From Treponema sp. (GTDB lineage: Bacteria > Spirochaetota > Spirochaetia > Treponematales > Breznakiellaceae): a stretch of DNA of 64,000 nucleotides. The position numbers and the translations under genes are program-made. The notes beneath the pieces were generated by a model. The model worked only from the letters and a program-made list of their open reading frames with translations, did not search any database and was not told the DNA's origin. Shown here in pieces: positions 1 through 64,000 of the stretch; the first letter of the stretch is position 1, and each line of letters begins with the position of its first letter. The stretch lies in assembly GCA_031267685.1 (NCBI GenBank), contig JAIRYV010000037.1:1-64000 (forward strand), in the 5' to 3' direction.

Positions 1-131
1 TTCTCCGTCTTGTCTATCTTTCTCTCCTCTCCGCGCTCGTCTGTCGCGCAATCTCAATCTCTATTTCTTACTATCCTCTCGATATAGCTACCGACTAGCT
101 TCATGCGTTTGTGCATGAAGCTTTCATGTAT
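1..131. other. Gene-free left edge with a perfect hairpin
   Basis: No coding frame with a credible start is visible. A perfect 10-bp inverted repeat, AGCTTCATGC / GCATGAAGCT with a 6-nt loop, lies at 97-122, just before the tandem array. It has no clear T-tract, so it is a weak terminator candidate for a gene to the left of the window, or a boundary element of the array. Confidence 0.5.
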
Positions 132-393
132 CTGCACACGCTAGTTGAGTGTGTACTACACACGCTAGTTGAGTGTGTACTACACACGCTAGTTGAGTGT
201 GTACTGCACACGCTAGTTGAGTGTGTACTACACACGCTCGTTGAGTGTGTACTGCACACGCTAGTTGAGTGTGTCTGCACACGCTAGTTGAGTGTGTACT
301 GCACACGCTAGTTGAGTGTGTACTGCACACGCTAGTTGAGTGTGTACTGCACACGCTAGTTGAGTGTGTACTGCACACACTAGTTGAGTGTGT
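132..393. repeat. Tandem palindrome array 1 (24-bp unit, 11 copies)
   Basis: Eleven contiguous units, nine of 24 bp and two of 23 bp, follow the consensus ctgCACACgctagttgaGTGTGta. Each unit has CACAC/GTGTG arms around a CTAG-containing centre, so each can form a short hairpin or bind a dimeric protein. Differences are single bases (ctg/cta, gctag/gctcg/actag) and two units lack one A. The 24-bp period keeps frame, so spurious 8-residue-repeat reading frames cross it on the minus strand. There are no unique spacers, so it is not CRISPR. A small hairpin (399-413) follows. Confidence 0.95.
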
Positions 394-494
394 CTGCACA
401 CCAACCTTTGGTGCGTCCACACATATTGGTTAGCAGGCTCCCGATGAGGCAGAAGTAGAAGTAACAACCGCTAACAAAAACGTTCTCAAACTAC

Positions 495-523
495 TTGATA
501 GTTGCTTTTCAGTGTGCTAGAAT
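495..523 (+). promoter_or_regulatory. Predicted sigma-70-type promoter for glf
   Basis: TTGATA at 495-500 and TAGAAT at 518-523 are separated by 17 nt. The site is 65 nt upstream of the glf start and downstream of tandem array 1, so the array is outside the core promoter. Confidence 0.55.
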
Positions 524-587
524 CTCTCATGGCAAAAGAATGTGAGACAGAGCTGACTCACGTTTCTGGCGCTTAAGGGAGTTTAGT

Positions 588-1736
588 ATGAGTCAACAAC
601 GGTATGATTATCTCATTGTCGGTTCCGGACTTTTTGGCGCGGTGTTCGCGTATAAGGCTAAACAGGCAGGAAAACAGGTGCTGGTGATTGATAAGCGTCC
701 ACACCTTGGCGGAAATGTCGCTTGTAACAATATCGCCGATATAAATGTACACCAGTATGGAGCGCACATCTTCCATACTAGTAACCGGGAAGTCTGGGAT
801 TTTGTTAATTCCTTTGTTCCGTTTAACCGGTATACCAATTCGCCTTTGGCAAACTATAAGGGAAAATTGTTCAATCTACCCTTTAATATGAATACATTTT
901 ATGCACTGTGGGGCATTAGTAGGCCAGAAGAGGCTCAGGCAAAAATTGAGCAGGAGCGAAAAGAAGCGGGAATTACTGAAGCACGGAATCTTGAGGAGCA
1001 GGCGGTTTCATTGGTTGGAAAAACAATATACGAACTGCTGATAAAGGGTTATACGGAAAAACAATGGGGGCGAAGCTGCAATACACTGCCGGCTTTTATC
1101 ATAAAACGACTTCCCGTTCGGTTTACCTTTGATAATAATTATTTTGATGATGATTATCAGGGGATTCCTAAGGGTGGATACAACAAATTAATTGACGGAC
1201 TGCTTGCTGATATCGAAACAAAGACGGATATGGATTTTCTGGAAAAGCAGGATTATTGTGAATCAATAGCAGACCAAATTGTGTATACTGGCAGGATAGA
1301 TGAGTTTTATGCGTATTGTTATGGCGCGCTGGAATATCGTTCGCTGCGTTTTGAGACACATACGCTGGATTGCGCAAACTATCAGGGAAATGCAGTGGTG
1401 AATTATACAGACCGGGAAACGCCATATACGCGTATTATTGAGCATAAACATTTTGAGGCGGGTAATCAGCCTCAAACGGTGATTACTAAGGAATATCCGC
1501 TTGAATGGGAAAAAGGCGCGGAGCCGTTTTATCCAATAAACAATGAAAGTAATATGAGGATATATGCGCGTTACCAACAGCTTGCTGAACATGAAAAGAA
1601 TGTGATCTTTGGCGGACGTCTGGGGGAATATCGGTATTATGATATGGATGAGGTTATTGAAAAGGCGCTGCTGGCATGGTCGCGGACTGAATGTCATGCT
1701 TATGGTAGCTTCATCAGCGGTCGAAGAGTGTCCTGA
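588..1736 (+). CDS. glf: UDP-galactopyranose mutase
   Basis: This flavoenzyme interconverts UDP-galactopyranose and UDP-galactofuranose, the Galf donor for surface glycans. The 382-residue length is normal for Glf. The N-terminus shows the FAD-binding Rossmann loop (LIVGSGLFGAVFA, about residues 8-20), then HLGGN, YGAHIFHTSN, FNLPFNMNTF and YTEKQWGR, all typical of the family. The C-terminus has the GGRLGEYRYYDMD motif that closes over the flavin. A GGGAG ribosome site lies about 8 nt before the ATG. Its last 23 bp overlap the 3' end of the convergent helicase gene. It stands alone, with no glycosyltransferase neighbour in the window. Confidence 0.95.
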   Translation: MSQQRYDYLIVGSGLFGAVFAYKAKQAGKQVLVIDKRPHLGGNVACNNIADINVHQYGAHIFHTSNREVWDFVNSFVPFNRYTNSPLANYKGKLFNLPFNMNTFYALWGISRPEEAQAKIEQERKEAGITEARNLEEQAVSLVGKTIYELLIKGYTEKQWGRSCNTLPAFIIKRLPVRFTFDNNYFDDDYQGIPKGGYNKLIDGLLADIETKTDMDFLEKQDYCESIADQIVYTGRIDEFYAYCYGALEYRSLRFETHTLDCANYQGNAVVNYTDRETPYTRIIEHKHFEAGNQPQTVITKEYPLEWEKGAEPFYPINNESNMRIYARYQQLAEHEKNVIFGGRLGEYRYYDMDEVIEKALLAWSRTECHAYGSFISGRRVS

Positions 1737-4700
1737 GTTCTGCTTCGCTCATGCGGGCAAGCCAGGACTCGCCAGAGCTTACGCTCATGTCCGCTAATTC
1801 CCGCTTGCTGCTGAGCATGGCATCGATTTTCTCCTCAAAACTGTTCTTCGTGATGAATCGGTGAACAAATACGTTCCGCTGCTGGCCAATGCGAAAGGCA
1901 CGGTCTGTGGCCTGGTGTTCAGCGGCTGGGTTATACCAGAGGTCATAGTGCATGACGTGGCTTGCAGCAGTGAGATTCAGGCCAAGGCCGCCGGCGTGAA
2001 GGCTCACCAGTAAGATGCGGTTCGCGGGATCGTTCTGGAAGTGGTCAATCACTGCACTTCGCTTTTGCTGGCTGAGGCCGCCGTGATAGATGAGCGCTGA
2101 TTCGCCCAGCTCCTGTTCGATGATTGTTTTTAGGCAGTCTAAGGCTTCTACATATTGACTGAAGACGAGTGTTTTTTCACCACTGGCAAGAATTCCTTGA
2201 AGCAGGGTGAGCAGTAACTTTGCCTTGCCGGAAAGATGAGCAATTGCGGGGCTTTCTTTGTCGTAAAGGCGAGGATGATCACAGATTTGTTTCAAAGAGG
2301 TGAGGAGGCTGAGGATTAGGTTGGAGCGGCGCTGGGGCGTTGTGTCATCGGGTTTCTTATGCTGCAAGTGTTCAAGTGTGTTGAGTATTTCGGTAACAAC
2401 GCTCTCATAGAGCGCAGCTTGTCCTTTTTCAAGCACAGCGTATTCATTAGTGATAATTTTATCTGGTAGGTCGGCGATGATGTTCTTATCGGTTTTGAGT
2501 CGCCGCATAAGAAAGGGCGCGGTAATGCGGCGTAGGCGCTCGGCGCTTGACTTGTCCCGCATAACTTCGATGGAATTACGGAACTCTTCTTTAAATTGAA
2601 CGGCGTTTCCTAGATAGCCGGGAAGTATGAAGTCAAACAGGGAGCGCATGTCCTCAAGGCGGTTTTCCACAGGCGTACCGGATAGGGCGAGGCGATACTG
2701 GGAATGGAGGGATTTCACGGTTTTTGCGCCGCGTGTGTCAGCGTTTTTCATAAGGTGGGCCTCATCCACGATGAGCAGCGAGAAGGGACGGTCGGCAAGG
2801 ACAGAGCTGTCCCGTACAGCGGTTTGGTAGGTGGTGAGAAACACATCATGCTGCTCGTCGAGTTCACGCTTGGCTCCGTGATAGCGCGTAACCGTGAGGC
2901 TTGGGGCAAAGTTAGTGAGTTCCCGCTCCCAGTTTTCGATAAGGGAGGCGGGTGCGATCACGAGGCACTGGTACGAGAGCAGGCCGTTTTCCTTGAGATG
3001 GAGTAAAACAGTGATGGATTGTATTGTCTTGCCGAGTCCCATGTCATCAGCAAGTACACAGCCAAAGCCAGAAAAGAACAGAGAGCTGATCCAGCGATAC
3101 CCACGTTCCTGATAGGGGCGGAGCGAGGCTTTGAGCGTGGATGGAATTGCGCATTGCTGTTCAGCAAAGAGGTTTTCCATAACCCGTTCAGCATCAAACG
3201 AAAGTACACTGTCCCCGGCAAAGTGGGACTTGAGGAAATCTATCACGGTTGGTTCCCGCTCCTCTTTTGCCTGCTTGAAGAGGCGCGCCAGTTCCTCTGG
3301 ATCAATACGTATGAACTCCTCTCTGAACTTCACCAGTGATCGTTTCTCTTCAACCAGCATTTTAAACTCGTGGGGGGTAATAATTTGGTCGCCGATAGCT
3401 ACTTTCCATTCCCAGTCGAGTAGCTCATCAAGACGCAGGAAGCTCAGGCTGGTCTTTGAGCCGGACTCGCTTTTGGTTTTTTTGGTGGTAGCAAGTACCA
3501 GACGAGGCTTGAGTTCACGATGCAGGTTTTTGGGTAAAACCACTTCAATTCCTAAACGGGAGATCAGTGGCGCGGCATTATCCAGAAAATCAATGAGTCG
3601 TGTTTCGCTGAGGCATACTGAAAGCTCGGATGTGAGTTCTGTCAGCTCAGGCAAGTAGTGGGAGAGTGCTTGCGGTGCGCGTAGTACCTCGACAGTACCG
3701 ATTTCTTGTACTGCATTCTTGAGCGGAATCTTTTTTATGCCGCCTTCACCGGGAAGCAGCGTTTCCATCGAGAGCTTGAAGTCTGCGCCTTCCTCGTTCT
3801 GTGCAGCGGAACTGAGCGAGAGCCGGTATTTCCACGCGGTAAAGTCCACAGACAGCACTGAAAGCCAGCGGGCTATGCTCAAAGGGAGGCTTCGCATTGC
3901 TGGTGCGGTGGTATTGATTGACTTGCCCTGAAAAAAGAGTGCAAGCAGATCACGGTATTGTGCGTTTCCTTTCTGGCTAGCGGCGCTCATGGACTGAGCT
4001 TGGCGTCGTACCCATTCTCCAAGTACGCTTGAAGCAATGAGATTCACCACGCTTCGTCCTGTGGCACATGTTTTTGATGTTGCCTTTGCGGTTTTTTTGC
4101 GGCGTTTAGTTACGCCTTTGTTTTGTGCATTCAGTTCCATGAGTTGATCTTCATACGCGGCAATTGCGTCAAGTGTTTCGTCAATCAGGGGCAGGCGATC
4201 AAAAGGCTTCCATACAATATGCAGGCGGCTTTGTGGCTCAGGCTTTTTGGGGGTTGCTTTGGTTTGCTCAAGTAAAACAGCGGGTACCAAGGCTTCAGTT
4301 GCGCAGATTAGGTTGAGTAACTTGAATAGGTGGAACAAAAAGCGATATGAACGTGAACCATCATCAGAACAAAATGAGCGGAATTGCTCAAAGGTTTCAT
4401 AGAGCGGGTGTTTGCTCTGTTCCCCGCTGATGGACTCGCGGATCAGGATCGGAGCGGTTCTTGCTTTGTACCGAAGCGACCAGTGGGAGCGGGAGAATTC
4501 GTGTTCACAGGTATCGGTGTCTGTGGTGTTGCCCTGTGTTGCAGAGTGCGCTGCATTGTGATAAAAATCTGCCATTGCCACTGAAAAATCACGGTTACAA
4601 AACGGGGTGTCTGCTGGCAGCAGGGACAAAATCAGAGCTGCGCAGTGGGGGATGTCTGGATAATCGGGCGGTGCTTCTGGTATGGGTGGGCGCGGCTCTG

Positions 4701-5283
4701 AATCAACCTCGAGCATAAAGGGCGGTGTTATATCTTGCTCCAGCGTCGCGCCATACCGCTCGGCAAGCGCGGAGAGATCAATGCCGCGCAAACGAAAGAG
4801 GACGCGGGGATCAGCGTCAATTTCACGCGCAATGATGTAATATAGCGCGGCCAGATGTTTGCACGGATTGCCCCAGTCAGGGCAGGAACAGGAGCGCCGC
4901 ATATCTTTCCAGTGCGTTGGAATAAGGTTAATGCCTTCGGCTTTCAGTCTTTCGAGAAAATGTTCTGGCAAATTTCCAGCGCTAATATTGGCAAGGAGTG
5001 ACGGGTCTTCTTCAATAATAGCCAGCACTCGTTCTTTTTCCTTTAATTCAGGAAACATGATTTCTACTGTATAATAGGGCCGGTAATGACCCTTGACTTT
5101 GGCTACAACTTTGGTAAAGTTTGGAAACAACGTTTCCGTAGATTCCTGAATTTCCAGCGAAAGGACTTTGCCGGTATTTGCGTAACTCTGTCCCTGTTCA
5201 AGGCGGGTATTCTTGCCGTAACTACCAAGCGCCTCGATAAACCACTTGCCCCAGGGGCTTACTCCGTAATGTTGCTGCGCCAT
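1714..5283 (-). CDS. SWIM zinc-finger SNF2-family helicase/ATPase
   Basis: A 1189-residue Swi2/Snf2-type DNA-dependent ATPase. A SWIM zinc finger is visible near the N-terminus (C132-x-C134-x6-C141-x-H143). The ATPase core has Walker A ADDMGLGKT near residue 748 and DEAH near residue 838. The C-terminal lobe has LVFSQYVEAL, HGGLSQQKR and the ATDRAFRIGQQ motif that defines SNF2 proteins. The middle 450 residues are the poorly conserved linker usual in bacterial SWIM-SNF2 proteins. Its cellular role is not established; remodelling of nucleoprotein or stalled polymerase is a reasonable guess. No Shine-Dalgarno precedes this ATG; an open frame ends only 3 nt upstream (stop 5287-5289), so coupled translation is possible. 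Confidence 0.9.
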   Translation of the reverse strand: MAQQHYGVSPWGKWFIEALGSYGKNTRLEQGQSYANTGKVLSLEIQESTETLFPNFTKVVAKVKGHYRPYYTVEIMFPELKEKERVLAIIEEDPSLLANISAGNLPEHFLERLKAEGINLIPTHWKDMRRSCSCPDWGNPCKHLAALYYIIAREIDADPRVLFRLRGIDLSALAERYGATLEQDITPPFMLEVDSEPRPPIPEAPPDYPDIPHCAALILSLLPADTPFCNRDFSVAMADFYHNAAHSATQGNTTDTDTCEHEFSRSHWSLRYKARTAPILIRESISGEQSKHPLYETFEQFRSFCSDDGSRSYRFLFHLFKLLNLICATEALVPAVLLEQTKATPKKPEPQSRLHIVWKPFDRLPLIDETLDAIAAYEDQLMELNAQNKGVTKRRKKTAKATSKTCATGRSVVNLIASSVLGEWVRRQAQSMSAASQKGNAQYRDLLALFFQGKSINTTAPAMRSLPLSIARWLSVLSVDFTAWKYRLSLSSAAQNEEGADFKLSMETLLPGEGGIKKIPLKNAVQEIGTVEVLRAPQALSHYLPELTELTSELSVCLSETRLIDFLDNAAPLISRLGIEVVLPKNLHRELKPRLVLATTKKTKSESGSKTSLSFLRLDELLDWEWKVAIGDQIITPHEFKMLVEEKRSLVKFREEFIRIDPEELARLFKQAKEEREPTVIDFLKSHFAGDSVLSFDAERVMENLFAEQQCAIPSTLKASLRPYQERGYRWISSLFFSGFGCVLADDMGLGKTIQSITVLLHLKENGLLSYQCLVIAPASLIENWERELTNFAPSLTVTRYHGAKRELDEQHDVFLTTYQTAVRDSSVLADRPFSLLIVDEAHLMKNADTRGAKTVKSLHSQYRLALSGTPVENRLEDMRSLFDFILPGYLGNAVQFKEEFRNSIEVMRDKSSAERLRRITAPFLMRRLKTDKNIIADLPDKIITNEYAVLEKGQAALYESVVTEILNTLEHLQHKKPDDTTPQRRSNLILSLLTSLKQICDHPRLYDKESPAIAHLSGKAKLLLTLLQGILASGEKTLVFSQYVEALDCLKTIIEQELGESALIYHGGLSQQKRSAVIDHFQNDPANRILLVSLHAGGLGLNLTAASHVMHYDLWYNPAAEHQATDRAFRIGQQRNVFVHRFITKNSFEEKIDAMLSSKRELADMSVSSGESWLARMSEAELRTLFDR

Positions 5284-5286
5284 ATT

Positions 5287-5574
5287 TTATTTACGAATCG
5301 GATTTTTGGGGCGCATCAAATAGCGCCCATCCGTGATCTGCTGAACCTCAAGGGAGTCGGCAGTACCCTTACTCACCTTCCGCACATCAAAAAAACGCTT
5401 ACTCACTTTCTCATATATCTCCTTCAGTTTTTCAGCCGTGTGTACAATTAAACCCCTCCGTTTCTGTATCTCAGGGCGCCACCACGAACCTGTTCGGACG
5501 AATCCATGTCGGTTACTTCTGTAACCATAGTTTATAGAGTATTCACCGTCTTGTCCACTACTTTGCGCCGGCCT
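5287..5574 (-). other. Open frame of about 95 codons without ATG/GTG/TTG near its beginning
   Basis: Reading leftward from the stop codon of the 189-residue membrane protein (5575-5577), the same frame stays open for about 95 codons to a TAA at 5287-5289, 3 nt before the SNF2 ATG. It encodes a basic, protein-like stretch including HGFVRTGSWWRPEIQKR and LEVQQITDGRYLMRPKNP. A strong GGAGG lies about 7 nt before an ATT codon at 5448, and an AAGGAG lies before a GTG at 5406. It could be a small gene with a rare ATT or distant GTG start coupled to the helicase, or the tail of a lost gene. I recognise no family. Confidence 0.4.
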
Positions 5575-6144
5575 TTATATCACCCGCTGGATAAACCCCT
5601 CGTAATTTTCAATGTCTGTTCTGTCAACTATGCTGACATTAAGCGTGTTGCCCAGTTCGCCAGCTATATCTTTTATGGTCTGATAATCCATTTCATCATA
5701 ACATTCATAGGCATTCAGGTTTTTGTCATAAATATCAATGCTGTATTTACGATAAAATTTCGCCTCGCCCGTGTGTCCACCTTTTGTTACCACAACGGCT
5801 TTTATCTGACCAAAGTCAACGTTGATTTCAGTCCTGAACGGCTTTTTCCCCTGTATCAGTACCAGCATTTTTTTGCTTAAATCTATGTGGTAATTAATAT
5901 CGCTGGAAAACAGCATGCTCAGCGCGTATATGATGAATAATATGAAAAAGACCATGGCGAAGAATATCGAGGCGAAATGGCTCTGGAAAAATATGTTTAG
6001 CATTTCGGATTTATACTGCACTTTGCTATAATTATCAATCATGGCGAGCCAGAAAATCCCAAACGAAATGATGGATACTATATTTTTGGCCAAACCGTTT
6101 TTCCGGTATTTTATGTATATCCTATTATTTTCTCTGTCCAGCAT
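5575..6144 (-). CDS. Hypothetical two-helix membrane protein, 189 residues
   Basis: I do not recognise a family. The sequence shows two hydrophobic segments (about residues 20-37 and 54-83, the latter rich in Phe/Ile), then a soluble C-terminal domain of about 100 residues with alternating beta-type patterns (KMLVLIQGKKPF, IKAVVVTKGG). The layout resembles small membrane proteins with a PH-like cytoplasmic domain, but this is only a shape comparison. An AGGAGG ribosome site lies immediately before the ATG. It begins exactly where the truncated adenine methylase gene stops, so it may have arrived together with the rearrangement. Confidence 0.65.
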   Translation of the reverse strand: MLDRENNRIYIKYRKNGLAKNIVSIISFGIFWLAMIDNYSKVQYKSEMLNIFFQSHFASIFFAMVFFILFIIYALSMLFSSDINYHIDLSKKMLVLIQGKKPFRTEINVDFGQIKAVVVTKGGHTGEAKFYRKYSIDIYDKNLNAYECYDEMDYQTIKDIAGELGNTLNVSIVDRTDIENYEGFIQRVI

Positions 6145-6155
6145 GGATTTTCCTC

Positions 6156-6347
6156 CTATGAGACGTCAAACAGCCGCAGCTTACTTTTATTTAACTCTTT
6201 CTGTACTAAGAGTACGCCTTTATCGATAAAACTTGACAGAGAGCGTTTATTGCCAATATAGGTAATGATTTGTTTTGTCAGATAATCTTTACTCTCACAA
6301 AGAGTCATAGATGAGTTAAAATCAAATAATATGGGTTGAACGCTCAT
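6156..6347 (-). pseudogene. N-terminal remnant of a D12-class DNA adenine methylase
   Basis: The 63-residue product contains DYLTKQIITYIGNKRSL and LNKSKLRLFDVS. This matches the start of D12-class N6-adenine methyltransferases, where the conserved YIGNKR is followed by a DxFxGSG SAM-binding loop. The frame stops at Asp-Val-Ser-TAG, precisely at the beginning of that loop, so the SAM loop, the DPPY motif and the target-recognition part are absent. Family length is about 270-350 residues. The stop is followed directly by the ribosome site of the membrane-protein gene. The fragment cannot be an active enzyme. Confidence 0.7.
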
Positions 6348-6381
6348 AATTGTAGCGGGGCGACAAAGCCGCCCCGCATTT

Positions 6382-7623
6382 TTATGCCTGTTTCGCTTTC
6401 GCCGGCATAATCGGCGCAGGCGCGAGTTTCTTTTTCGCGCTCTTTTTGGCCTGTATATCCCAGAACTTTACAAAGCCAATGGCTATGAAAATCGTGGAAT
6501 ATACGCCGGAAACCATACCCACAAGGAGCGCCAGTGCGAAATCCTGCATGGAACCTGTGGTGAAGAGGAAAAGCGACAAGACCGCCAGCATGGTTGTTAC
6601 AGTGGTGATGATGGTACGGCTAAGGGTTTCAGTTATCGCCCGGTTTAGGATGTTCTCGAAGGGGTCGTTGGGGTAAATACGAGTGATCTCGCGGATACGG
6701 TCAAAGATAACGATGGTGTCGTTTATCGAATAGCCCAGTATCGTGAGGATCGCCGCTATGGTGGTGGTGTTGAACTCCATACGCGTCCAGATGATGAATG
6801 TTAGCATGATAAGCATATCGTGAACGATGGCAAGCACTGCGCCAATGGCAAACTGAGGCTTAAACCTGATGGAGGCGTAGGCCAGAATAAGGAGCAGAGT
6901 GAGAGCAAGAAGAAGGCCGGCCTGCTGGGTGAGCTGCTTGGAGAAACGCGAACCCACAAAGTCGGCTCTGGTTACCGCAACGCCGCCTTCGCCAAAATGC
7001 TCTTCGAGAGCCGCGACGATCTCTTCCGCCGGAACACCTTCTTTGCCGTCTACTTCGCTGGCATCCATGCGAATCATGAAATGCCGGTCAGATGGCTGCC
7101 CCATCACCTGCACTGAAACCGTGCCTAGATGCTGGAGCGCGGCCCGGACATCCTCAATCGGGATTGCCTCTGCATTCGGCGGCAGATAGTGTACCATAAA
7201 GGGAACGACCCCAAGCTGAGAATCGCTCTGAGCGCTTTGCACTAGGCTCAATGCGGAGACATCACCTGGGCCGAATAATGTGGCCTGAATACCCGTGATT
7301 GAGGACAGCCCTTGAACCAGGGAATCAAGCGTCGGATAGTCGGCAAAGGGAAATGCCCGCGTTTCCGCGTTCACGCCTGAACCGGATAGCACAATGTCCA
7401 GACGATTCCTGCTCAGTGAAACTGAGGCATTGCCAAAGCCGCTGTAGGAAATGTTAAACGCGGTCGGCGCAAAGCGAATCTCCTGTAAGAGACCAGCCTG
7501 AAAGTCTACACCGTTGTTAAAGCCGCCTTTGACCACATAACCAATGAGGCCAATCACAATCAACGCGGCGGAAATAATCGTAGCACGGAAAAAGTACCGT
7601 GAAAAAGGAATAATACGTTTCAT
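6382..7623 (-). CDS. secF: Protein translocase subunit SecF
   Basis: The inner-membrane partner of SecD uses the proton gradient to pull exported proteins out of SecYEG. The 413-residue protein has an N-terminal transmembrane helix, a periplasmic domain of about 200 residues, and five C-terminal helices. The SecF signature FNTTTIAAILTILGYSIND-TIVIFDRIRE sits in the fourth. The basic tail AKKSAKKKLAPAP is ordinary. The start ATG directly follows the secD stop codon, showing a yajC-secD-secF operon. The periplasmic part is longer than in E. coli SecF (about 320 residues in total), which is common in treponemes. Confidence 0.95.
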   Translation of the reverse strand: MKRIIPFSRYFFRATIISAALIVIGLIGYVVKGGFNNGVDFQAGLLQEIRFAPTAFNISYSGFGNASVSLSRNRLDIVLSGSGVNAETRAFPFADYPTLDSLVQGLSSITGIQATLFGPGDVSALSLVQSAQSDSQLGVVPFMVHYLPPNAEAIPIEDVRAALQHLGTVSVQVMGQPSDRHFMIRMDASEVDGKEGVPAEEIVAALEEHFGEGGVAVTRADFVGSRFSKQLTQQAGLLLALTLLLILAYASIRFKPQFAIGAVLAIVHDMLIMLTFIIWTRMEFNTTTIAAILTILGYSINDTIVIFDRIREITRIYPNDPFENILNRAITETLSRTIITTVTTMLAVLSLFLFTTGSMQDFALALLVGMVSGVYSTIFIAIGFVKFWDIQAKKSAKKKLAPAPIMPAKAKQA

Positions 7624-9345
7624 TTACTTAATCCTCCAGCTTACAGAAAGAGTCTTATACCCCAGCACATCGGTTTGGAAGTCAAAGATGAGCCGGGAGA
7701 CAAAGAGCGCGGTGAACACCGAGGAAAACACACCAATTGCTAGGCTCACCGCAAAGCCCTGAATTGGGCCGGAACCAAGCTGCGAGAGGAAAAGCGCCGC
7801 GATGAAGGTGGTGATGTTCGAGTCCATGATAGCCCAGAATGCCTTGTCAAAGCCCGCGTCAATCGCGGCTTTACGGCTCTTGCCCAGGGCGAGTTCCTCT
7901 TTCATACGCTCAAAGATAATGACATTGGCGTCTACTGCCATACCAATGGTAAGAATGAAGCCCGCGATGCTCGGAAGGGTGAGGGTGAAGTTAAACGCAG
8001 ACAGGATACTGAACATGAAGTAGATGTTCAGTATCTGGGCGATAACCGCGTTAACGCCCGCGAACTTGTAGTAAGCGATCATAAAGACCATGACTGCGAC
8101 AAGCCCGCCGATGAGCGCGTAGAGGCCCTGGCGTATGGCGTCCTCGCCCATTGAAGCGCCGATGCTTTGCTGGGTTACAACTTCCAGCTCCACAGGCAGA
8201 GCTGCGGTTCGCAGGGTGAGCGCGATGTTGTTCGCTTCATCAAGTCCAAAGCCAGTGAGTCGCACTGATTCGCGGATCGCGCCGTTTATCGTGGCCTGCG
8301 CTTTCACATGGTCGTCGAGTACAATGGCGAGCAGCTTGCCCACATTGGCCGAGGTCAATTTATAGAAGATTTCGCCACCCTCGCTGTCGAGGATAAACGT
8401 AACCTCTGGCTCACCGCTGACATTGTTGCGTTCAACCACGGCACTTTGGATATGGTTGCCGTCAAGCCCGATCTCTTTCTTAACTGCTGTGTAGCCTTGA
8501 AACTCGTCAAGGCCGTACTGGTCTTTGGTATACACGCCCATGATTTCCACATCGCTTGGCACGATGCTGGGGTCAACGAGATTCCCGTTGGTATCAAAGG
8601 TCGTGGTTGGGTGCGCTGTGTAGTATGTATTGAAGGTCGTGGTAACTTCGTTATCAACCATACGGAAGTTAAGGCCGCCTCTACCCATGATGATCGAGTT
8701 GATCCGTTCTGGGTCGGCTGTGCCGGGGATTTCCACATAGATTTGGTCGATTCCCTGCCGCCGGATCACCGGCTCAGTGAGGCCGAAACGGTCGATACGA
8801 CTGTTCAGCACCTCAAGCGCCCCTTCCATCGCGTCTTCCCGCTCTGCGTCGCTAACCGCGTGGCCGAGTCGCTCAGAGAGGGCATCCATGTCAGCTTGCA
8901 GCACGATGCTCAGGCCGCCGGACAGATCAAGTCCGAGCTGCACTGCGTTCTTTTGCAGCTCTTTCAGATCAAAGATTCTGTCCCGATAGCTGGTTTCCAT
9001 GATACTGACCGCTTCGCTTCTGCCGGGAATCGTCGAAAGTACCTCGGCAGCGTCCCACTTTACGGGCGCTTTCGCCTTGGCGCGTTTGGTGATTTCCTTT
9101 GCTTCGGCCACCAGCGGCGCCATTTCTGCGGGCGCATCGCCTGATGCCAGAGCGATTTCGCGGAAGTTCTGATAGTCCGCCAGCGCCCGTTCCGATGCGT
9201 AAATCTTGATCTGCTCACGGGAATTCAAAGCCAGGGCCTGTTCTTCCTTGGGAACCATGTAATACCAGCGCAGGGTTGGGAACAGAAAGGCGAAACATAT
9301 CACCACCGTTACCAGAATGATACATAATCGATATCGCTTACTCAT
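7624..9345 (-). CDS. secD: Protein translocase subunit SecD
   Basis: SecD forms the SecDF membrane complex that assists late protein translocation. The 573-residue protein begins with one membrane helix. The P1 periplasmic domain contains GLDLSGGLSIVLQADMD and the VIRRQGIDQIYVEIPG motif, and a P1 insertion includes FNTYYTAHPTTTFDTNGN. Six-helix core motifs are GLYALIGGLVAVMVFMI, LTIGMAVDANVIIFERMKEE and SNITTFIAALFL. The VDANVIIFER stretch is the SecD hallmark. It lies 73 bp downstream of yajC and abuts secF. Confidence 0.95.
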   Translation of the reverse strand: MSKRYRLCIILVTVVICFAFLFPTLRWYYMVPKEEQALALNSREQIKIYASERALADYQNFREIALASGDAPAEMAPLVAEAKEITKRAKAKAPVKWDAAEVLSTIPGRSEAVSIMETSYRDRIFDLKELQKNAVQLGLDLSGGLSIVLQADMDALSERLGHAVSDAEREDAMEGALEVLNSRIDRFGLTEPVIRRQGIDQIYVEIPGTADPERINSIIMGRGGLNFRMVDNEVTTTFNTYYTAHPTTTFDTNGNLVDPSIVPSDVEIMGVYTKDQYGLDEFQGYTAVKKEIGLDGNHIQSAVVERNNVSGEPEVTFILDSEGGEIFYKLTSANVGKLLAIVLDDHVKAQATINGAIRESVRLTGFGLDEANNIALTLRTAALPVELEVVTQQSIGASMGEDAIRQGLYALIGGLVAVMVFMIAYYKFAGVNAVIAQILNIYFMFSILSAFNFTLTLPSIAGFILTIGMAVDANVIIFERMKEELALGKSRKAAIDAGFDKAFWAIMDSNITTFIAALFLSQLGSGPIQGFAVSLAIGVFSSVFTALFVSRLIFDFQTDVLGYKTLSVSWRIK

Positions 9346-9418
9346 TTTTTATAAACCTCCAATTAAGACGGCATTTAGCAGCGTCCTTGTAGTTTAACAC
9401 GATAAAAACACAGACAAC

Positions 9419-9838
9419 TTACTTGTCTGTATCTTTTGCATCCTTGTTATCGGCATCAGCCTTCTCTTCTTTCTTGCCTTCCAGCTTCTCGGCCTTTTCT
9501 TCTTTAGCCACTACATCGACACTGGAAATGGCACTGCGGGAGAATTCCATTTTGGCGTTCTCGTCTACCCTGACGATCACAGTGTTCTCCTTGACGCTCT
9601 GGATGGTTCCGTGGATACCACCGATGGTGGTAATACGGTCGCCCTTCTTGAGCGCTGCAAGCATCTTCTGAGTATCTTTCTGCTTCTTGTTCTGCGGTCT
9701 GATGATAAGGAAATAGAAGATACCAATAATCAAAACGAACGGGATAAGACTTGAAACAAGCGCACCCGCACCTCCTCCAGACGCAGCGGCTGCGGCGTCT
9801 GGTGTTCCCAAGAGCGGGAAAAGGGTAAATGGATTCAT
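9419..9838 (-). CDS. yajC: Preprotein translocase subunit YajC
   Basis: YajC is the small accessory subunit of SecDF-YajC. The start at MNPFTLFPLLGTP (139 residues) is preferred because a longer in-frame version (from 9937) adds 33 residues with no family character. A strong AAGGAGG lies 30-odd nt upstream of this ATG, unusually far, with a small GCCG...CGGC hairpin between that may shorten the distance. One membrane helix (LIPFVLIIGIFYFLII) is followed by RPQNKKQK and KKGDRITTIGGIHGTI, both characteristic of YajC. The C-terminus carries an unusual Glu/Lys/Asp-rich tail. First gene of the yajC-secD-secF operon. Confidence 0.9.
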   Translation of the reverse strand: MNPFTLFPLLGTPDAAAAASGGGAGALVSSLIPFVLIIGIFYFLIIRPQNKKQKDTQKMLAALKKGDRITTIGGIHGTIQSVKENTVIVRVDENAKMEFSRSAISSVDVVAKEEKAEKLEGKKEEKADADNKDAKDTDK

Positions 9839-10011
9839 GCTGAAATAGCCGTGGGAAAAGCCCTCGGCTTCCTCCTTAAAAATACTTAGGCTCGTTTTGA
9901 AACGCGTGGCATCAAACGGCCATGATTCATATACCATAACATGAGCAAAGAACGAACATCAAGTATGCTTTGTTGCAGGAAGGATAAACGATAGAAACAA
10001 AATTTTACCAT

Positions 10012-10271
10012 GAACCACACAAATCACACGAACAGAATAGGGCAGTCTTCATTTCTCTCTATACGCGAAGATGAACATTCGTGTGGTTCGTGATTCTAAA
10101 ACATTCTATGTGTTTATCCTGACGAGGGTGTCAGAAGACCTTCTGAACGTGTGTGAACCCATCAACGAAGGGGTTAGAAGACCTTCTGAACGTATACGTA
10201 CTACTCGACGAAGAGGCAGGATAAACACAATGAAGACTGCCGTATTCTGTTCGTTCCTGTTTGTGTGGTTC
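10012..10271. repeat. Nested inverted-repeat element, about 260 bp
   Basis: The outer arms at 10012-10052 and 10230-10271 are about 41 bp and nearly identical in inverted orientation (GAACCACACAAA ... CAGTCTTCAT). Just inside, GTGTTTATCCTG (10110-10121) and CAGGATAAACAC (10217-10228) form a second perfect 12-bp pair. The centre holds two copies of AGAAGACCTTCTGAACGT about 44 bp apart, themselves near-palindromic. The left arm also pairs partly with ATTCGTGTGGTTCGTG near 10079. The element fills most of the gap between yajC (minus) and the plus-strand gene at 10334. It encodes nothing convincing and resembles a MITE-like or large hairpin element. Confidence 0.85.
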
Positions 10272-10333
10272 TATAACTTCTGACATCACCTTTTGGCTAT
10301 TCCCTATGTCCTTATCTTGCCGATAGTATAAAA

Positions 10334-12076
10334 ATGGTAGATATGAGTAACACCGATGATACGTTCAATCGACTAGTATTGGATATGTCGCTGGAAGATC
10401 GGAAAAATCTTTTAGAGCGCTTGTCAAGTCAATCTAACCTTTCGCGGGACCCTTTATATGAAGAGAGCGTGGATACTTATAAAGAAGATATTATGGCGCA
10501 ATTCAGCCGTCTGCCTTGGTATGGGCGTCTGATTTGCTTTATCATGAGTATATTCAAGTCTATACCGCCAGATAAGGTGTTTGAGGACTCACGAATTGAC
10601 CGATTAGGCAAGATAATCGAATCGAAGGCCCCGGGTTACTTTGATCGTAAGCGTGTAATGATGTTGCCAGCCTTTCACGCAGCGCTTATTGAACTGAAAA
10701 CCGGGTCGCGTTTCTTCTATAACGCGCTGGATGCCAGCCTGAACCACGATAGGGGCGCGTTTTTCGCCTTTCTCGCCTCTCTTGAGATGCACGATATGTA
10801 CTCTCGTTTACAGAAAGAGACCGATCCACTCAAATTCGTGGATAGGCATCCAGATATTAGCGAGATGGACCTGCGACACATGGTGTTCCAGACCATGGAC
10901 GCGATATTAGAGACCATAAGTGAGCAAGAGCGGGAAAGTATGTATACTAACGCCCACTCCCTCTATAACCTCAAAGCACTGGCCAGCTTCCCCTTTGAGC
11001 GCGTGATTCTGTCGTTCCTTCCTGACCAGCAGATTAACGGACCAAGCTGTCCAGTCTATGTGGTAAAGGATCAGCTTATGTCCTTGAATGACATTCTGTA
11101 CTCCTTCAAAGACCCGCCTTCAATAGCCCTGATTGAGTCCTTGTTTGTGTTCCAGCTTCATGGTAGGGAAGAAAGGAAAAACTTTGATATGGATATGGAG
11201 ATGCCGGAGTTGCTCTACAAGGCCGAGAGCTCCCTTCTAACGTTCAGGAACTTTAACAAATATGTTCCACTCAACCTGATCCTGCGTTGTGCCACCCACG
11301 ACATGATGCTTGAACCGAGACTTCTCACGGGTGGCGAGGATTGGTTCGTAATGTTTCAAGATTACTGGCGACAGCACATTGAGAAGCAGATCGTTGCGTA
11401 TATGTGGGACCGGCATAAGAAGGAACTGTTTGAATCATTCCGCTACTTCCTCAAAGGCCGTAATCTCATGTTCCTTAATAACACGGCTTCTGACTCTAAC
11501 CCCGACGGGATTACAGTCCAAGGATCGTTCAGTCTTTCGTTTCTACTAACTTTCTATATTGTAGTATTCGTCAATGACCTCAACGGTCTGCTCAGAACGA
11601 TCCTGCTTGACGGGGACTTTGTGAAACGGGAGCAGCGCACAAGCTTTACCGAAGGCTATAACGACCTTATGAAATTGGAAAGTGATATCAAGGAGTTTGA
11701 TCAGTCTCTTGCCGCGACAGGAAGACTGGGAAAACGTTACATTTTAGCGCTTGAAGACCCTTCGATTCCGACACGTCTGCGAAAGACCCAACTGGTGATT
11801 GAAGACGCGACTGAGGAGGCCCAGCTCATCATTGAGCGGACGCGGAAGGCTATTGATGCCGTGATCAATGTTCTCAACACGATTATCACCAAAGACGAGG
11901 GTAACTACGAGGCTTTGAGTAACATGGCGCATTTTATCGGCAAGGCCGACCTGAGTTCTACAGCGTCGAGCCACAAGGAGATGGTCTTTCTCAACAATGT
12001 AACTGAAACAATTCAAAAACTACAAAAGACTGTACAGTTACTAGATGATATCAATGTTGTAGAGCTTGGAATTTAA
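10334..12076 (+). CDS. Treponema-type conserved hypothetical protein (DUF5312-like), 580 residues
   Basis: A soluble, largely helical protein with no signal peptide. One hydrophobic stretch (SFLLTFYIVVFVNDLNGL, about residue 395) could be a buried helix. The C-terminal 150 residues are long charged helices (ITKDEGNYEALSNMAHFIGK, EMVFLNNVTETIQKLQKTVQ) suggestive of coiled-coil packing. I associate it with the family of unknown function DUF5312, found mainly in Treponema beside argS; that assignment is from memory and untested. It precedes argS by 11 bp, implying co-transcription. The start could be Met1 or Met4 (MSNTDDTFNRLV); neither has a good ribosome site. Confidence 0.75.
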   Translation: MVDMSNTDDTFNRLVLDMSLEDRKNLLERLSSQSNLSRDPLYEESVDTYKEDIMAQFSRLPWYGRLICFIMSIFKSIPPDKVFEDSRIDRLGKIIESKAPGYFDRKRVMMLPAFHAALIELKTGSRFFYNALDASLNHDRGAFFAFLASLEMHDMYSRLQKETDPLKFVDRHPDISEMDLRHMVFQTMDAILETISEQERESMYTNAHSLYNLKALASFPFERVILSFLPDQQINGPSCPVYVVKDQLMSLNDILYSFKDPPSIALIESLFVFQLHGREERKNFDMDMEMPELLYKAESSLLTFRNFNKYVPLNLILRCATHDMMLEPRLLTGGEDWFVMFQDYWRQHIEKQIVAYMWDRHKKELFESFRYFLKGRNLMFLNNTASDSNPDGITVQGSFSLSFLLTFYIVVFVNDLNGLLRTILLDGDFVKREQRTSFTEGYNDLMKLESDIKEFDQSLAATGRLGKRYILALEDPSIPTRLRKTQLVIEDATEEAQLIIERTRKAIDAVINVLNTIITKDEGNYEALSNMAHFIGKADLSSTASSHKEMVFLNNVTETIQKLQKTVQLLDDINVVELGI

Positions 12077-12087
12077 GAGGTTTTATT

Positions 12088-13839
12088 ATGAACGATGTTA
12101 CAGAAATCCTGAAAGCGCGGGTTGCTGCCGCGCTCAATGACTTGTTACAGGACGCGGGAGCTATGACTATTGAGGCATCTGCAGTCATTGCCGAAACTCC
12201 GCCCAAGCCGGAGATGGGCGACTTGGGTTTTCCTATGTTCAGCTTTGCCAAATTCTTACGAAAAGGGCCAGCGCAGATCGCACAAGCGCTTGCGACGAAA
12301 CTCGCGACGCAGACTGGGCAGGCCAGTGCTACGTTCACGGTTGATGGCCCGTATCTCAACGCCCGCCTCAATCGCGGAGAAGTGGCGCGGGCGCTCCTTG
12401 AACGTGCACTCAATGAAGCCGCTCCGTTTGGCAAACCCCAGACTCTTGCCGGTTCCCGCATTATGGTCGAGTTCTCCAGCCCCAACACCAACAAGCCTCT
12501 GCACCTCGGCCACCTCCGTAACGATGTGCTGGGTGAAAGTGTTTCACGCATACTCACGGCCTGCGGTGCTGATGTGTGGAAGGTCTGCATCATCAATGAT
12601 CGCGGCGTGCATATCTGCAAATCCATGCTGGCCTATAAAGAACATGGCGAGGGCAAGACCCCGGAAAGCGAAGGTGTCAAGAGTGATCACTTTGTGGGAA
12701 ACTTTTACGTTCGCTTTCATCTTATGAGCCAGAACGATCCACAGGCCGAAGCACGATCCCAGGATATGCTCCGCAAGTGGGAAGCCGGAGACCCAGAAAC
12801 CTTATATTTATGGAAGAAAATGAATAACTGGACAGTGAGCGGCATAAAGCAGACTTACGAACGTACCGGTGTCTCGTTTAACCAATACTATTTTGAAAGC
12901 CAAACCTACCTCAAAGGCAGGGATGAGGTTCTCAAGGGTTTGGAATCCGGACTTTTTTATAAGGAAGCAGACGGCTCAGTATGGGTAGACCTGAGCGCTG
13001 AACAGCTTGATAAGAAGGTATTGCTCCGCAAAGACGGTACATCGCTGTACATCACGCAGGATATTGGCACAGCCATCTCCCGCCATAACGACTGGCCTTT
13101 TGATAAGCTAGTATATGTCGTGGGTTCTGAACAGCAGTATCATTTCAAGGTGTTGTTTACCATACTGCAAAAACTCGGCTTTGCCTGGACACAAAATCTT
13201 TACCACCTTTCCTATGGCATGGTAAACCTGCCCGATGGTAAGATGAAGAGTCGTGAAGGCACGGTGGTTGATGCTGATGATCTGTTGGACAGCCTCCACG
13301 CACTTGCGCTTAATGAGATTCGCTCCAAGGAACGGGAGGAAGCTGTCGGCGACCCCGACGCGACTGCTGAAAAAGTTGCGCTGGCAGCTCTGCACTACTA
13401 CCTTTTGCAGGTTTCCCCATCCAAAGACATGCTCTTTGATCCTACAGAATCGCTTTCGTTTAACGGCAACACCGGCCCCTATCTCCAGTACATGGGTGCG
13501 CGCGTTTCAGCCCTGCTCCGCAAGGCGCCACCTGAACTCAAGGCGGAAGCCTCCAATGGAGAACTGCTCGTTTCCGACACCGAATGGGACTTGGTTAAGA
13601 CTCTGGCAAACTACGAGAATGTCATTGCCAGTGCCGCCGCGCTTATGGACCCATCGGTTCTGGCGGCATACCTCTACGATCTGTCAAAATCTTTCAGTCG
13701 TTTCTATCATGACTGCCCGATACTGAGCGCTGAAACCCCCGCACTTGCTTCGGCTCGACTTGCGCTATCGCAGGCGGTTCTGCGCGTACTCAAGGATACG
13801 CTGGGTTTGATCTGCGTCCCTTTCCTTGAAACCATGTAA
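12088..13839 (+). CDS. argS: Arginyl-tRNA synthetase
   Basis: Class I aminoacyl-tRNA synthetase that charges tRNA-Arg. Of 583 residues, the first ~120 form the Arg-specific N-terminal additional domain. The HIGH motif appears as HLGH in NKPLHLGHLRNDVLGE (about residue 137). The KMSKS equivalent is degenerate, KMKSREG near residue 385, as is common for ArgRS. The C-terminal DALR-type anticodon-binding domain ends with ALRVLKDTLGLICVPF. An AGAGG ribosome site lies 8 nt before the ATG. It shares an operon with the upstream hypothetical gene and ends at a two-way hairpin facing rnc. Confidence 0.96.
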   Translation: MNDVTEILKARVAAALNDLLQDAGAMTIEASAVIAETPPKPEMGDLGFPMFSFAKFLRKGPAQIAQALATKLATQTGQASATFTVDGPYLNARLNRGEVARALLERALNEAAPFGKPQTLAGSRIMVEFSSPNTNKPLHLGHLRNDVLGESVSRILTACGADVWKVCIINDRGVHICKSMLAYKEHGEGKTPESEGVKSDHFVGNFYVRFHLMSQNDPQAEARSQDMLRKWEAGDPETLYLWKKMNNWTVSGIKQTYERTGVSFNQYYFESQTYLKGRDEVLKGLESGLFYKEADGSVWVDLSAEQLDKKVLLRKDGTSLYITQDIGTAISRHNDWPFDKLVYVVGSEQQYHFKVLFTILQKLGFAWTQNLYHLSYGMVNLPDGKMKSREGTVVDADDLLDSLHALALNEIRSKEREEAVGDPDATAEKVALAALHYYLLQVSPSKDMLFDPTESLSFNGNTGPYLQYMGARVSALLRKAPPELKAEASNGELLVSDTEWDLVKTLANYENVIASAAALMDPSVLAAYLYDLSKSFSRFYHDCPILSAETPALASARLALSQAVLRVLKDTLGLICVPFLETM

Positions 13840-13853
13840 GAGATGGATACGCT

Positions 13854-13893
13854 GGGTTGCGGCTTGACCATTTCCAGCCAAGCCGCTTAACCC
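13854..13893. terminator. Bidirectional hairpin between argS and rnc
   Basis: GGGTTGCGGCTTG and CAAGCCGCTTAACCC form an imperfect stem of about 13 bp with a 12-nt loop. It lies after the argS stop and covers the last codons of the convergent rnc gene. It has no long T-tract, so termination may be partly factor-dependent. Confidence 0.55.
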
Positions 13894-14642
13894 GACTGGG
13901 TAGTGGGAGAGAGAGTCTCGAATGCCATGCGAGCAGCTTCCTGCTCCGCACTTTTCTTGTTACGACCGGTTCCTGGACCAAAGGTTTGCTCGTTCACGGT
14001 AACTTCCATCCAGAAAAGGCGATCATGCTCTGGGCCGGAGCGTTTCAGCAAATGATAGACCGGATAGGACTTGAAGAGCTGTTGACTGAGTTCTTGCAGG
14101 AGCGATTTGTAGTCCTGATAGAAACGCTTATCCAGAACCCGCTTGATTTCAGGCTGTATAAGCCGGCTTACAAAGGCGTAAGTCGGCTTATAACCAGAAT
14201 CCAGATACAGAGCCGCGATGAGAGCCTCCAGCGCATCTGCAAGGATGGCCTTCTTGTTTCTACCGCCTGAAAGCTCTTCCCCCTTGCCCAGAAGCAGTAT
14301 AGTGTCAAGCTCAAGCTCCCGCGCAATCCCTGAAAGAATGTCCTCTGACACCACCACTGACTTGATCTTGGCAAGCTCGCCTTCCGGCTTATCATTCAAC
14401 GTCTCATAGAGCAGTGTAGCGCTTATCGCGCCTAGTACCGCATCGCCGAGGAACTCAAGCCGCTCATTGTTTGCTTTGTTGCCAGCCTCGTTAGACACAG
14501 AACGGTGGGTCAGGGCAAGATTCAACAGCTCAGTATTTTTAAATTTGATACTTACCCGCTTCTGAAAGGCGCTTAACAGTTTCTTTCGCGCCACATCACG
14601 CAGGACAAGCACATGTTCCGCGCTCGGATCAAGTCTTTTCAT
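13887..14642 (-). CDS. rnc: Ribonuclease III
   Basis: Double-strand-specific endoribonuclease that processes rRNA precursors and structured mRNAs. The catalytic signature NERLEFLGDAVLGA lies at about residues 58-71, and the second acidic cluster is ILADALEALIAALYLDSG. The C-terminal double-stranded-RNA-binding domain starts at DYKSLLQELSQQ and ends with GRNKKSAEQEAARMAFETL. At 251 residues it is slightly longer than E. coli RNase III because of an N-terminal extension (MKRLDPSAEHVLVLRDVARK). It is the third gene of rpmF-acpP-rnc, a common bacterial order. Confidence 0.96.
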   Translation of the reverse strand: MKRLDPSAEHVLVLRDVARKKLLSAFQKRVSIKFKNTELLNLALTHRSVSNEAGNKANNERLEFLGDAVLGAISATLLYETLNDKPEGELAKIKSVVVSEDILSGIARELELDTILLLGKGEELSGGRNKKAILADALEALIAALYLDSGYKPTYAFVSRLIQPEIKRVLDKRFYQDYKSLLQELSQQLFKSYPVYHLLKRSGPEHDRLFWMEVTVNEQTFGPGTGRNKKSAEQEAARMAFETLSPTTQSG

Positions 14643-14678
14643 GACACGAACCGACGCGGATAGTTGAACGACAACACC

Positions 14679-14915
14679 TTACTTCTGCTGTGATTTGATA
14701 AACTCGTAGGCGTCCCTAACCGTTTCAAACTCATTGGCCTTCTCGTCTGGAATCTGAATTTTTAACTCTTCCTCGATAGCGTAGACCAGTTCATAAGTAT
14801 CCAAGCTATCAGCGCCAAGATCTTGCCGGAAGGAAGCATCCATGGTGATTTTCTCTTCATCAACATCAAGCTTCTCGGCAACCAGCTTCTTCATCTTGTT
14901 AAACAGTTCATCCAT
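14679..14915 (-). CDS. acpP: Acyl carrier protein
   Basis: Small acidic carrier (78 residues) that holds growing fatty acyl chains on 4'-phosphopantetheine. The attachment serine is Ser37 in GADSLDTYEL; the usual motif is DSLDxVEL, with Thr-Tyr here in place of the common Met-Val/Thr-Val. Four-helix ACP spacing is preserved. It sits between rpmF (14 bp upstream) and rnc and is expected to be transcribed from the strong promoter at 15151-15179. Confidence 0.96.
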   Translation of the reverse strand: MDELFNKMKKLVAEKLDVDEEKITMDASFRQDLGADSLDTYELVYAIEEELKIQIPDEKANEFETVRDAYEFIKSQQK

Positions 14916-14929
14916 CTTTTACAACTCCT

Positions 14930-15118
14930 TTAGACTTTAGAATCAGGTACAATGACCTGTTTTCCCCGGTAGAACCCGCATTTGGGGCAAACTCGATGTC
15001 GCAACACCAAGTTACCGCAGGTACCGCACTCAACCATAGTAGGTGCGACAAGTTTCATGTTGATCGACTGACGACGGCGTGTTCTCGCCTTTGACGTTTT
15101 ATATCTGGGTACAGCCAT
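14930..15118 (-). CDS. rpmF: 50S ribosomal protein L32
   Basis: A 62-residue ribosomal protein of the large subunit. It starts AVPRYKTSKARTRRRQS and carries a four-cysteine zinc ribbon, CGTCGN...CPKCGFYRG, so this is the zinc-binding (C+) form. First gene of the rpmF-acpP-rnc operon. Confidence 0.97.
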   Translation of the reverse strand: MAVPRYKTSKARTRRRQSINMKLVAPTMVECGTCGNLVLRHRVCPKCGFYRGKQVIVPDSKV

Positions 15119-15150
15119 TACAACGCTCCTTACTAAACAAAAGATAATTT

Positions 15151-15179
15151 ATTATACAAAAATCCTTGCCTTGTGTCAA
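15151..15179 (-). promoter_or_regulatory. Full-consensus promoter of rpmF-acpP-rnc
   Basis: On the minus strand TTGACA (15174-15179) and TATAAT (15151-15156) are both perfect and separated by exactly 17 nt. The -35 box lies in the loop, and the spacer in one arm, of the coaD terminator hairpin. The site drives toward rpmF, whose ATG is about 32 nt beyond the -10. Confidence 0.85.
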
Positions 15180-15196
15180 GATTCGCACAAGGCAAG
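15165..15196 (-). terminator. Rho-independent terminator of coaD, overlapping the rpmF promoter
   Basis: A perfect 11-bp stem (CTTGCCTTGTG / CACAAGGCAAG, 10-nt loop) is followed on the minus strand by GATTTTTG. It lies 13 bp past the coaD stop. Its sequence is shared with the -35 and spacer of the next promoter. Confidence 0.8.
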
Positions 15197-15209
15197 CCGT
15201 ATCCCGCGC

Positions 15210-15683
15210 TCAAAACCGAGCCTTGAGCGCCTCAGCGACCGAAGGTGGAACCATGCCGGAGATGTCTCCATGAAAGGACGCCAGTTCTTTGATCGACGAC
15301 GATCTCAGTACGAAGTACTCAGGATCAGTGGTCATAAACAGGGTTTCAATATTTCGGTTCAGCGTCTTGTTCATCATGGAAAGCTCAAATTCATAGGAGA
15401 AATCGTCATTACCTCGTACACCGCGTAAGAGGATGCGGGCATTATGTTGTTGCATAAACTCCACGATAAGCCTGTCGCAGACAAGTATCGACACGTTTGT
15501 ATATTCTCGCGTCAGGTCTGCTATCAGCTTAACCCGCTCTTCGGTGGAGAAGAGGTAGCGTTTCTGGCGATTCTCCGCCACAACTACGATAAGCTCGTCA
15601 AAGATGGCGCTTGCCCGCTCAATGATGTTGAAATGCCCAAGCGTGGGCGGGTCAAAAGACCCTGGAAACACAGCCCTTAACAT
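15210..15683 (-). CDS. coaD: Phosphopantetheine adenylyltransferase
   Basis: Catalyses 4'-phosphopantetheine + ATP to dephospho-CoA, the penultimate step of CoA synthesis. The 157-residue length is typical. The nucleotidyltransferase motif is PGSFDPPTLGH (T/HxGH form TLGH). The family's RGVRGNDDFSYEFELSMMN motif and C-terminal SSSIKELASFHGDISGMVPP are intact. It has its own terminator. The product supplies CoA for charging the ACP encoded just downstream, though the genes are in separate transcripts. Confidence 0.96.
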   Translation of the reverse strand: MLRAVFPGSFDPPTLGHFNIIERASAIFDELIVVVAENRQKRYLFSTEERVKLIADLTREYTNVSILVCDRLIVEFMQQHNARILLRGVRGNDDFSYEFELSMMNKTLNRNIETLFMTTDPEYFVLRSSSIKELASFHGDISGMVPPSVAEALKARF

Positions 15684-15747
15684 ATAGGATAAGTATAGAG
15701 AACTTTTAAAGCGTAGTCAAGCCGCGCTAACCAGAAAACTAGCCACG

Positions 15748-15761
15748 GTGTCTGACACTAT
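15748..15761. repeat. Dispersed palindrome GTGTCTGACACTAT, copy 1
   Basis: A GTGTC/GACAC dyad lies in the 84-bp gap between coaD and the next minus-strand gene. The same core recurs at 31815-31830 and 49237-49259, always between genes. Confidence 0.6.
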
Positions 15762-15767
15762 AACAAG

Positions 15768-16448
15768 TTAAGCCCGCAGGTAGGCTGCGAACATCGCGCC
15801 TTCATCTGTGGGAAACGACAGAAAACGCAGTAGTACGACACGCCCATACTGTGTAAGTACACAACGCGGGGAAAGTACGGCATCTCCAGCCCTGAGCGAA
15901 CATTCCTCCAGCACAGTGTTAAGCGGAATATCCCACATAGACGAAAATGGATAGAACGATAATTGTACCTCAGAAACACCCTTGACCTCGCCAGTAACGA
16001 GACGGTCATTCACCGGGTTCACGAGCAAGAGGCCGAAGCGCCGCGTATCTTGTTCGCTAACAGTGGCCGGGGCAAGACTCTGTATTACACGGCGTAGCGT
16101 ATCAATATCAGATGGCCTATCGAGTCGTTCATCAAGCAGAGCAGCTACACCCATGTAAAACGCTTTAACTGCCTCCTCAAGCGGGAAGTAGTCGCCTCGG
16201 AGCAGGATTATGGGGCAGGCAGGCTTGGGGACACGGCGCGCCGTACATTGGATGAATTGCAGAAGCGTCTTCCAGTGACGGGGAAAATCACTCGCGCTTA
16301 TGATGATGGCGTCAGCCTGTATCTCATCAAGGTTATCCATTGCCTTGATAACATAGCGATAACGGATAAGGTCACAACCTAGGGGTCTTATATAGAAGGA
16401 AACAAGCTCGCTTACCTCATCAGAGGCAATGACCATGAGCAGTTTCAT
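15768..16448 (-). CDS. Hypothetical protein with receiver-like N-terminus and possible PilZ-like C-terminus
   Basis: 226 residues, cytoplasmic. The first ~125 residues alternate beta/alpha like a response-regulator fold (KLLMVIASDEVSELV, ADAIIISASDF, CPIILLRGDY). However, the usual acidic pocket and phospho-acceptor Asp are not obvious, so it may be a degenerate receiver. The second half (TGEVKGVSEVQLSFYPF, ECSLRAGDAVLSPRCVL, GRVVLLRFLSFP) has the beta-barrel rhythm of PilZ domains, but the RxxxR c-di-GMP motif is not clear. It is the second gene after the exported protein gene (6-bp gap). Domain calls are inference from pattern only. Confidence 0.55.
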   Translation of the reverse strand: MKLLMVIASDEVSELVSFYIRPLGCDLIRYRYVIKAMDNLDEIQADAIIISASDFPRHWKTLLQFIQCTARRVPKPACPIILLRGDYFPLEEAVKAFYMGVAALLDERLDRPSDIDTLRRVIQSLAPATVSEQDTRRFGLLLVNPVNDRLVTGEVKGVSEVQLSFYPFSSMWDIPLNTVLEECSLRAGDAVLSPRCVLTQYGRVVLLRFLSFPTDEGAMFAAYLRA

Positions 16449-16454
16449 ACTATA

Positions 16455-17402
16455 CTATTCAGTACCCAGATTCAGTACCGTGTAATCCACAATGGTCCAG
16501 ATGTCGGCCTTTCGTTGCAGATAATAGGTGTAGCGCTTACGCTCGGTAAAGTTATTTCCTATCCTGAATTTTTCTTGAACGATAACGGTTCCCTCGTCAG
16601 CAGTGTAAGAGGTTCGTTCGATCTGAAATTCTATGGGAATCAGGGCAATATCCTGGTCAATCACCGCGCTTTGCAGGTCGGCGCGGTAGCGAGCCAGCAG
16701 TCGCTGTCGGCCTTCCTCGGATTCAGCCCGCCATTCCCGCTGACGTACGCTATCACGGGCGATCATGGCCTCCAAGTCAAGGTATAAGAAGAACTTTTCC
16801 CACTGAGACCTTTGCCGTGCTGTTAAAAAGTATTCCACTACCTGATCCGGCGGCAGTTTTTCCCGTACCAGCAGGGCATTAGTCGCCGAATCCAGTTCCT
16901 GTGGCACGCCATTGGCATCAGGCAGTATGCCCGGACGAATACTGAGGGAAAGCCGGTTCGATTCCAGTGTTCGCGTATTTGCTGTACGGTACAATTCCGG
17001 GTAAAGCGATGCCCATACCACGAAAGAACCGCTCTGGGATAGCGTTACATAGTCGCGTATATCCTCAACAAACGAGAATGATTCTCCACTTTCCAGAGAA
17101 ATCTCCCGAAAGAACACCTGCTGATTCTGGTTCCGTCTACGCATGAGGGTCTCGGCACTCGCTAGTGCCACATTTGACTGGGTCCTCACTTCAAAGTCAA
17201 GGGAAAACGCCCGCTCGTCCGCCAGCTTAAAGCGAAACGGCACGGGACTATCGTTGTTTATCGTTACCTGAACATAGATTGGCGAACCAGCAGTGTAATA
17301 TATCTGCTTGTCAAAATAACGAATACTGAAAGTAACATCGGCGAACATATTGAAAGAGGCCATCATCAAAAACGCCACTATAAAAATAATACGCTGTTTC
17401 AT
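16455..17402 (-). CDS. Exported hypothetical protein, 315 residues
   Basis: A Sec signal peptide is clear: MKQR, a hydrophobic core (IIFIVAFLMMASF) and cleavage near NMFA-DVTF. The start at 17402 is preferred over ATGs at 17414 and 17405 because GGAG is then 6 nt upstream. The mature protein begins with an immunoglobulin-like beta region (IYVQVTINNDSPVPFRFKL), as in proteins with an intracellular-proteinase-inhibitor-type fold. It ends with an NTF2-like region (ARYRADLQSAVIDQD, KADIWTIVDYTVLNLG). I do not recognise a named family. It probably forms an operon with the downstream receiver-like gene and is divergent from mfd. Confidence 0.7.
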   Translation of the reverse strand: MKQRIIFIVAFLMMASFNMFADVTFSIRYFDKQIYYTAGSPIYVQVTINNDSPVPFRFKLADERAFSLDFEVRTQSNVALASAETLMRRRNQNQQVFFREISLESGESFSFVEDIRDYVTLSQSGSFVVWASLYPELYRTANTRTLESNRLSLSIRPGILPDANGVPQELDSATNALLVREKLPPDQVVEYFLTARQRSQWEKFFLYLDLEAMIARDSVRQREWRAESEEGRQRLLARYRADLQSAVIDQDIALIPIEFQIERTSYTADEGTVIVQEKFRIGNNFTERKRYTYYLQRKADIWTIVDYTVLNLGTE

Positions 17403-17464
17403 CATATACTCCATGTGTCTTTATAAAGGATCGAGAAATCTATTATAGTAATCGGTAAACTATT

Positions 17465-20400
17465 ATGAATACCTTATCTTTCAAGAGTGTTACTGATGGA
17501 AATGCTGCTTCTATCAGAAGCGCCGTTTCTATCAGAAGCGCCATTTCCGCTTCACCAGCAGTTTCTTTGGTCATATCGGCTTTTAAGCAGAAGCGCTTCC
17601 CTCTGGAGATTGATGCGGCTAACGGCGCACTCATGTCCATGCTACTCACGCTTTTCTTTCAGCATGATACAGGGCCATACCTTGTTGTAGCCCCAACCGA
17701 GAACGAGGCTATTGCCTTTTCTGCCGACATGGAAAGTCTCGGCGTCCCTTCGCGGGTTTTCCCCTGGTGGGGCGCGCTCCCTTACCGTGATATAGCACTG
17801 TCATCGCCCGTGTTCGGAGAACGCTGCGCCCTGCTGAGCGGACTTGTGCGGGGTAAAGCGCCGACCATCATCGCATCGCAACGCGCCTTTCTCACCCCGC
17901 TGCCACCACCAGAATACCTGCGCAAGCTGCTTGTTACGGTTAAGACCGGCGGCAAGCTTGATACGGTCGCGCTTGCCGCCATGCTTGCCCACTATGGCTA
18001 TACGCGAGTTCCACGAGTGCAGATGCATGGCGAGTTCGCCCTGCGTGGTGAGGTACTCGACATATTCATGGCTGGCGATGACGCAGCCTACCGGGTTCAG
18101 TTTGACTTTAACCATGTGGAATCCATCAAGCGCTTTGATCCACAGGATCAGAGCGGACAGGAAAAAGTAAGTGAACTGGTGATCCGTCCGCTTAAAGAAG
18201 TGGTCTGGTCTGATGAGCGTATTGAGGCACTAAGCGGCAATCTCGCGGCTTTTGACGAATTCACCCGCAATGGCGTACAGCTCCTCGAAAGCCTTATGGA
18301 AAAACGCACGGCAGCCGGTGAGGAACTCTTCTTCCCCCTGGCCTTTTCCCAGAGTGCCACACTACTGGACTATCTCGGTCCAAATGGAACCGTTATCTAC
18401 CTTGACCGTGAACGCCTTGAAAACGCCCGCGAAGCTATGAAACGCGAATACCATAAACTCTTTAACCTTGCCATACGGCAGCATGAAGTCCCGCGTCCTG
18501 AACGCATACTGCTTGAGTTTCGTACACTGTTTCAGAAAGCGCCCCGCAGCATCTCCTTTATGACCATGATAGGTGGCGGCGAAGAAGGCGCAACCCGTTG
18601 TTCCGTTGCCAGTGAACCAAGCCGGAGCTTCTTCGGTAACATCAACTACTTAAAAGAAGAATTCGCTGCGCTCATGCAAAACGGTTGGAGAATCTTTGTG
18701 GCTGCTGAATCCGATGCCCAAGCTAAACGTATAGAAGAACTCTTAAGCAGCTTGAAACTAGAGTCTAAACAGAAAAAGCTCAAAGATCAGGCGCTGACGA
18801 TTATGTTGTCTCCCCTCTCAGCAGGCTTTTCCTTACCTGACGTAAAACTGATCGTGATTGATGAAAACGAGATTTTCGGCAGACGCAAACGTACTCCCCA
18901 CTCGCTCAAAACCACAAAGAGTATGGCCATCGATACCTTTGTTGAACTCAACCCAGGTGATTATGTCGTGCATATGAACTATGGAATCGGCTTGTTTAAG
19001 GGAATCGAGCGGGTGAAGGTATTGGGCAATGAGCGGGACTATATAAAACTGGAGTATCAGGATGCCGAAGTGGTTTTCGTGCCTATTGAGCAGGTGAATC
19101 TCGTACAGCGGTACATAGGTAACCAAGGAACCGCGCCGCGTCTGGATAAGCTTGGATCAAAATCATGGGAAAACCGCAAAGGCAAGGTAAAAAAATCAGT
19201 CGAGGACATTGCGGAACAGCTCATCACACTCTATTCAAAGCGTAAACAGGTCCCAGGATTCGCGTTTCCTCACGATACTGAGTGGCAGACCATGTTCGAG
19301 GCAGCCTTTCCATACGAGGAAACCGAAGACCAACTCCGCTGTGTGGAGGAAATCAAGGCTGATATGGAAAGCCCACACCCCATGGACCGCCTTGTCTGCG
19401 GCGACGTCGGCTATGGCAAAACCGAAGTCGCAATGCGCGCCTGTTTTAAAGCCATCATGGGCGGCAAGCAGGTCGCCTTTCTCGCACCCACTACCATATT
19501 GGCTGAACAGCACTTTGAGAACTTTCAGGAACGCTTCATCCAGTTTCCAGTACATATAGCCATGCTTTCGCGCCTTGTTGAAAGGCCCGCAGTAAAGAAA
19601 ACCCTCGAAGCAGTGAAAACCGGCGAAATCGACCTGCTGGTGGGAACCCACCGGATCATCCAGAAAGACGTGGTCTTCAAGAACCTCGGCTTCATGGTCA
19701 TTGACGAGGAACAGCGCTTCGGGGTTAAGGACAAGGAACGACTCAAGCAGCTCAAGACCAACGTGGACTGCCTCGCTCTTTCTGCTACACCCATACCCCG
19801 AACCCTGCACATGAGCCTCCTCAAGATACGCGACATGAGTCTCCTCTCTACCCCGCCCCAGAACCGCCATCCCATCGAAACAGTGGTCGAGGAGTATAAC
19901 GAAGAGCGGATGGCTCTGGCAATCCGGCGAGAGGTAGAACGCGGCGGCCAGATATTCTTTCTGCATAACCGTATCGAAGACCTGGACGAAACCCGTATCA
20001 AACTGGAACGTCTGGTACCTGAAATGCTGGTGGATACTGCTCACGGCCAGATGAGCGCTCAGGAACTTGAAGATGTCATGCACCGGTTCATTCACGGCGG
20101 CTTCCATATATTGGTATCCACGACAATTATCGAAAACGGTATTGATATTCCCAACGTAAACACTATCATCATTGACCGCGCTGATATGTACGGCGTGTCC
20201 CAGCTCTACCAACTTCGAGGCCGCGTCGGACGTTCTGACCGCGTGGCTTACGCTTATCTCTTTTACCCCAAAGACCGAGCGCTCTCCGAACTGGCAATGA
20301 AGCGGCTACAGGTAATATCCGATTTCACTGAACTTGGCGCCGGCTTCAAAATCGCCATGAAGGACATGGAAATCAGAGGCGCAGGCAACCTGCTTGGCCG

Positions 20401-20944
20401 TGAACAGTCCGGCGACATCTACTCAGTCGGCTTTGACCTCTACCTCCGACTGCTGGACGAGGCAATCCATCGGCTTGAAGACGAACACTACGAAGCCGAA
20501 ACCGAAACGCTCATGGAACTGGAATACACTGGCTTTATCCCCGACTCATACATCGAAGGTCCCCAAGAAAAGATGGAAGTATACAAGAAAATCGCGGCTG
20601 TACGTGAAAAAGAAGAACTGGACCATGTTTATACCGAACTTCTTGACCGTTTTGGCCCTCTACCCGACGAAGCCGCCTCACTCCTTGCCCTGGCAGAACT
20701 ACGCATCGTCTGCAGAAACCTTGCAATTGCCTCGCTTAAAGAACGCGCCGGCTTTATCCGTGTGGAATTCGCCAAAGTAAGCAAGGTGAGCGTGGAACGA
20801 TTACTCCGCCTTATAAAAGAATCGCGCGGTAAGGTAAAACTCGACCCTCATGCCCCCAATGTGCTGATTCTCACCGTAGGCGCCATTGGTCTTAAAGAAA
20901 AAAGCGAGTTCATCCGGGAAAAACTCGCCTCGCTACTGGGCTGA
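17465..20944 (+). CDS. mfd: Transcription-repair coupling factor Mfd
   Basis: Removes RNA polymerase stalled at lesions and recruits UvrA. The 1159 residues contain a UvrB-like N-terminal module and the CarD-like polymerase-interacting domain (PGDYVVHMNYGIGLFKGIER, about residues 497-552). Walker A is CGDVGYGKTE near 648, followed by DEEQRF near 747, SATPIPRTLHMSL and the RGRVGRSDRVAYAY motif. The C-terminal TRCF domain (residues ~1010-1110) is complete. The first ~40 residues are not conserved and contain a tandem duplication (SIRSAV-SIRSAI) from an 18-bp DNA repeat at 17512-17547. No clear ribosome site precedes the ATG. Confidence 0.95.
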   Translation: MNTLSFKSVTDGNAASIRSAVSIRSAISASPAVSLVISAFKQKRFPLEIDAANGALMSMLLTLFFQHDTGPYLVVAPTENEAIAFSADMESLGVPSRVFPWWGALPYRDIALSSPVFGERCALLSGLVRGKAPTIIASQRAFLTPLPPPEYLRKLLVTVKTGGKLDTVALAAMLAHYGYTRVPRVQMHGEFALRGEVLDIFMAGDDAAYRVQFDFNHVESIKRFDPQDQSGQEKVSELVIRPLKEVVWSDERIEALSGNLAAFDEFTRNGVQLLESLMEKRTAAGEELFFPLAFSQSATLLDYLGPNGTVIYLDRERLENAREAMKREYHKLFNLAIRQHEVPRPERILLEFRTLFQKAPRSISFMTMIGGGEEGATRCSVASEPSRSFFGNINYLKEEFAALMQNGWRIFVAAESDAQAKRIEELLSSLKLESKQKKLKDQALTIMLSPLSAGFSLPDVKLIVIDENEIFGRRKRTPHSLKTTKSMAIDTFVELNPGDYVVHMNYGIGLFKGIERVKVLGNERDYIKLEYQDAEVVFVPIEQVNLVQRYIGNQGTAPRLDKLGSKSWENRKGKVKKSVEDIAEQLITLYSKRKQVPGFAFPHDTEWQTMFEAAFPYEETEDQLRCVEEIKADMESPHPMDRLVCGDVGYGKTEVAMRACFKAIMGGKQVAFLAPTTILAEQHFENFQERFIQFPVHIAMLSRLVERPAVKKTLEAVKTGEIDLLVGTHRIIQKDVVFKNLGFMVIDEEQRFGVKDKERLKQLKTNVDCLALSATPIPRTLHMSLLKIRDMSLLSTPPQNRHPIETVVEEYNEERMALAIRREVERGGQIFFLHNRIEDLDETRIKLERLVPEMLVDTAHGQMSAQELEDVMHRFIHGGFHILVSTTIIENGIDIPNVNTIIIDRADMYGVSQLYQLRGRVGRSDRVAYAYLFYPKDRALSELAMKRLQVISDFTELGAGFKIAMKDMEIRGAGNLLGREQSGDIYSVGFDLYLRLLDEAIHRLEDEHYEAETETLMELEYTGFIPDSYIEGPQEKMEVYKKIAAVREKEELDHVYTELLDRFGPLPDEAASLLALAELRIVCRNLAIASLKERAGFIRVEFAKVSKVSVERLLRLIKESRGKVKLDPHAPNVLILTVGAIGLKEKSEFIREKLASLLG

Positions 20945-20964
20945 AAACCCTTACTCAATGAATG

Positions 20965-22035
20965 TCAGCCGCACAGAGTCGCGTCAAGAGACTTTATCAG
21001 CGCGATCTGGTTACGACAACGGTCAAGATTGTGTTCCGGACGCAATGTCGCGTAGTAATGGTCGCCTTCAAGGTAATCGGTGAGGAAACGCAGAGCCATG
21101 ATATGGGTGATGTTCCTGCCTGCTTCGGGTATAAGGCGCTTTTCCTCTTCAGTGAGAAAGGCGCCCGCTTCTGAGCAATAGCCAGCTATGAGTGCATCAA
21201 AGAAGCGCAGGTCAAAGACAACTTTAGCAAGGTCGCGCTCTTCTTCACCAGCACGTGAGCAAACAGTGCGTATAAGGTCGCCCACGTCAAAAAGCGCAGT
21301 ACCAGGCATCACCGTGTCAAGGTCAGCCATACAAAGCGCCTCGCCAGTGATCTCATCCAGAAAAATGTTGTTCATCTTGGTGTCGTTATGGCAGACACGC
21401 TCCGGCAAACTCCCGTTTTGCAGACCGCGAATGAGTATCAGCCCGCGCTCCTCGTTGGCTTCCATAAACGCGATCTCTTCCTGCGCCCCATGCACGCGCT
21501 TAACCAGATCGCGAGACACCGCTGTGTGAAAGCGCGTATAACGGGTTTCCATATTGTGAAACTGAGGGATGGTCTCATGGAGACGCGGCGGCGGCAGGTC
21601 GGAAAGCTGCTTTTGGAAACGTCCAACACTGGCGCCAAGAACACGCGCCTCTTCGGGCGAAGAAGCCACGTCCTGAGCGCACACGCCCTCGACAAACAGA
21701 TAGACGCGCCACCATCCGCCCTCAGCATCGCGAGTGTAGGGCAGACCGTTCCGCGCCCGCACTACAGTCAGGGTACGGCGACTGTGGTCAGGCATACCCG
21801 CAGTCTTAGCCGCAATGTGCGCTGTTACCCGCATGAAATTGTCCATAAGCTGATCCGGACGGGTAAACACCTTGTCGTTAATGCGCTGCTGCAGATAGCG
21901 GACGCGAGTTCCAGCCTGATCCCAGACCGACACAAAAGTATGGTTGATAAGGCCGCCGCCAAAGGGCGCAATGTCTTCAAAGTCTCCATAAATAGCGAAG
22001 TCAAGCGCAACTGAACGCGCTACGGTGTCTTGCAT
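20965..22035 (-). CDS. Aminoglycoside-phosphotransferase-fold sugar 1-kinase (NahK-like)
   Basis: 356 residues with the APH/choline-kinase fold. Visible motifs are FGGGLINHTFVS (nucleotide loop), the Brenner loop VCHNDTKMNNIFLD near residue 213 and the metal-binding MADLDTVMPG near 235. Overall resemblance is to N-acetylhexosamine 1-kinase NahK. It sits 3 bp downstream of a nucleotidyltransferase gene, and together they could turn free GlcNAc/GalNAc into a UDP-sugar by a two-step salvage route. Substrate assignment rests on the pairing and remembered family resemblance. Convergent with mfd (20-bp gap). Confidence 0.8.
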   Translation of the reverse strand: MQDTVARSVALDFAIYGDFEDIAPFGGGLINHTFVSVWDQAGTRVRYLQQRINDKVFTRPDQLMDNFMRVTAHIAAKTAGMPDHSRRTLTVVRARNGLPYTRDAEGGWWRVYLFVEGVCAQDVASSPEEARVLGASVGRFQKQLSDLPPPRLHETIPQFHNMETRYTRFHTAVSRDLVKRVHGAQEEIAFMEANEERGLILIRGLQNGSLPERVCHNDTKMNNIFLDEITGEALCMADLDTVMPGTALFDVGDLIRTVCSRAGEEERDLAKVVFDLRFFDALIAGYCSEAGAFLTEEEKRLIPEAGRNITHIMALRFLTDYLEGDHYYATLRPEHNLDRCRNQIALIKSLDATLCG

Positions 22036-22038
22036 AAC

Positions 22039-22947
22039 CTATGACCACAAAGACGCAGGATACACTCCCCGCGCCACAAGCTCGGCCACACGAGCAGTCG
22101 TGCTTGCTTTATCTTCTTTATAAGTAACGCCGAACCAGTCCGCTTCAGCACTCAACGCCTTGAACGAAAGTGTCTTGTTTCTGATGAGCCAGTCCACCGT
22201 ATGCGGAATGTAACACTCACGCTTAGGATCGCCGACAGAAGTCTTGAGAAACTCCTCGAAGTAGCAGCGTATATAGGGAATAGCCTCTGGCGGAAAGCCC
22301 CAGAAGTTCATTGATACCGGCGTGTCCGGCGCGAGATCACGCTCTGTCCCGTCCAGCGCAGTGTTGAAGATTCGCCCATCCCGCCGACTAATCGCTGTCA
22401 GCTCTTCCACCGAAACAAGATAGCCATCCGCAATCCCGCAGACACCCCGCGCCACACTTCCTTGAGGACTGAGCGTCTTATCCAAGCGGTACGGCACGAG
22501 AGCGCCTTCGTTCTGCTCGGCAGTAAGGTGCGCGCTCAATACCTCAAAAGCCTCTTTACTGTAAAAATCGTCGGCGTTAATCACGGCAAAGGGCGCGTCG
22601 ATCTTGTCCGCTGCACAAAGCAGGGCGTGACTTGTTCCCCACGGCTTGACACGCTTGATACGCTGCGCCTCGGCGTATACATCAGGCGGAATCAGCGTAT
22701 CCGCATCCTGAAACGCCAGCTCATACGGGACCCGCGTCCCCATACGGCTAAGAACCAGTTCCCTGAAGTCCTTCTCAATGTCATGCCTAATGATGAAGAT
22801 GACTTTCTCAAAGCCGGAGCGGAGCGCGTCATACACTGAATAGTCAAGCAAGGCTTCGCCGCTTGTACCGATACGGTCAACCTGCTTCAAGCCCCCATAG
22901 CGACTTCCTATGCCTGCTGCTAATACCACTAGAATTGGCTCTTTCAT
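22039..22947 (-). CDS. Sugar-phosphate nucleotidyltransferase
   Basis: 302 residues of the NTP_transferase superfamily. The N-terminus shows the nucleotide-binding VLAAGIGSRYGGLKQ, close to the GxGxRxxxxK pattern. FAVINADDFYSKEAF provides the metal-binding aspartates. It lacks the long C-terminal hexapeptide-repeat domain of GlmU, so it is a stand-alone uridylyl- or guanylyltransferase. Paired with the downstream NahK-like kinase it is expected to activate a hexosamine-1-phosphate. First gene of a two-gene operon. Confidence 0.8.
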   Translation of the reverse strand: MKEPILVVLAAGIGSRYGGLKQVDRIGTSGEALLDYSVYDALRSGFEKVIFIIRHDIEKDFRELVLSRMGTRVPYELAFQDADTLIPPDVYAEAQRIKRVKPWGTSHALLCAADKIDAPFAVINADDFYSKEAFEVLSAHLTAEQNEGALVPYRLDKTLSPQGSVARGVCGIADGYLVSVEELTAISRRDGRIFNTALDGTERDLAPDTPVSMNFWGFPPEAIPYIRCYFEEFLKTSVGDPKRECYIPHTVDWLIRNKTLSFKALSAEADWFGVTYKEDKASTTARVAELVARGVYPASLWS

Positions 22948-22976
22948 AAAAGACTCCCGTTGTAAAAAGTTAAGAT

Positions 22977-22996
22977 GGCTTCAACATTCTGAAGCC
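22977..22996. repeat. Hairpin upstream of the nucleotidyltransferase gene
   Basis: GGCTTCA / TGAAGCC with a 6-nt loop lies about 30 bp upstream of the minus-strand start. It may be in the leader. The stretch from here to 23133 holds nothing else I recognise apart from a GCCTC/GAGGC mini-hairpin near 23092-23104. Confidence 0.4.
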
Positions 22997-23140
22997 GCTT
23001 TATGGTATCACATTGTACAACTAACGGCTAGTTCAGCACAAACAGAACTGTGTCAAAGTTCATGCCGGGTGATCTCAAAGCGCATCTCCACGCCTCGCTG
23101 AGGCTTCCTCTTTGTGTATCCAAGCCCTCGGCTGTTTTTC

Positions 23141-23330
23141 TAAAGACTTCTACATTTATCCATCGAGAGTTATACATCTCTCGGCGAAAACTTGTATAAC
23201 TATTCATCGAGAGTTATACATCTCTTGGCGAAGAGATGTACATCTCTCATCGAAGACTTGTACAACTCTCGGCGAAGAGATGTACATCTCTCAGAAGAGA
23301 CTTGTACAACTCTCAGCAGAGAGATGAGAC
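23141..23330. repeat. Tandem palindrome array 2 (21-23-bp unit, about 8 copies)
   Basis: Contiguous units such as cgaagaGATGTACATCtctcat and cgaagacTTGTACAActctcgg alternate. Each is centred on TGTACA or a variant and bounded by GAGA/TCTC. Unit lengths of 21, 22 and 23 mean no frame is kept. The array is bracketed by perfect 12-bp direct repeats GTTTTTCTAAAG (23134-23145 and 23331-23342), the first overlapping a degenerate first unit. There are no spacers, so it is not CRISPR. Confidence 0.9.
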
Positions 23331-23342
23331 GTTTTTCTAAAG

Positions 23343-23700
23343 GAGCTTATACTGGTTTTTCTGAAGCTGGGACAGTCGGAAGCTCAGGCTCAGGAGCGTT
23401 CACGGCAGTCATTGTGGCGAACATTCTCCTATTGCCTTATTTCAAACCCGTCGCTAAACTGAGGCATCAAGATTCGTTCCCGCCACAGCGTGTTTCGTCC
23501 GTACGGTTTAGAGGAGGAATCCGACATAGTTCAGAACAACCGTGCGCCATACTCAGTAGTCCAGACAAAGGCGCTAAAGATGACAAGAGTCCGTAACGTC
23601 TTGACCATTTTTGCAAAGATAGCTATCATATAGATAGGTCGATAGGTCGCGCTCCATCCGTATAAGCGCGATACATCTACAATGTATGAACATAGGCGAG
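23343..23700. other. Gene-free stretch between array 2 and the NUDIX gene
   Basis: I see no supported gene. A minus-strand frame with a stop and short flanking open segments (for example WRERILMPQFSDGF near 23450-23500) looks like decayed coding sequence but matches nothing I can name. Base composition falls sharply after about 23640, marking the edge of the AT-rich island. Confidence 0.4.
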
Positions 23701-23707
23701 GAAAATA

Positions 23708-24238
23708 ATGTTGTTCAATGAAATATACTATCGTGATGATAAGGATTTACTTGACTTTAATAATAGCAAAATAATCTTTAGAAATGCTGTTAGAGCAATA
23801 ATAAGAAATGATAATAAAATATTGATGGTACATTTAGAAAAAACGGATGAATATAAATTCCCTGGCGGAGGAAGGAAAGAACATGAAACAGTAGAAGAAG
23901 CAATAAGAAGAGAGGTTTTGGAAGAAGTTGGATATATGGTTAAAAAAGTACATGAAAGGATTGGAATTATAACAGAATTTGCGATAGCCCAGGATGGGGA
24001 AAACAATATTTTCAAAATGGATTCAGAATATTATGTAGCAGAAATTGACGAAAAACCGAGAGAACAACATCTTGAGGAATATGAAGAAGCATTAATGTTC
24101 AAGCCTTGCTGGGTAGCAATGGAAAAAGCATATAGAACAAATAAGGAAAGGATAGAAGATAAGCATAGGGAAAAAACGGGCGGGATAGACAGGGAAACAA
24201 TAGTATTAGGAATAATAAAAGACACGATGGAGTTATAA
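23708..24238 (+). CDS. NUDIX hydrolase
   Basis: 176 residues. The Nudix box is complete: G-GRKEHETVEEAIRREVLEEVG (consensus Gx5Ex7REUxEExGU) at about residues 57-80. These enzymes hydrolyse nucleoside diphosphates linked to another group; the substrate cannot be told. The extended N-terminus and the C-terminal DRETIVLGIIKDT region resemble clostridial-type Nudix proteins. The gene is far more AT-rich than the flanking treponemal genes, suggesting acquisition. A GAGGAAAATA ribosome site precedes it. The next gene starts 4 nt after its stop. Confidence 0.88.
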   Translation: MLFNEIYYRDDKDLLDFNNSKIIFRNAVRAIIRNDNKILMVHLEKTDEYKFPGGGRKEHETVEEAIRREVLEEVGYMVKKVHERIGIITEFAIAQDGENNIFKMDSEYYVAEIDEKPREQHLEEYEEALMFKPCWVAMEKAYRTNKERIEDKHREKTGGIDRETIVLGIIKDTMEL

Positions 24239-24242
24239 TGAA

Positions 24243-24527
24243 ATGGTGGAAATGATTGTAATGGATTTAGATGGAACATTGCTTGATGATAATAAAAATG
24301 TTTCAGAATATACCTTAAATGTATTGAAAAGAGCTAAAAATAAAGGTATAAAAATAGTAATTGCTACTGCGCGATCTGAAAATTCTGGAAAAAGGATAAT
24401 AGATTTGGTTGAGCCGGATAGTATGATATTAAACGGAGGGTCGCTGGTAAAAAATAAGGATGGAACAATACTGTATAGAAAGCTTTTGTCAAAGGAAACA
24501 TCGGATGGACGAAGCGGTGGAATTTGA
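24243..24527 (+). pseudogene. Truncated HAD-superfamily (Cof-type) phosphatase
   Basis: The 94-residue frame begins with the catalytic HAD motif I, MIVMDLDGTLLDD, and motif II, IATARS, then ILNGGSLVKNKDGTILYRKLLS. This is the classic start of Cof-type sugar-phosphate phosphatases, normally about 260-280 residues. It ends after KETSDGRSGGI, with the cap domain and motifs III (Lys) and IV (acidic pair) missing. A short frame-shifted stretch leads directly into the YczE-type gene, so a deletion or recombination joined the two. It cannot fold as a full enzyme. Confidence 0.7.
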
Positions 24528-24546
24528 ATTTGTTGGAATGTATAGT

Positions 24547-25173
24547 ATGAATAATATGAAGTATTTTTTTAAGAAATTACTGATAACAGTGGTCGCTATT
24601 ATAATCATGGCTTTGGGGGTTGCCGCCATGCGGTTCAGCGCATGTGGCATTGATCCCTTTGGGTGTATGGCTGGTGGTATTGATATATATACCGGCATTG
24701 GATTTGGAACGGCAATGTTACTACAAAATGGCATTATTTTATTAGGTGTATTTATATTCGATAAAAGCAAAATCGGCATTGGAACTATTTTGAATATGAC
24801 TATAACCGGATATGGCAGCGATTTCTTTATGTACTTTATCCAGAAAATACTTACCCCTGACAATTTGCCTCTGAGAATAGCAGCATTAGTCAGCGGTATT
24901 GTAATTATTTGTTTTACCGCGGCAATCTATATCGAGGCAAATCTTGGTATTGCGCCCTATGATGCTGTTGCGCTTATTATTTCTCAAAAAACTAAAAAGG
25001 AGCGATGGTTTCGCTGGATTAGGATTGCTACTGACGGTATCTGTTCTATCATTGGATTAGCGTTTGGCAATATGCCTGGAATAGGAACTATTGCAATGTC
25101 TCTCTTTGCGGGACCATTGATAGCCTTTTTTAGGAAAAAGAATGCGGCATTATTTATAGAACGTAAGTTATAA
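24547..25173 (+). CDS. YczE/YitT-type integral membrane protein
   Basis: About 209 residues from MNNMKYFFKKLL; the start is chosen because GGAA lies 9 nt upstream. Longer starts reach back into HAD remnant sequence. Five hydrophobic segments are visible (VVAIIIMALGVAAM; TAMLLQNGIILLGVFIF; IAALVSGIVIICFTAAIYI; GIAPYDAVALII; IATDGICSIIGLAFG). The motifs ACGIDPFG and NLGIAPYDA are typical of the YczE/YyaS family of unknown transport or regulatory function. AT-rich like its neighbours. A perfect 12-bp hairpin follows. Confidence 0.75.
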   Translation: MNNMKYFFKKLLITVVAIIIMALGVAAMRFSACGIDPFGCMAGGIDIYTGIGFGTAMLLQNGIILLGVFIFDKSKIGIGTILNMTITGYGSDFFMYFIQKILTPDNLPLRIAALVSGIVIICFTAAIYIEANLGIAPYDAVALIISQKTKKERWFRWIRIATDGICSIIGLAFGNMPGIGTIAMSLFAGPLIAFFRKKNAALFIERKL

Positions 25174-25198
25174 AAATAGATATGCGTTTTGGGTATCG

Positions 25199-25235
25199 AG
25201 GTACAGGCATTGCGCTAGACAAGATGCCTGTACCT
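25199..25235 (+). terminator. Hairpin after the YczE-type gene
   Basis: AGGTACAGGCAT / ATGCCTGTACCT, a 12-bp perfect stem with a 13-nt loop. It lacks a T-tract. Its last base is the first T of the TTGACA of the next promoter, so transcript end and next start are packed together. Confidence 0.55.
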
Positions 25236-25271
25236 TGACATGTGAATCGCGTTCCTGTATATTGATACAGG
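25235..25271 (+). promoter_or_regulatory. Promoter with a dyad over the -10 box
   Basis: TTGACA (25235-25240), a 17-nt spacer, then TATATT (25258-25263). A 7-bp dyad CCTGTAT/ATACAGG (25254-25271) straddles the -10, which suggests a repressor operator. The leader also contains GGCGGA/TCCGCC immediately before the AAAGGAG ribosome site. Confidence 0.65.
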
Positions 25272-25322
25272 TTTTGACCAAAAAACTAAAATGGCGGAGA
25301 TTCCGCCTAAAAGGAGCATAGA

Positions 25323-25979
25323 ATGGCAGATTATATCCCTCGACCTAACCAAAAATTTTTTGATTGGGCCAGAAATTTAGTGACGTACTCACTTCAAAAA
25401 TTCTCCCGCTGGCAAGTGCCAAGCCCGCAGGACATTTTGAAGCAGCCTCTAACGGACTTTGAGAGCGCTTTTCACACGTACCTGAGTCCTAACCACGGCA
25501 AACTCGACACGAAGCACAAAAACGACGCGCGCAAAGTGCTGGAAAAGGCAATCAGAACCTATGTCGCTGCTTATCTTGCCCACAATCCGCTCGTTACGGA
25601 CACGGACAAGACGGCACTGAAAATCACGATTTACAAAACAGTCAAAACCCGGGTTCCCGTCCCGAAGACGTATCCGCGGCTGAGGGTGAACATAAGCACT
25701 CGGCAGCATATTCTTGTGTATTACCGGAACGAGGGTTCGAACCACCGGGGCAAGCCCAAAGGCGTGCGGGGTATTGAAATCTGTTGGGCGATTTTGGATG
25801 CCCCGCCTAAGACTCTGTCTCAGTTGACCCATTTACACTTTGGCACTAAAGCCCCGCTTGATCTTGAGTTTGGCGAGTCGGATAGAGGCAAGAGGGTTTT
25901 TATGTGCGGCAGGTGGGAAATTGCCCGTAAAGGGATTAAAGGGCCTTGGGGTTGTATTGAAGAAGCGATTGTGCCATAA
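25323..25979 (+). CDS. Uncharacterised protein, paralogue of the 32200-32868 gene
   Basis: 218 residues, cytoplasmic by lack of a signal. The first ~95 residues are helical (FFDWARNLVTYSLQKFSRW; ARKVLEKAIRTYVAAYLA). Then a linker with VKTRVPVPKTYP, and a beta-rich domain ending GRWEIARKGIKGPWGCIEEAIVP, which reads like a fibronectin-type sandwich. The order DYIP / helices / PVPK / beta domain / GPWS-like end is shared with the gene at 32200. I recall similar proteins in gut Bacteroidetes; function unknown. It is a self-contained unit with its own promoter, hairpin leader, strong ribosome site and terminator. Confidence 0.75.
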   Translation: MADYIPRPNQKFFDWARNLVTYSLQKFSRWQVPSPQDILKQPLTDFESAFHTYLSPNHGKLDTKHKNDARKVLEKAIRTYVAAYLAHNPLVTDTDKTALKITIYKTVKTRVPVPKTYPRLRVNISTRQHILVYYRNEGSNHRGKPKGVRGIEICWAILDAPPKTLSQLTHLHFGTKAPLDLEFGESDRGKRVFMCGRWEIARKGIKGPWGCIEEAIVP

Positions 25980-25988
25980 AAGATATGG

Positions 25989-26009
25989 AGGGATGGCTTC
26001 ACCATCCCT
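25989..26009 (+). terminator. Rho-independent terminator of the 25323 gene
   Basis: AGGGATGG / CCATCCCT, an 8-bp perfect stem with a 5-nt loop, followed by TTATTTG. Confidence 0.75.
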
Positions 26010-26207
26010 TTATTTGTATCTTGTAGGGACATGTGCAACTATAATGTCGAAGTAAAATTTGATAAAAAGACATTTAGTGAGCAAAGACAGCAATGACAAT
26101 TTTCTCAAATAAAAGACTATACATACCACTGAGTCGCCTCTGGTTTTATAGGTTATGATAGAATAATAATCGTTGAGAAAAGAAGGCAATAAATAGAGGA
26201 TATTCTA

Positions 26208-26585
26208 ATGAATTATGTATTCATTGTTATTGGTGGCGGAATCGGGGCATTGTTACGCTATTTTTCAAGTCAATGTATAAATTCATTTGTACCTGTTAGA
26301 TTTCCTTTTGGAACCCTTTTTGTTAATTGTGTTGGAGCAGTATTGATAGGTTTTTTGGTAAATATGTTTGGCGCATTTTCACTCAATATTAAATGGAGAT
26401 TATTGTTAATAACCGGTTTTCTTGGAGGTTATACAACCTTTTCGACATACTCATTAGAAACGGCGCAATATTTTATCAATGGCAATATTAAACATGCCCT
26501 CATAAATATCTTACTGAATAATCTTTTATGTATATTATTTGTATTACTGGGAATGTGGCTGAATAAAATAATTATCACAAAATAG
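26208..26585 (+). CDS. crcB: Fluoride channel CrcB/Fluc
   Basis: 125 residues with four membrane helices. Family motifs are GGGIGALLRYF, FPFGTLFVNCVGAVLIGFL and the TGFLGGYTTFSTYSLE signature that lines the fluoride pore. It exports fluoride passively as a dual-topology dimer. One copy is seen here, which is enough for a homodimer. AT-rich like the rest of the island. The 220 bp upstream showed no fluoride riboswitch that I could fold by eye. Confidence 0.92.
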   Translation: MNYVFIVIGGGIGALLRYFSSQCINSFVPVRFPFGTLFVNCVGAVLIGFLVNMFGAFSLNIKWRLLLITGFLGGYTTFSTYSLETAQYFINGNIKHALINILLNNLLCILFVLLGMWLNKIIITK

Positions 26586-26586
26586 T

Positions 26587-26868
26587 GTATACTTATACTT
26601 ACACGCCTCAGCTTCGCTGAGAAACATTCCCCTGTCGTTACTCCGGCGCATATTCTCAGTCCTGGCCGCGCTTTCTGCGGAAGCGTTATCGGTATATACG
26701 CCGCGGCAAAGCCTTATCCGGGCTGTGCTGCTGACCCACGGATTCGCCGCTGAGGAATCATTTCCCGATGTCAAGTTCGTAGAATCGCAGGCGTGGAGTG
26801 ATGAGGAAACAGATTTATCGCATGAGTGGGCGGAATCTAGAGCGTTGCATAGGCGCATCCACTGGTAA
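26587..26868 (+). pseudogene. Headless gene remnant downstream of crcB
   Basis: An open frame of about 93 codons with no usable start codon runs to TAA at 26866-26868. It reads LLRRIFSVLAALSAEAL, SVYTPRQSLIRAVLLTHGF, EESFPDVKFVESQAWSDEE and ends RALHRRIHW. GC content and codon use are like the surrounding treponemal genes, unlike crcB. The pattern vaguely recalls the end of a small SAM-dependent tRNA methyltransferase (MnmC-like), but I cannot name it confidently. It looks like the 3' tail of a gene whose front was replaced by the AT-rich crcB segment. Confidence 0.4.
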
Positions 26869-26922
26869 TTTTTGCGGAAGACATGTAGAGTAGGTTTTTA
26901 TATCATTCAAAGGAGAAATAGC

Positions 26923-28038
26923 ATGGATAAAGAGCATGTAGAATTGGCTGTGGCGTTGCGTCATGAGTTACATCAGCGTCCAGAGTTGTCTGGGCAAGAG
27001 GTGTGGACTAAGGGGCATTTGATGGAGTTCCTGCAAGAGCGCACGTCGCTTGAGATTGTAGACAAGGGGCGCTGGTTTTATGCCCTGTACCGTGCGGGCG
27101 AAGACAAACCGAATGTGGCGTTCCGTGCGGATTTTGACGCGCTTCCTATAGACGAGACTATTGACCTGCTCTATGGCTCGCAGTTTCCCGGCGTTGCCCA
27201 CAAGTGCGGACATGACGGACATAGCGCGTGTTTGATCGGGCTTGCCCTGGAAGTCAACAAGTATGGAGCTGATAAAAACGTCTACTTTGTGTTTCAACAT
27301 GCTGAAGAAACAGTTGAAGGGGCGGTGGAGTGCGCTCCTCTGATGGATGAAGCGGGCATTTCTGAAATATTCGCCTACCACAATGTGCCGGGTGTGCCGG
27401 AGAAGGCTATTATTATGAAAGATGGCGTGGTTTGTTGCGGTTCAGTTGGCATGATCATCGACTTCGAGGGCATTCCCGCGCACGCAAGCCAACCAGAGGA
27501 CGGGCGCAACCCGTGTTTTGCCATTGCGGAGATCATACGGGCCATCCCTGAATTGACTGCCCCGTCTCTATACAAGGGGCTTGTGTTGTGTACGGTCATC
27601 GGGATAGACGCGGGAAAGGAAGCGTTTGGCATGTCAGCCAGTGAGGGACGCCTGATGCTGACTATTCGCAGCCAATTTGACGAGGACCTTGACGAGTTGA
27701 GGCAACGGATTCAGGACAAAACCATGAAAGAGGCTCAAATATATGGGATCAAATATTCTTTTTCATTTCGGGACAATGTGCCGGCAACATTCAATCACAA
27801 AGAGAGCGCGGATAAGATGCGTCGTGCCGCGAAAAAGTTAGGGCTTGCCATACTTGAAGCGGATGCGCCGATCCGGGGGTCTGAAGACTTCGCGTGGTTT
27901 ACCAAGCGCACAAAAGGCGCTATGTGCGGAGTTGGACTCGGAGTGCACAGAGCGCCCATTCATACGGCTCAATTTGATTTTAACGATGGGATTATACCAG
28001 CGGTGGTGGATTTCTTTCGGGTTTTGCTTGATGAATAA
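26923..28038 (+). CDS. M20-family amidohydrolase/peptidase
   Basis: 371 residues starting MDKEHVELAVALRHELHQ, with AAAGGAG 8 nt upstream; a longer in-frame start at 26872 has no ribosome site. The metal ligands of the M20 amidohydrolase branch are visible in AHKCGHDGHSACL, FQHAEETVEGA and the C-terminal IRGSEDFAWF / HRAPIHTAQFDFND. Relatives remove acyl groups from N-acyl amino acids or open small amides. It lies 87 bp upstream of an alanine/glycine-type symporter, so the pair may hydrolyse an amino-acid conjugate and import amino acid. No signal peptide. Confidence 0.88.
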   Translation: MDKEHVELAVALRHELHQRPELSGQEVWTKGHLMEFLQERTSLEIVDKGRWFYALYRAGEDKPNVAFRADFDALPIDETIDLLYGSQFPGVAHKCGHDGHSACLIGLALEVNKYGADKNVYFVFQHAEETVEGAVECAPLMDEAGISEIFAYHNVPGVPEKAIIMKDGVVCCGSVGMIIDFEGIPAHASQPEDGRNPCFAIAEIIRAIPELTAPSLYKGLVLCTVIGIDAGKEAFGMSASEGRLMLTIRSQFDEDLDELRQRIQDKTMKEAQIYGIKYSFSFRDNVPATFNHKESADKMRRAAKKLGLAILEADAPIRGSEDFAWFTKRTKGAMCGVGLGVHRAPIHTAQFDFNDGIIPAVVDFFRVLLDE

Positions 28039-28125
28039 AGGCTTGAGCCTTTATAATATCGAGCTTTGCCAATAACGCAGTATGTTGCTATGGCTATGGG
28101 CAAAGCTCTTGTAAGGAGTTGCACT

Positions 28126-29499
28126 ATGGAGAGTTTTTTTGCGGCAGTGGGGGCTATTTCAGGCTTCTTCTGGAATGTCCTTTTTTTGGTTGGACTGGTG
28201 GGCGGAGGTATCTATCTTAGCATCAGGCTCAAATTTTTTCAGATCCGGCATCTGCCCTATATCATCAAGCAGACTTTTGGCAAAATTTTTGACAAAGGCA
28301 CGGGAGAAGGCACGGTACGTCCCTTTCAGGCAGCTGCTACTGCGATGGCTTCTACTATCGGCGCTTCAAATATCGTAGGAGTGTCGGCAGCTGTTGCCTT
28401 TGGCGGCCCGGGCGCACTGTTTTGGATGTGGGTAATTTTTATGGTAGGAGGCGCCACTAAATTCACCGAAGTTGTGCTGGGCGTTTACTACCGGCAAAAA
28501 AACGCGGACGGACACTATGTGGGCGGCCCCGGATACTACATAACTAAGGGGTTTCCCATAAAGTCAGTGGGCAAGGCTATGGCTCGCGCCGGGGCGCTCG
28601 TCACTATGGTATACTACCTGCCGTCCATAGCAACTCAATCCATTTCCCTGATTCAGAACGCTGAAGCTATGGGCGTCAACAAGTATCTTTCAGCCGTGAT
28701 ACTGACAGTGCTGGTGGGCGCCGTAGTGTTGGGTGGACTTATCCGCGTTGCCAAAACCGCTGACAAGATGGTGCCTATTATGTGCGTCTTGTATTTTATA
28801 GGCTCTGTGGCCGTGCTTGTTTCCTATGCAGACAATATCATCCCCTGCCTCGTTTTGGTGTTTAAGTCGGCTTTTACCGGAACGGCTGCCACTGGAGGTT
28901 TTATTGGCGCCGGGGCGTCTATGGCTATCCGCATGGGAATTGCCCGCGCCACCTATTCCTGTGAAGCAGGCATGGGCTCTGCTCCCATAGCCCACGCCGC
29001 TGCCATCACCGACCACCCAGTTCGCCAGGGAATGTGGGGTGTTTTTGAAGTGCTGGTAGACGGTGTTGTATGTACCATGTCTGGTATGGTGGTGCTGGCA
29101 AGCGGCGTATGGAAAGAGATCAGCGCAGACCTGGCGTTTACCATGCCCGCGGTTGCGTTCCAAAAAGTGCTGGGCAATGGAGGCGGTTATATTGTTACTA
29201 TCTGCCTTTTTCTCTTTGCCCTATCAAGCATCATTGCAGTCATCTGGTATGGCGAAAAGCTGGTTGAATTTTTCTTCAATACAAAGATTTCAAAATATAC
29301 TCGCATTATCTATACGCTTAGCGTCATGCTGGGTGCTTTTTTCGGGGTGGAGGCGATTCTTGCAGTGCTTGACCTTGCCAACGCACTGATAATCCTGCCT
29401 AACCTGATCACGATACTGGTTTTAAGCCCTCTTGTGGCAAAACTTACCAAAGAGTATTTTTCAAGCGATCAGTATTACCTCAAAGATATTAAAAAATAA
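28126..29499 (+). CDS. Sodium:alanine/glycine symporter, AGCS family
   Basis: 457 residues from MESFFAAVGAISGFF, with AAGGAG 7 nt upstream. About ten to eleven membrane helices are apparent. Family features are GEGTVRPFQAAATAMASTIG, SNIVGVSAAVAFGGPGALFWMW, FTEVVLGVYYRQK, GGPGYYI and ATYSCEAGMGSAPIAHAAA. AGCS carriers import alanine, glycine or related amino acids with sodium. The M20 amidohydrolase is immediately upstream in the same orientation. The 3' end is followed by a hairpin terminator. Confidence 0.93.
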   Translation: MESFFAAVGAISGFFWNVLFLVGLVGGGIYLSIRLKFFQIRHLPYIIKQTFGKIFDKGTGEGTVRPFQAAATAMASTIGASNIVGVSAAVAFGGPGALFWMWVIFMVGGATKFTEVVLGVYYRQKNADGHYVGGPGYYITKGFPIKSVGKAMARAGALVTMVYYLPSIATQSISLIQNAEAMGVNKYLSAVILTVLVGAVVLGGLIRVAKTADKMVPIMCVLYFIGSVAVLVSYADNIIPCLVLVFKSAFTGTAATGGFIGAGASMAIRMGIARATYSCEAGMGSAPIAHAAAITDHPVRQGMWGVFEVLVDGVVCTMSGMVVLASGVWKEISADLAFTMPAVAFQKVLGNGGGYIVTICLFLFALSSIIAVIWYGEKLVEFFFNTKISKYTRIIYTLSVMLGAFFGVEAILAVLDLANALIILPNLITILVLSPLVAKLTKEYFSSDQYYLKDIKK

Positions 29500-29506
29500 T
29501 GATATA

Positions 29507-29540
29507 CTACAGACGGCACGCGTATACCGTCCGTCTGTAG
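29507..29540 (+). terminator. Hairpin terminator after the AGCS symporter
   Basis: CTACAGACGG / CCGTCTGTAG, a 10-bp perfect stem with a 14-nt loop, followed by TGTTTCTG. Confidence 0.65.
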
Positions 29541-29557
29541 TGTTTCTGTAGTTGAAC

Positions 29558-30073
29558 ATGTCTGATAATCTTAATGGAAAACCAAATGAACATGCAACAA
29601 AAATAATCACGTATGCGGGAATATTCAAAAAAATTGATGATATACCTGAGCTACGAATTGAACTTGAACATATATTTGACCGTAAAAGCCATAAAGAAAT
29701 GGTAAGATATTGCTTATTATTGGGACAACATATTTTAAACATAACCAATATAGAACCTTGTAATGAAATAATAGAAAGTTTTGAAATAAATAAAAAATGG
29801 CTGAATGGAGAAACAGGAAAAGGTTTTACAAAATTTCAAATTGCGCGGAATGCCGCAGGGAAACTCCTCCACTTGGCTCGTGAGGAAAAAGATCCAATAA
29901 AGCAAAAAATGTATAGGGTTATGGCACAAATAGCGAATAGTCCTCATGTAAAAAATCATGCTTTATGGGCTTCTGATTATGCGGTCAAACTAATAAATAC
30001 GATGTATCCAAATAACTTTGATGAAGTGAAAAAAGAAAGAGAAATACAAATAGCGTTAATGAAAAGTGTTTAG
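29558..30073 (+). CDS. Imm5-type putative immunity protein
   Basis: 171 residues, all-helical, AT-rich. DRKSHKEMVRYCLLLGQHIL, FQIARNAAGKLLHLAREEKD and NSPHVKNHALWASDYAVKLI are the conserved blocks I associate with the Imm5 family, predicted to protect against polymorphic toxins. This is recognition from memory. No toxin gene lies next to it. Instead it sits directly before a DNA methyltransferase, so it may be cargo of a defence-type island. The ATG at 29558 is chosen; an in-frame TTG is two codons earlier. The ribosome site is weak. Confidence 0.6.
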   Translation: MSDNLNGKPNEHATKIITYAGIFKKIDDIPELRIELEHIFDRKSHKEMVRYCLLLGQHILNITNIEPCNEIIESFEINKKWLNGETGKGFTKFQIARNAAGKLLHLAREEKDPIKQKMYRVMAQIANSPHVKNHALWASDYAVKLINTMYPNNFDEVKKEREIQIALMKSV

Positions 30074-30154
30074 AAAAACACCTTTTAGAAATTTATCGAT
30101 GGATAAAAGAACAGTATAGTGTGTTAGAAATTGTTTGAGGATATATAACGAATT

Positions 30155-31174
30155 ATGGATACAAATAAAATATATTGTGCTGATTGCAAGGAAATGCTCA
30201 AAACTTTTCCTACAGAATCAGTTGATTTGGCAATAACAAGTCCACCGTATTTTCAACAGCGGGATTACGGCAGCGGCGGTATCGGCAATGAAAAAACTAT
30301 TGATGAATATATCGAAAATATAATGGTTGTTTTTCGTGAATGTATCCGCATTGTAAAAAAGACGGGGGCTGTTGTTTTTAACATCGGCGATAAATATATT
30401 AATGGTAATTTATTACTTGCGCCATATCGCTTTGCTTTGCAGGTGCAAAAAGAAAATCTAGCCCGTCTTGTAAATGAGCTCACATGGGTAAAAATAAATC
30501 CCGCGCCAAAACAAGACCCCAAAAAACTTATTCCCGTAACAGAACCTTTTTTTATTTTTGTAAAATCAAATGAATATTATTTTAACAAAGATGCTTTTCT
30601 TGAATATCGTGATGGATATTTCAACGGCAAGAAGAAAACAAACGGTCATGATATTGGTAAAAAATATTTTGATTTAATTGAATCATCAAATTTATCAAAA
30701 GAACAGAAACAACTCGCTCGCCAAGAATTACAGGATGTGATATGTGAGGTAAAGCAAGGTAACATTGAAAGTTTTAGAATGAAAATAAATGGAATTCACG
30801 CGCTGCCCTACGGTGGACAGGGAGGCGGACGTTTAACTCAAATGATGACAAAAGGTTTTACTATAATAAAAATTCACGGACATTCTATGCGTAAAGATGT
30901 TATAGAATCAACGGTGGAAACAATAAAAGGAAACATACATCCTGCAGTATATCCTGAATCCATTGTGCGGGAATTGATAAAGCTTTTAACCAAAGAAAAC
31001 GCGATTGTACTTGATCCATTTTTAGGTTCCGGTACTACCGCGCTTGCGGCAAAACGGCTTAACAGAAATTATATTGGTATTGAAATACATTCTGAATACG
31101 CAGAATATGCACAGCGACGCTTGGACGAGAAAAGCCAAGAAATAAAGAATAGAGAATTTGAATTTATAGTATGA
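30155..31174 (+). CDS. Site-specific DNA methyltransferase (beta-type order, SPPY)
   Basis: 339 residues. The catalytic motif IV is TSPPYF at about residue 28 and the SAM-binding motif I is LDPFLGSGTTALAA at about residue 286, so motif IV precedes I (beta class). The SPPY form is frequent in N4-cytosine methyltransferases, though some N6-adenine enzymes share it. The region between (residues 150-250, including HALPYGGQGGGRLTQMM) is the likely target-recognition part. The stop overlaps the ATG of the next gene by 4 nt, the usual layout of a type II restriction-modification pair. All visible motifs are intact. Confidence 0.88.
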   Translation: MDTNKIYCADCKEMLKTFPTESVDLAITSPPYFQQRDYGSGGIGNEKTIDEYIENIMVVFRECIRIVKKTGAVVFNIGDKYINGNLLLAPYRFALQVQKENLARLVNELTWVKINPAPKQDPKKLIPVTEPFFIFVKSNEYYFNKDAFLEYRDGYFNGKKKTNGHDIGKKYFDLIESSNLSKEQKQLARQELQDVICEVKQGNIESFRMKINGIHALPYGGQGGGRLTQMMTKGFTIIKIHGHSMRKDVIESTVETIKGNIHPAVYPESIVRELIKLLTKENAIVLDPFLGSGTTALAAKRLNRNYIGIEIHSEYAEYAQRRLDEKSQEIKNREFEFIV

Positions 31175-31905
31175 ATAAACCGAATATTTTGGAAAAATTG
31201 TATAGCGAAGCAGTTCAGTTATCTGAAACGCAAGAAAAACATTTTCCAAGATACGCAAACAAAGAATCTGGATTTTTAATCCTTGCCACAAGAGAAAGAA
31301 TCGCGTGGACAAAAGATGAAGGACAAGCGCTTAAAATACGTCGGCAACAGATAAAAGATGCTTTCTTGAATATTCTTGATGCAGTCCAAAATAATACCGT
31401 GGATGCACAAGAAGTTCTGAATTTACTTTCTTTGCAATACAAGCAAATATTTGATGATGCACTAAATGCGTCAGATTATACCAGTATTCTTAATATTGCT
31501 GCCTCTGACAAACATGACTATGGTGATATTGAAGTATAGAATGCCAATAACACTCCATTTGAAATGCTGGAAATTAAATATAAGATATCCATCGATAGCA
31601 ATTTGGTTTTTGATGTGGTTAAAAAATCGCGAAACACCTCGATTCAACGGTATTATATTTTAACTACCGCAAAAGATACCTTTATCTCTAACGATGAAGA
31701 GTTGTATATCAATAAATTTATCTTATCAATTAGAAATGATACAGGAATTGATATTATTCCCAATGGAATTTACATTCGAGCATATCCCAAACTTTGCCTA
31801 CTTCGGCTGTCCACCAGTGTCAGACACTATCTTTTCCTTAACGTTTTCGATGAAGAAATTCAAGTCTTCTTAGAGAAAATTCAAATTTTCTCGGAAGAAA
31901 TTTGA
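31171..31905 (+). pseudogene. Putative type II restriction endonuclease broken by an in-frame amber codon
   Basis: Codons 1-122 (ATG 31171) end at TAG 31537-31539. The same frame then stays open for another 122 codons to 31905. The joined product reads KHDYGDIEV-stop-NANNTPFEMLEIKYKISID, so the amber codon falls between a candidate catalytic Asp (GDIEV) and an E-x-K (LEIKY) of a PD-(D/E)xK nuclease. The second part continues with QRYYILTTAKDTF. After NGIYIRAYP the frame runs through a dispersed palindrome (31815-31830) into tandem array 3, so the true C-terminus is probably lost as well. The 4-nt overlap with the methyltransferase supports its identity as the cognate nuclease. Confidence 0.65.
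31815..31830. repeat. Dispersed palindrome AGTGTCAGACACTAT, copy 2
   Basis: The AGTGTC/GACACT dyad lies at the point where the endonuclease frame loses its family character, 18 bp before tandem array 3. It matches the elements at 15748 and 49237. Confidence 0.6.
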
Positions 31906-32037
31906 ATTTATGACAAAGAAATTTGAATCTTCGATGAAGAAATTTGAATCTCTGACAAAGAAATTCAAGTCTTCTTAGAGAAAATTCAAATTTTCTCGGA
32001 AGAAATTTGAATTTATGACAAAGAAATTTGAATCTTT
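31849..32037. repeat. Tandem palindrome array 3 (21-bp unit, 9 copies)
   Basis: Nine contiguous 21-bp units, such as gacaaAGAAATTTGAATCTTc and ttagaGAAAATTCAAATTTTC. The inner AAATTTGAAT appears in both orientations between GAA/TTC ends. Units 1-4 recur as units 6-9, so there is also a 105-bp higher-order repeat, evidence of a segmental duplication inside the array. The 21-bp period preserves frame, giving a minus-strand frame of heptads (RRFKFLC, HKFKFLP, RKFEFSL) that I regard as a by-product. No unique spacers are present. Confidence 0.92.
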
Positions 32038-32095
32038 CCAGAAGAAAGTATAGCTCTAAAACAGCCAAAGATTGTGTTAATCTTTTAAAAAGAGC

Positions 32096-32124
32096 TTGAC
32101 AAACTACTTTTTTAGCACTATCAT
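32096..32124 (+). promoter_or_regulatory. Promoter of the 32200 gene
   Basis: TTGACA (32096-32101), a 17-nt spacer and TATCAT (32119-32124), starting 58 bp after the last unit of array 3. The leader holds two hairpins, CAGCCG/CGGCTG and AAGGCAC/GTGCCTT, the latter just before an AAAGGAGG ribosome site. Confidence 0.7.
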
Positions 32125-32199
32125 TGTTGTTATCAGCCGTAAAACCAAAAGATGCGGCTGAAAGGCACGTTGTGCCTTCAAAAATTCAAAGGAGGATAT

Positions 32200-32868
32200 A
32201 TGACTAGTGATTATGTACCTACCACATTGGCAAAGTATAGGCTTTTCTCAGACCATCTGGTCGCAGTAATCCTGCAAAAAGCCTTGCTATGGGGAATCGT
32301 AGAAGCCGCGACTAAAAGGTTGAAAGACGGAAGCGACGCATGGACCGCGGCACAAGACGAAGCCGATAACCCTGAGACGCGCACGAGCATCGCGATCGAA
32401 AAAGCACGGCGTCTCCGCAAGGAAAACACTGCCAACATCCGTTGGATGGTCAACTCGTACATCAATCCGAATGTTGCAGGGACCATTACTGCTGAAGATC
32501 GTATTGATCTAGGGCTCCATGTCAGGGATACAACTATGACCCATCATCCTGTTCCTAAGAGCCGCCCAGAAGTGGATGTAGAGCCTTCAGGCAAGTTTGA
32601 GCATAAGGTTACCGCGCTCAATCCCACAATCCACAAACGAGGTAAACCTTCGGATGCATACGGGGTGCGTTATGCGTGGCAACTCGGCGGAGAAGCCCCA
32701 GCTTCTCCTGAAGATTTACCAAAGTCCAAGTCCAGCCGTAAGACTCAGGAAAGATTCAGCTGGAACTCAAGCGACCAAGGTAAGCCTGTTCATTACGCAG
32801 TTGCGTATGAGAACTCCAGGGGCGAACAAGGACCTTGGAGCGCAGTCTTCACCACGGTGGTTCCGTAA
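32200..32868 (+). CDS. Uncharacterised protein, paralogue of the 25323-25979 gene
   Basis: 222 residues from MTSDYVPTTLAKYRLF; AAAGGAGG lies 6 nt upstream and settles the start. It has a helical first half (AIEKARRLRKENTANIRWMV), a central VRDTTMTHHPVPKSRPEV and a beta-rich C-terminal domain ending YENSRGEQGPWSAVFTTVVP. The PVPK linker and GPWS-like end align with the gene at 25323, though overall identity is low. No signal peptide, membrane helix or catalytic motif is visible. It is another single-gene unit with promoter, hairpin leader and terminator, placed next to array 3 and the broken restriction system. Confidence 0.75.
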   Translation: MTSDYVPTTLAKYRLFSDHLVAVILQKALLWGIVEAATKRLKDGSDAWTAAQDEADNPETRTSIAIEKARRLRKENTANIRWMVNSYINPNVAGTITAEDRIDLGLHVRDTTMTHHPVPKSRPEVDVEPSGKFEHKVTALNPTIHKRGKPSDAYGVRYAWQLGGEAPASPEDLPKSKSSRKTQERFSWNSSDQGKPVHYAVAYENSRGEQGPWSAVFTTVVP

Positions 32869-32877
32869 GAGCCGCAG

Positions 32878-32913
32878 AGTCGCGCAAGTCGCCTAAAAAC
32901 CGCTTGCGCGGCT
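32878..32913 (+). terminator. Rho-independent terminator of the 32200 gene
   Basis: AGTCGCGCAAG / CTTGCGCGGCT, an 11-bp stem with one wobble and a 14-nt loop, followed by TTTG. Confidence 0.7.
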
Positions 32914-33036
32914 TTGTTACGTGAAACGTATGTAATGAAAAGGCGGCTATTATACACTACCGCTGCTTTGGAGCTTCCGTTTGCTAAACGGGAATGCCGA
33001 AACGACTTTCTCTTAAACACCTGAAGATAGGTTAAT

Positions 33037-34263
33037 ATGGAAAATTATTTAATTATAGCTGATGATTTTACCGGAGCAAACGACACGGGGGTTCAACTGT
33101 GCCGGCGAGGTATCCCGGTGAGTGTGGTTTTTTCATCCGCTCTCATTACCAGCGAGGGCTCATGGGTTCTTGACACGGAATCACGCGGGATTCCGGCAGA
33201 GGCTGCATACGGAAAACTTGAGGCGGAAGTAAAAAACATTGACTTTGGATCATTTACCCATGTTATAAAAAAAATTGATTCAACCCTGCGCGGCAATGCG
33301 GGGCTGGAAACAAAGGCTCTGGACCACACGTTTAGGGCAGAACTGGTGATTATCGCCCCGGCTTTACCTGATTTAGGCCGTGCCACAGTAGATCGTATTC
33401 AATATCTTAATGGAAAGCCGCTCACCCAGACAGAACTTATCCGAGACCCGAAAACGCCGGTAAAAGAAGACAATATCAAAAAGCTTTTTGCCGTGTCTTT
33501 TTTGGAGGAACATGTTTTTCACATTGGCATAGATGCTATCCACACGAGCAGAATCAATTTTGAGGGTTCCCGCATTTTTACGTGCGATGCTGAAACAAAT
33601 GAGGATTTACAGAAGATTATAAGCGCGGTGTTTGCGACAAAAAAACGCGTACTCTGGGTAGGAACTGCTGCGCTGGTCGATAATCTTTTAAGCATAAAGC
33701 AGCTAATTCCGCCGGCATTAGCTATGGTAGCAAGTATAAGTTCTGTTACAAGGCATCAAGTACAATATGCTGAAAGGCAAGGTGTTTCGCTTGTAAAAGT
33801 AGCGCTTTACGACATCTTGGAGCAGCATGTGTGTATTGAAGCTATTGCGGCAAAGGCTGTATCTTTTTTGCACAAGGGACGAGATACTATTGTGCTTTCA
33901 TCTTCGACTTATAGCGTCGAAGAATATGAAAAAGCAGAGGCAGCGGCAAAACGGGCGGGTTTTTCCAAAGAGCAGATGAGCGCTTTTACCCAACAAACAA
34001 TGGGCTGTCTTTTGATGCTCATCTTAAAAGAAGTAATGATTTCCGGCCTTTTTCTTGCTGGTGGAGATACGGCTATGGCTTTTTTTGAAAAAACTGGCTC
34101 GAAAGGTTCAAGCATTGTAACGGAAATTGCCATAGGTATTCCACTTATGCGACTTCGTGGCAGCGTTTATGAAGGCTTAAAGGTGGTAACAAAGGCTGGC
34201 GCTTTTGGAAATGAAGACGCGATTTTCTATGCTCTGCGTAAATTACGCGAGGTGGATACGTAA
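33037..34263 (+). CDS. Four-carbon acid-sugar kinase (DUF1537 family)
   Basis: 408 residues with both halves of the family. The N-terminal sugar-binding domain has IIADDFTGANDTGVQL and KKIDSTLRGNAG. The C-terminal nucleotide-binding domain has LFLAGGDTAMAFFE, IAIGIPLMRLRG and VVTKAGAFGNEDAIFYAL. DUF1537 kinases phosphorylate D-threonate, D-erythronate or 3-oxo-tetronates. Because the next gene is a PdxA2-type dehydrogenase, D-threonate/D-erythronate kinase (DtnK/DenK) is the likeliest role rather than OtnK. An AGATAGG ribosome site precedes the ATG. Confidence 0.85.
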   Translation: MENYLIIADDFTGANDTGVQLCRRGIPVSVVFSSALITSEGSWVLDTESRGIPAEAAYGKLEAEVKNIDFGSFTHVIKKIDSTLRGNAGLETKALDHTFRAELVIIAPALPDLGRATVDRIQYLNGKPLTQTELIRDPKTPVKEDNIKKLFAVSFLEEHVFHIGIDAIHTSRINFEGSRIFTCDAETNEDLQKIISAVFATKKRVLWVGTAALVDNLLSIKQLIPPALAMVASISSVTRHQVQYAERQGVSLVKVALYDILEQHVCIEAIAAKAVSFLHKGRDTIVLSSSTYSVEEYEKAEAAAKRAGFSKEQMSAFTQQTMGCLLMLILKEVMISGLFLAGGDTAMAFFEKTGSKGSSIVTEIAIGIPLMRLRGSVYEGLKVVTKAGAFGNEDAIFYALRKLREVDT

Positions 34264-34274
34264 AAGGAGTTAAC

Positions 34275-35309
34275 ATGAAACCGATACTTGGCATAACTAT
34301 GGGTGATCCTTCTGGCTGTGGCCCTGAAATTACCGTAAAGGCTTTTTTACATGAAGCAATGTATGAAAAGTGCCGGCCTTTTGTTGTGGGAGATGCGGCA
34401 ACAATAGAACGCGCCGCGCGCGAGGCGGTTAAACGTGACAACATAAACGTGCGCCGGGTAAGTTCTGTCAAAGATTGCAGGTTTGAGCCAGGTACAATCG
34501 ACGTATTTGATCTGCATAATGTGGAAGGTTCAAAACTCAAGATTGGCGAAGTTGACGCGATGAGTGGGAACGCTGCGTTCACATCAGTAACAAAAGTGAT
34601 TGAGCTTGCTCTGGCAAAAGAAATTGACGCGACTATTACAAATCCGCTTAACAAAGAAGCGCTGAATGTAGCAGGACACCACTATGCGGGACACACTGAA
34701 ATTTACGCTGAATTCTGCAACACAAAAGACTATTCGATGATGCTGGTACACGGCGATCTCCGTGTAGTACATGTTTCAACTCATGTCAGCCTTCGAGAAG
34801 CGTGTGAGCGCGTAAAAAAAGAGCGTGTCTTAAAGGTGATTGAACTTGCGGAAGATATATGCACAAATCTTGGCATAAAAAATCCAAAGATTGGCGTTGC
34901 TGGGCTTAATCCACACGCGGGGGAACATGGTATGTTTGGCCGCGAAGAAATCGAAGAAATTATCCCGGGCATTAACGTGGCAAAAGGAAAGGGAATAAAC
35001 GCAGAAGGCCCGGTTCCGCCCGACACTCTTTTCCCAAAGGCGTGCGGTGGAATGTTCGATATTGTAGTTGCTATGTACCACGACCAGGGACACATCCCGC
35101 TTAAACTGCTGGGCTTTCAGTACAACAAAAATACCGGAAGCTGGCACACGGTGAATGGCGTGAATATCACTCTGGGCTTGCCTATTATCCGAAGCTCTGT
35201 TGATCATGGCACTGCCTTTGACCGTGCATGGCAAGGCAGTGCAAACGAATCAAGCCTTCTAAGCGCCATTGAGTATGGAGCGCTCCTTGCCAAAGGAAAT
35301 AGAACATAA
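34275..35309 (+). CDS. pdxA2: PdxA2-type 4-phospho-acid-sugar dehydrogenase (decarboxylating)
   Basis: 344 residues of the PdxA family. Motifs are GITMGDPSGCGPEI, AGHTEIYAE, THVSLREA, GLNPHAGEHGMFG and VAMYHDQGHIPLKLLGF, which supply the three metal-binding histidines and NAD site. Classical PdxA acts in pyridoxal phosphate synthesis. PdxA2 proteins paired with a DUF1537 kinase oxidise and decarboxylate D-threonate- or D-erythronate-4-phosphate to dihydroxyacetone phosphate. The 11-bp spacing to the kinase supports the catabolic role. An AAAGGAG ribosome site is present. Confidence 0.85.
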   Translation: MKPILGITMGDPSGCGPEITVKAFLHEAMYEKCRPFVVGDAATIERAAREAVKRDNINVRRVSSVKDCRFEPGTIDVFDLHNVEGSKLKIGEVDAMSGNAAFTSVTKVIELALAKEIDATITNPLNKEALNVAGHHYAGHTEIYAEFCNTKDYSMMLVHGDLRVVHVSTHVSLREACERVKKERVLKVIELAEDICTNLGIKNPKIGVAGLNPHAGEHGMFGREEIEEIIPGINVAKGKGINAEGPVPPDTLFPKACGGMFDIVVAMYHDQGHIPLKLLGFQYNKNTGSWHTVNGVNITLGLPIIRSSVDHGTAFDRAWQGSANESSLLSAIEYGALLAKGNRT

Positions 35310-35311
35310 TA

Positions 35312-35348
35312 AAAAATGCCGCACAGAGTTCTGCCACGCGGCATTTTT
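35312..35348. terminator. Bidirectional rho-independent terminator after pdxA2
   Basis: AAAAATGCCGC / GCGGCATTTTT, an 11-bp perfect stem with A and T tracts, 2 nt after the pdxA2 stop. The next 220 bp (to 35576) hold no gene that I can support. Confidence 0.85.
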
Positions 35349-35576
35349 ACATCAGTCTATTGTATACAGTTTGCTTCGCTGATGATGGAGTTCTATGTGA
35401 AAGATTGTGCATCATTTCCCTGTTTTTGCCGTTGTGTCGTTTTCTCGTGCTAGAAGTGTTACGGAAGTTTTGATACATTGAAAGCGTAGACAATAGTCTA
35501 ATCTTCCTGTACCCTATTTTTATGTTTGAGAAATCTTTGTTACAATACACAAACGAATATATTAAGGAGTTTGGTA

Positions 35577-37787
35577 ATGTCTATCACTTTTGATAAGGAA
35601 ACGCGACAGTTCCACCTGCATAACGGAGAATTCAGTTATATAGTCCAGGTGCTGGGGAACGAGTACATCGGGCAGGTCTACTGCGGTGCGGCGCTTAGTC
35701 CTGCGCGGGCATATCCGCTGTTAAGCCTTCCGTTTAACGGGTTTTCGAATGCGCCTACCATTGCTCGCTTCGAGTATCCTGCGTATGGAAACGGTGATTA
35801 CAAACTGCCGGCGTTGGCAGTCGTGTTCAGCGACGGGTCGGGCGTGATCGAGCCGGTGTATAAGGCACACCGCATCACCAAAGGCAAGGACAGCATCGCT
35901 GGTCTGCCGGCAACCTATACGGACCAGGATGACGAGGCGGAAACGCTGGAGATCGACCTTGAAGATGCGCGGTCTGGTTTGAACATCACGCTGTACTATA
36001 CCCTGTTCACAGCGTATAACTGCATAGCTCGCCATGCACGAATCATCAATGCTGGCGCTCAAAAGCTGACGCTCAAAAGCGCCATGAGCCTCTGCCTGGA
36101 TCTCGGAGACGCGGACTGGAACCTCATCACCTTTACCGGCATGTGGGCGCGTGAGTTTCACTGTACAGACCAGCATCTGAGGCCGGGAACCCAGGGCGTG
36201 GAAAGCACACGCGGCATTTCCGGTCATCAGCAGAATCCATTTCTTGTTTTGAAGCGCCCTCATACTGATGACTTTTCCGGCGAAGCTCTGGGATTTAGCC
36301 TTATCTATTCAGGTAACTTTTATGCAGGCGTTGAGGTCGATTGCTTTGACCTGTCGCGAGTGCGGCTCGGCATTAACCCCAATACCTTTTCGTGGGAGCT
36401 GGGTGCAGGCGCGGTGTTTGATACGCCGGAAGCAGTGCTGGCATATTCAGGCAAAGGGCTGAATCATTTGTCGCAGCAGTTCCACGGCCTGTACCGAAAC
36501 CGACTTGCCAACGGCGTGTGGCGCGATAAGGAGCGACCGGTTCTACTCAATAACTGGGAAGGTACTTACTTTAACTTTACCGAGCAGAAACTGCTGGAAA
36601 TGGCGCGCATTGCCAAAGACCTGGGTATTGAACTGTTTGTTCTTGACGATGGCTGGTTCGGCAAGCGCGATGATGACCACACATCACTTGGCGATTGGTT
36701 TCCTGATACACGGAAACTGCCTGATGGCATCAGTGGCCTTGCCCAAAAAATCACCTCACTTGGCATGAAGTTTGGTTTATGGATAGAGCCAGAGATGATC
36801 AGCGAAAAAAGCACGCTCTTTGACGCACACCCGGACTGGGCTATTGGCATTGATGGCCGCGTCAGAACCGAGCAGCGCCAACAGTATGTCCTTGATATGA
36901 GCCGACCTGAAATCGTTGACTACCTCTTCGACACCCTTTCAAAGGTAATCACCAGCGCTCCCATCTCCTACATCAAGTGGGATATGAACCGCTCCCTCAC
37001 CGAGCCGTTTAGTCGGGCGCTTCCCCCGGAGCGTCAAGGCGAGTTCTTCCACCGCTATTGCCTCGGCGTCTATACCCTGTATCAGCGTTTCATCAAAGCC
37101 TTCCCGGACATTCTCTTTGAATCCTGTTGCAGCGGCGGCGGTCGTTTTGACGCGGGCATACTCGGCTTCGCCCCACAGGGCTGGCTCTCAGACGACACCG
37201 ACGCGGTACAGCGCTTATCCATACAGACCGGCGCTTCGTTTTCATACCCGCTCAGTTCCATCGGCGCGCATGTCTCCACAGTACCAAATCACCAGACTGC
37301 CCGAAACACACCACTCTCGTTCCGCACTATGACCGCCTTTTTCGGTGTGCTGGGCTTTGAGCTAGATCCAACAAAGCTTACCGTAGAAGAGCAAAATGAG
37401 CTTGTCTGCTTCATTTCCTTCTATAAACAGTACCGCTCCCTGTTCCAGCGCGGCCGTTTTTCACGCCTTTACAGTCCAGCCTCACATGTATACGCCGCAT
37501 GGCAAGTCGTTACTGAAGACCGCAGTCAAGCTATCGTCGGCTTTTACAAACTGCTGACCCAGCCCGCAAAACAGCCCTTACGCCTTTTGTTAAAAGACCT
37601 CGACCCCACGGCTCTGTACGATGTATCGCTCTGGGAAGATGGCGGCTTTGATGCGCTTGACAAGCACATGAACTGCGCACAGCGCGGCGGCGATGAACTC
37701 ATGCACGCTGGCCTCCTGCTCGATATCGCCTTTGGAACCCGCACTGGCGACTTCCACTCAGAACTTTTCCTACTCAAGAAGCTCTAA
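35577..37787 (+). CDS. Alpha-galactosidase, GH36
   Basis: 736 residues from MSITFDKETRQFHLHNG, with AAGGAG 8 nt upstream; an upstream TTG at 35526 is rejected. The N-terminal beta-supersandwich is followed by the catalytic barrel: FVLDDGWFGKRDDDHTSLGDW, the nucleophile Asp in YIKWDMNR (about residue 470) and the acid/base Asp in WLSDDTDAVQR (about 540). CCSGGGRFD is also a GH36 mark. It removes alpha-galactose from raffinose-type oligosaccharides or galactomannan. There is no signal peptide, so it acts on imported sugars. It fits a plant-polysaccharide-fed gut habitat. Followed by a strong hairpin. Confidence 0.94.
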   Translation: MSITFDKETRQFHLHNGEFSYIVQVLGNEYIGQVYCGAALSPARAYPLLSLPFNGFSNAPTIARFEYPAYGNGDYKLPALAVVFSDGSGVIEPVYKAHRITKGKDSIAGLPATYTDQDDEAETLEIDLEDARSGLNITLYYTLFTAYNCIARHARIINAGAQKLTLKSAMSLCLDLGDADWNLITFTGMWAREFHCTDQHLRPGTQGVESTRGISGHQQNPFLVLKRPHTDDFSGEALGFSLIYSGNFYAGVEVDCFDLSRVRLGINPNTFSWELGAGAVFDTPEAVLAYSGKGLNHLSQQFHGLYRNRLANGVWRDKERPVLLNNWEGTYFNFTEQKLLEMARIAKDLGIELFVLDDGWFGKRDDDHTSLGDWFPDTRKLPDGISGLAQKITSLGMKFGLWIEPEMISEKSTLFDAHPDWAIGIDGRVRTEQRQQYVLDMSRPEIVDYLFDTLSKVITSAPISYIKWDMNRSLTEPFSRALPPERQGEFFHRYCLGVYTLYQRFIKAFPDILFESCCSGGGRFDAGILGFAPQGWLSDDTDAVQRLSIQTGASFSYPLSSIGAHVSTVPNHQTARNTPLSFRTMTAFFGVLGFELDPTKLTVEEQNELVCFISFYKQYRSLFQRGRFSRLYSPASHVYAAWQVVTEDRSQAIVGFYKLLTQPAKQPLRLLLKDLDPTALYDVSLWEDGGFDALDKHMNCAQRGGDELMHAGLLLDIAFGTRTGDFHSELFLLKKL

Positions 37788-37797
37788 GATAGAAAGC

Positions 37798-37833
37798 ATA
37801 ACTATGCCTGAAGTGAGTGTCAGGCATAGTTAT
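37798..37833 (+). terminator. Hairpin terminator after the alpha-galactosidase gene
   Basis: ATAACTATGCCTGA / TCAGGCATAGTTAT, a perfect 14-bp stem with an 8-nt loop, 10 bp after the stop. Confidence 0.75.
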
Positions 37834-37866
37834 ATCAAACACTTTGATAGCCCTGTACTAAAGCGT

Positions 37867-38007
37867 CTCAGACGTTACATGTCATGGAAGCTGACACGTT
37901 ACACGTCATGGAAACTGACATGTAACGTGTCATGGATACTGACACGTTACATGTCATGGATACTGACACGTTACATGTCATGGAAACCGACACGTTACGC
38001 GTCTGAG
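37867..38007. repeat. Tandem palindrome array 4 (24-bp unit, about 6 copies)
   Basis: Units follow GACACGTTACATGTCatggaaact with four full 24-bp copies and partial end copies. The 15-nt core GACACGTTACATGTC is an imperfect palindrome, and in unit 3 (37917-37940) the core is exactly inverted while the ATGGATACT tail keeps its orientation. The array is bounded by inverted CTCAGACG (37867-37874) and CGTCTGAG (38000-38007). It lies between the alpha-galactosidase terminator and the promoter of the HU-like gene. Confidence 0.9.
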
Positions 38008-38054
38008 GGGATAACTGCTTTGTACTCATTATAAAATAAAAGCACTCATAACTA

Positions 38055-38082
38055 TTGACATAAGCTATATAATGTCTATACT
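38055..38082 (+). promoter_or_regulatory. Promoter of the HU-like DUF4469 gene
   Basis: TTGACA (38055-38060), a 16-nt spacer and TATACT (38077-38082). A second TATAAT lies inside the spacer at 38068-38073. The site begins 48 bp after array 4. Confidence 0.55.
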
Positions 38083-38109
38083 TACTATATCTTTGAATGG
38101 AGAGTTACT

Positions 38110-38865
38110 ATGGCAAGCATTAACCAACAAGATAGAGTCTTACACCATATCCGTGTAAAGCTTTACCCTAATTACCTTCTTAACGTGGAAGGCGCATATA
38201 TCGCTCGTACAGATAATGAGGCATCCCTATCTATCGAGGAAATATGCGTCGCCCTCAAGACTCGTGGCGGGTTCACCGGTAGTTATGATGAACTGGTAGA
38301 ACATGTAAAGCAATTCTTCGCTGAAGCAGCTTATCAACTTTGTGATGGCTTTGCAGTGAATACCGGCTACTTCTCGATTTATCCTAACGTGGGCGGAAGC
38401 TTCAACAGAACTGAAGGACATGATGCCCAAAAGCATCCTGTTACCTTCCGGTTTCGACCCCTCGCACCACTCCGCGCTCTGGCTAAGCATATTGTCATTG
38501 ATATCGAAGGTGTGGCTAACGTATCGGGATACATCGCTCAGTTCATCGATATAAAAACAGGATCGGTGAATGATGCTCTCACACCAGGCGGAGTGTTCAG
38601 CATAGTAGGACGTAAGATTAAAATAGTCGGGAACGACCCTGAAATAGGGGTATACTTCGTTTCTACCCAGAACTCAGACCAACGGGTAAAGGTAGTCGAG
38701 CGTTTTATTCAGAATATGCCGTCTAAGTTGATAGGGATTGTCCCAGAGTTGAGCGCTGGAACATGGAAGGCAGAGATAAAGACTCAGTTCAGTGGGTCGG
38801 GAAGTACTACCTTGCTAGAGCCTCGTGTAATAGTAAGCGAAGCGACTTTAACCGTGCTTGGATAA
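38110..38865 (+). CDS. HU/IHF-like DNA-binding domain protein with C-terminal DUF4469
   Basis: 251 residues. The N-terminal ~120 residues (LSIEEICVALKTRGGFTGSYDELVEHVKQ, then GFAVNTGYFSIYPNVGGSFN) have the HU-like layout seen in Bacteroidetes DUF4469 proteins. The C-terminal part (LTPGGVFSIVGRKIKIVGNDPEIGVYFV; IVPELSAGTWKAEIKTQF) is DUF4469, an immunoglobulin/IPT-like beta domain. The combination suggests a nucleoid-type protein with an extra interaction domain; function unknown. Such genes are frequent in gut Bacteroidetes, so horizontal exchange is plausible. GGAG lies 9 nt before the ATG. Confidence 0.8.
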   Translation: MASINQQDRVLHHIRVKLYPNYLLNVEGAYIARTDNEASLSIEEICVALKTRGGFTGSYDELVEHVKQFFAEAAYQLCDGFAVNTGYFSIYPNVGGSFNRTEGHDAQKHPVTFRFRPLAPLRALAKHIVIDIEGVANVSGYIAQFIDIKTGSVNDALTPGGVFSIVGRKIKIVGNDPEIGVYFVSTQNSDQRVKVVERFIQNMPSKLIGIVPELSAGTWKAEIKTQFSGSGSTTLLEPRVIVSEATLTVLG

Positions 38866-38914
38866 ATCTGACAAAGTTCAATGCCACATCGTCTATTGAT
38901 AAGTGGATAAACGC

Positions 38915-38935
38915 CTATACTTTTTAATAGTATAG
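38915..38935. repeat. Palindrome before the chemotaxis receptor gene
   Basis: CTATACT / AGTATAG with a 7-nt spacer lies 15 bp before the start codon. It may be an operator or part of the promoter (the first arm also reads as a -10 box TATACT). Confidence 0.45.
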
Positions 38936-38949
38936 CAAAGGGAGATTCT

Positions 38950-41139
38950 ATGAAAATTAGTGCTAAACTAATGATAATCATTCTTGCGCTTGCCTTTACG
39001 GGTATTCTTACGTTAATAGCAGTAACGGTTTCTTTCTCTAAAATTGAAATTGAAGAACTATCTTACACTAACGCGCGTAATCTCGCTCAGGAGCATGGAC
39101 GTGATGTTCAAAACTGGATTGAACTGTATATGAATGCATCTCGAACTATAGCGCAGATCATGGAGCAATTTGAAGAGCTTGATCCAGCTGTACGACGCAG
39201 TACCTTTGATATAATGCTTCGGGGCGTTGTTGAGGCAAACGATGAAATCCTCGGCGTATGGTCAATATGGGAGCCTAATGCCTTAGACGGTATGGATGAT
39301 GTATATGTTGATACCATCGGAACAGACAGCAGTGGCAGGTATATTCCTTGGTGGGTTAAATCAAATGGAAATATCATTGTACAAGCTTGTGTAGAATATG
39401 AAGATGCAGATTACTATCAATATCCTCTTAGCACTGGTAATGAAATGGTAACTGATCCTACCTACTGGGACATTGATGGAAAACCTACTCTTATGGCTGA
39501 CTTAGTTATTCCGATTAAGAATCGCGGAAAGGTTGTGGGAACTGTAGGCATAGATATTGCTATTTCTATTATTCAATCAAAGATAAGCGCAATTAAACCT
39601 TACGAAGGCAGTATTGCTGCAGTGTTTAGTAACGAAGGTACTGTAGTTGCCCACTTTGATCCGAATCGTATTGCTCAGCCAATGAGAGAAACCGAAGAAG
39701 CTGAAGCTGGCTCTCATTTAAATGACTATGTACAGGCAGTATTAAAAGGAGAGGTATATTTCTTTAGGAATAAGAACGCGGTATCGAACGTTGATATGTT
39801 CTTTACATCTGTGCCTTTTACGATAGGAAAGATAACTAATCCATGGTCGCTGGTTATCGGCGTTCCTATAGAAGTAGTTATGGAGCCGGTATACAATATA
39901 CTCACCGTGTGCAGTATCATAGGTTTAGGGATAGTGATTGCGGTGGAGTTTGCTGCTTTTTTTATATCTCGTTCTGTAAGCCGTCCTATCAATAGCTTTG
40001 CATTTATACTCAAGGATATATCTGAAGGAGAAGGAGACCTTACTAAAACTATTACGATTACAACGCAAGATGAAATCAGAGACCTTGCCCATTATTTCAA
40101 TCTCACGATAAGTAAAATCAAAGACCTTGTTTCTGCCATTAAGCAAGAGGCAATTGCGCTTTCTCAAACTGGTACAAACCTTGCGTCCAATATGGCTGAA
40201 ACTTCTCATTCTATCAATAAAATCACGGCAAACATTCAAAGCATCAAAACGCAAACCAATAAGCAACAGACAAGTGTCAAAGTTACTAGTTCAGCTATGG
40301 AGCAGGTGGTGGAAAACATTGAAACACTTAATAGTCAGATTGAAAAACAGGCTGAGTGTGTTCGCCAGTCTTCATCAGCGATAGAAGAAATGCTGGCTAA
40401 TATTCAGAGCGTAACCCAAAGTCTTGTGCAGAACGAAGATAATATCACTAAACTTGATCACGCGGCGGAAGTAGGGCAAACTGGATTACAAGAAGTATCA
40501 GCGGATATTTACGAAATAGCGGCAGAATCAGCTGGGTTATTGGAGATAAACACGGTGATGCAGAGTATAGCGAGTCAGACGAATCTTTTGTCGATGAACG
40601 CGGCTATCGAGGCAGCGCACGCTGGAGAGGCGGGTAAGGGCTTTGCTGTGGTTGCGGATGAGATACGCAAGTTGGCAGAGTCGTCCGGTGAGCAGTCGAA
40701 GACCATAAGTAAGGTGTTGAAGAAGATAAAAGGGTCGATTGACAAGATAACGAAGTCAACTGAAGCAGTGTTGCTGAGGTTTGAGGCGATAAGCGACGGG
40801 GTGAGGAAGGTAACGGAGCAAGAGACCAATGTCCGCACTGCGATGGAAGAGCAGGGAGTGGGAAGTAAGAACATACTTGAGGCGATAAGTGGTTTGTACG
40901 AGATAACGGGCAATGTTACGCAGGGAGCGCACATGATAGAGGGCAGGAGTCGTGAGGCGATCAAGGAGAGTCAGACTCTGAAGCGAATCACTGAAGAGAT
41001 AAGCGGGGACATGAAGGAGATAGCGGCAGGAGCGGAGCAGATAGACGGGGCAGTGAACGAGGTGAATGACATAAGTGGGGAGAATAAGAAACAGATAGAA
41101 GCGCTTATGGAGGAAGTGTCGCGGTTCAAGGTGGCGTGA
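38950..41139 (+). CDS. Methyl-accepting chemotaxis protein
   Basis: 729 residues. TM1 (about 8-30) and TM2 (about 317-340) enclose a dCache-type sensor with GVWSIWEPNALDGMDDVYVD and GTVGIDIAISIIQSKI. A HAMP domain (SRPINSFAFILKDISEGEGDLTK) and a long coiled coil follow, with the signalling tip QTNLLSMNAAIEAAHAGEAGKGFAVVADEIRKLAE at about residues 542-577. No CheR-binding pentapeptide is seen at the end (EVSRFKVA). Glutamate codons change from mostly GAA to mostly GAG, and Ile to ATA, from about nt 40530 onward, pointing to a mosaic origin of the signalling half. GGGAG precedes the ATG. Confidence 0.95.
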   Translation: MKISAKLMIIILALAFTGILTLIAVTVSFSKIEIEELSYTNARNLAQEHGRDVQNWIELYMNASRTIAQIMEQFEELDPAVRRSTFDIMLRGVVEANDEILGVWSIWEPNALDGMDDVYVDTIGTDSSGRYIPWWVKSNGNIIVQACVEYEDADYYQYPLSTGNEMVTDPTYWDIDGKPTLMADLVIPIKNRGKVVGTVGIDIAISIIQSKISAIKPYEGSIAAVFSNEGTVVAHFDPNRIAQPMRETEEAEAGSHLNDYVQAVLKGEVYFFRNKNAVSNVDMFFTSVPFTIGKITNPWSLVIGVPIEVVMEPVYNILTVCSIIGLGIVIAVEFAAFFISRSVSRPINSFAFILKDISEGEGDLTKTITITTQDEIRDLAHYFNLTISKIKDLVSAIKQEAIALSQTGTNLASNMAETSHSINKITANIQSIKTQTNKQQTSVKVTSSAMEQVVENIETLNSQIEKQAECVRQSSSAIEEMLANIQSVTQSLVQNEDNITKLDHAAEVGQTGLQEVSADIYEIAAESAGLLEINTVMQSIASQTNLLSMNAAIEAAHAGEAGKGFAVVADEIRKLAESSGEQSKTISKVLKKIKGSIDKITKSTEAVLLRFEAISDGVRKVTEQETNVRTAMEEQGVGSKNILEAISGLYEITGNVTQGAHMIEGRSREAIKESQTLKRITEEISGDMKEIAAGAEQIDGAVNEVNDISGENKKQIEALMEEVSRFKVA

Positions 41140-41270
41140 GGAGCATAAGCATTGTGCGATAGCGATATGGTCGAAGTCTTTTGCGCGACTTTGGCGTGTT
41201 TAGCAGCGCTGTGTGAGCATGTGTAATAAAACCCTCTCCACACGCTTGTTTATTTGTGGTATCATGAGGT

Positions 41271-42488
41271 ATGGAAAAAGTTCCTGTAGACACTCGTCCG
41301 CATCCTGAGGCATTTCGCGGAGTTGCGGCTTATCAGCAAACACTTAATGGGAAAAGCACTCCGCCAGCGGATGTATCGCCGGAGTTTGTCAAAAAGACGC
41401 AGGGCCTTGCTAATTTGTTTAGCGGTAAGTTCCGTAAAACGCCAGAGCTGCCGACTCAGCTCCCGGAACCAGTAGAACAGCCTAACAAAGAGCCTGAGTC
41501 TAAGTATCGGCGGGTTGCCAAGCTTCTCATCCTGATTGGTCCTGATGAGGCGTCTAAGATACTGGCGCATCTTGAGCCGCACCATGTGGAGCTTGTGGTG
41601 AAGGAAATTGCCACGATACACGGGGTTACTGCCGAAGATGCGGCATCAGTGATACTTGAGTTTCGTTCTTTGCTCACAAAAACCGGCTATGGGGCGTCAA
41701 GTGAAGGCGGAGTGGATACAGCGCGGGATATACTACAGACTGCGTTTGGAAAGGATAGGGGAGATGCGATTCTGAGTCGGGCAGTCCCTGAGGCAACGGG
41801 AAAAATCTTTAGTTTTCTTGAGGAGTATTCGCCAGGACAGCTCATCATGCTATTTAAGGACGAGAGTCCGGCAGTGGAAGCGCTGGTACTTTCACGGCTT
41901 TCCACGCGGCTGACGGCCAAAGTGCTTGCGGAAACCTTGCCAGCGCGGAAGTTTGAGATTATCAAACGCATTGCTTATATGGGGAAGACTTCTCTCGAAG
42001 TGCTTGAGCGTGTTGCGGTTTCGCTGAAAGAAAAGTCCAAGCGTATTGAGCAGAACGACACGATCCGCATTGACGGTATGAGTGCGTTAACCGACATCCT
42101 GAGGGCCTCTGATGTGTCTTTTGGAGATCGCATCCTCAGTACGCTTGAGAGCGAGGCGCCTGTGTTGGGGCAGGATCTGAAAGAGCGGCTTCACACATTG
42201 GAAGAGGTGATCAAGGCGCAGGACAGACCCATACAAGAAAAACTGGCTATCATGCCGGACAAGGAGATTGTTCTGCTGCTTAAAAACCGTTCCAGAGAGT
42301 TTACAGAAAAAATCTTATCGAATGTCTCAGCGCAGCGCCGTATACAGATTCGGGAAGAGGCGGATATCATAGGGCCTGTACTCAAAAAAGAGGCTGATGC
42401 GGCTGCCCGTGATTTTCTTGACTGGTTCACCACACAGCGGGAAACTGGTCAAATTATTCTAAGTGATGATGAGGATATTTTATTATGA
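41271..42488 (+). CDS. fliG1: Flagellar motor switch paralogue FliG1
   Basis: 405 residues. After a variable N-terminal tail of ~75 residues comes the FliG layout: N-domain (KLLILIGPDEASKILAHLEPHHVELVVKEIA), middle domain (FGKDRGDAILSRAVP; IFSFLEEYSPGQLIMLFKDESP) and a C-domain (MPDKEIVLLLKNRSREFTEKILSNVSAQRR). The C-domain keeps the charged torque-helix pattern but diverges from canonical FliG. The long N-terminal tail and divergence fit the spirochete-specific FliG1. Known spirochete work ties FliG1 to flagellar assembly at one pole rather than to the main switch. Overlaps the next ATG by 4 nt. Confidence 0.85.
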   Translation: MEKVPVDTRPHPEAFRGVAAYQQTLNGKSTPPADVSPEFVKKTQGLANLFSGKFRKTPELPTQLPEPVEQPNKEPESKYRRVAKLLILIGPDEASKILAHLEPHHVELVVKEIATIHGVTAEDAASVILEFRSLLTKTGYGASSEGGVDTARDILQTAFGKDRGDAILSRAVPEATGKIFSFLEEYSPGQLIMLFKDESPAVEALVLSRLSTRLTAKVLAETLPARKFEIIKRIAYMGKTSLEVLERVAVSLKEKSKRIEQNDTIRIDGMSALTDILRASDVSFGDRILSTLESEAPVLGQDLKERLHTLEEVIKAQDRPIQEKLAIMPDKEIVLLLKNRSREFTEKILSNVSAQRRIQIREEADIIGPVLKKEADAAARDFLDWFTTQRETGQIILSDDEDILL

Positions 42489-45400
42489 ACACAACAACAC
42501 AGGCCAGAGCGACTGGCGAGCGTATAAGCGGTTTCACTATTCTTGAGACCATTGATCTGCTGGAATTCAAGGCGAAGGGCATCTGGGCGCGGCATGAACG
42601 CAGCGGCCTTGAAGTATTTCATGTGCTGAATGATGACCGCGAAAATCTCTTTGCCTTTGCCTTTGCCACAGCGCCGGAAGATTCAAGTGGTGTTGCTCAT
42701 ATACTTGAGCACTCGGTGCTCTGCGGTTCGGAACACTACCCGTTGAAAGACGCCTTTCTCGTGTTGGCTCAGGGAAGCCTCCAAACCTACCTTAATGCAT
42801 GGACATTTCCTGATAAGACCGTCTATCCTGCAAGCTCGGTGAGCGAAACTGACTACTTTAACCTGATGTCTGTGTATGCCGACGCTGTGTTTCACCCGCT
42901 GCTCTCAGAATGGACGTTCATGCAGGAAGGCCACCGCACAGAATTTGCTGCACCACAAGGAGACAGCGGAAAGGCTGTGGGGCTTTCAATAACCGGTGTG
43001 GTGTATAACGAGATGAAGGGCGCGTATTCATCGCAGGATATGTATGCTGAGTCATGGTCTGCTAAGGCTGTTTTGCCAAACACGCCTTATGTCTTTGATT
43101 CTGGCGGAGACCCTGAGTGTATTCCAGACCTGACCTGGGCGGACTTAAAAGCCTTTCATGAGGAGCGTTATGCGCCTGCAAACTGCCGAGTGTTTCTTGC
43201 TGGTAATATCCCCACTGAAAAGCAGCTTGCTTTTCTTAACGAAAGAATTCTCGCCAACCTAGCGCCTGGAACAACGGCTGCACCAGTGGCGCGTACAAAA
43301 CCTTGGAAAGAGCCTCGCAGCATCAAAGTGCCGTGTCCAACAGGCGTTGAACAGAAAGCAACCGTGTTTCTCTCCTGGCTCTGCGGTGAAGCCACTGACA
43401 ATGACGAGCAGATCGCCATTGTTGCCCTGGCTGATGTGTTATTGGGACACGATGGTTCGCCACTCACCCGTGTTCTGGTTGAATCTGATCTTGGCGAAGA
43501 TCTCTCGCCAGTAACTGGACTGAACGGAGAGTTGCGGGAACTGGTTTTAAGCATAGGGCTGCGCGGCGTGCAAACTAGTACAGACCCTAAGGATGTCGAG
43601 GTGCTAATTCTGGGCGAACTGCGTCGTCTGTGTGATGAAGGTATTCCCAAAGAGGAGATTGAGGCAGCGCTCATGTCGCTTGAGTTTTCTAGCCGCGAGA
43701 TACGGCGTTCAGGCGGGCCTTGGTCTCTTGTGTGGTTACGGCGCTCGCTCCGTGCATGGTTACATGGCGGGAAGCCCTGGGATAGCCTCTGTTTTGTGTC
43801 GCCCTTTACTGAACTGAAGAAGCGTATTGCTGCTGATAGCCGGTATTTTGAATCTCTTATTGAAAACCTTCTATTAAATAATCCTCACCGCGCTCTTGTG
43901 GTAGTGGAACCTGAAGCTGATTTTCTTGAGAAGAAAGATGCAGCGTTGGCAGAACGCCTGAATCAAACCTTGTCGCGTCTAAGTGAAACTGAAAAGCACG
44001 ACATTGAGCGAAAGGCGCGGGACCTTGCACGTATTCAGGGGGAAGCTGACGCGCCTGCGGTTCTTGCAAGTATTCCGCACCTTTCGCGTAAAGACCTTTC
44101 CCCAGACCTTGAGCGGATTCCCCGCGCCATCCTCAGTGCAGGAAGCGTCCCGCTCCTCAGCCATGAGTTGTTCACCAATGGTGTTACCTACGTTGACCTT
44201 GCTTTTCCCATAGACATCCTTGAGCCAGAGGACTATCCGTATCTCAGACTTTTTGCTGATATATCTCTTGGTCTAGGGCTGCCTAATCTGGATTATGGGG
44301 AGGTTTCGAGTCTCCTTGCCTGCACTGTTGGCGCTCTGTACGGCTCATTGCAGACCGGTTCGTCAGCTCCGGGCGCCGCGCATACTGTTGCCCTGCCTTC
44401 CGGCATTCTGGATATAGTGGGCAGAGACTGGTTCACTATCAGACTGAAGACTCTGGACGAGAAGCTGATGCCGAGTCTGAGCTTACTTTCGCGGATTGTC
44501 CGTGAGGCTGACTTTTCCGACCTTGACCGTATCCATGATATTGTCCTTGAAATCAAGAATGACATTGACTCAAGCCTTGCGCCTCACGGCCATAGCTATG
44601 CGGCAAACCGTGCGAGTCGGGGATTTTCCCGCTCACGCGCTCTGATTGAGTTGTGGTCAGGATTCAGCCAGATCGAGTTCATTCACCAAGTTGCAGGACT
44701 GGATGATGCGGAACTGAGTCGCACCTTTGTGCGTATCAGGGACAAGATTCTTTCCCGCTCTGGTCTGTTTATCAACCTTACCTGCTCAAGCGAAACCCTT
44801 CCTGCTGCCATACAGGGAATTAGCGAACACTTTGGTGCATTTAGCCCGCCCCGCGCTCGCAACCCGCTGACTGCCTCAGCGTTTACGCCGAGTGCCCCGA
44901 CAGAGTCTGAGGTCTACGTTTCTCCCTCGCTGCAGGTGGGCTTTGCTGCTCAGAGTCTTCCTGCCGCGCCCTTCGCCACACCGGAACAGACTGCAGAGTT
45001 GCTGCTTGCCCATGAGCTTTCCACTGGCGCGCTTTGGGAGCAGATTCGCATGAAAGGCGGTGCTTATGGCGCAAACGCTTTCCCTGATCCGCTTGAAAGG
45101 CTCTTCTCTCTATCAACCTACCGGGATCCGAATCCGCTTCGTTCTCTGGAAGCCTTTCCTGCGATACTTCAGGAAATGGCAAAGGCTGAAAGTGATGAAG
45201 ACTTTTTGGAAAAGGCGATCATTGCAACCTATGGCCGGGAGACTTGTCCTCACACCAGTGCGGAAAAGGGCAGCGCGGACTTTTTGCGCTTTCTCTATGG
45301 CATTGACGAGCAGCGCCGCGTCCGGCGTCTTCGCGACCTCATAGCGACGACCGTGCCTGCGATAAACGCTGCTGCGGTACGTCTAGCTGCCGCAGCGTCT

Positions 45401-45490
45401 GGCGCGTCGGCAGTAGTCTTAGCTGGCCCCGTCCTTGCGGAGCAAGCCGCAGCGTCCCTGGGCGTAGAAGTGAAGCCACTGCCGGTGTAG
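42485..45490 (+). CDS. M16C (PreP-like) zinc metallopeptidase
   Basis: 1001 residues. The inverted zinc motif HxxEH appears as AHILEHSVLCGS near residue 71, with the supporting downstream glutamate region VVYNEMKGAYS. The length and the four-domain layout match the presequence protease/Cym1 group (M16C), which digests short unstructured peptides inside a closed chamber. No signal peptide. Translation is coupled to fliG1 by an ATGA overlap, an association with no obvious functional reason. Confidence 0.9.
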   Translation: MNTTTQARATGERISGFTILETIDLLEFKAKGIWARHERSGLEVFHVLNDDRENLFAFAFATAPEDSSGVAHILEHSVLCGSEHYPLKDAFLVLAQGSLQTYLNAWTFPDKTVYPASSVSETDYFNLMSVYADAVFHPLLSEWTFMQEGHRTEFAAPQGDSGKAVGLSITGVVYNEMKGAYSSQDMYAESWSAKAVLPNTPYVFDSGGDPECIPDLTWADLKAFHEERYAPANCRVFLAGNIPTEKQLAFLNERILANLAPGTTAAPVARTKPWKEPRSIKVPCPTGVEQKATVFLSWLCGEATDNDEQIAIVALADVLLGHDGSPLTRVLVESDLGEDLSPVTGLNGELRELVLSIGLRGVQTSTDPKDVEVLILGELRRLCDEGIPKEEIEAALMSLEFSSREIRRSGGPWSLVWLRRSLRAWLHGGKPWDSLCFVSPFTELKKRIAADSRYFESLIENLLLNNPHRALVVVEPEADFLEKKDAALAERLNQTLSRLSETEKHDIERKARDLARIQGEADAPAVLASIPHLSRKDLSPDLERIPRAILSAGSVPLLSHELFTNGVTYVDLAFPIDILEPEDYPYLRLFADISLGLGLPNLDYGEVSSLLACTVGALYGSLQTGSSAPGAAHTVALPSGILDIVGRDWFTIRLKTLDEKLMPSLSLLSRIVREADFSDLDRIHDIVLEIKNDIDSSLAPHGHSYAANRASRGFSRSRALIELWSGFSQIEFIHQVAGLDDAELSRTFVRIRDKILSRSGLFINLTCSSETLPAAIQGISEHFGAFSPPRARNPLTASAFTPSAPTESEVYVSPSLQVGFAAQSLPAAPFATPEQTAELLLAHELSTGALWEQIRMKGGAYGANAFPDPLERLFSLSTYRDPNPLRSLEAFPAILQEMAKAESDEDFLEKAIIATYGRETCPHTSAEKGSADFLRFLYGIDEQRRVRRLRDLIATTVPAINAAAVRLAAAASGASAVVLAGPVLAEQAAASLGVEVKPLPV

Positions 45491-45510
45491 AGTATAGTAA
45501 GAGGATAACC

Positions 45511-45591
45511 ATGAACCACACGAACACCACCCAGAAATTTAGAAGCGCGGCGCGAGACCGTGCTATACTTAGTGGTAAGGAGAAAGCATGA
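45511..45591 (+). other. Possible 26-codon leader peptide coupled to the next gene
   Basis: ATG at 45511 has GAGG 5 nt upstream. The frame encodes MNHTNTTQKFRSAARDRAILS... and its TGA overlaps the ATG of the 45588 gene (ATGA). The first codons coincide with a CCACACGAACACC segment related to the dispersed CACGAA repeats, so the frame may be accidental. Confidence 0.3.
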
Positions 45592-46868
45592 GTACAAAAC
45601 AGTATCCCATGTTCTGGACATGGATGGGCTATGACCCGTCCGCGGATTTTGACGCCGCGTGTGCATGTATGCAGGAAACCGGTATTGATGGCGTGCAGTT
45701 AAACGCGGCTATGCCGGAAGACTATCGAAAGGCGGTGGCTATTGCCCGTAACTACGGCATTGAGGTGTATGCTTGGGTGGTTACGATGAATGTCGAGAAG
45801 TCTCAGGGGGTGGACAAGCTGGTGGTGGAACACCCGGACTGGTTCAGCGTGAACCGGCTTGGGCAGCGTATTACGGAAACGAAGGCGTATGTTGATTACT
45901 ACAAGTTTTTGTGTCCGGCTCTGCCAGAGGTGCGGGCGTTCATCAAGCAACGGGTGCGGGCGTTCTGCGAAGTTGATGGCCTTAACGGGATTTCCATTGA
46001 CTATCACCGTTTCGTGGATGTAATCCTGCCGACAACGTTGTGGCCAAAGTATGATGTGGTACAAGATCGGGAATACCCGCAGTGGGACTATGGGTATCAT
46101 CCCACGATGATTGCTGCGTTCAAGGAACGCCACGGCTATGATCCCCGGGAGCAGGAAGACCCGTCATGTGATGAAACCTGGCTGAACTTCCGTTGTGAGC
46201 AGATCACTGAAGTTGCCAATGAAATCGCGGACCTGGTTCATTCGTATGGTAAGGTAATGGCTGCATCGCCGTTTCCTACACCGAAGATGTCCCGGTCCAT
46301 GGTGAGGCAGGATTGGGGGAAGTGGAATCTTGACATCGTGTTCCCCATGGTCTACCACGATTTTTATACTGAAGATGCCAGCTTCATTGCTGACTGTACC
46401 ATCGAAAACCTGCGGGACAAGAAGCTGGAAACCACGCTCTACTGCGGTCTTATGATTAAGGATACTCTGGCCATAACCGAGTTCATGGATGCAGCATTGA
46501 ACAACGGAGCTGAAGGTATTTCCATTTTTACGATAGACTCGATTCGTTCCCCTGAAGTTCGCGCAGCGTTCCGGGCTTATGCGGATACTGCCCGCGCCCG
46601 CCACGCTGCGTCAGGCTATCAAACGCCACTTAACAAGAGCGTTGTGGTCGATCCGTTTGCGAAAGAAGGGGTCATGCGGCTGATTCGTGCAAAGATGCGA
46701 GAATACACCAACGGCAAGGAACTCCGGCTTGGTGAGTACTGTCTTTGCAAGGAGTTCGGGGTTACGAAGCACTACGAAGTGAGCGACGCGAATAGTGGTA
46801 TACGCTTTGATGTTGCCTTTTATTTCTACGGTGGGATTCTATCCGGTTGGATCGTAAGAAAGCTCTGA
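45588..46868 (+). CDS. Putative TIM-barrel glycoside-hydrolase-like protein
   Basis: 426 residues, no signal peptide. The first ~330 residues form a likely (beta/alpha)8 barrel: FWTWMGYDPSADFDAACACM, GIDGVQLNAAMPEDYR, YGIEVYAWVVTMN, LNGISIDYHRFVD and NLDIVFPMVYHDFY. It resembles the GHL10/DUF187-type putative glycosidases. IDYHRF and the FPMVYHD strand are where catalytic acids would be expected, but I cannot assign them. The C-terminal ~95 residues are a separate small domain (RLIRAKMREYTNGKELRLGEY). AAGGAG precedes the ATG. The 3' end overlaps the convergent TPR gene by 30 bp. Confidence 0.7.
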   Translation: MSTKQYPMFWTWMGYDPSADFDAACACMQETGIDGVQLNAAMPEDYRKAVAIARNYGIEVYAWVVTMNVEKSQGVDKLVVEHPDWFSVNRLGQRITETKAYVDYYKFLCPALPEVRAFIKQRVRAFCEVDGLNGISIDYHRFVDVILPTTLWPKYDVVQDREYPQWDYGYHPTMIAAFKERHGYDPREQEDPSCDETWLNFRCEQITEVANEIADLVHSYGKVMAASPFPTPKMSRSMVRQDWGKWNLDIVFPMVYHDFYTEDASFIADCTIENLRDKKLETTLYCGLMIKDTLAITEFMDAALNNGAEGISIFTIDSIRSPEVRAAFRAYADTARARHAASGYQTPLNKSVVVDPFAKEGVMRLIRAKMREYTNGKELRLGEYCLCKEFGVTKHYEVSDANSGIRFDVAFYFYGGILSGWIVRKL

Positions 46869-48575
46869 GGCGTACTGCTCTTTGTAAGCTTGCAGTTCTG
46901 GTGCGTCTGGTGCCAGTGCAAGCGCCTGTTTCAGGTAGAAGACCGCGCGACGTTCATCACCTTGTCGCCGGTATACCTCGAACAGGCCTACCAGAGTTAC
47001 GAGGTTGCGGGGGTCTTCAAAGTTACTGGAACGCAGGTCTTCCAGCGCTTCTGTATCGTTATTCCGCAGGCGGCTTTGCAGATAGTAGTATTGAGACTTC
47101 ACGCTTCCGCTGTTCAGGTCTGCCAGGCGGCTTTTGATAAGACGGCTAGCCTCGTCGCGGACGTCAGCCTCGACAAGGGCGGTGGCCAGCGCGAGGGTTC
47201 CTTCCTCATTAGCTGGTTTCTGTTGATGAAACTCCTGGGCATAAGCCAGCGCTGCTTGCTTATATCCCCGTCCTTCCTCGATTTTGTAGGCGTCCAGAAG
47301 ATAAGTGGAGCGGGACTCTTCAAGCACACGGTCAAGATACACAGCCGCTTCATCCCAGTCTTTTCGGTTCAGCGCGTCCTGAAACGCCAAAGCGATAACT
47401 GAAAACGCGGGGTCTTTTTCGTTAAGCAGGCTTCTCAGCAGAGAACGACCTTCGTTCTGGTCATCTTCTCGTCGTGATGTCAGAAGCAGGCGGGCTGTGT
47501 AGATCGATATTTCATCATTAACCATAGGAGACTTGAGGATGGCACGAAGGTAGGTGAGCGCCGCGTCCGAATTGTGGTATCCTTCGGCCTGTATTCTTGC
47601 ACGCAGGAACAGATAGAGGCGGTTATTCGGGTTTATGGGAGCGTACTGGTCAAGTGCGGCTTGTGCCTGAACAAGCTGTCCCTCTTCCACAAGCACACGA
47701 GCGCGCATAAGAGTAAAATCAGGGTCTTTGCTGTCCTTCTGAAGTATCTCCGCGATGGCCGATTCAGCGTGGGACCAATCCTGGTTGTTGTAATAGTTAA
47801 GGGCAAGCTGGCGTTTAATCGCCATGTTGTCTGGGTAGCTGTTGGCCATTTCCTGCAATATACTGGTGGCTACTTGTTTCTGGCCACTTGCGTCTATAAC
47901 CCGCGCAAGTCCAACTGCGGCTGGGTAGCAGGCTATCGAGCGATTCACGGCGCGTTCAAACGAAGATCGCGCTTCTTTCAGACTACCGGTATGCTCATAG
48001 ATAAGCCCCAGAAAGTACAGTGGCAGCACGGAATCCGGGTTGAGTTCCGCTGCCCGTCTGATGTCTGGCAGTGCTGTGGCGTAAGGTTTTGCTCCATTTG
48101 GTGCGAAGAAAACCAGGAAAGGCAGAATGTACTCAAGAAAATCTTGAGAATCAGCTGGTGGTGAGACATAGACGCCCTGGGCGACGTTTCTGATTATTTT
48201 GGTATAGGCATGACTCGGCGATGGATCAGCTACAGGAAGCATTATTGTAACATCGGGATAGAGCATCTTGAACAGAGTAATGGTTACATAGTTCATATTT
48301 CTGCCAAATTCGCTTCCGCCGAGTTCTCTGTTTCGGATCAAGTCCAGCGCCTCATTCAGCGAGTCTGGTGTCCCACACTCGATCAGTGTGCGGATATCAT
48401 CGGCAATGCCGCCTCCACGTAGCGCTACCATCTGCCCGCCATTCACCAGCGGCGCTTGAGTGGGCAGAGGCGTTTCCTGTATCCGCCATGAAGCGCAGGC
48501 CAGTGTCATAAGGCTGATAAAAAAACACAGCCAGAAACAGGAATGTTTATTCTGTTTCAATCCTCGCGCTCGCAT
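46839..48575 (-). CDS. TPR-repeat lipoprotein
   Basis: 578 residues from MRARGLKQNKHSCFWLC; earlier in-frame ATGs (48632, 48614) lie inside the preceding gene and are less likely. A lipoprotein signal is visible: basic start, hydrophobic FWLCFFISLMTLAC and a lipobox with the lipidated Cys in LMTLAC-ASW. From about residue 170 to the end at least ten tetratricopeptide-like repeats follow (for example VLPLYFLGLIYEHTGSLKEARSSFERAV; LVTLVGLFEVYRRQGDERRAVFYLKQAL). It is probably a periplasmic-facing scaffold for an envelope complex. Downstream of the membrane-protein gene. Confidence 0.8.
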   Translation of the reverse strand: MRARGLKQNKHSCFWLCFFISLMTLACASWRIQETPLPTQAPLVNGGQMVALRGGGIADDIRTLIECGTPDSLNEALDLIRNRELGGSEFGRNMNYVTITLFKMLYPDVTIMLPVADPSPSHAYTKIIRNVAQGVYVSPPADSQDFLEYILPFLVFFAPNGAKPYATALPDIRRAAELNPDSVLPLYFLGLIYEHTGSLKEARSSFERAVNRSIACYPAAVGLARVIDASGQKQVATSILQEMANSYPDNMAIKRQLALNYYNNQDWSHAESAIAEILQKDSKDPDFTLMRARVLVEEGQLVQAQAALDQYAPINPNNRLYLFLRARIQAEGYHNSDAALTYLRAILKSPMVNDEISIYTARLLLTSRREDDQNEGRSLLRSLLNEKDPAFSVIALAFQDALNRKDWDEAAVYLDRVLEESRSTYLLDAYKIEEGRGYKQAALAYAQEFHQQKPANEEGTLALATALVEADVRDEASRLIKSRLADLNSGSVKSQYYYLQSRLRNNDTEALEDLRSSNFEDPRNLVTLVGLFEVYRRQGDERRAVFYLKQALALAPDAPELQAYKEQYASELSYDPTG

Positions 48576-48594
48576 AGAGCGCGACTCAGCGCCT

Positions 48595-49179
48595 TCATAA
48601 TTTTGAAGTCTCATCTTTTGTAGTATCGGCATTGGTGTTCTTTGTTCCTATTGAAAGCAAGACCAGAATAAGTCCTGCAAGCATTACCAGAAGTGGCCAC
48701 CACTGTAGAACGAACTGAGTAAACGAGAAAGGGACCATATCAAACGAAAACACGAGGAGTATACAGCCGAGCATGATAAAAGTAACAGACGGAACGATAT
48801 ACCTGAAGCGAAGCGCTCTAAAGCGGTTCCAGCCTGCGGGGATCAGGGCCAGGCCAGAGAATAACGAAAGGAGGGGCCATGCCTGAAAAAAAGGGACAGG
48901 GAAGATAGTCAGCGCGGACAAGAATAAGAAAAGCCCGACCAGGATAAAAAATGTTGAGAAGAAAAGATACACGGAACGCTTGAACTTGTTCCGGTTAAGC
49001 TTGGCTGCCAGTGTAGCACAAAATGCCCCGACCAATACAAAGAAGAAGGATACCAGTACTGAAGTCTGTGAGATACCAGTAAGCGTTCCTAAAAGAAAAG
49101 CGATTCCTACTAACATTAAAAACAGTCCGAAGCTAAAAATGAATCGCGCAAGTATTTTTTGCGTTGCAGTAACATGCAT
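48595..49179 (-). CDS. Hypothetical six-helix membrane protein
   Basis: About 194 residues starting MHVTATQKILARFIFSFG; an upstream extension to 49347 would run through the palindrome at 49237-49259 and has no protein character. Six hydrophobic segments come in pairs. The repeated theme F-x-x-WPLLxLxxGLxLI (FFQAWPLLSLFSGLALIPAG; FVLQWWPLLVMLAGLILVLL) recalls LiaF-type or DUF5668 membrane modules. The C-terminus is short and charged. It precedes the TPR lipoprotein gene, likely in one operon. Confidence 0.65.
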   Translation of the reverse strand: MHVTATQKILARFIFSFGLFLMLVGIAFLLGTLTGISQTSVLVSFFFVLVGAFCATLAAKLNRNKFKRSVYLFFSTFFILVGLFLFLSALTIFPVPFFQAWPLLSLFSGLALIPAGWNRFRALRFRYIVPSVTFIMLGCILLVFSFDMVPFSFTQFVLQWWPLLVMLAGLILVLLSIGTKNTNADTTKDETSKL

Positions 49180-49236
49180 AACATGAATATACCAATTCAA
49201 CACCAAGTGATACAAGACGACATAAGGCGAGTGATC

Positions 49237-49259
49237 GATATAGTGTCTGACACTATATC
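49237..49259. repeat. Dispersed palindrome GATATAGTGTC-T-GACACTATATC, copy 3
   Basis: A perfect 11-bp dyad with one central base. It lies in the divergent region between the minus-strand membrane-protein gene and the plus-strand Na/Pi gene, so it could serve as a shared operator. It shares its core with 15748-15761 and 31815-31830. Confidence 0.7.
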
Positions 49260-49336
49260 TGGCGCCCATCGCCGAGACACACTTGCATCGCGCCTCCTTA
49301 ATCATGCTATAGTTAGATAGCTTTGGAGGGCTATCT

Positions 49337-49462
49337 ATGAGAATCACGAATCATGTATATGAGTTGAGCAGCACTTATTATGCCACGCTGAAGCCTGAAC
49401 TGTACGGCAGCATTGTGTTTCAGTTTTGTCAATTCCAAATGAGACAATGGAGAAACACATGA
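49337..49462 (+). CDS. 41-residue leader peptide or truncated gene coupled to nptA
   Basis: ATG at 49337 has a strong GGAGGG 7 nt upstream. The frame reads MRITNHVYELSSTYYATL... and ends at a TGA that overlaps the nptA ATG (ATGA). The opening resembles the N-terminus of metallo-beta-lactamase-fold hydrolases (xITDHVYxLSGxYY), but no metal-binding HxHxDH follows, so it could be the stump of such a gene. Given the good ribosome site and coupling, translation is likely; a specific function is unknown. Confidence 0.5.
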   Translation: MRITNHVYELSSTYYATLKPELYGSIVFQFCQFQMRQWRNT

Positions 49463-51129
49463 ACTATATTGGACTAGTGTTCCAGATTGGTGGAAGTCTT
49501 GGCCTCTTCTTGTATGGAATGAAGGTAATGAGCGATGGGATTCAGCAGACCGCCGGAGACCGGCTCCAGCGAGCGTTGAACTTTATGACTGGCAACCGAC
49601 TCAGCGCTGTGCTTACTGGCTTTGTGGTTACTGCCATAATCCAATCGTCCTCAGCGACAACAGTAATGGTTGTGTCCTTTGTAAACGCTGGGCTGCTCAC
49701 ACTTACTCAGGCTATTGGCGTCATCATGGGCGCGAACATCGGCACCACCATAACGGCATGGGTTGTGTCGCTGGTCGGTTTCTCGTTAAGCCTATCTACG
49801 CTTGCCTTGCCAGCGGTGGGAATCGGCTTTGTTCTACAGGCAATTAAGTGGAAATACCGAGGCATGGGCGAGGTGATACTGGGTTTTGGCCTGCTCTTTT
49901 TGGGGCTTAACTTCCTTGCTACCTCTATGCCGGAGATTAGCGTGGAGAACTTTGGATTCATCAGCGCTTTTTCCGACGGCGGGTATGTTTCAGTTCTGCT
50001 TGGAACTGGCATTGGCCTGGTAATGACCCTGATCGTACACTCATCAAGCGCCTCAACTGCCCTGATACTCATTATGGCGAATCAGGGGCTTATCACGTTT
50101 GAGATTGCCATTACCATGATTCTGGGCGCGAACATTGGGACAACCATTGACGCGGCGCTGGCGGCGATTGGCACCAAAACCACGGCGCGACGGGCTGCGC
50201 TGGTTCATGTGCTGTTTAACGTGATCGGCGTGATTTGGGCGCTTATTCTACTTCGTCCGCTCATCGCTCTGGTAAACCTGATCACCCCGGGTGGTGACGC
50301 TTCAATCACCGCGCGGCTTGCCATGTTTCACACGGCATTTAACGTGCTTAATACCCTTTTCTTCTTCCCCTTTGTCAAACCCTTTGCCATGCTCGTTTCC
50401 TTCCTTATAAAGGACAAGGATATGACGTTAGCGCCTACGACCTACAAGCTTGAGTACAAGTCTGGTTCCATTCAAGACACGCCAGAATTGAACATTGTGC
50501 GAGCAGAGAAGGAGATTCGTGATCTCGCTATTCTCGCGTCTTCTATGTACGCGAAGGTGAGTGCCGCGCTTCACCGCCTGCCAGACATGTCGGAACGGGT
50601 TGCCGCGATAGATACACTAGTTGAAGAAATGCGTTTCAAAGAAGCCTATGCGGATGAGATGCGGGAAGAGCTTACCCGCTTTCTCATTGAGTGTACCCGT
50701 CAGCAGTTGAACCGGCGTTCCGAGTCGAGAATCTCCTATCTTTTGAGGATTATTGCGGACCTTGAGGACATGACCGACGATTGCTACAGCATGAGTCTTT
50801 TACTTGAGCGGAGCGCGAAGAAAGACCTCATCTTCAAGCGCAAGGAGATGGAGGCGCTTGCCCCGTACATGGGTCTTGTGGAAGAGGCTCTGCGCCTGGT
50901 GCAGGCACATTTGGGTAGCCCCATGACCGCGGAAGGGGCAACGCAGGCTGAACAACTGGAGCAGAAGATTGACAGGTCCAGGGATCGCCTTCGCAAGCTG
51001 GGGCGCAAACGCATTGAGGCTGGTGAAAATGTCAAGACCGAGCTTCTGTTTATCGACCTTGTGCGGCGCATTGAAAACCTTGGAGACTATTGTCACGGAA
51101 TCGCGGAGGCGCTCACAAATATGCGATAA
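49459..51129 (+). CDS. nptA: Na+/phosphate cotransporter with PhoU-like domain
   Basis: 556 residues from MNYIGLVFQIGGSLGLFLYG, chosen because GGAG lies 6 nt upstream and the preceding short frame ends on it. The two inverted Na/Pi repeats carry the QSSSATTVMVVSF and HSSSASTALILIM motifs. A MILGANIGTT copy occurs in each half (MGANIGTTITA; LGANIGTTIDA). From about residue 355 a PhoU-like helical domain follows (EKEIRDLAILASSMYAK; FIDLVRRIENLGDYCHGIAEAL), common in bacterial NptA. It imports phosphate with sodium. Confidence 0.92.
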   Translation: MNYIGLVFQIGGSLGLFLYGMKVMSDGIQQTAGDRLQRALNFMTGNRLSAVLTGFVVTAIIQSSSATTVMVVSFVNAGLLTLTQAIGVIMGANIGTTITAWVVSLVGFSLSLSTLALPAVGIGFVLQAIKWKYRGMGEVILGFGLLFLGLNFLATSMPEISVENFGFISAFSDGGYVSVLLGTGIGLVMTLIVHSSSASTALILIMANQGLITFEIAITMILGANIGTTIDAALAAIGTKTTARRAALVHVLFNVIGVIWALILLRPLIALVNLITPGGDASITARLAMFHTAFNVLNTLFFFPFVKPFAMLVSFLIKDKDMTLAPTTYKLEYKSGSIQDTPELNIVRAEKEIRDLAILASSMYAKVSAALHRLPDMSERVAAIDTLVEEMRFKEAYADEMREELTRFLIECTRQQLNRRSESRISYLLRIIADLEDMTDDCYSMSLLLERSAKKDLIFKRKEMEALAPYMGLVEEALRLVQAHLGSPMTAEGATQAEQLEQKIDRSRDRLRKLGRKRIEAGENVKTELLFIDLVRRIENLGDYCHGIAEALTNMR

Positions 51130-51145
51130 AACTGGTGTAAAGTAC

Positions 51146-51174
51146 TTGACATAAATGCGCGGATTTGCTATTTT
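51146..51174 (+). promoter_or_regulatory. Promoter of the tRNA-Thr / rpmG / secE-nusG region
   Basis: TTGACA (51146-51151), a 17-nt spacer and TATTTT (51169-51174), 25 nt upstream of tRNA-Thr. Confidence 0.65.
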
Positions 51175-51198
51175 GTTTGAAACTGTAGATGAGTAAAT

Positions 51199-51271
51199 GC
51201 CCTTGTAGCTCAGTCGGTAGAGCATATCCATGGTAAGGATAAGGTCAACGGTTCGATTCCGTTCGAGGGCT
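51199..51271 (+). tRNA. tRNA-Thr (anticodon GGT)
   Basis: 73 nt with all arms: acceptor GCCCTTG/CGAGGGC (one T-G pair), D-arm GCTC...GAGC, anticodon loop ATGGTAA (GGT) and T-arm AACGG-TTCGATT-CCGTT. CCA is not encoded. Confidence 0.95.
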
Positions 51272-51310
51272 TTATTAAGATAGTGAAAACGTCGTTATTG
51301 AGGAGGAAAT

Positions 51311-51484
51311 ATGGCATCAAAGAAGACGGTGGTGGAACTGGTTGCGCTCCAGTGCACTGAGTGTAAACGGAAGAATTATACCACGGCAAAGAACCGGCGG
51401 AACACGCAGGAAAAACTTGAGTTCAAGAAATATTGTCCATTTGACCGGAAGCACACGGTTCATAAAGAGACAAAAGTAAAGTAA
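51311..51484 (+). CDS. rpmG: 50S ribosomal protein L33
   Basis: 57 residues: [20 protein letters not shown], then [21 protein letters not shown], so it has CxxC and a degraded second pair (CPFD, one Cys), a partly zinc-binding form. AGGAGG lies 5 nt before the ATG. It sits between tRNA-Thr and tRNA-Trp, the normal place ahead of secE-nusG. Confidence 0.95.
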
Positions 51485-51547
51485 CAATGTGCAATCTGAT
51501 TTAATAGGTGAGAGTTGTTATACAATGCTTTTTGTATTTAAAAAACT

Positions 51548-51621
51548 TAGGCCAGTAGCTCTAATGGTAGAGCGTCGGTCTCCAAAATCGAATGTTGTGG
51601 GTTCGAGTCCTACCTGGCCTG
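51548..51621 (+). tRNA. tRNA-Trp (anticodon CCA), with one extra G by the T-arm
   Basis: Acceptor AGGCCAG/CTGGCCT, D-arm GCTC...GAGC, anticodon loop CTCCAAA (CCA) and discriminator G. The T-arm reads GTGGG-G-TTCGAGT-CCTAC: the five-pair stem is complete only if one G is left over, giving a 74-nt molecule with an 8-nt T-loop or a bulge. Normal would be 73 nt. It may be real or an assembly homopolymer error. Confidence 0.9.
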
Positions 51622-51657
51622 TAATCAGGGTTGTTAAAAACGTTTAGAGGGAAGTTG

Positions 51658-51837
51658 ATGAACAAAATAGTTCAATTTGTAAGAGAGTCTTATGCGGAGT
51701 TACGCAAGGTAGTATGGCCAAGCCGAGAGGATGTTATCAGTTCGGTAAAAGTTGTGATTGTTTCTACCATTATAATTGCCGCTACTTTGGGGCTGGTAGA
51801 TGTACTCCTGCTCTTGGGTGTGCAGGCGATCTTTTAA
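51658..51837 (+). CDS. secE: Preprotein translocase subunit SecE
   Basis: 59 residues from MNKIVQFVRESYAELRKVVW; GAGGGAAG lies just upstream, so an earlier ATG (51631) within the tRNA-proximal region is rejected. The amphipathic helix ending VVWPSREDV and the single membrane helix (VVIVSTIIIAATLGLVDVLLL) are canonical for short SecE. It clamps SecY in the translocation channel. Confidence 0.95.
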   Translation: MNKIVQFVRESYAELRKVVWPSREDVISSVKVVIVSTIIIAATLGLVDVLLLLGVQAIF

Positions 51838-51845
51838 GGTATAGT

Positions 51846-52403
51846 ATGTCCGCTGATTGGTATATTCTTCACACCTACTCAGGATATGAGAGCAAGATCG
51901 AGAAAATAATACGCATGATGCTTGAAAATAAGGAGCTTGACCGTGAGGTGGTACGGGATGTTAAGGTTCCATCCGAGGATGTGGTTGAAGTTAAGGATGG
52001 CAAGAAACGTACCATGACAAAAAAGTTCCTCCCCGGATATATTCTAGTATCCATGGACCTGCCCGAGCTTACTTGGAAGGTAACTATCTCAAAAATTAAG
52101 CGGATCGAGGGCGTTACTGGTTTTCTGGGTGCCACGGCTGATAAGAAGCCTCGTCCTATATCTGCTCATGAGGCGCGGTCTATTTTCCAAAAGTCTGGCG
52201 AGATTAAGGGTGAGCGTCCGGTGCGGGCGCGGCACACGTTCAGCCAGGGAGAGCAGGTTAAAATTATCGAGGGGCCGTTTGAGTCATTCTCCGGCGTTAT
52301 TGAGGAAGTAAATCAGGAGCGGAACAGGCTCAAGGTGATGGTTGGTATCTTTGGCCGTAACACGCCGGTTGAAGTTGATATCTTACAAGTTGAAAAGTTA
52401 TAA
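51846..52403 (+). CDS. nusG: Transcription antitermination protein NusG
   Basis: 185 residues starting MSADWYILHTYSGYESKIE. The NGN domain has VKDGKKRTMTKKFLPGYILVSMDL and GVTGFLGATADKKPRPI. The C-terminal KOW domain has FSQGEQVKIIEGPFESFSGVIEEVN. NusG ties RNA polymerase to Rho and to the ribosome. It lies 8 bp after secE. Confidence 0.96.
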   Translation: MSADWYILHTYSGYESKIEKIIRMMLENKELDREVVRDVKVPSEDVVEVKDGKKRTMTKKFLPGYILVSMDLPELTWKVTISKIKRIEGVTGFLGATADKKPRPISAHEARSIFQKSGEIKGERPVRARHTFSQGEQVKIIEGPFESFSGVIEEVNQERNRLKVMVGIFGRNTPVEVDILQVEKL

Positions 52404-52429
52404 AAAAGTATAACAAGTCCCTGATGGGA

Positions 52430-52467
52430 GTTTCCAGTTTCGGAAACGTTATCCCGGTAACCCCGGG
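52430..52467 (+). promoter_or_regulatory. Structured leader upstream of rplK
   Basis: Two hairpins, GTTTCC/GGAAAC (52430-52447) and CCCGG/CCGGG (52453-52467), lie between nusG and rplK. In many bacteria ribosomal protein L1 represses rplKA by binding such a leader. The match to an L1 site is not verified. Confidence 0.4.
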
Positions 52468-52488
52468 TATACCACAAAAGGAGTATAT

Positions 52489-52920
52489 ATGGCTAAGAAA
52501 AAAATTGCGACCATAGTCAAGTTGCAATGTCCGGCAGGCAAGGCGACCCCTGCCCCACCTGTAGGACCCGCGTTAGGGCCGCATGGAGTGAGTGCGCCGC
52601 AGTTTGTTCAGCAGTTTAATGACCGAACTAAGAGTATGGAAGTAGGGCTTGTGATACCAGTGGTTATCACCGTGTACACAGACAAGTCATTCACCTTTAT
52701 TCTTAAAACCCCACCTGCCGCAGTGCTTATCAAGAAGGCGATTGGGCTTGAGAAAGGGTCGAGTGAGTCGCACAAGACTAAGGTGGGAAAGCTCTCCAAG
52801 TCTAAACTTGAGGAGATCGCTAAACTGAAACTGGTTGACCTTTCCGCGAATGATGTTGAAGGAGCCATGAAGATCATCGCAGGAACAGCTCGTTCTATGG
52901 GTGTTGAGGTGGAACGATGA
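52489..52920 (+). CDS. rplK: 50S ribosomal protein L11
   Basis: 143 residues. The [24 protein letters not shown] signature for binding the 23S GTPase centre is intact, and the C-terminal RNA-binding domain ends [27 protein letters not shown] precedes the ATG. Its stop overlaps the rplA ATG by 4 nt. Confidence 0.97.
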
Positions 52921-53597
52921 GGCATGGAAAGAAGTATTGTGAAAGCCTGAAAAAATACGACAGCTCTGCTGTGTATGGCTTAAAAGAGGCGACAACATTG
53001 CTTAAAACGCTTGCCACAGCCAAGTTTGACGAAACAGTAGAGTTGGCGGTGAAACTGAACTTGAAGAAGAGCCATTCGGTGCGTGATACTGTGGTTCTAC
53101 CACACCAATTTAAGGGTGAAAAACGGGTGCTGGTCTTCTGTAAGCCTGAGAAGGAAAAGGATGCACAGGATGCTGGTGCGACCTTTATAGGCGCTGACGA
53201 TCTGATCGACAAGATAAAGGGTGGCTGGCTTGATTTCGACATTGCAGTGGCAACGCCGGATATGATGAAGGATGTCGGCAAGCTCGGTATGATACTGGGA
53301 CGGCGAGGGCTTATGCCTAACCCCAAGACCGGAACCGTTACCTTTGATCTCAAAACCGCCCTGGCTGAACTCAAGAAAGGCCGCACGGAATTCCGCGCTG
53401 ACAAAACCGGTGTGGTACACCTCGCGGTGGGGAAGATTTCGATGGATAGCGAAAAGGTCGCGGAAAATGTCAAAACCGCTGTTGCCGAGATTAAGCGCAA
53501 ACGGCCTGTTGACGCAAAGGGCGAATTCATTCAGACCATTTCAGTAGCTTCCACTATGGGACCTGGTGTATGGGTTTCGATCAAGGAGGAGGAGTAA
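52917..53597 (+). CDS. rplA: 50S ribosomal protein L1
   Basis: 226 residues. Typical blocks are [48 protein letters not shown] and STMGPGVWV. It builds the L1 stalk and usually controls its own operon by binding the rplK leader. Confidence 0.97.
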
Positions 53598-53600
53598 ATC

Positions 53601-54167
53601 GTGGCGATTATAGCAAAGAAGATACAGAATGCGAAAACTGCGTCTATTAACGCGCTGAAAGAAGAATTTGGCGTTTCCAAAGATTTTATCTTTACCGATT
53701 ATCGGGGACTTACGGTTGAGCAGATCACTACTCTGCGAAAGCAGATTCGGGGCAAGGATGCGCGTTTCAAGGTGGTGAAGAATAACTTTGCGAGGATTGC
53801 GTTTGAGCAACTATCCACGCTGGATGTAGCGCCGTACTTCACTGGTCCGACCGCCGTGGCCATCACGTCAAAAGACGCCAATGAGGTTGCCAAAACCCTG
53901 TTTACCTTTGCCAAAGAAGCACCGGCGCTCAAAGTGAAGGGCGCGCTTATCGGCGATTCGATATACGATGCGGCCCAGACCGAGGTTTTTTCCAAGCTAC
54001 CTGGTAGGCTGGAATTGATTTCCATGTTGCTGTCAGTGATGAACGGGCCAGCGAGAAACCTGGTTGTCGCACTCAATGATATCAATGCCCGTCTGGTGAG
54101 AACCATCAAGGCTATTGGAGACAAGAAAGCCAAAGGCAACGGCGCTGAAGCTGTGCCAGAGGCGTAA
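53601..54167 (+). CDS. rplJ: 50S ribosomal protein L10
   Basis: 188 residues starting with GTG, with AAGGAGGAGG 7 nt upstream. FTDYRGLTVEQITTLRKQIR is the conserved rRNA-binding start. The C-terminal helix that holds L7/L12 dimers follows, with a short Lys/Ala tail. Confidence 0.96.
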   Translation: MAIIAKKIQNAKTASINALKEEFGVSKDFIFTDYRGLTVEQITTLRKQIRGKDARFKVVKNNFARIAFEQLSTLDVAPYFTGPTAVAITSKDANEVAKTLFTFAKEAPALKVKGALIGDSIYDAAQTEVFSKLPGRLELISMLLSVMNGPARNLVVALNDINARLVRTIKAIGDKKAKGNGAEAVPEA

Positions 54168-54231
54168 CTCGTGAAACAAGGCCGTCAGGCTTCAGCGGCA
54201 AGCAGTCGCGCCATTCCTGTCGGTTTTAAGA

Positions 54232-54251
54232 AAGCGTCTGTAGGGACGCTT
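54232..54251 (+). promoter_or_regulatory. Hairpin in the rplJ-rplL spacer
   Basis: AAGCGTC / GACGCTT with a 6-nt loop, 24 bp before the rplL start. It may be a processing or pause site that tunes L7/L12 output relative to L10. Confidence 0.4.
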
Positions 54252-54274
54252 AATCAATACAAGGAGAAGATAAT

Positions 54275-54658
54275 ATGGCATTGAGTAATGAAGAGATTAT
54301 TGAGGCGCTGAAAACTAAGACTGCTCTGGAGATTTCCGAGCTAGTCAAGGCGCTGGAGGAAGCTTTTGGTGTTTCCGCCGCGGTTCCGGTAGCTGTGGCG
54401 GCTGGCCCTGCCGCAGGCGCACCTGCTGAGACAGTCGAGGAGAAGACTGAGTTCAATGTTATTCTCAAAGCGTTTGATGATTCTAAGAAAATCGCGGTCA
54501 TCAAAGAGGTTAGGGCTGTTACTGGTCTTGGTCTCAAAGAAGCTAAGGAGCTGGTCGAAGGAGCGCCCAAGCCGATCAAGGAAAATATCTCCAAGGCTGA
54601 TGCTACGAAGATTAAAGACTCAGTCACTGCCGCCGGCGGTACGGTTGAAATCCAGTAA
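54275..54658 (+). CDS. rplL: 50S ribosomal protein L7/L12
   Basis: 127 residues. It has an N-terminal dimerisation helix, an Ala/Pro-rich hinge ([20 protein letters not shown]) and a C-terminal factor-binding domain ([27 protein letters not shown]). AAGGAGAAG precedes the ATG. Confidence 0.97.
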
Positions 54659-54695
54659 GGCCATCAAGCCAACAGCGTAGTTTCTCAGATTATAT

Positions 54696-54754
54696 CATTG
54701 GAGCCATAAGGCTCCAATGACCAGAGCTTCGGTCTTGCACCGGGGCTTTTTTAT
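54696..54754 (+). terminator. Attenuator between rplL and rpoB
   Basis: A perfect 10-bp hairpin CATTGGAGCC/GGCTCCAATG (54696-54719) is followed by a second stem AGC..CGGT/ACCG..GCT (54724-54749) and TTTTTT. It is a classic place for partial termination that lowers RNA polymerase subunit synthesis relative to ribosomal proteins. Confidence 0.8.
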
Positions 54755-54773
54755 ATGTTTATAAGGAGGACGA

Positions 54774-58313
<3,540 letters not shown>

Positions 58314-58324
58314 ATCTTTGTCAT

Positions 58325-58388
58325 GTCCACGAATACACGAATCTACCAGTTTTGACAGCTATTGTTTTTATTCGTGTAATTCGTGGAC
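58325..58388. repeat. CACGAAT hairpin between rpoB and rpoC
   Basis: GTCCACGAATACACGAAT (58325-58342) pairs with ATTCGTGTAATTCGTGGAC (58370-58388), an 18-bp stem with one bulged base and a 27-nt loop. It fills most of the 102-bp spacer and would appear in the rpoBC mRNA. Related hairpins lie at 62763-62818 and within 10012-10100. Confidence 0.8.
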
Positions 58389-58415
58389 AATTCCAAATGT
58401 TGAGGAGTAAATAAA

Positions 58416-62744
<4,329 letters not shown>

Positions 62745-62762
62745 CGAGCCTCTAGAAAAAGG

Positions 62763-62818
62763 TCCACGAATAGCGCAAATGGATACGAAACTACCTAATC
62801 CATTCGTGTAATTCGTGG
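62763..62818. repeat. CACGAAT hairpin after rpoC
   Basis: CCACGAAT pairs with ATTCGTGG and AATGGAT with ATCCATT, giving an interrupted stem of about 20 bp with a 13-nt loop, then TTTATTTATC. It starts about 20 bp after the rpoC stop and may double as its terminator. Confidence 0.75.
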
Positions 62819-62847
62819 GCTTTATTTATCTGTTTTCCCTCTGCTCC

Positions 62848-62876
62848 TTGACAGGTTATGCTTCAAATCAGATAAT
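62848..62876 (+). promoter_or_regulatory. Promoter of rpoN
   Basis: TTGACA (62848-62853), a 17-nt spacer and GATAAT (62871-62876), 34 nt before the GTG start. Confidence 0.6.
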
Positions 62877-62909
62877 TTTAACAGTTATTTTGCAGGAGTA
62901 GGTTCTTCC

Positions 62910-64000
62910 GTGCAGTTAGTTCAAAAACAGCAGTTCAAACTTAGTTCTCGGCTTTATCAATCTATTAATATATTGCGTATTCCTCTTTTGGAGCTGAGGG
63001 AGAAAATTACTGAGGAGCTTGAACGAAACCCCGCTCTTGAACTGATCGAAGACCCCAGCATAGCTTCTCTTGATGAGATTCGCCGGAAAAAAGATACCAT
63101 TGAGAATGATAACTTTGAATCAACTTCCGTCTCTGATACTCCGTTTATCTCACGAAGCGGGAACGAGGCAGCTGATGAACATCAACAATTCATAGAAGGA
63201 GTGCTTGCCCGTCCCGAAAGTCTTCAGGACCACTTACTCTGGCAATTACGGCTCCAGCCCATTGATGATCAAATACGCCATATAGGGGAACTGCTTATTC
63301 AGAACCTTAACAAAGATGGCTTTCATCAGGAGCCTGTGAAGTTGCTTTTCAAACATGGTGAGAATACCGTACAAATCCGTAAAGCTATGAAACTGATTCA
63401 GTCCTTTGACCCAGTGGGAACCTGCGTTGCCGACTATCAGGAGAGCCTTCGCGTGCAGGTCGGCCTCATCCACAATGCGCCAGCAGGTATGCTTGACGCA
63501 CTGGCATATCTTGAGCCTCTTGAACGAGGTAAGTTTGCTGAGGTAGCGAAGAAGTTGCGTCGAACTGAAAATGACCTGAAGGAGATTTTTGAGCAGCTTA
63601 AAGAACTGTCCCCGTTCCCGGGCAGACAGTTTGCCAACGACAGTGTCCGTTATGTGCTTCCTGATGTGCGGGTAACAAAGCGTGACGATGAATGGGTCAT
63701 CGTAGTGAACAATGAGGAAATCCCCGTGCTGGGTATCGATCCATTTTTCAAGAACCTTGCCCAAGAACAGGTCGAAGACAAGGAAGCGAGGGATTTTGCG
63801 CGCGAGAGCATCAGAGAGGCTCGTGAATTCATCGAGTTTATCCATAAACGTGGGCAGACCCTCCGCAAAATAGCCATAGCCCTTGTGCATTTTCAGACCG
63901 CGTTCTTTGAGCGAGGCCCAAAGTACCTTCAGCCCCTGGTACTAAACGAAATAGCCGATGAGCTTGGCCTTGATGAAAGCACTATTTCACGCGCCGTAAG
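62910..64000 (+). CDS. rpoN: RNA polymerase sigma-54 factor (partial, cut by window edge)
   Basis: At least 363 codons from a GTG start; AGGAG lies 11 nt upstream. The N-terminus (QFKLSSRLYQSINILRIPLLELREKI, then LERNPALEL) is the glutamine/leucine-rich region I that contacts activators. The core-binding region includes LLIQNLNKDGF and FDPVGTCVADYQESLRVQ. Near the edge, the DNA-binding part starts (IHKRGQTLRKIAIALVHFQ; PLVLNEIADELGLDESTISRAV). Sigma-54 works only with ATP-driven activators. The RpoN box is beyond the window. Confidence 0.93.
   Translation, partial: MQLVQKQQFKLSSRLYQSINILRIPLLELREKITEELERNPALELIEDPSIASLDEIRRKKDTIENDNFESTSVSDTPFISRSGNEAADEHQQFIEGVLARPESLQDHLLWQLRLQPIDDQIRHIGELLIQNLNKDGFHQEPVKLLFKHGENTVQIRKAMKLIQSFDPVGTCVADYQESLRVQVGLIHNAPAGMLDALAYLEPLERGKFAEVAKKLRRTENDLKEIFEQLKELSPFPGRQFANDSVRYVLPDVRVTKRDDEWVIVVNNEEIPVLGIDPFFKNLAQEQVEDKEARDFARESIREAREFIEFIHKRGQTLRKIAIALVHFQTAFFERGPKYLQPLVLNEIADELGLDESTISRAV

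Follow-up and report, generated by a model that had tools for sequence, protein, structure and literature searches.

The window, the whole 64,000-nucleotide stretch analysed here, is contig C58 of a 2.67-Mb Treponema genome bin that is 82% complete; the related Treponema bins are probably of termite-gut origin, judging from isolate names and passages in the literature on the group (e.g. PMC13067680). The feature under study lies between yajC-secD-secF, which run leftward on one side, and the DUF5312 and argS genes, which run rightward in that order on the other, and no transposase open reading frame is found among these neighbours, as the preliminary description had stated. The inverted-repeat arms and two central copies reported there are all present by alignment and fold statistics, and the inverted repeats are real, far above chance. 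The outer arms pair at about 89% in 43-44 columns with a single gap, while the inner arms, TGTGTTTATCCTG ending at 10121 and CAGGATAAACACA beginning at 10217, pair perfectly over 13 bp and at 89% over 18; the central copies (10122-10164 and 10165-10207) have a period of 43 and 74% identity. Folded as RNA, positions 10005-10275 have a minimum free energy of -109.4, the mean of the shuffles being -67.1 (z = -8.8), with none of 200 shuffles equally stable. Within the window the arm sequence occurs only twice. A promoter and terminator scan of 9800-10400 gave nothing above chance, and no evidence was found of the hairpin acting as an RNA or DNA structure.

What had been described as one element of 260 bp is best read (probability about 0.9) as a cluster of two non-autonomous MITEs with ISAs1-subgroup ends, A and B, separated by a tandem repeat (Table 1), the large hairpin being a by-product of the two inverted copies. 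The feature begins not at 10012 but near 9980, with the outer terminal repeat AGGATAAACG; the common end CAGGATAAACRCATAGAA, cut off on the left by the narrower boundaries, was seen by side-by-side reading of matches in the window's own genome. Copy A aligns over 153 columns, at 72.5% identity, with a 154-bp two-ended copy of a congener (L114), and it also matches each half of 223-bp copies from another genus. Copy B shows 90% identity across 58 bp with a copy from contig C64 whose right end is retained. The inner arms are thus the facing ends of A and B, and the outer arms their homologous interiors in opposite orientation, the interior of B being the inverted counterpart of the left outer arm. 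Units related to the 43-bp repeats, with the same period, occur on contigs C100 and C72 (11 copies, beside another MITE copy).

Table 1. Positions of the MITE cluster, its surroundings and the rpoC hairpins in the window
Feature	Position	Strand	Remarks
MITE copy A	9980-10121	+	142 bp, nearly complete, both terminal repeats; left end AAGGATAAACG-ATAGAA with slight decay; TTCTATGTGTTTATCCTG at the right end
Left terminal inverted repeat of A	9980-9996	+	Placed by eye against CAGGATAAACGCATAGAA ends; one base shorter than consensus
Left outer arm of the preliminary description	10012-10053	+	Interior of A
Right terminal inverted repeat of A	10104-10121	-	Reads CAGGATAAACACATAGAA on the minus strand
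Two 43-bp tandem repeats	10122-10207	.	Between A and B
MITE copy B	10217-10273	+	57 bp, inverted relative to A; left end CAGGATAAACACAATGAA kept, right end deleted
Right outer arm of the preliminary description	10229-10271	-	Interior of B
Conserved block	10289-10333	+	Immediately 5' of the DUF5312-argS genes; retained in all five species of the genus (alignment)
Hairpins either side of rpoC	58325-58387; 62763-62819		Form GTCCACGAAT...ATTCGTGTAATTCGTGGAC, CACGAATTACACGAAT type

The ends of the MITE family read CAGGATAAACGCATAGAA...TTCTATGCGTTTATCCTG. In the window's own genome, the end pattern gave 12+20 matches at up to three mismatches, compared with 0+3 for the reversed control, copy numbers being taken from the match lists of the pattern search; moreover, the genome search for related copies proposed in the preliminary description, run with the 271-bp stretch, returned many partial matches on other contigs. 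Across the bacterial family, the end (at most one mismatch) is present in 76 of 200 genomes, which belong to 34 of the 57 genera; the control had no matches, and the count per genome is patchy, from 0 to 50. Elements of 66 to 323 bp that share these ends have very different interiors. Among 30 end-to-end pairs, target duplications of exactly 9 bp are seen in six cases without mismatch and in nine with at most one, where mismatched pairs give an expectation of 0, and no duplications of other lengths occur save one at 8 bp; examples are GTTATACGC (L170), TCAGGTGAA (L168), CTGTACGAG (L173) and GGCTCTCCG (L128). The target duplications that the preliminary description had proposed to look for are found, at 9 bp, on other copies, while none is readable around A alone or around A and B together, because the outer end of B is gone. 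The family has the attributes of bacterial IS-derived MITEs: its members are short and without a transposase gene, carry terminal inverted repeats at both ends, make a fixed-length target duplication (on other copies), and occur as dispersed copies with corresponding empty sites. The earlier view of a dispersed non-autonomous mobile element is borne out by the empty sites in relatives and by the 9-bp duplications on other copies. Elsewhere in the window, positions 45507-45525 hold a lone 18-19 bp fragment of MITE interior, AACCATGAACCACACGAAC, which lacks ends and could be due to chance.

A parent insertion sequence can be named for these ends. The element at L223 is 1374 bp long, its two 18-bp ends are identical to the MITE consensus, and between them lies an ISAs1-family transposase matching NF033564 at 1.8e-45 and 1.8e-9 in two frames (frameshift); it has no target duplication. 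Through L223, the MITE ends are those of a transposase-encoding ISAs1 element. Additionally, L164 is a 713-bp deleted version with MITE ends and the C-terminal part of an ISAs1 transposase, and at L214 and L216 ISAs1 coding sequence adjoins a MITE-type end. Terminal repeats beginning CAGG are common to ISAs1 insertion sequences and the window MITE, which nevertheless shares the ends alone and is non-coding. At L184, a relative carries an intact ISAs1 element whose ends differ (CAGGGCGAGCGCATT), and among the relatives examined, no intact ISAs1 transposase with MITE ends was seen. Another candidate parent, a transposase-like sequence of IS3-type appearance that follows a MITE end at L126 (G016:C359), was set aside, as by eye it looks more like another IS, perhaps one that went into a MITE copy. 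Of nine genomes searched for NF033564, six have it; the window's own genome does not, and no ISAs1 transposase was detected at E<=0.01 in this 82% complete bin. Three decayed ISAs1 ends (L035, L054 and L037; the best, L035, 136 bp at 79%) do remain there, so a parent was once present; it may be gone or may be located in the missing fifth of the genome, and the MITE copies of this genome may be stranded without a transposase.

Target duplications of the ISAs1 family are 8-10 bp long, a range into which the 9-bp duplications fall. A different origin was considered, in which REP/BIME-type palindromes would have been spread by a tyrosine (RAYT) transposase; such palindromes are likewise intergenic, dispersed and at times paired in inverted orientation, but the MITE family has long terminal inverted repeats and 9-bp target duplications, and its ends match an ISAs1 element. 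REP elements are not known to produce 9-bp target duplications, and on the strength of those duplications we reject a REP/RAYT origin as extremely improbable.

Congeners L079 and L081 have an empty site with sequence matching on both flanks, their yajC-DUF5312 spacer running from ...CAAGTATGCTT to ...CTTTTGACATC (or TTTTGATATC) and holding some 15 bp where the window has about 300 bp. At the orthologous site A and B are missing from four congeners; two of these have such a clean empty site, as the preliminary description had proposed to look for, and the two copies are specific to the window lineage among the five species compared. The 45-bp conserved block adjoins the DUF5312 start, and the insertion stops about 15 bp before it. 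Given the very stable predicted fold near the operon start, the hairpin could be taken for a regulatory structure of the DUF5312-argS operon or its structured RNA leader; against this stand the absence of the feature from four congeners, including the two clean empty sites, the related copies that adjoin many other genes, the lack of any Rfam match above family cut-offs, and the position of the conserved block by the start codon, downstream of the hairpin. A conserved leader is refuted by the empty sites in congeners, and a leader of any kind has, in our estimation, next to no chance of being correct. A single-copy feature conserved as an RNA leader had been named in advance as the finding that would overturn a mobile origin, and the outcome goes against such a leader.

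Another reading takes positions 9980-10273 as a single MITE of a longer subtype, with an internal tandem array, that moves as one piece. Contig C64 has a comparable arrangement within 365 bp (left end, then tandem repeats, an internal CAGGATAAACACA copy and right end), with a 7-of-9 target duplication, TTGGATGGC/TTAGATGCC, on either side of the outer ends and none around the inner 95-bp copy. However, the tandem units differ, being 43 bp in the window and 22 bp on C64; copy A in the window has both of its own ends, whereas the left part of the C64 unit does not; and the array could have grown after insertion. We regard movement as one unit as possible, though on balance doubtful, and retain the reading of two inverted MITE copies.

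Short tandem arrays are present elsewhere in the window (127-401, 23161-23326, 31852-32047 and 37872-37998, besides 10121-10213), and unrelated arrays occupy the yajC-DUF5312 spacer of congeners L080 and L082, so that congeners bear different arrays at this place. In the loci examined, a biased sample, 44 distinct arrays with at least three copies comprise 26 with a period of 21-24 and 10 with a period of 43-48. An array lies within 150 bp of six of 15 MITE loci in the window's own genome (L001, L002, L003, L007, L011 and L051), although both may simply be intergenic. It is conceivable, but rather improbable, that MITE insertion is linked with the growth of 21-24 or 43-bp arrays that would be born in or beside MITEs and be able to travel inside them, intergenic regions thereby being rebuilt species by species.

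The hairpins around rpoC, to which the preliminary description had related the arms, were considered as the same element and rejected: they are a different palindrome without the CAGGATAAAC ends and match the MITE weakly, and the proposed kinship comes down to CACGAA-type words, the terminal repeats being absent. The rpoB-rpoC hairpin occupies an orthologous place in three congeners (G001, G003 and G004) and the hairpin downstream of rpoC does so in G004; the rpoC hairpins predate the split of these species. In a nearly complete related genome, G033 (L258, L263 and L268), one rpoC-type palindrome arm, CCACGAATTACACGAAT, has 217 matches with at most one mismatch, whereas the remaining 58 genomes searched have 0-7.

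The most likely course of events at the site would begin with an ISAs1 transposase that recognised the ends in trans and moved a MITE into the intergenic DNA between the divergent yajC and DUF5312-argS genes; we infer such mobilisation because of the shared ends and the 9-bp duplication. This insertion would have made a 9-bp target duplication. A second copy may then have landed in or beside the first in the opposite orientation, the 43-bp unit between the copies may have been duplicated, and a later deletion would have removed the second copy's outer end, an order of events that is likewise inferred.

IS-derived MITEs with 9-bp duplications are already known. For example, MITEAba12 of Acinetobacter is short and non-coding, generates 9-bp duplications and has the same terminal repeats as a coresident IS that is presumed to mobilise it (PMC6382973); its parent is ISAba12 and its length a uniform 111-114 bp, whereas the window family varies from 66 to 365 bp with differing interiors. 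The MITEs of Anabaena sp. 90 are mostly intergenic, form hairpins and measure 77-541 bp, but no parent IS was recognised for them and they were called type II (PMC3542288), while the window family has a parent. Among the open-licence papers searched, none describes such a MITE from termite-gut spirochetes. The present analysis defines a widespread MITE family of termite-gut Treponema together with its parent insertion sequence and thereby accounts for a kind of large hairpin that might pass for an RNA leader or regulator; it also makes a simple end sequence available for annotating these genomes.
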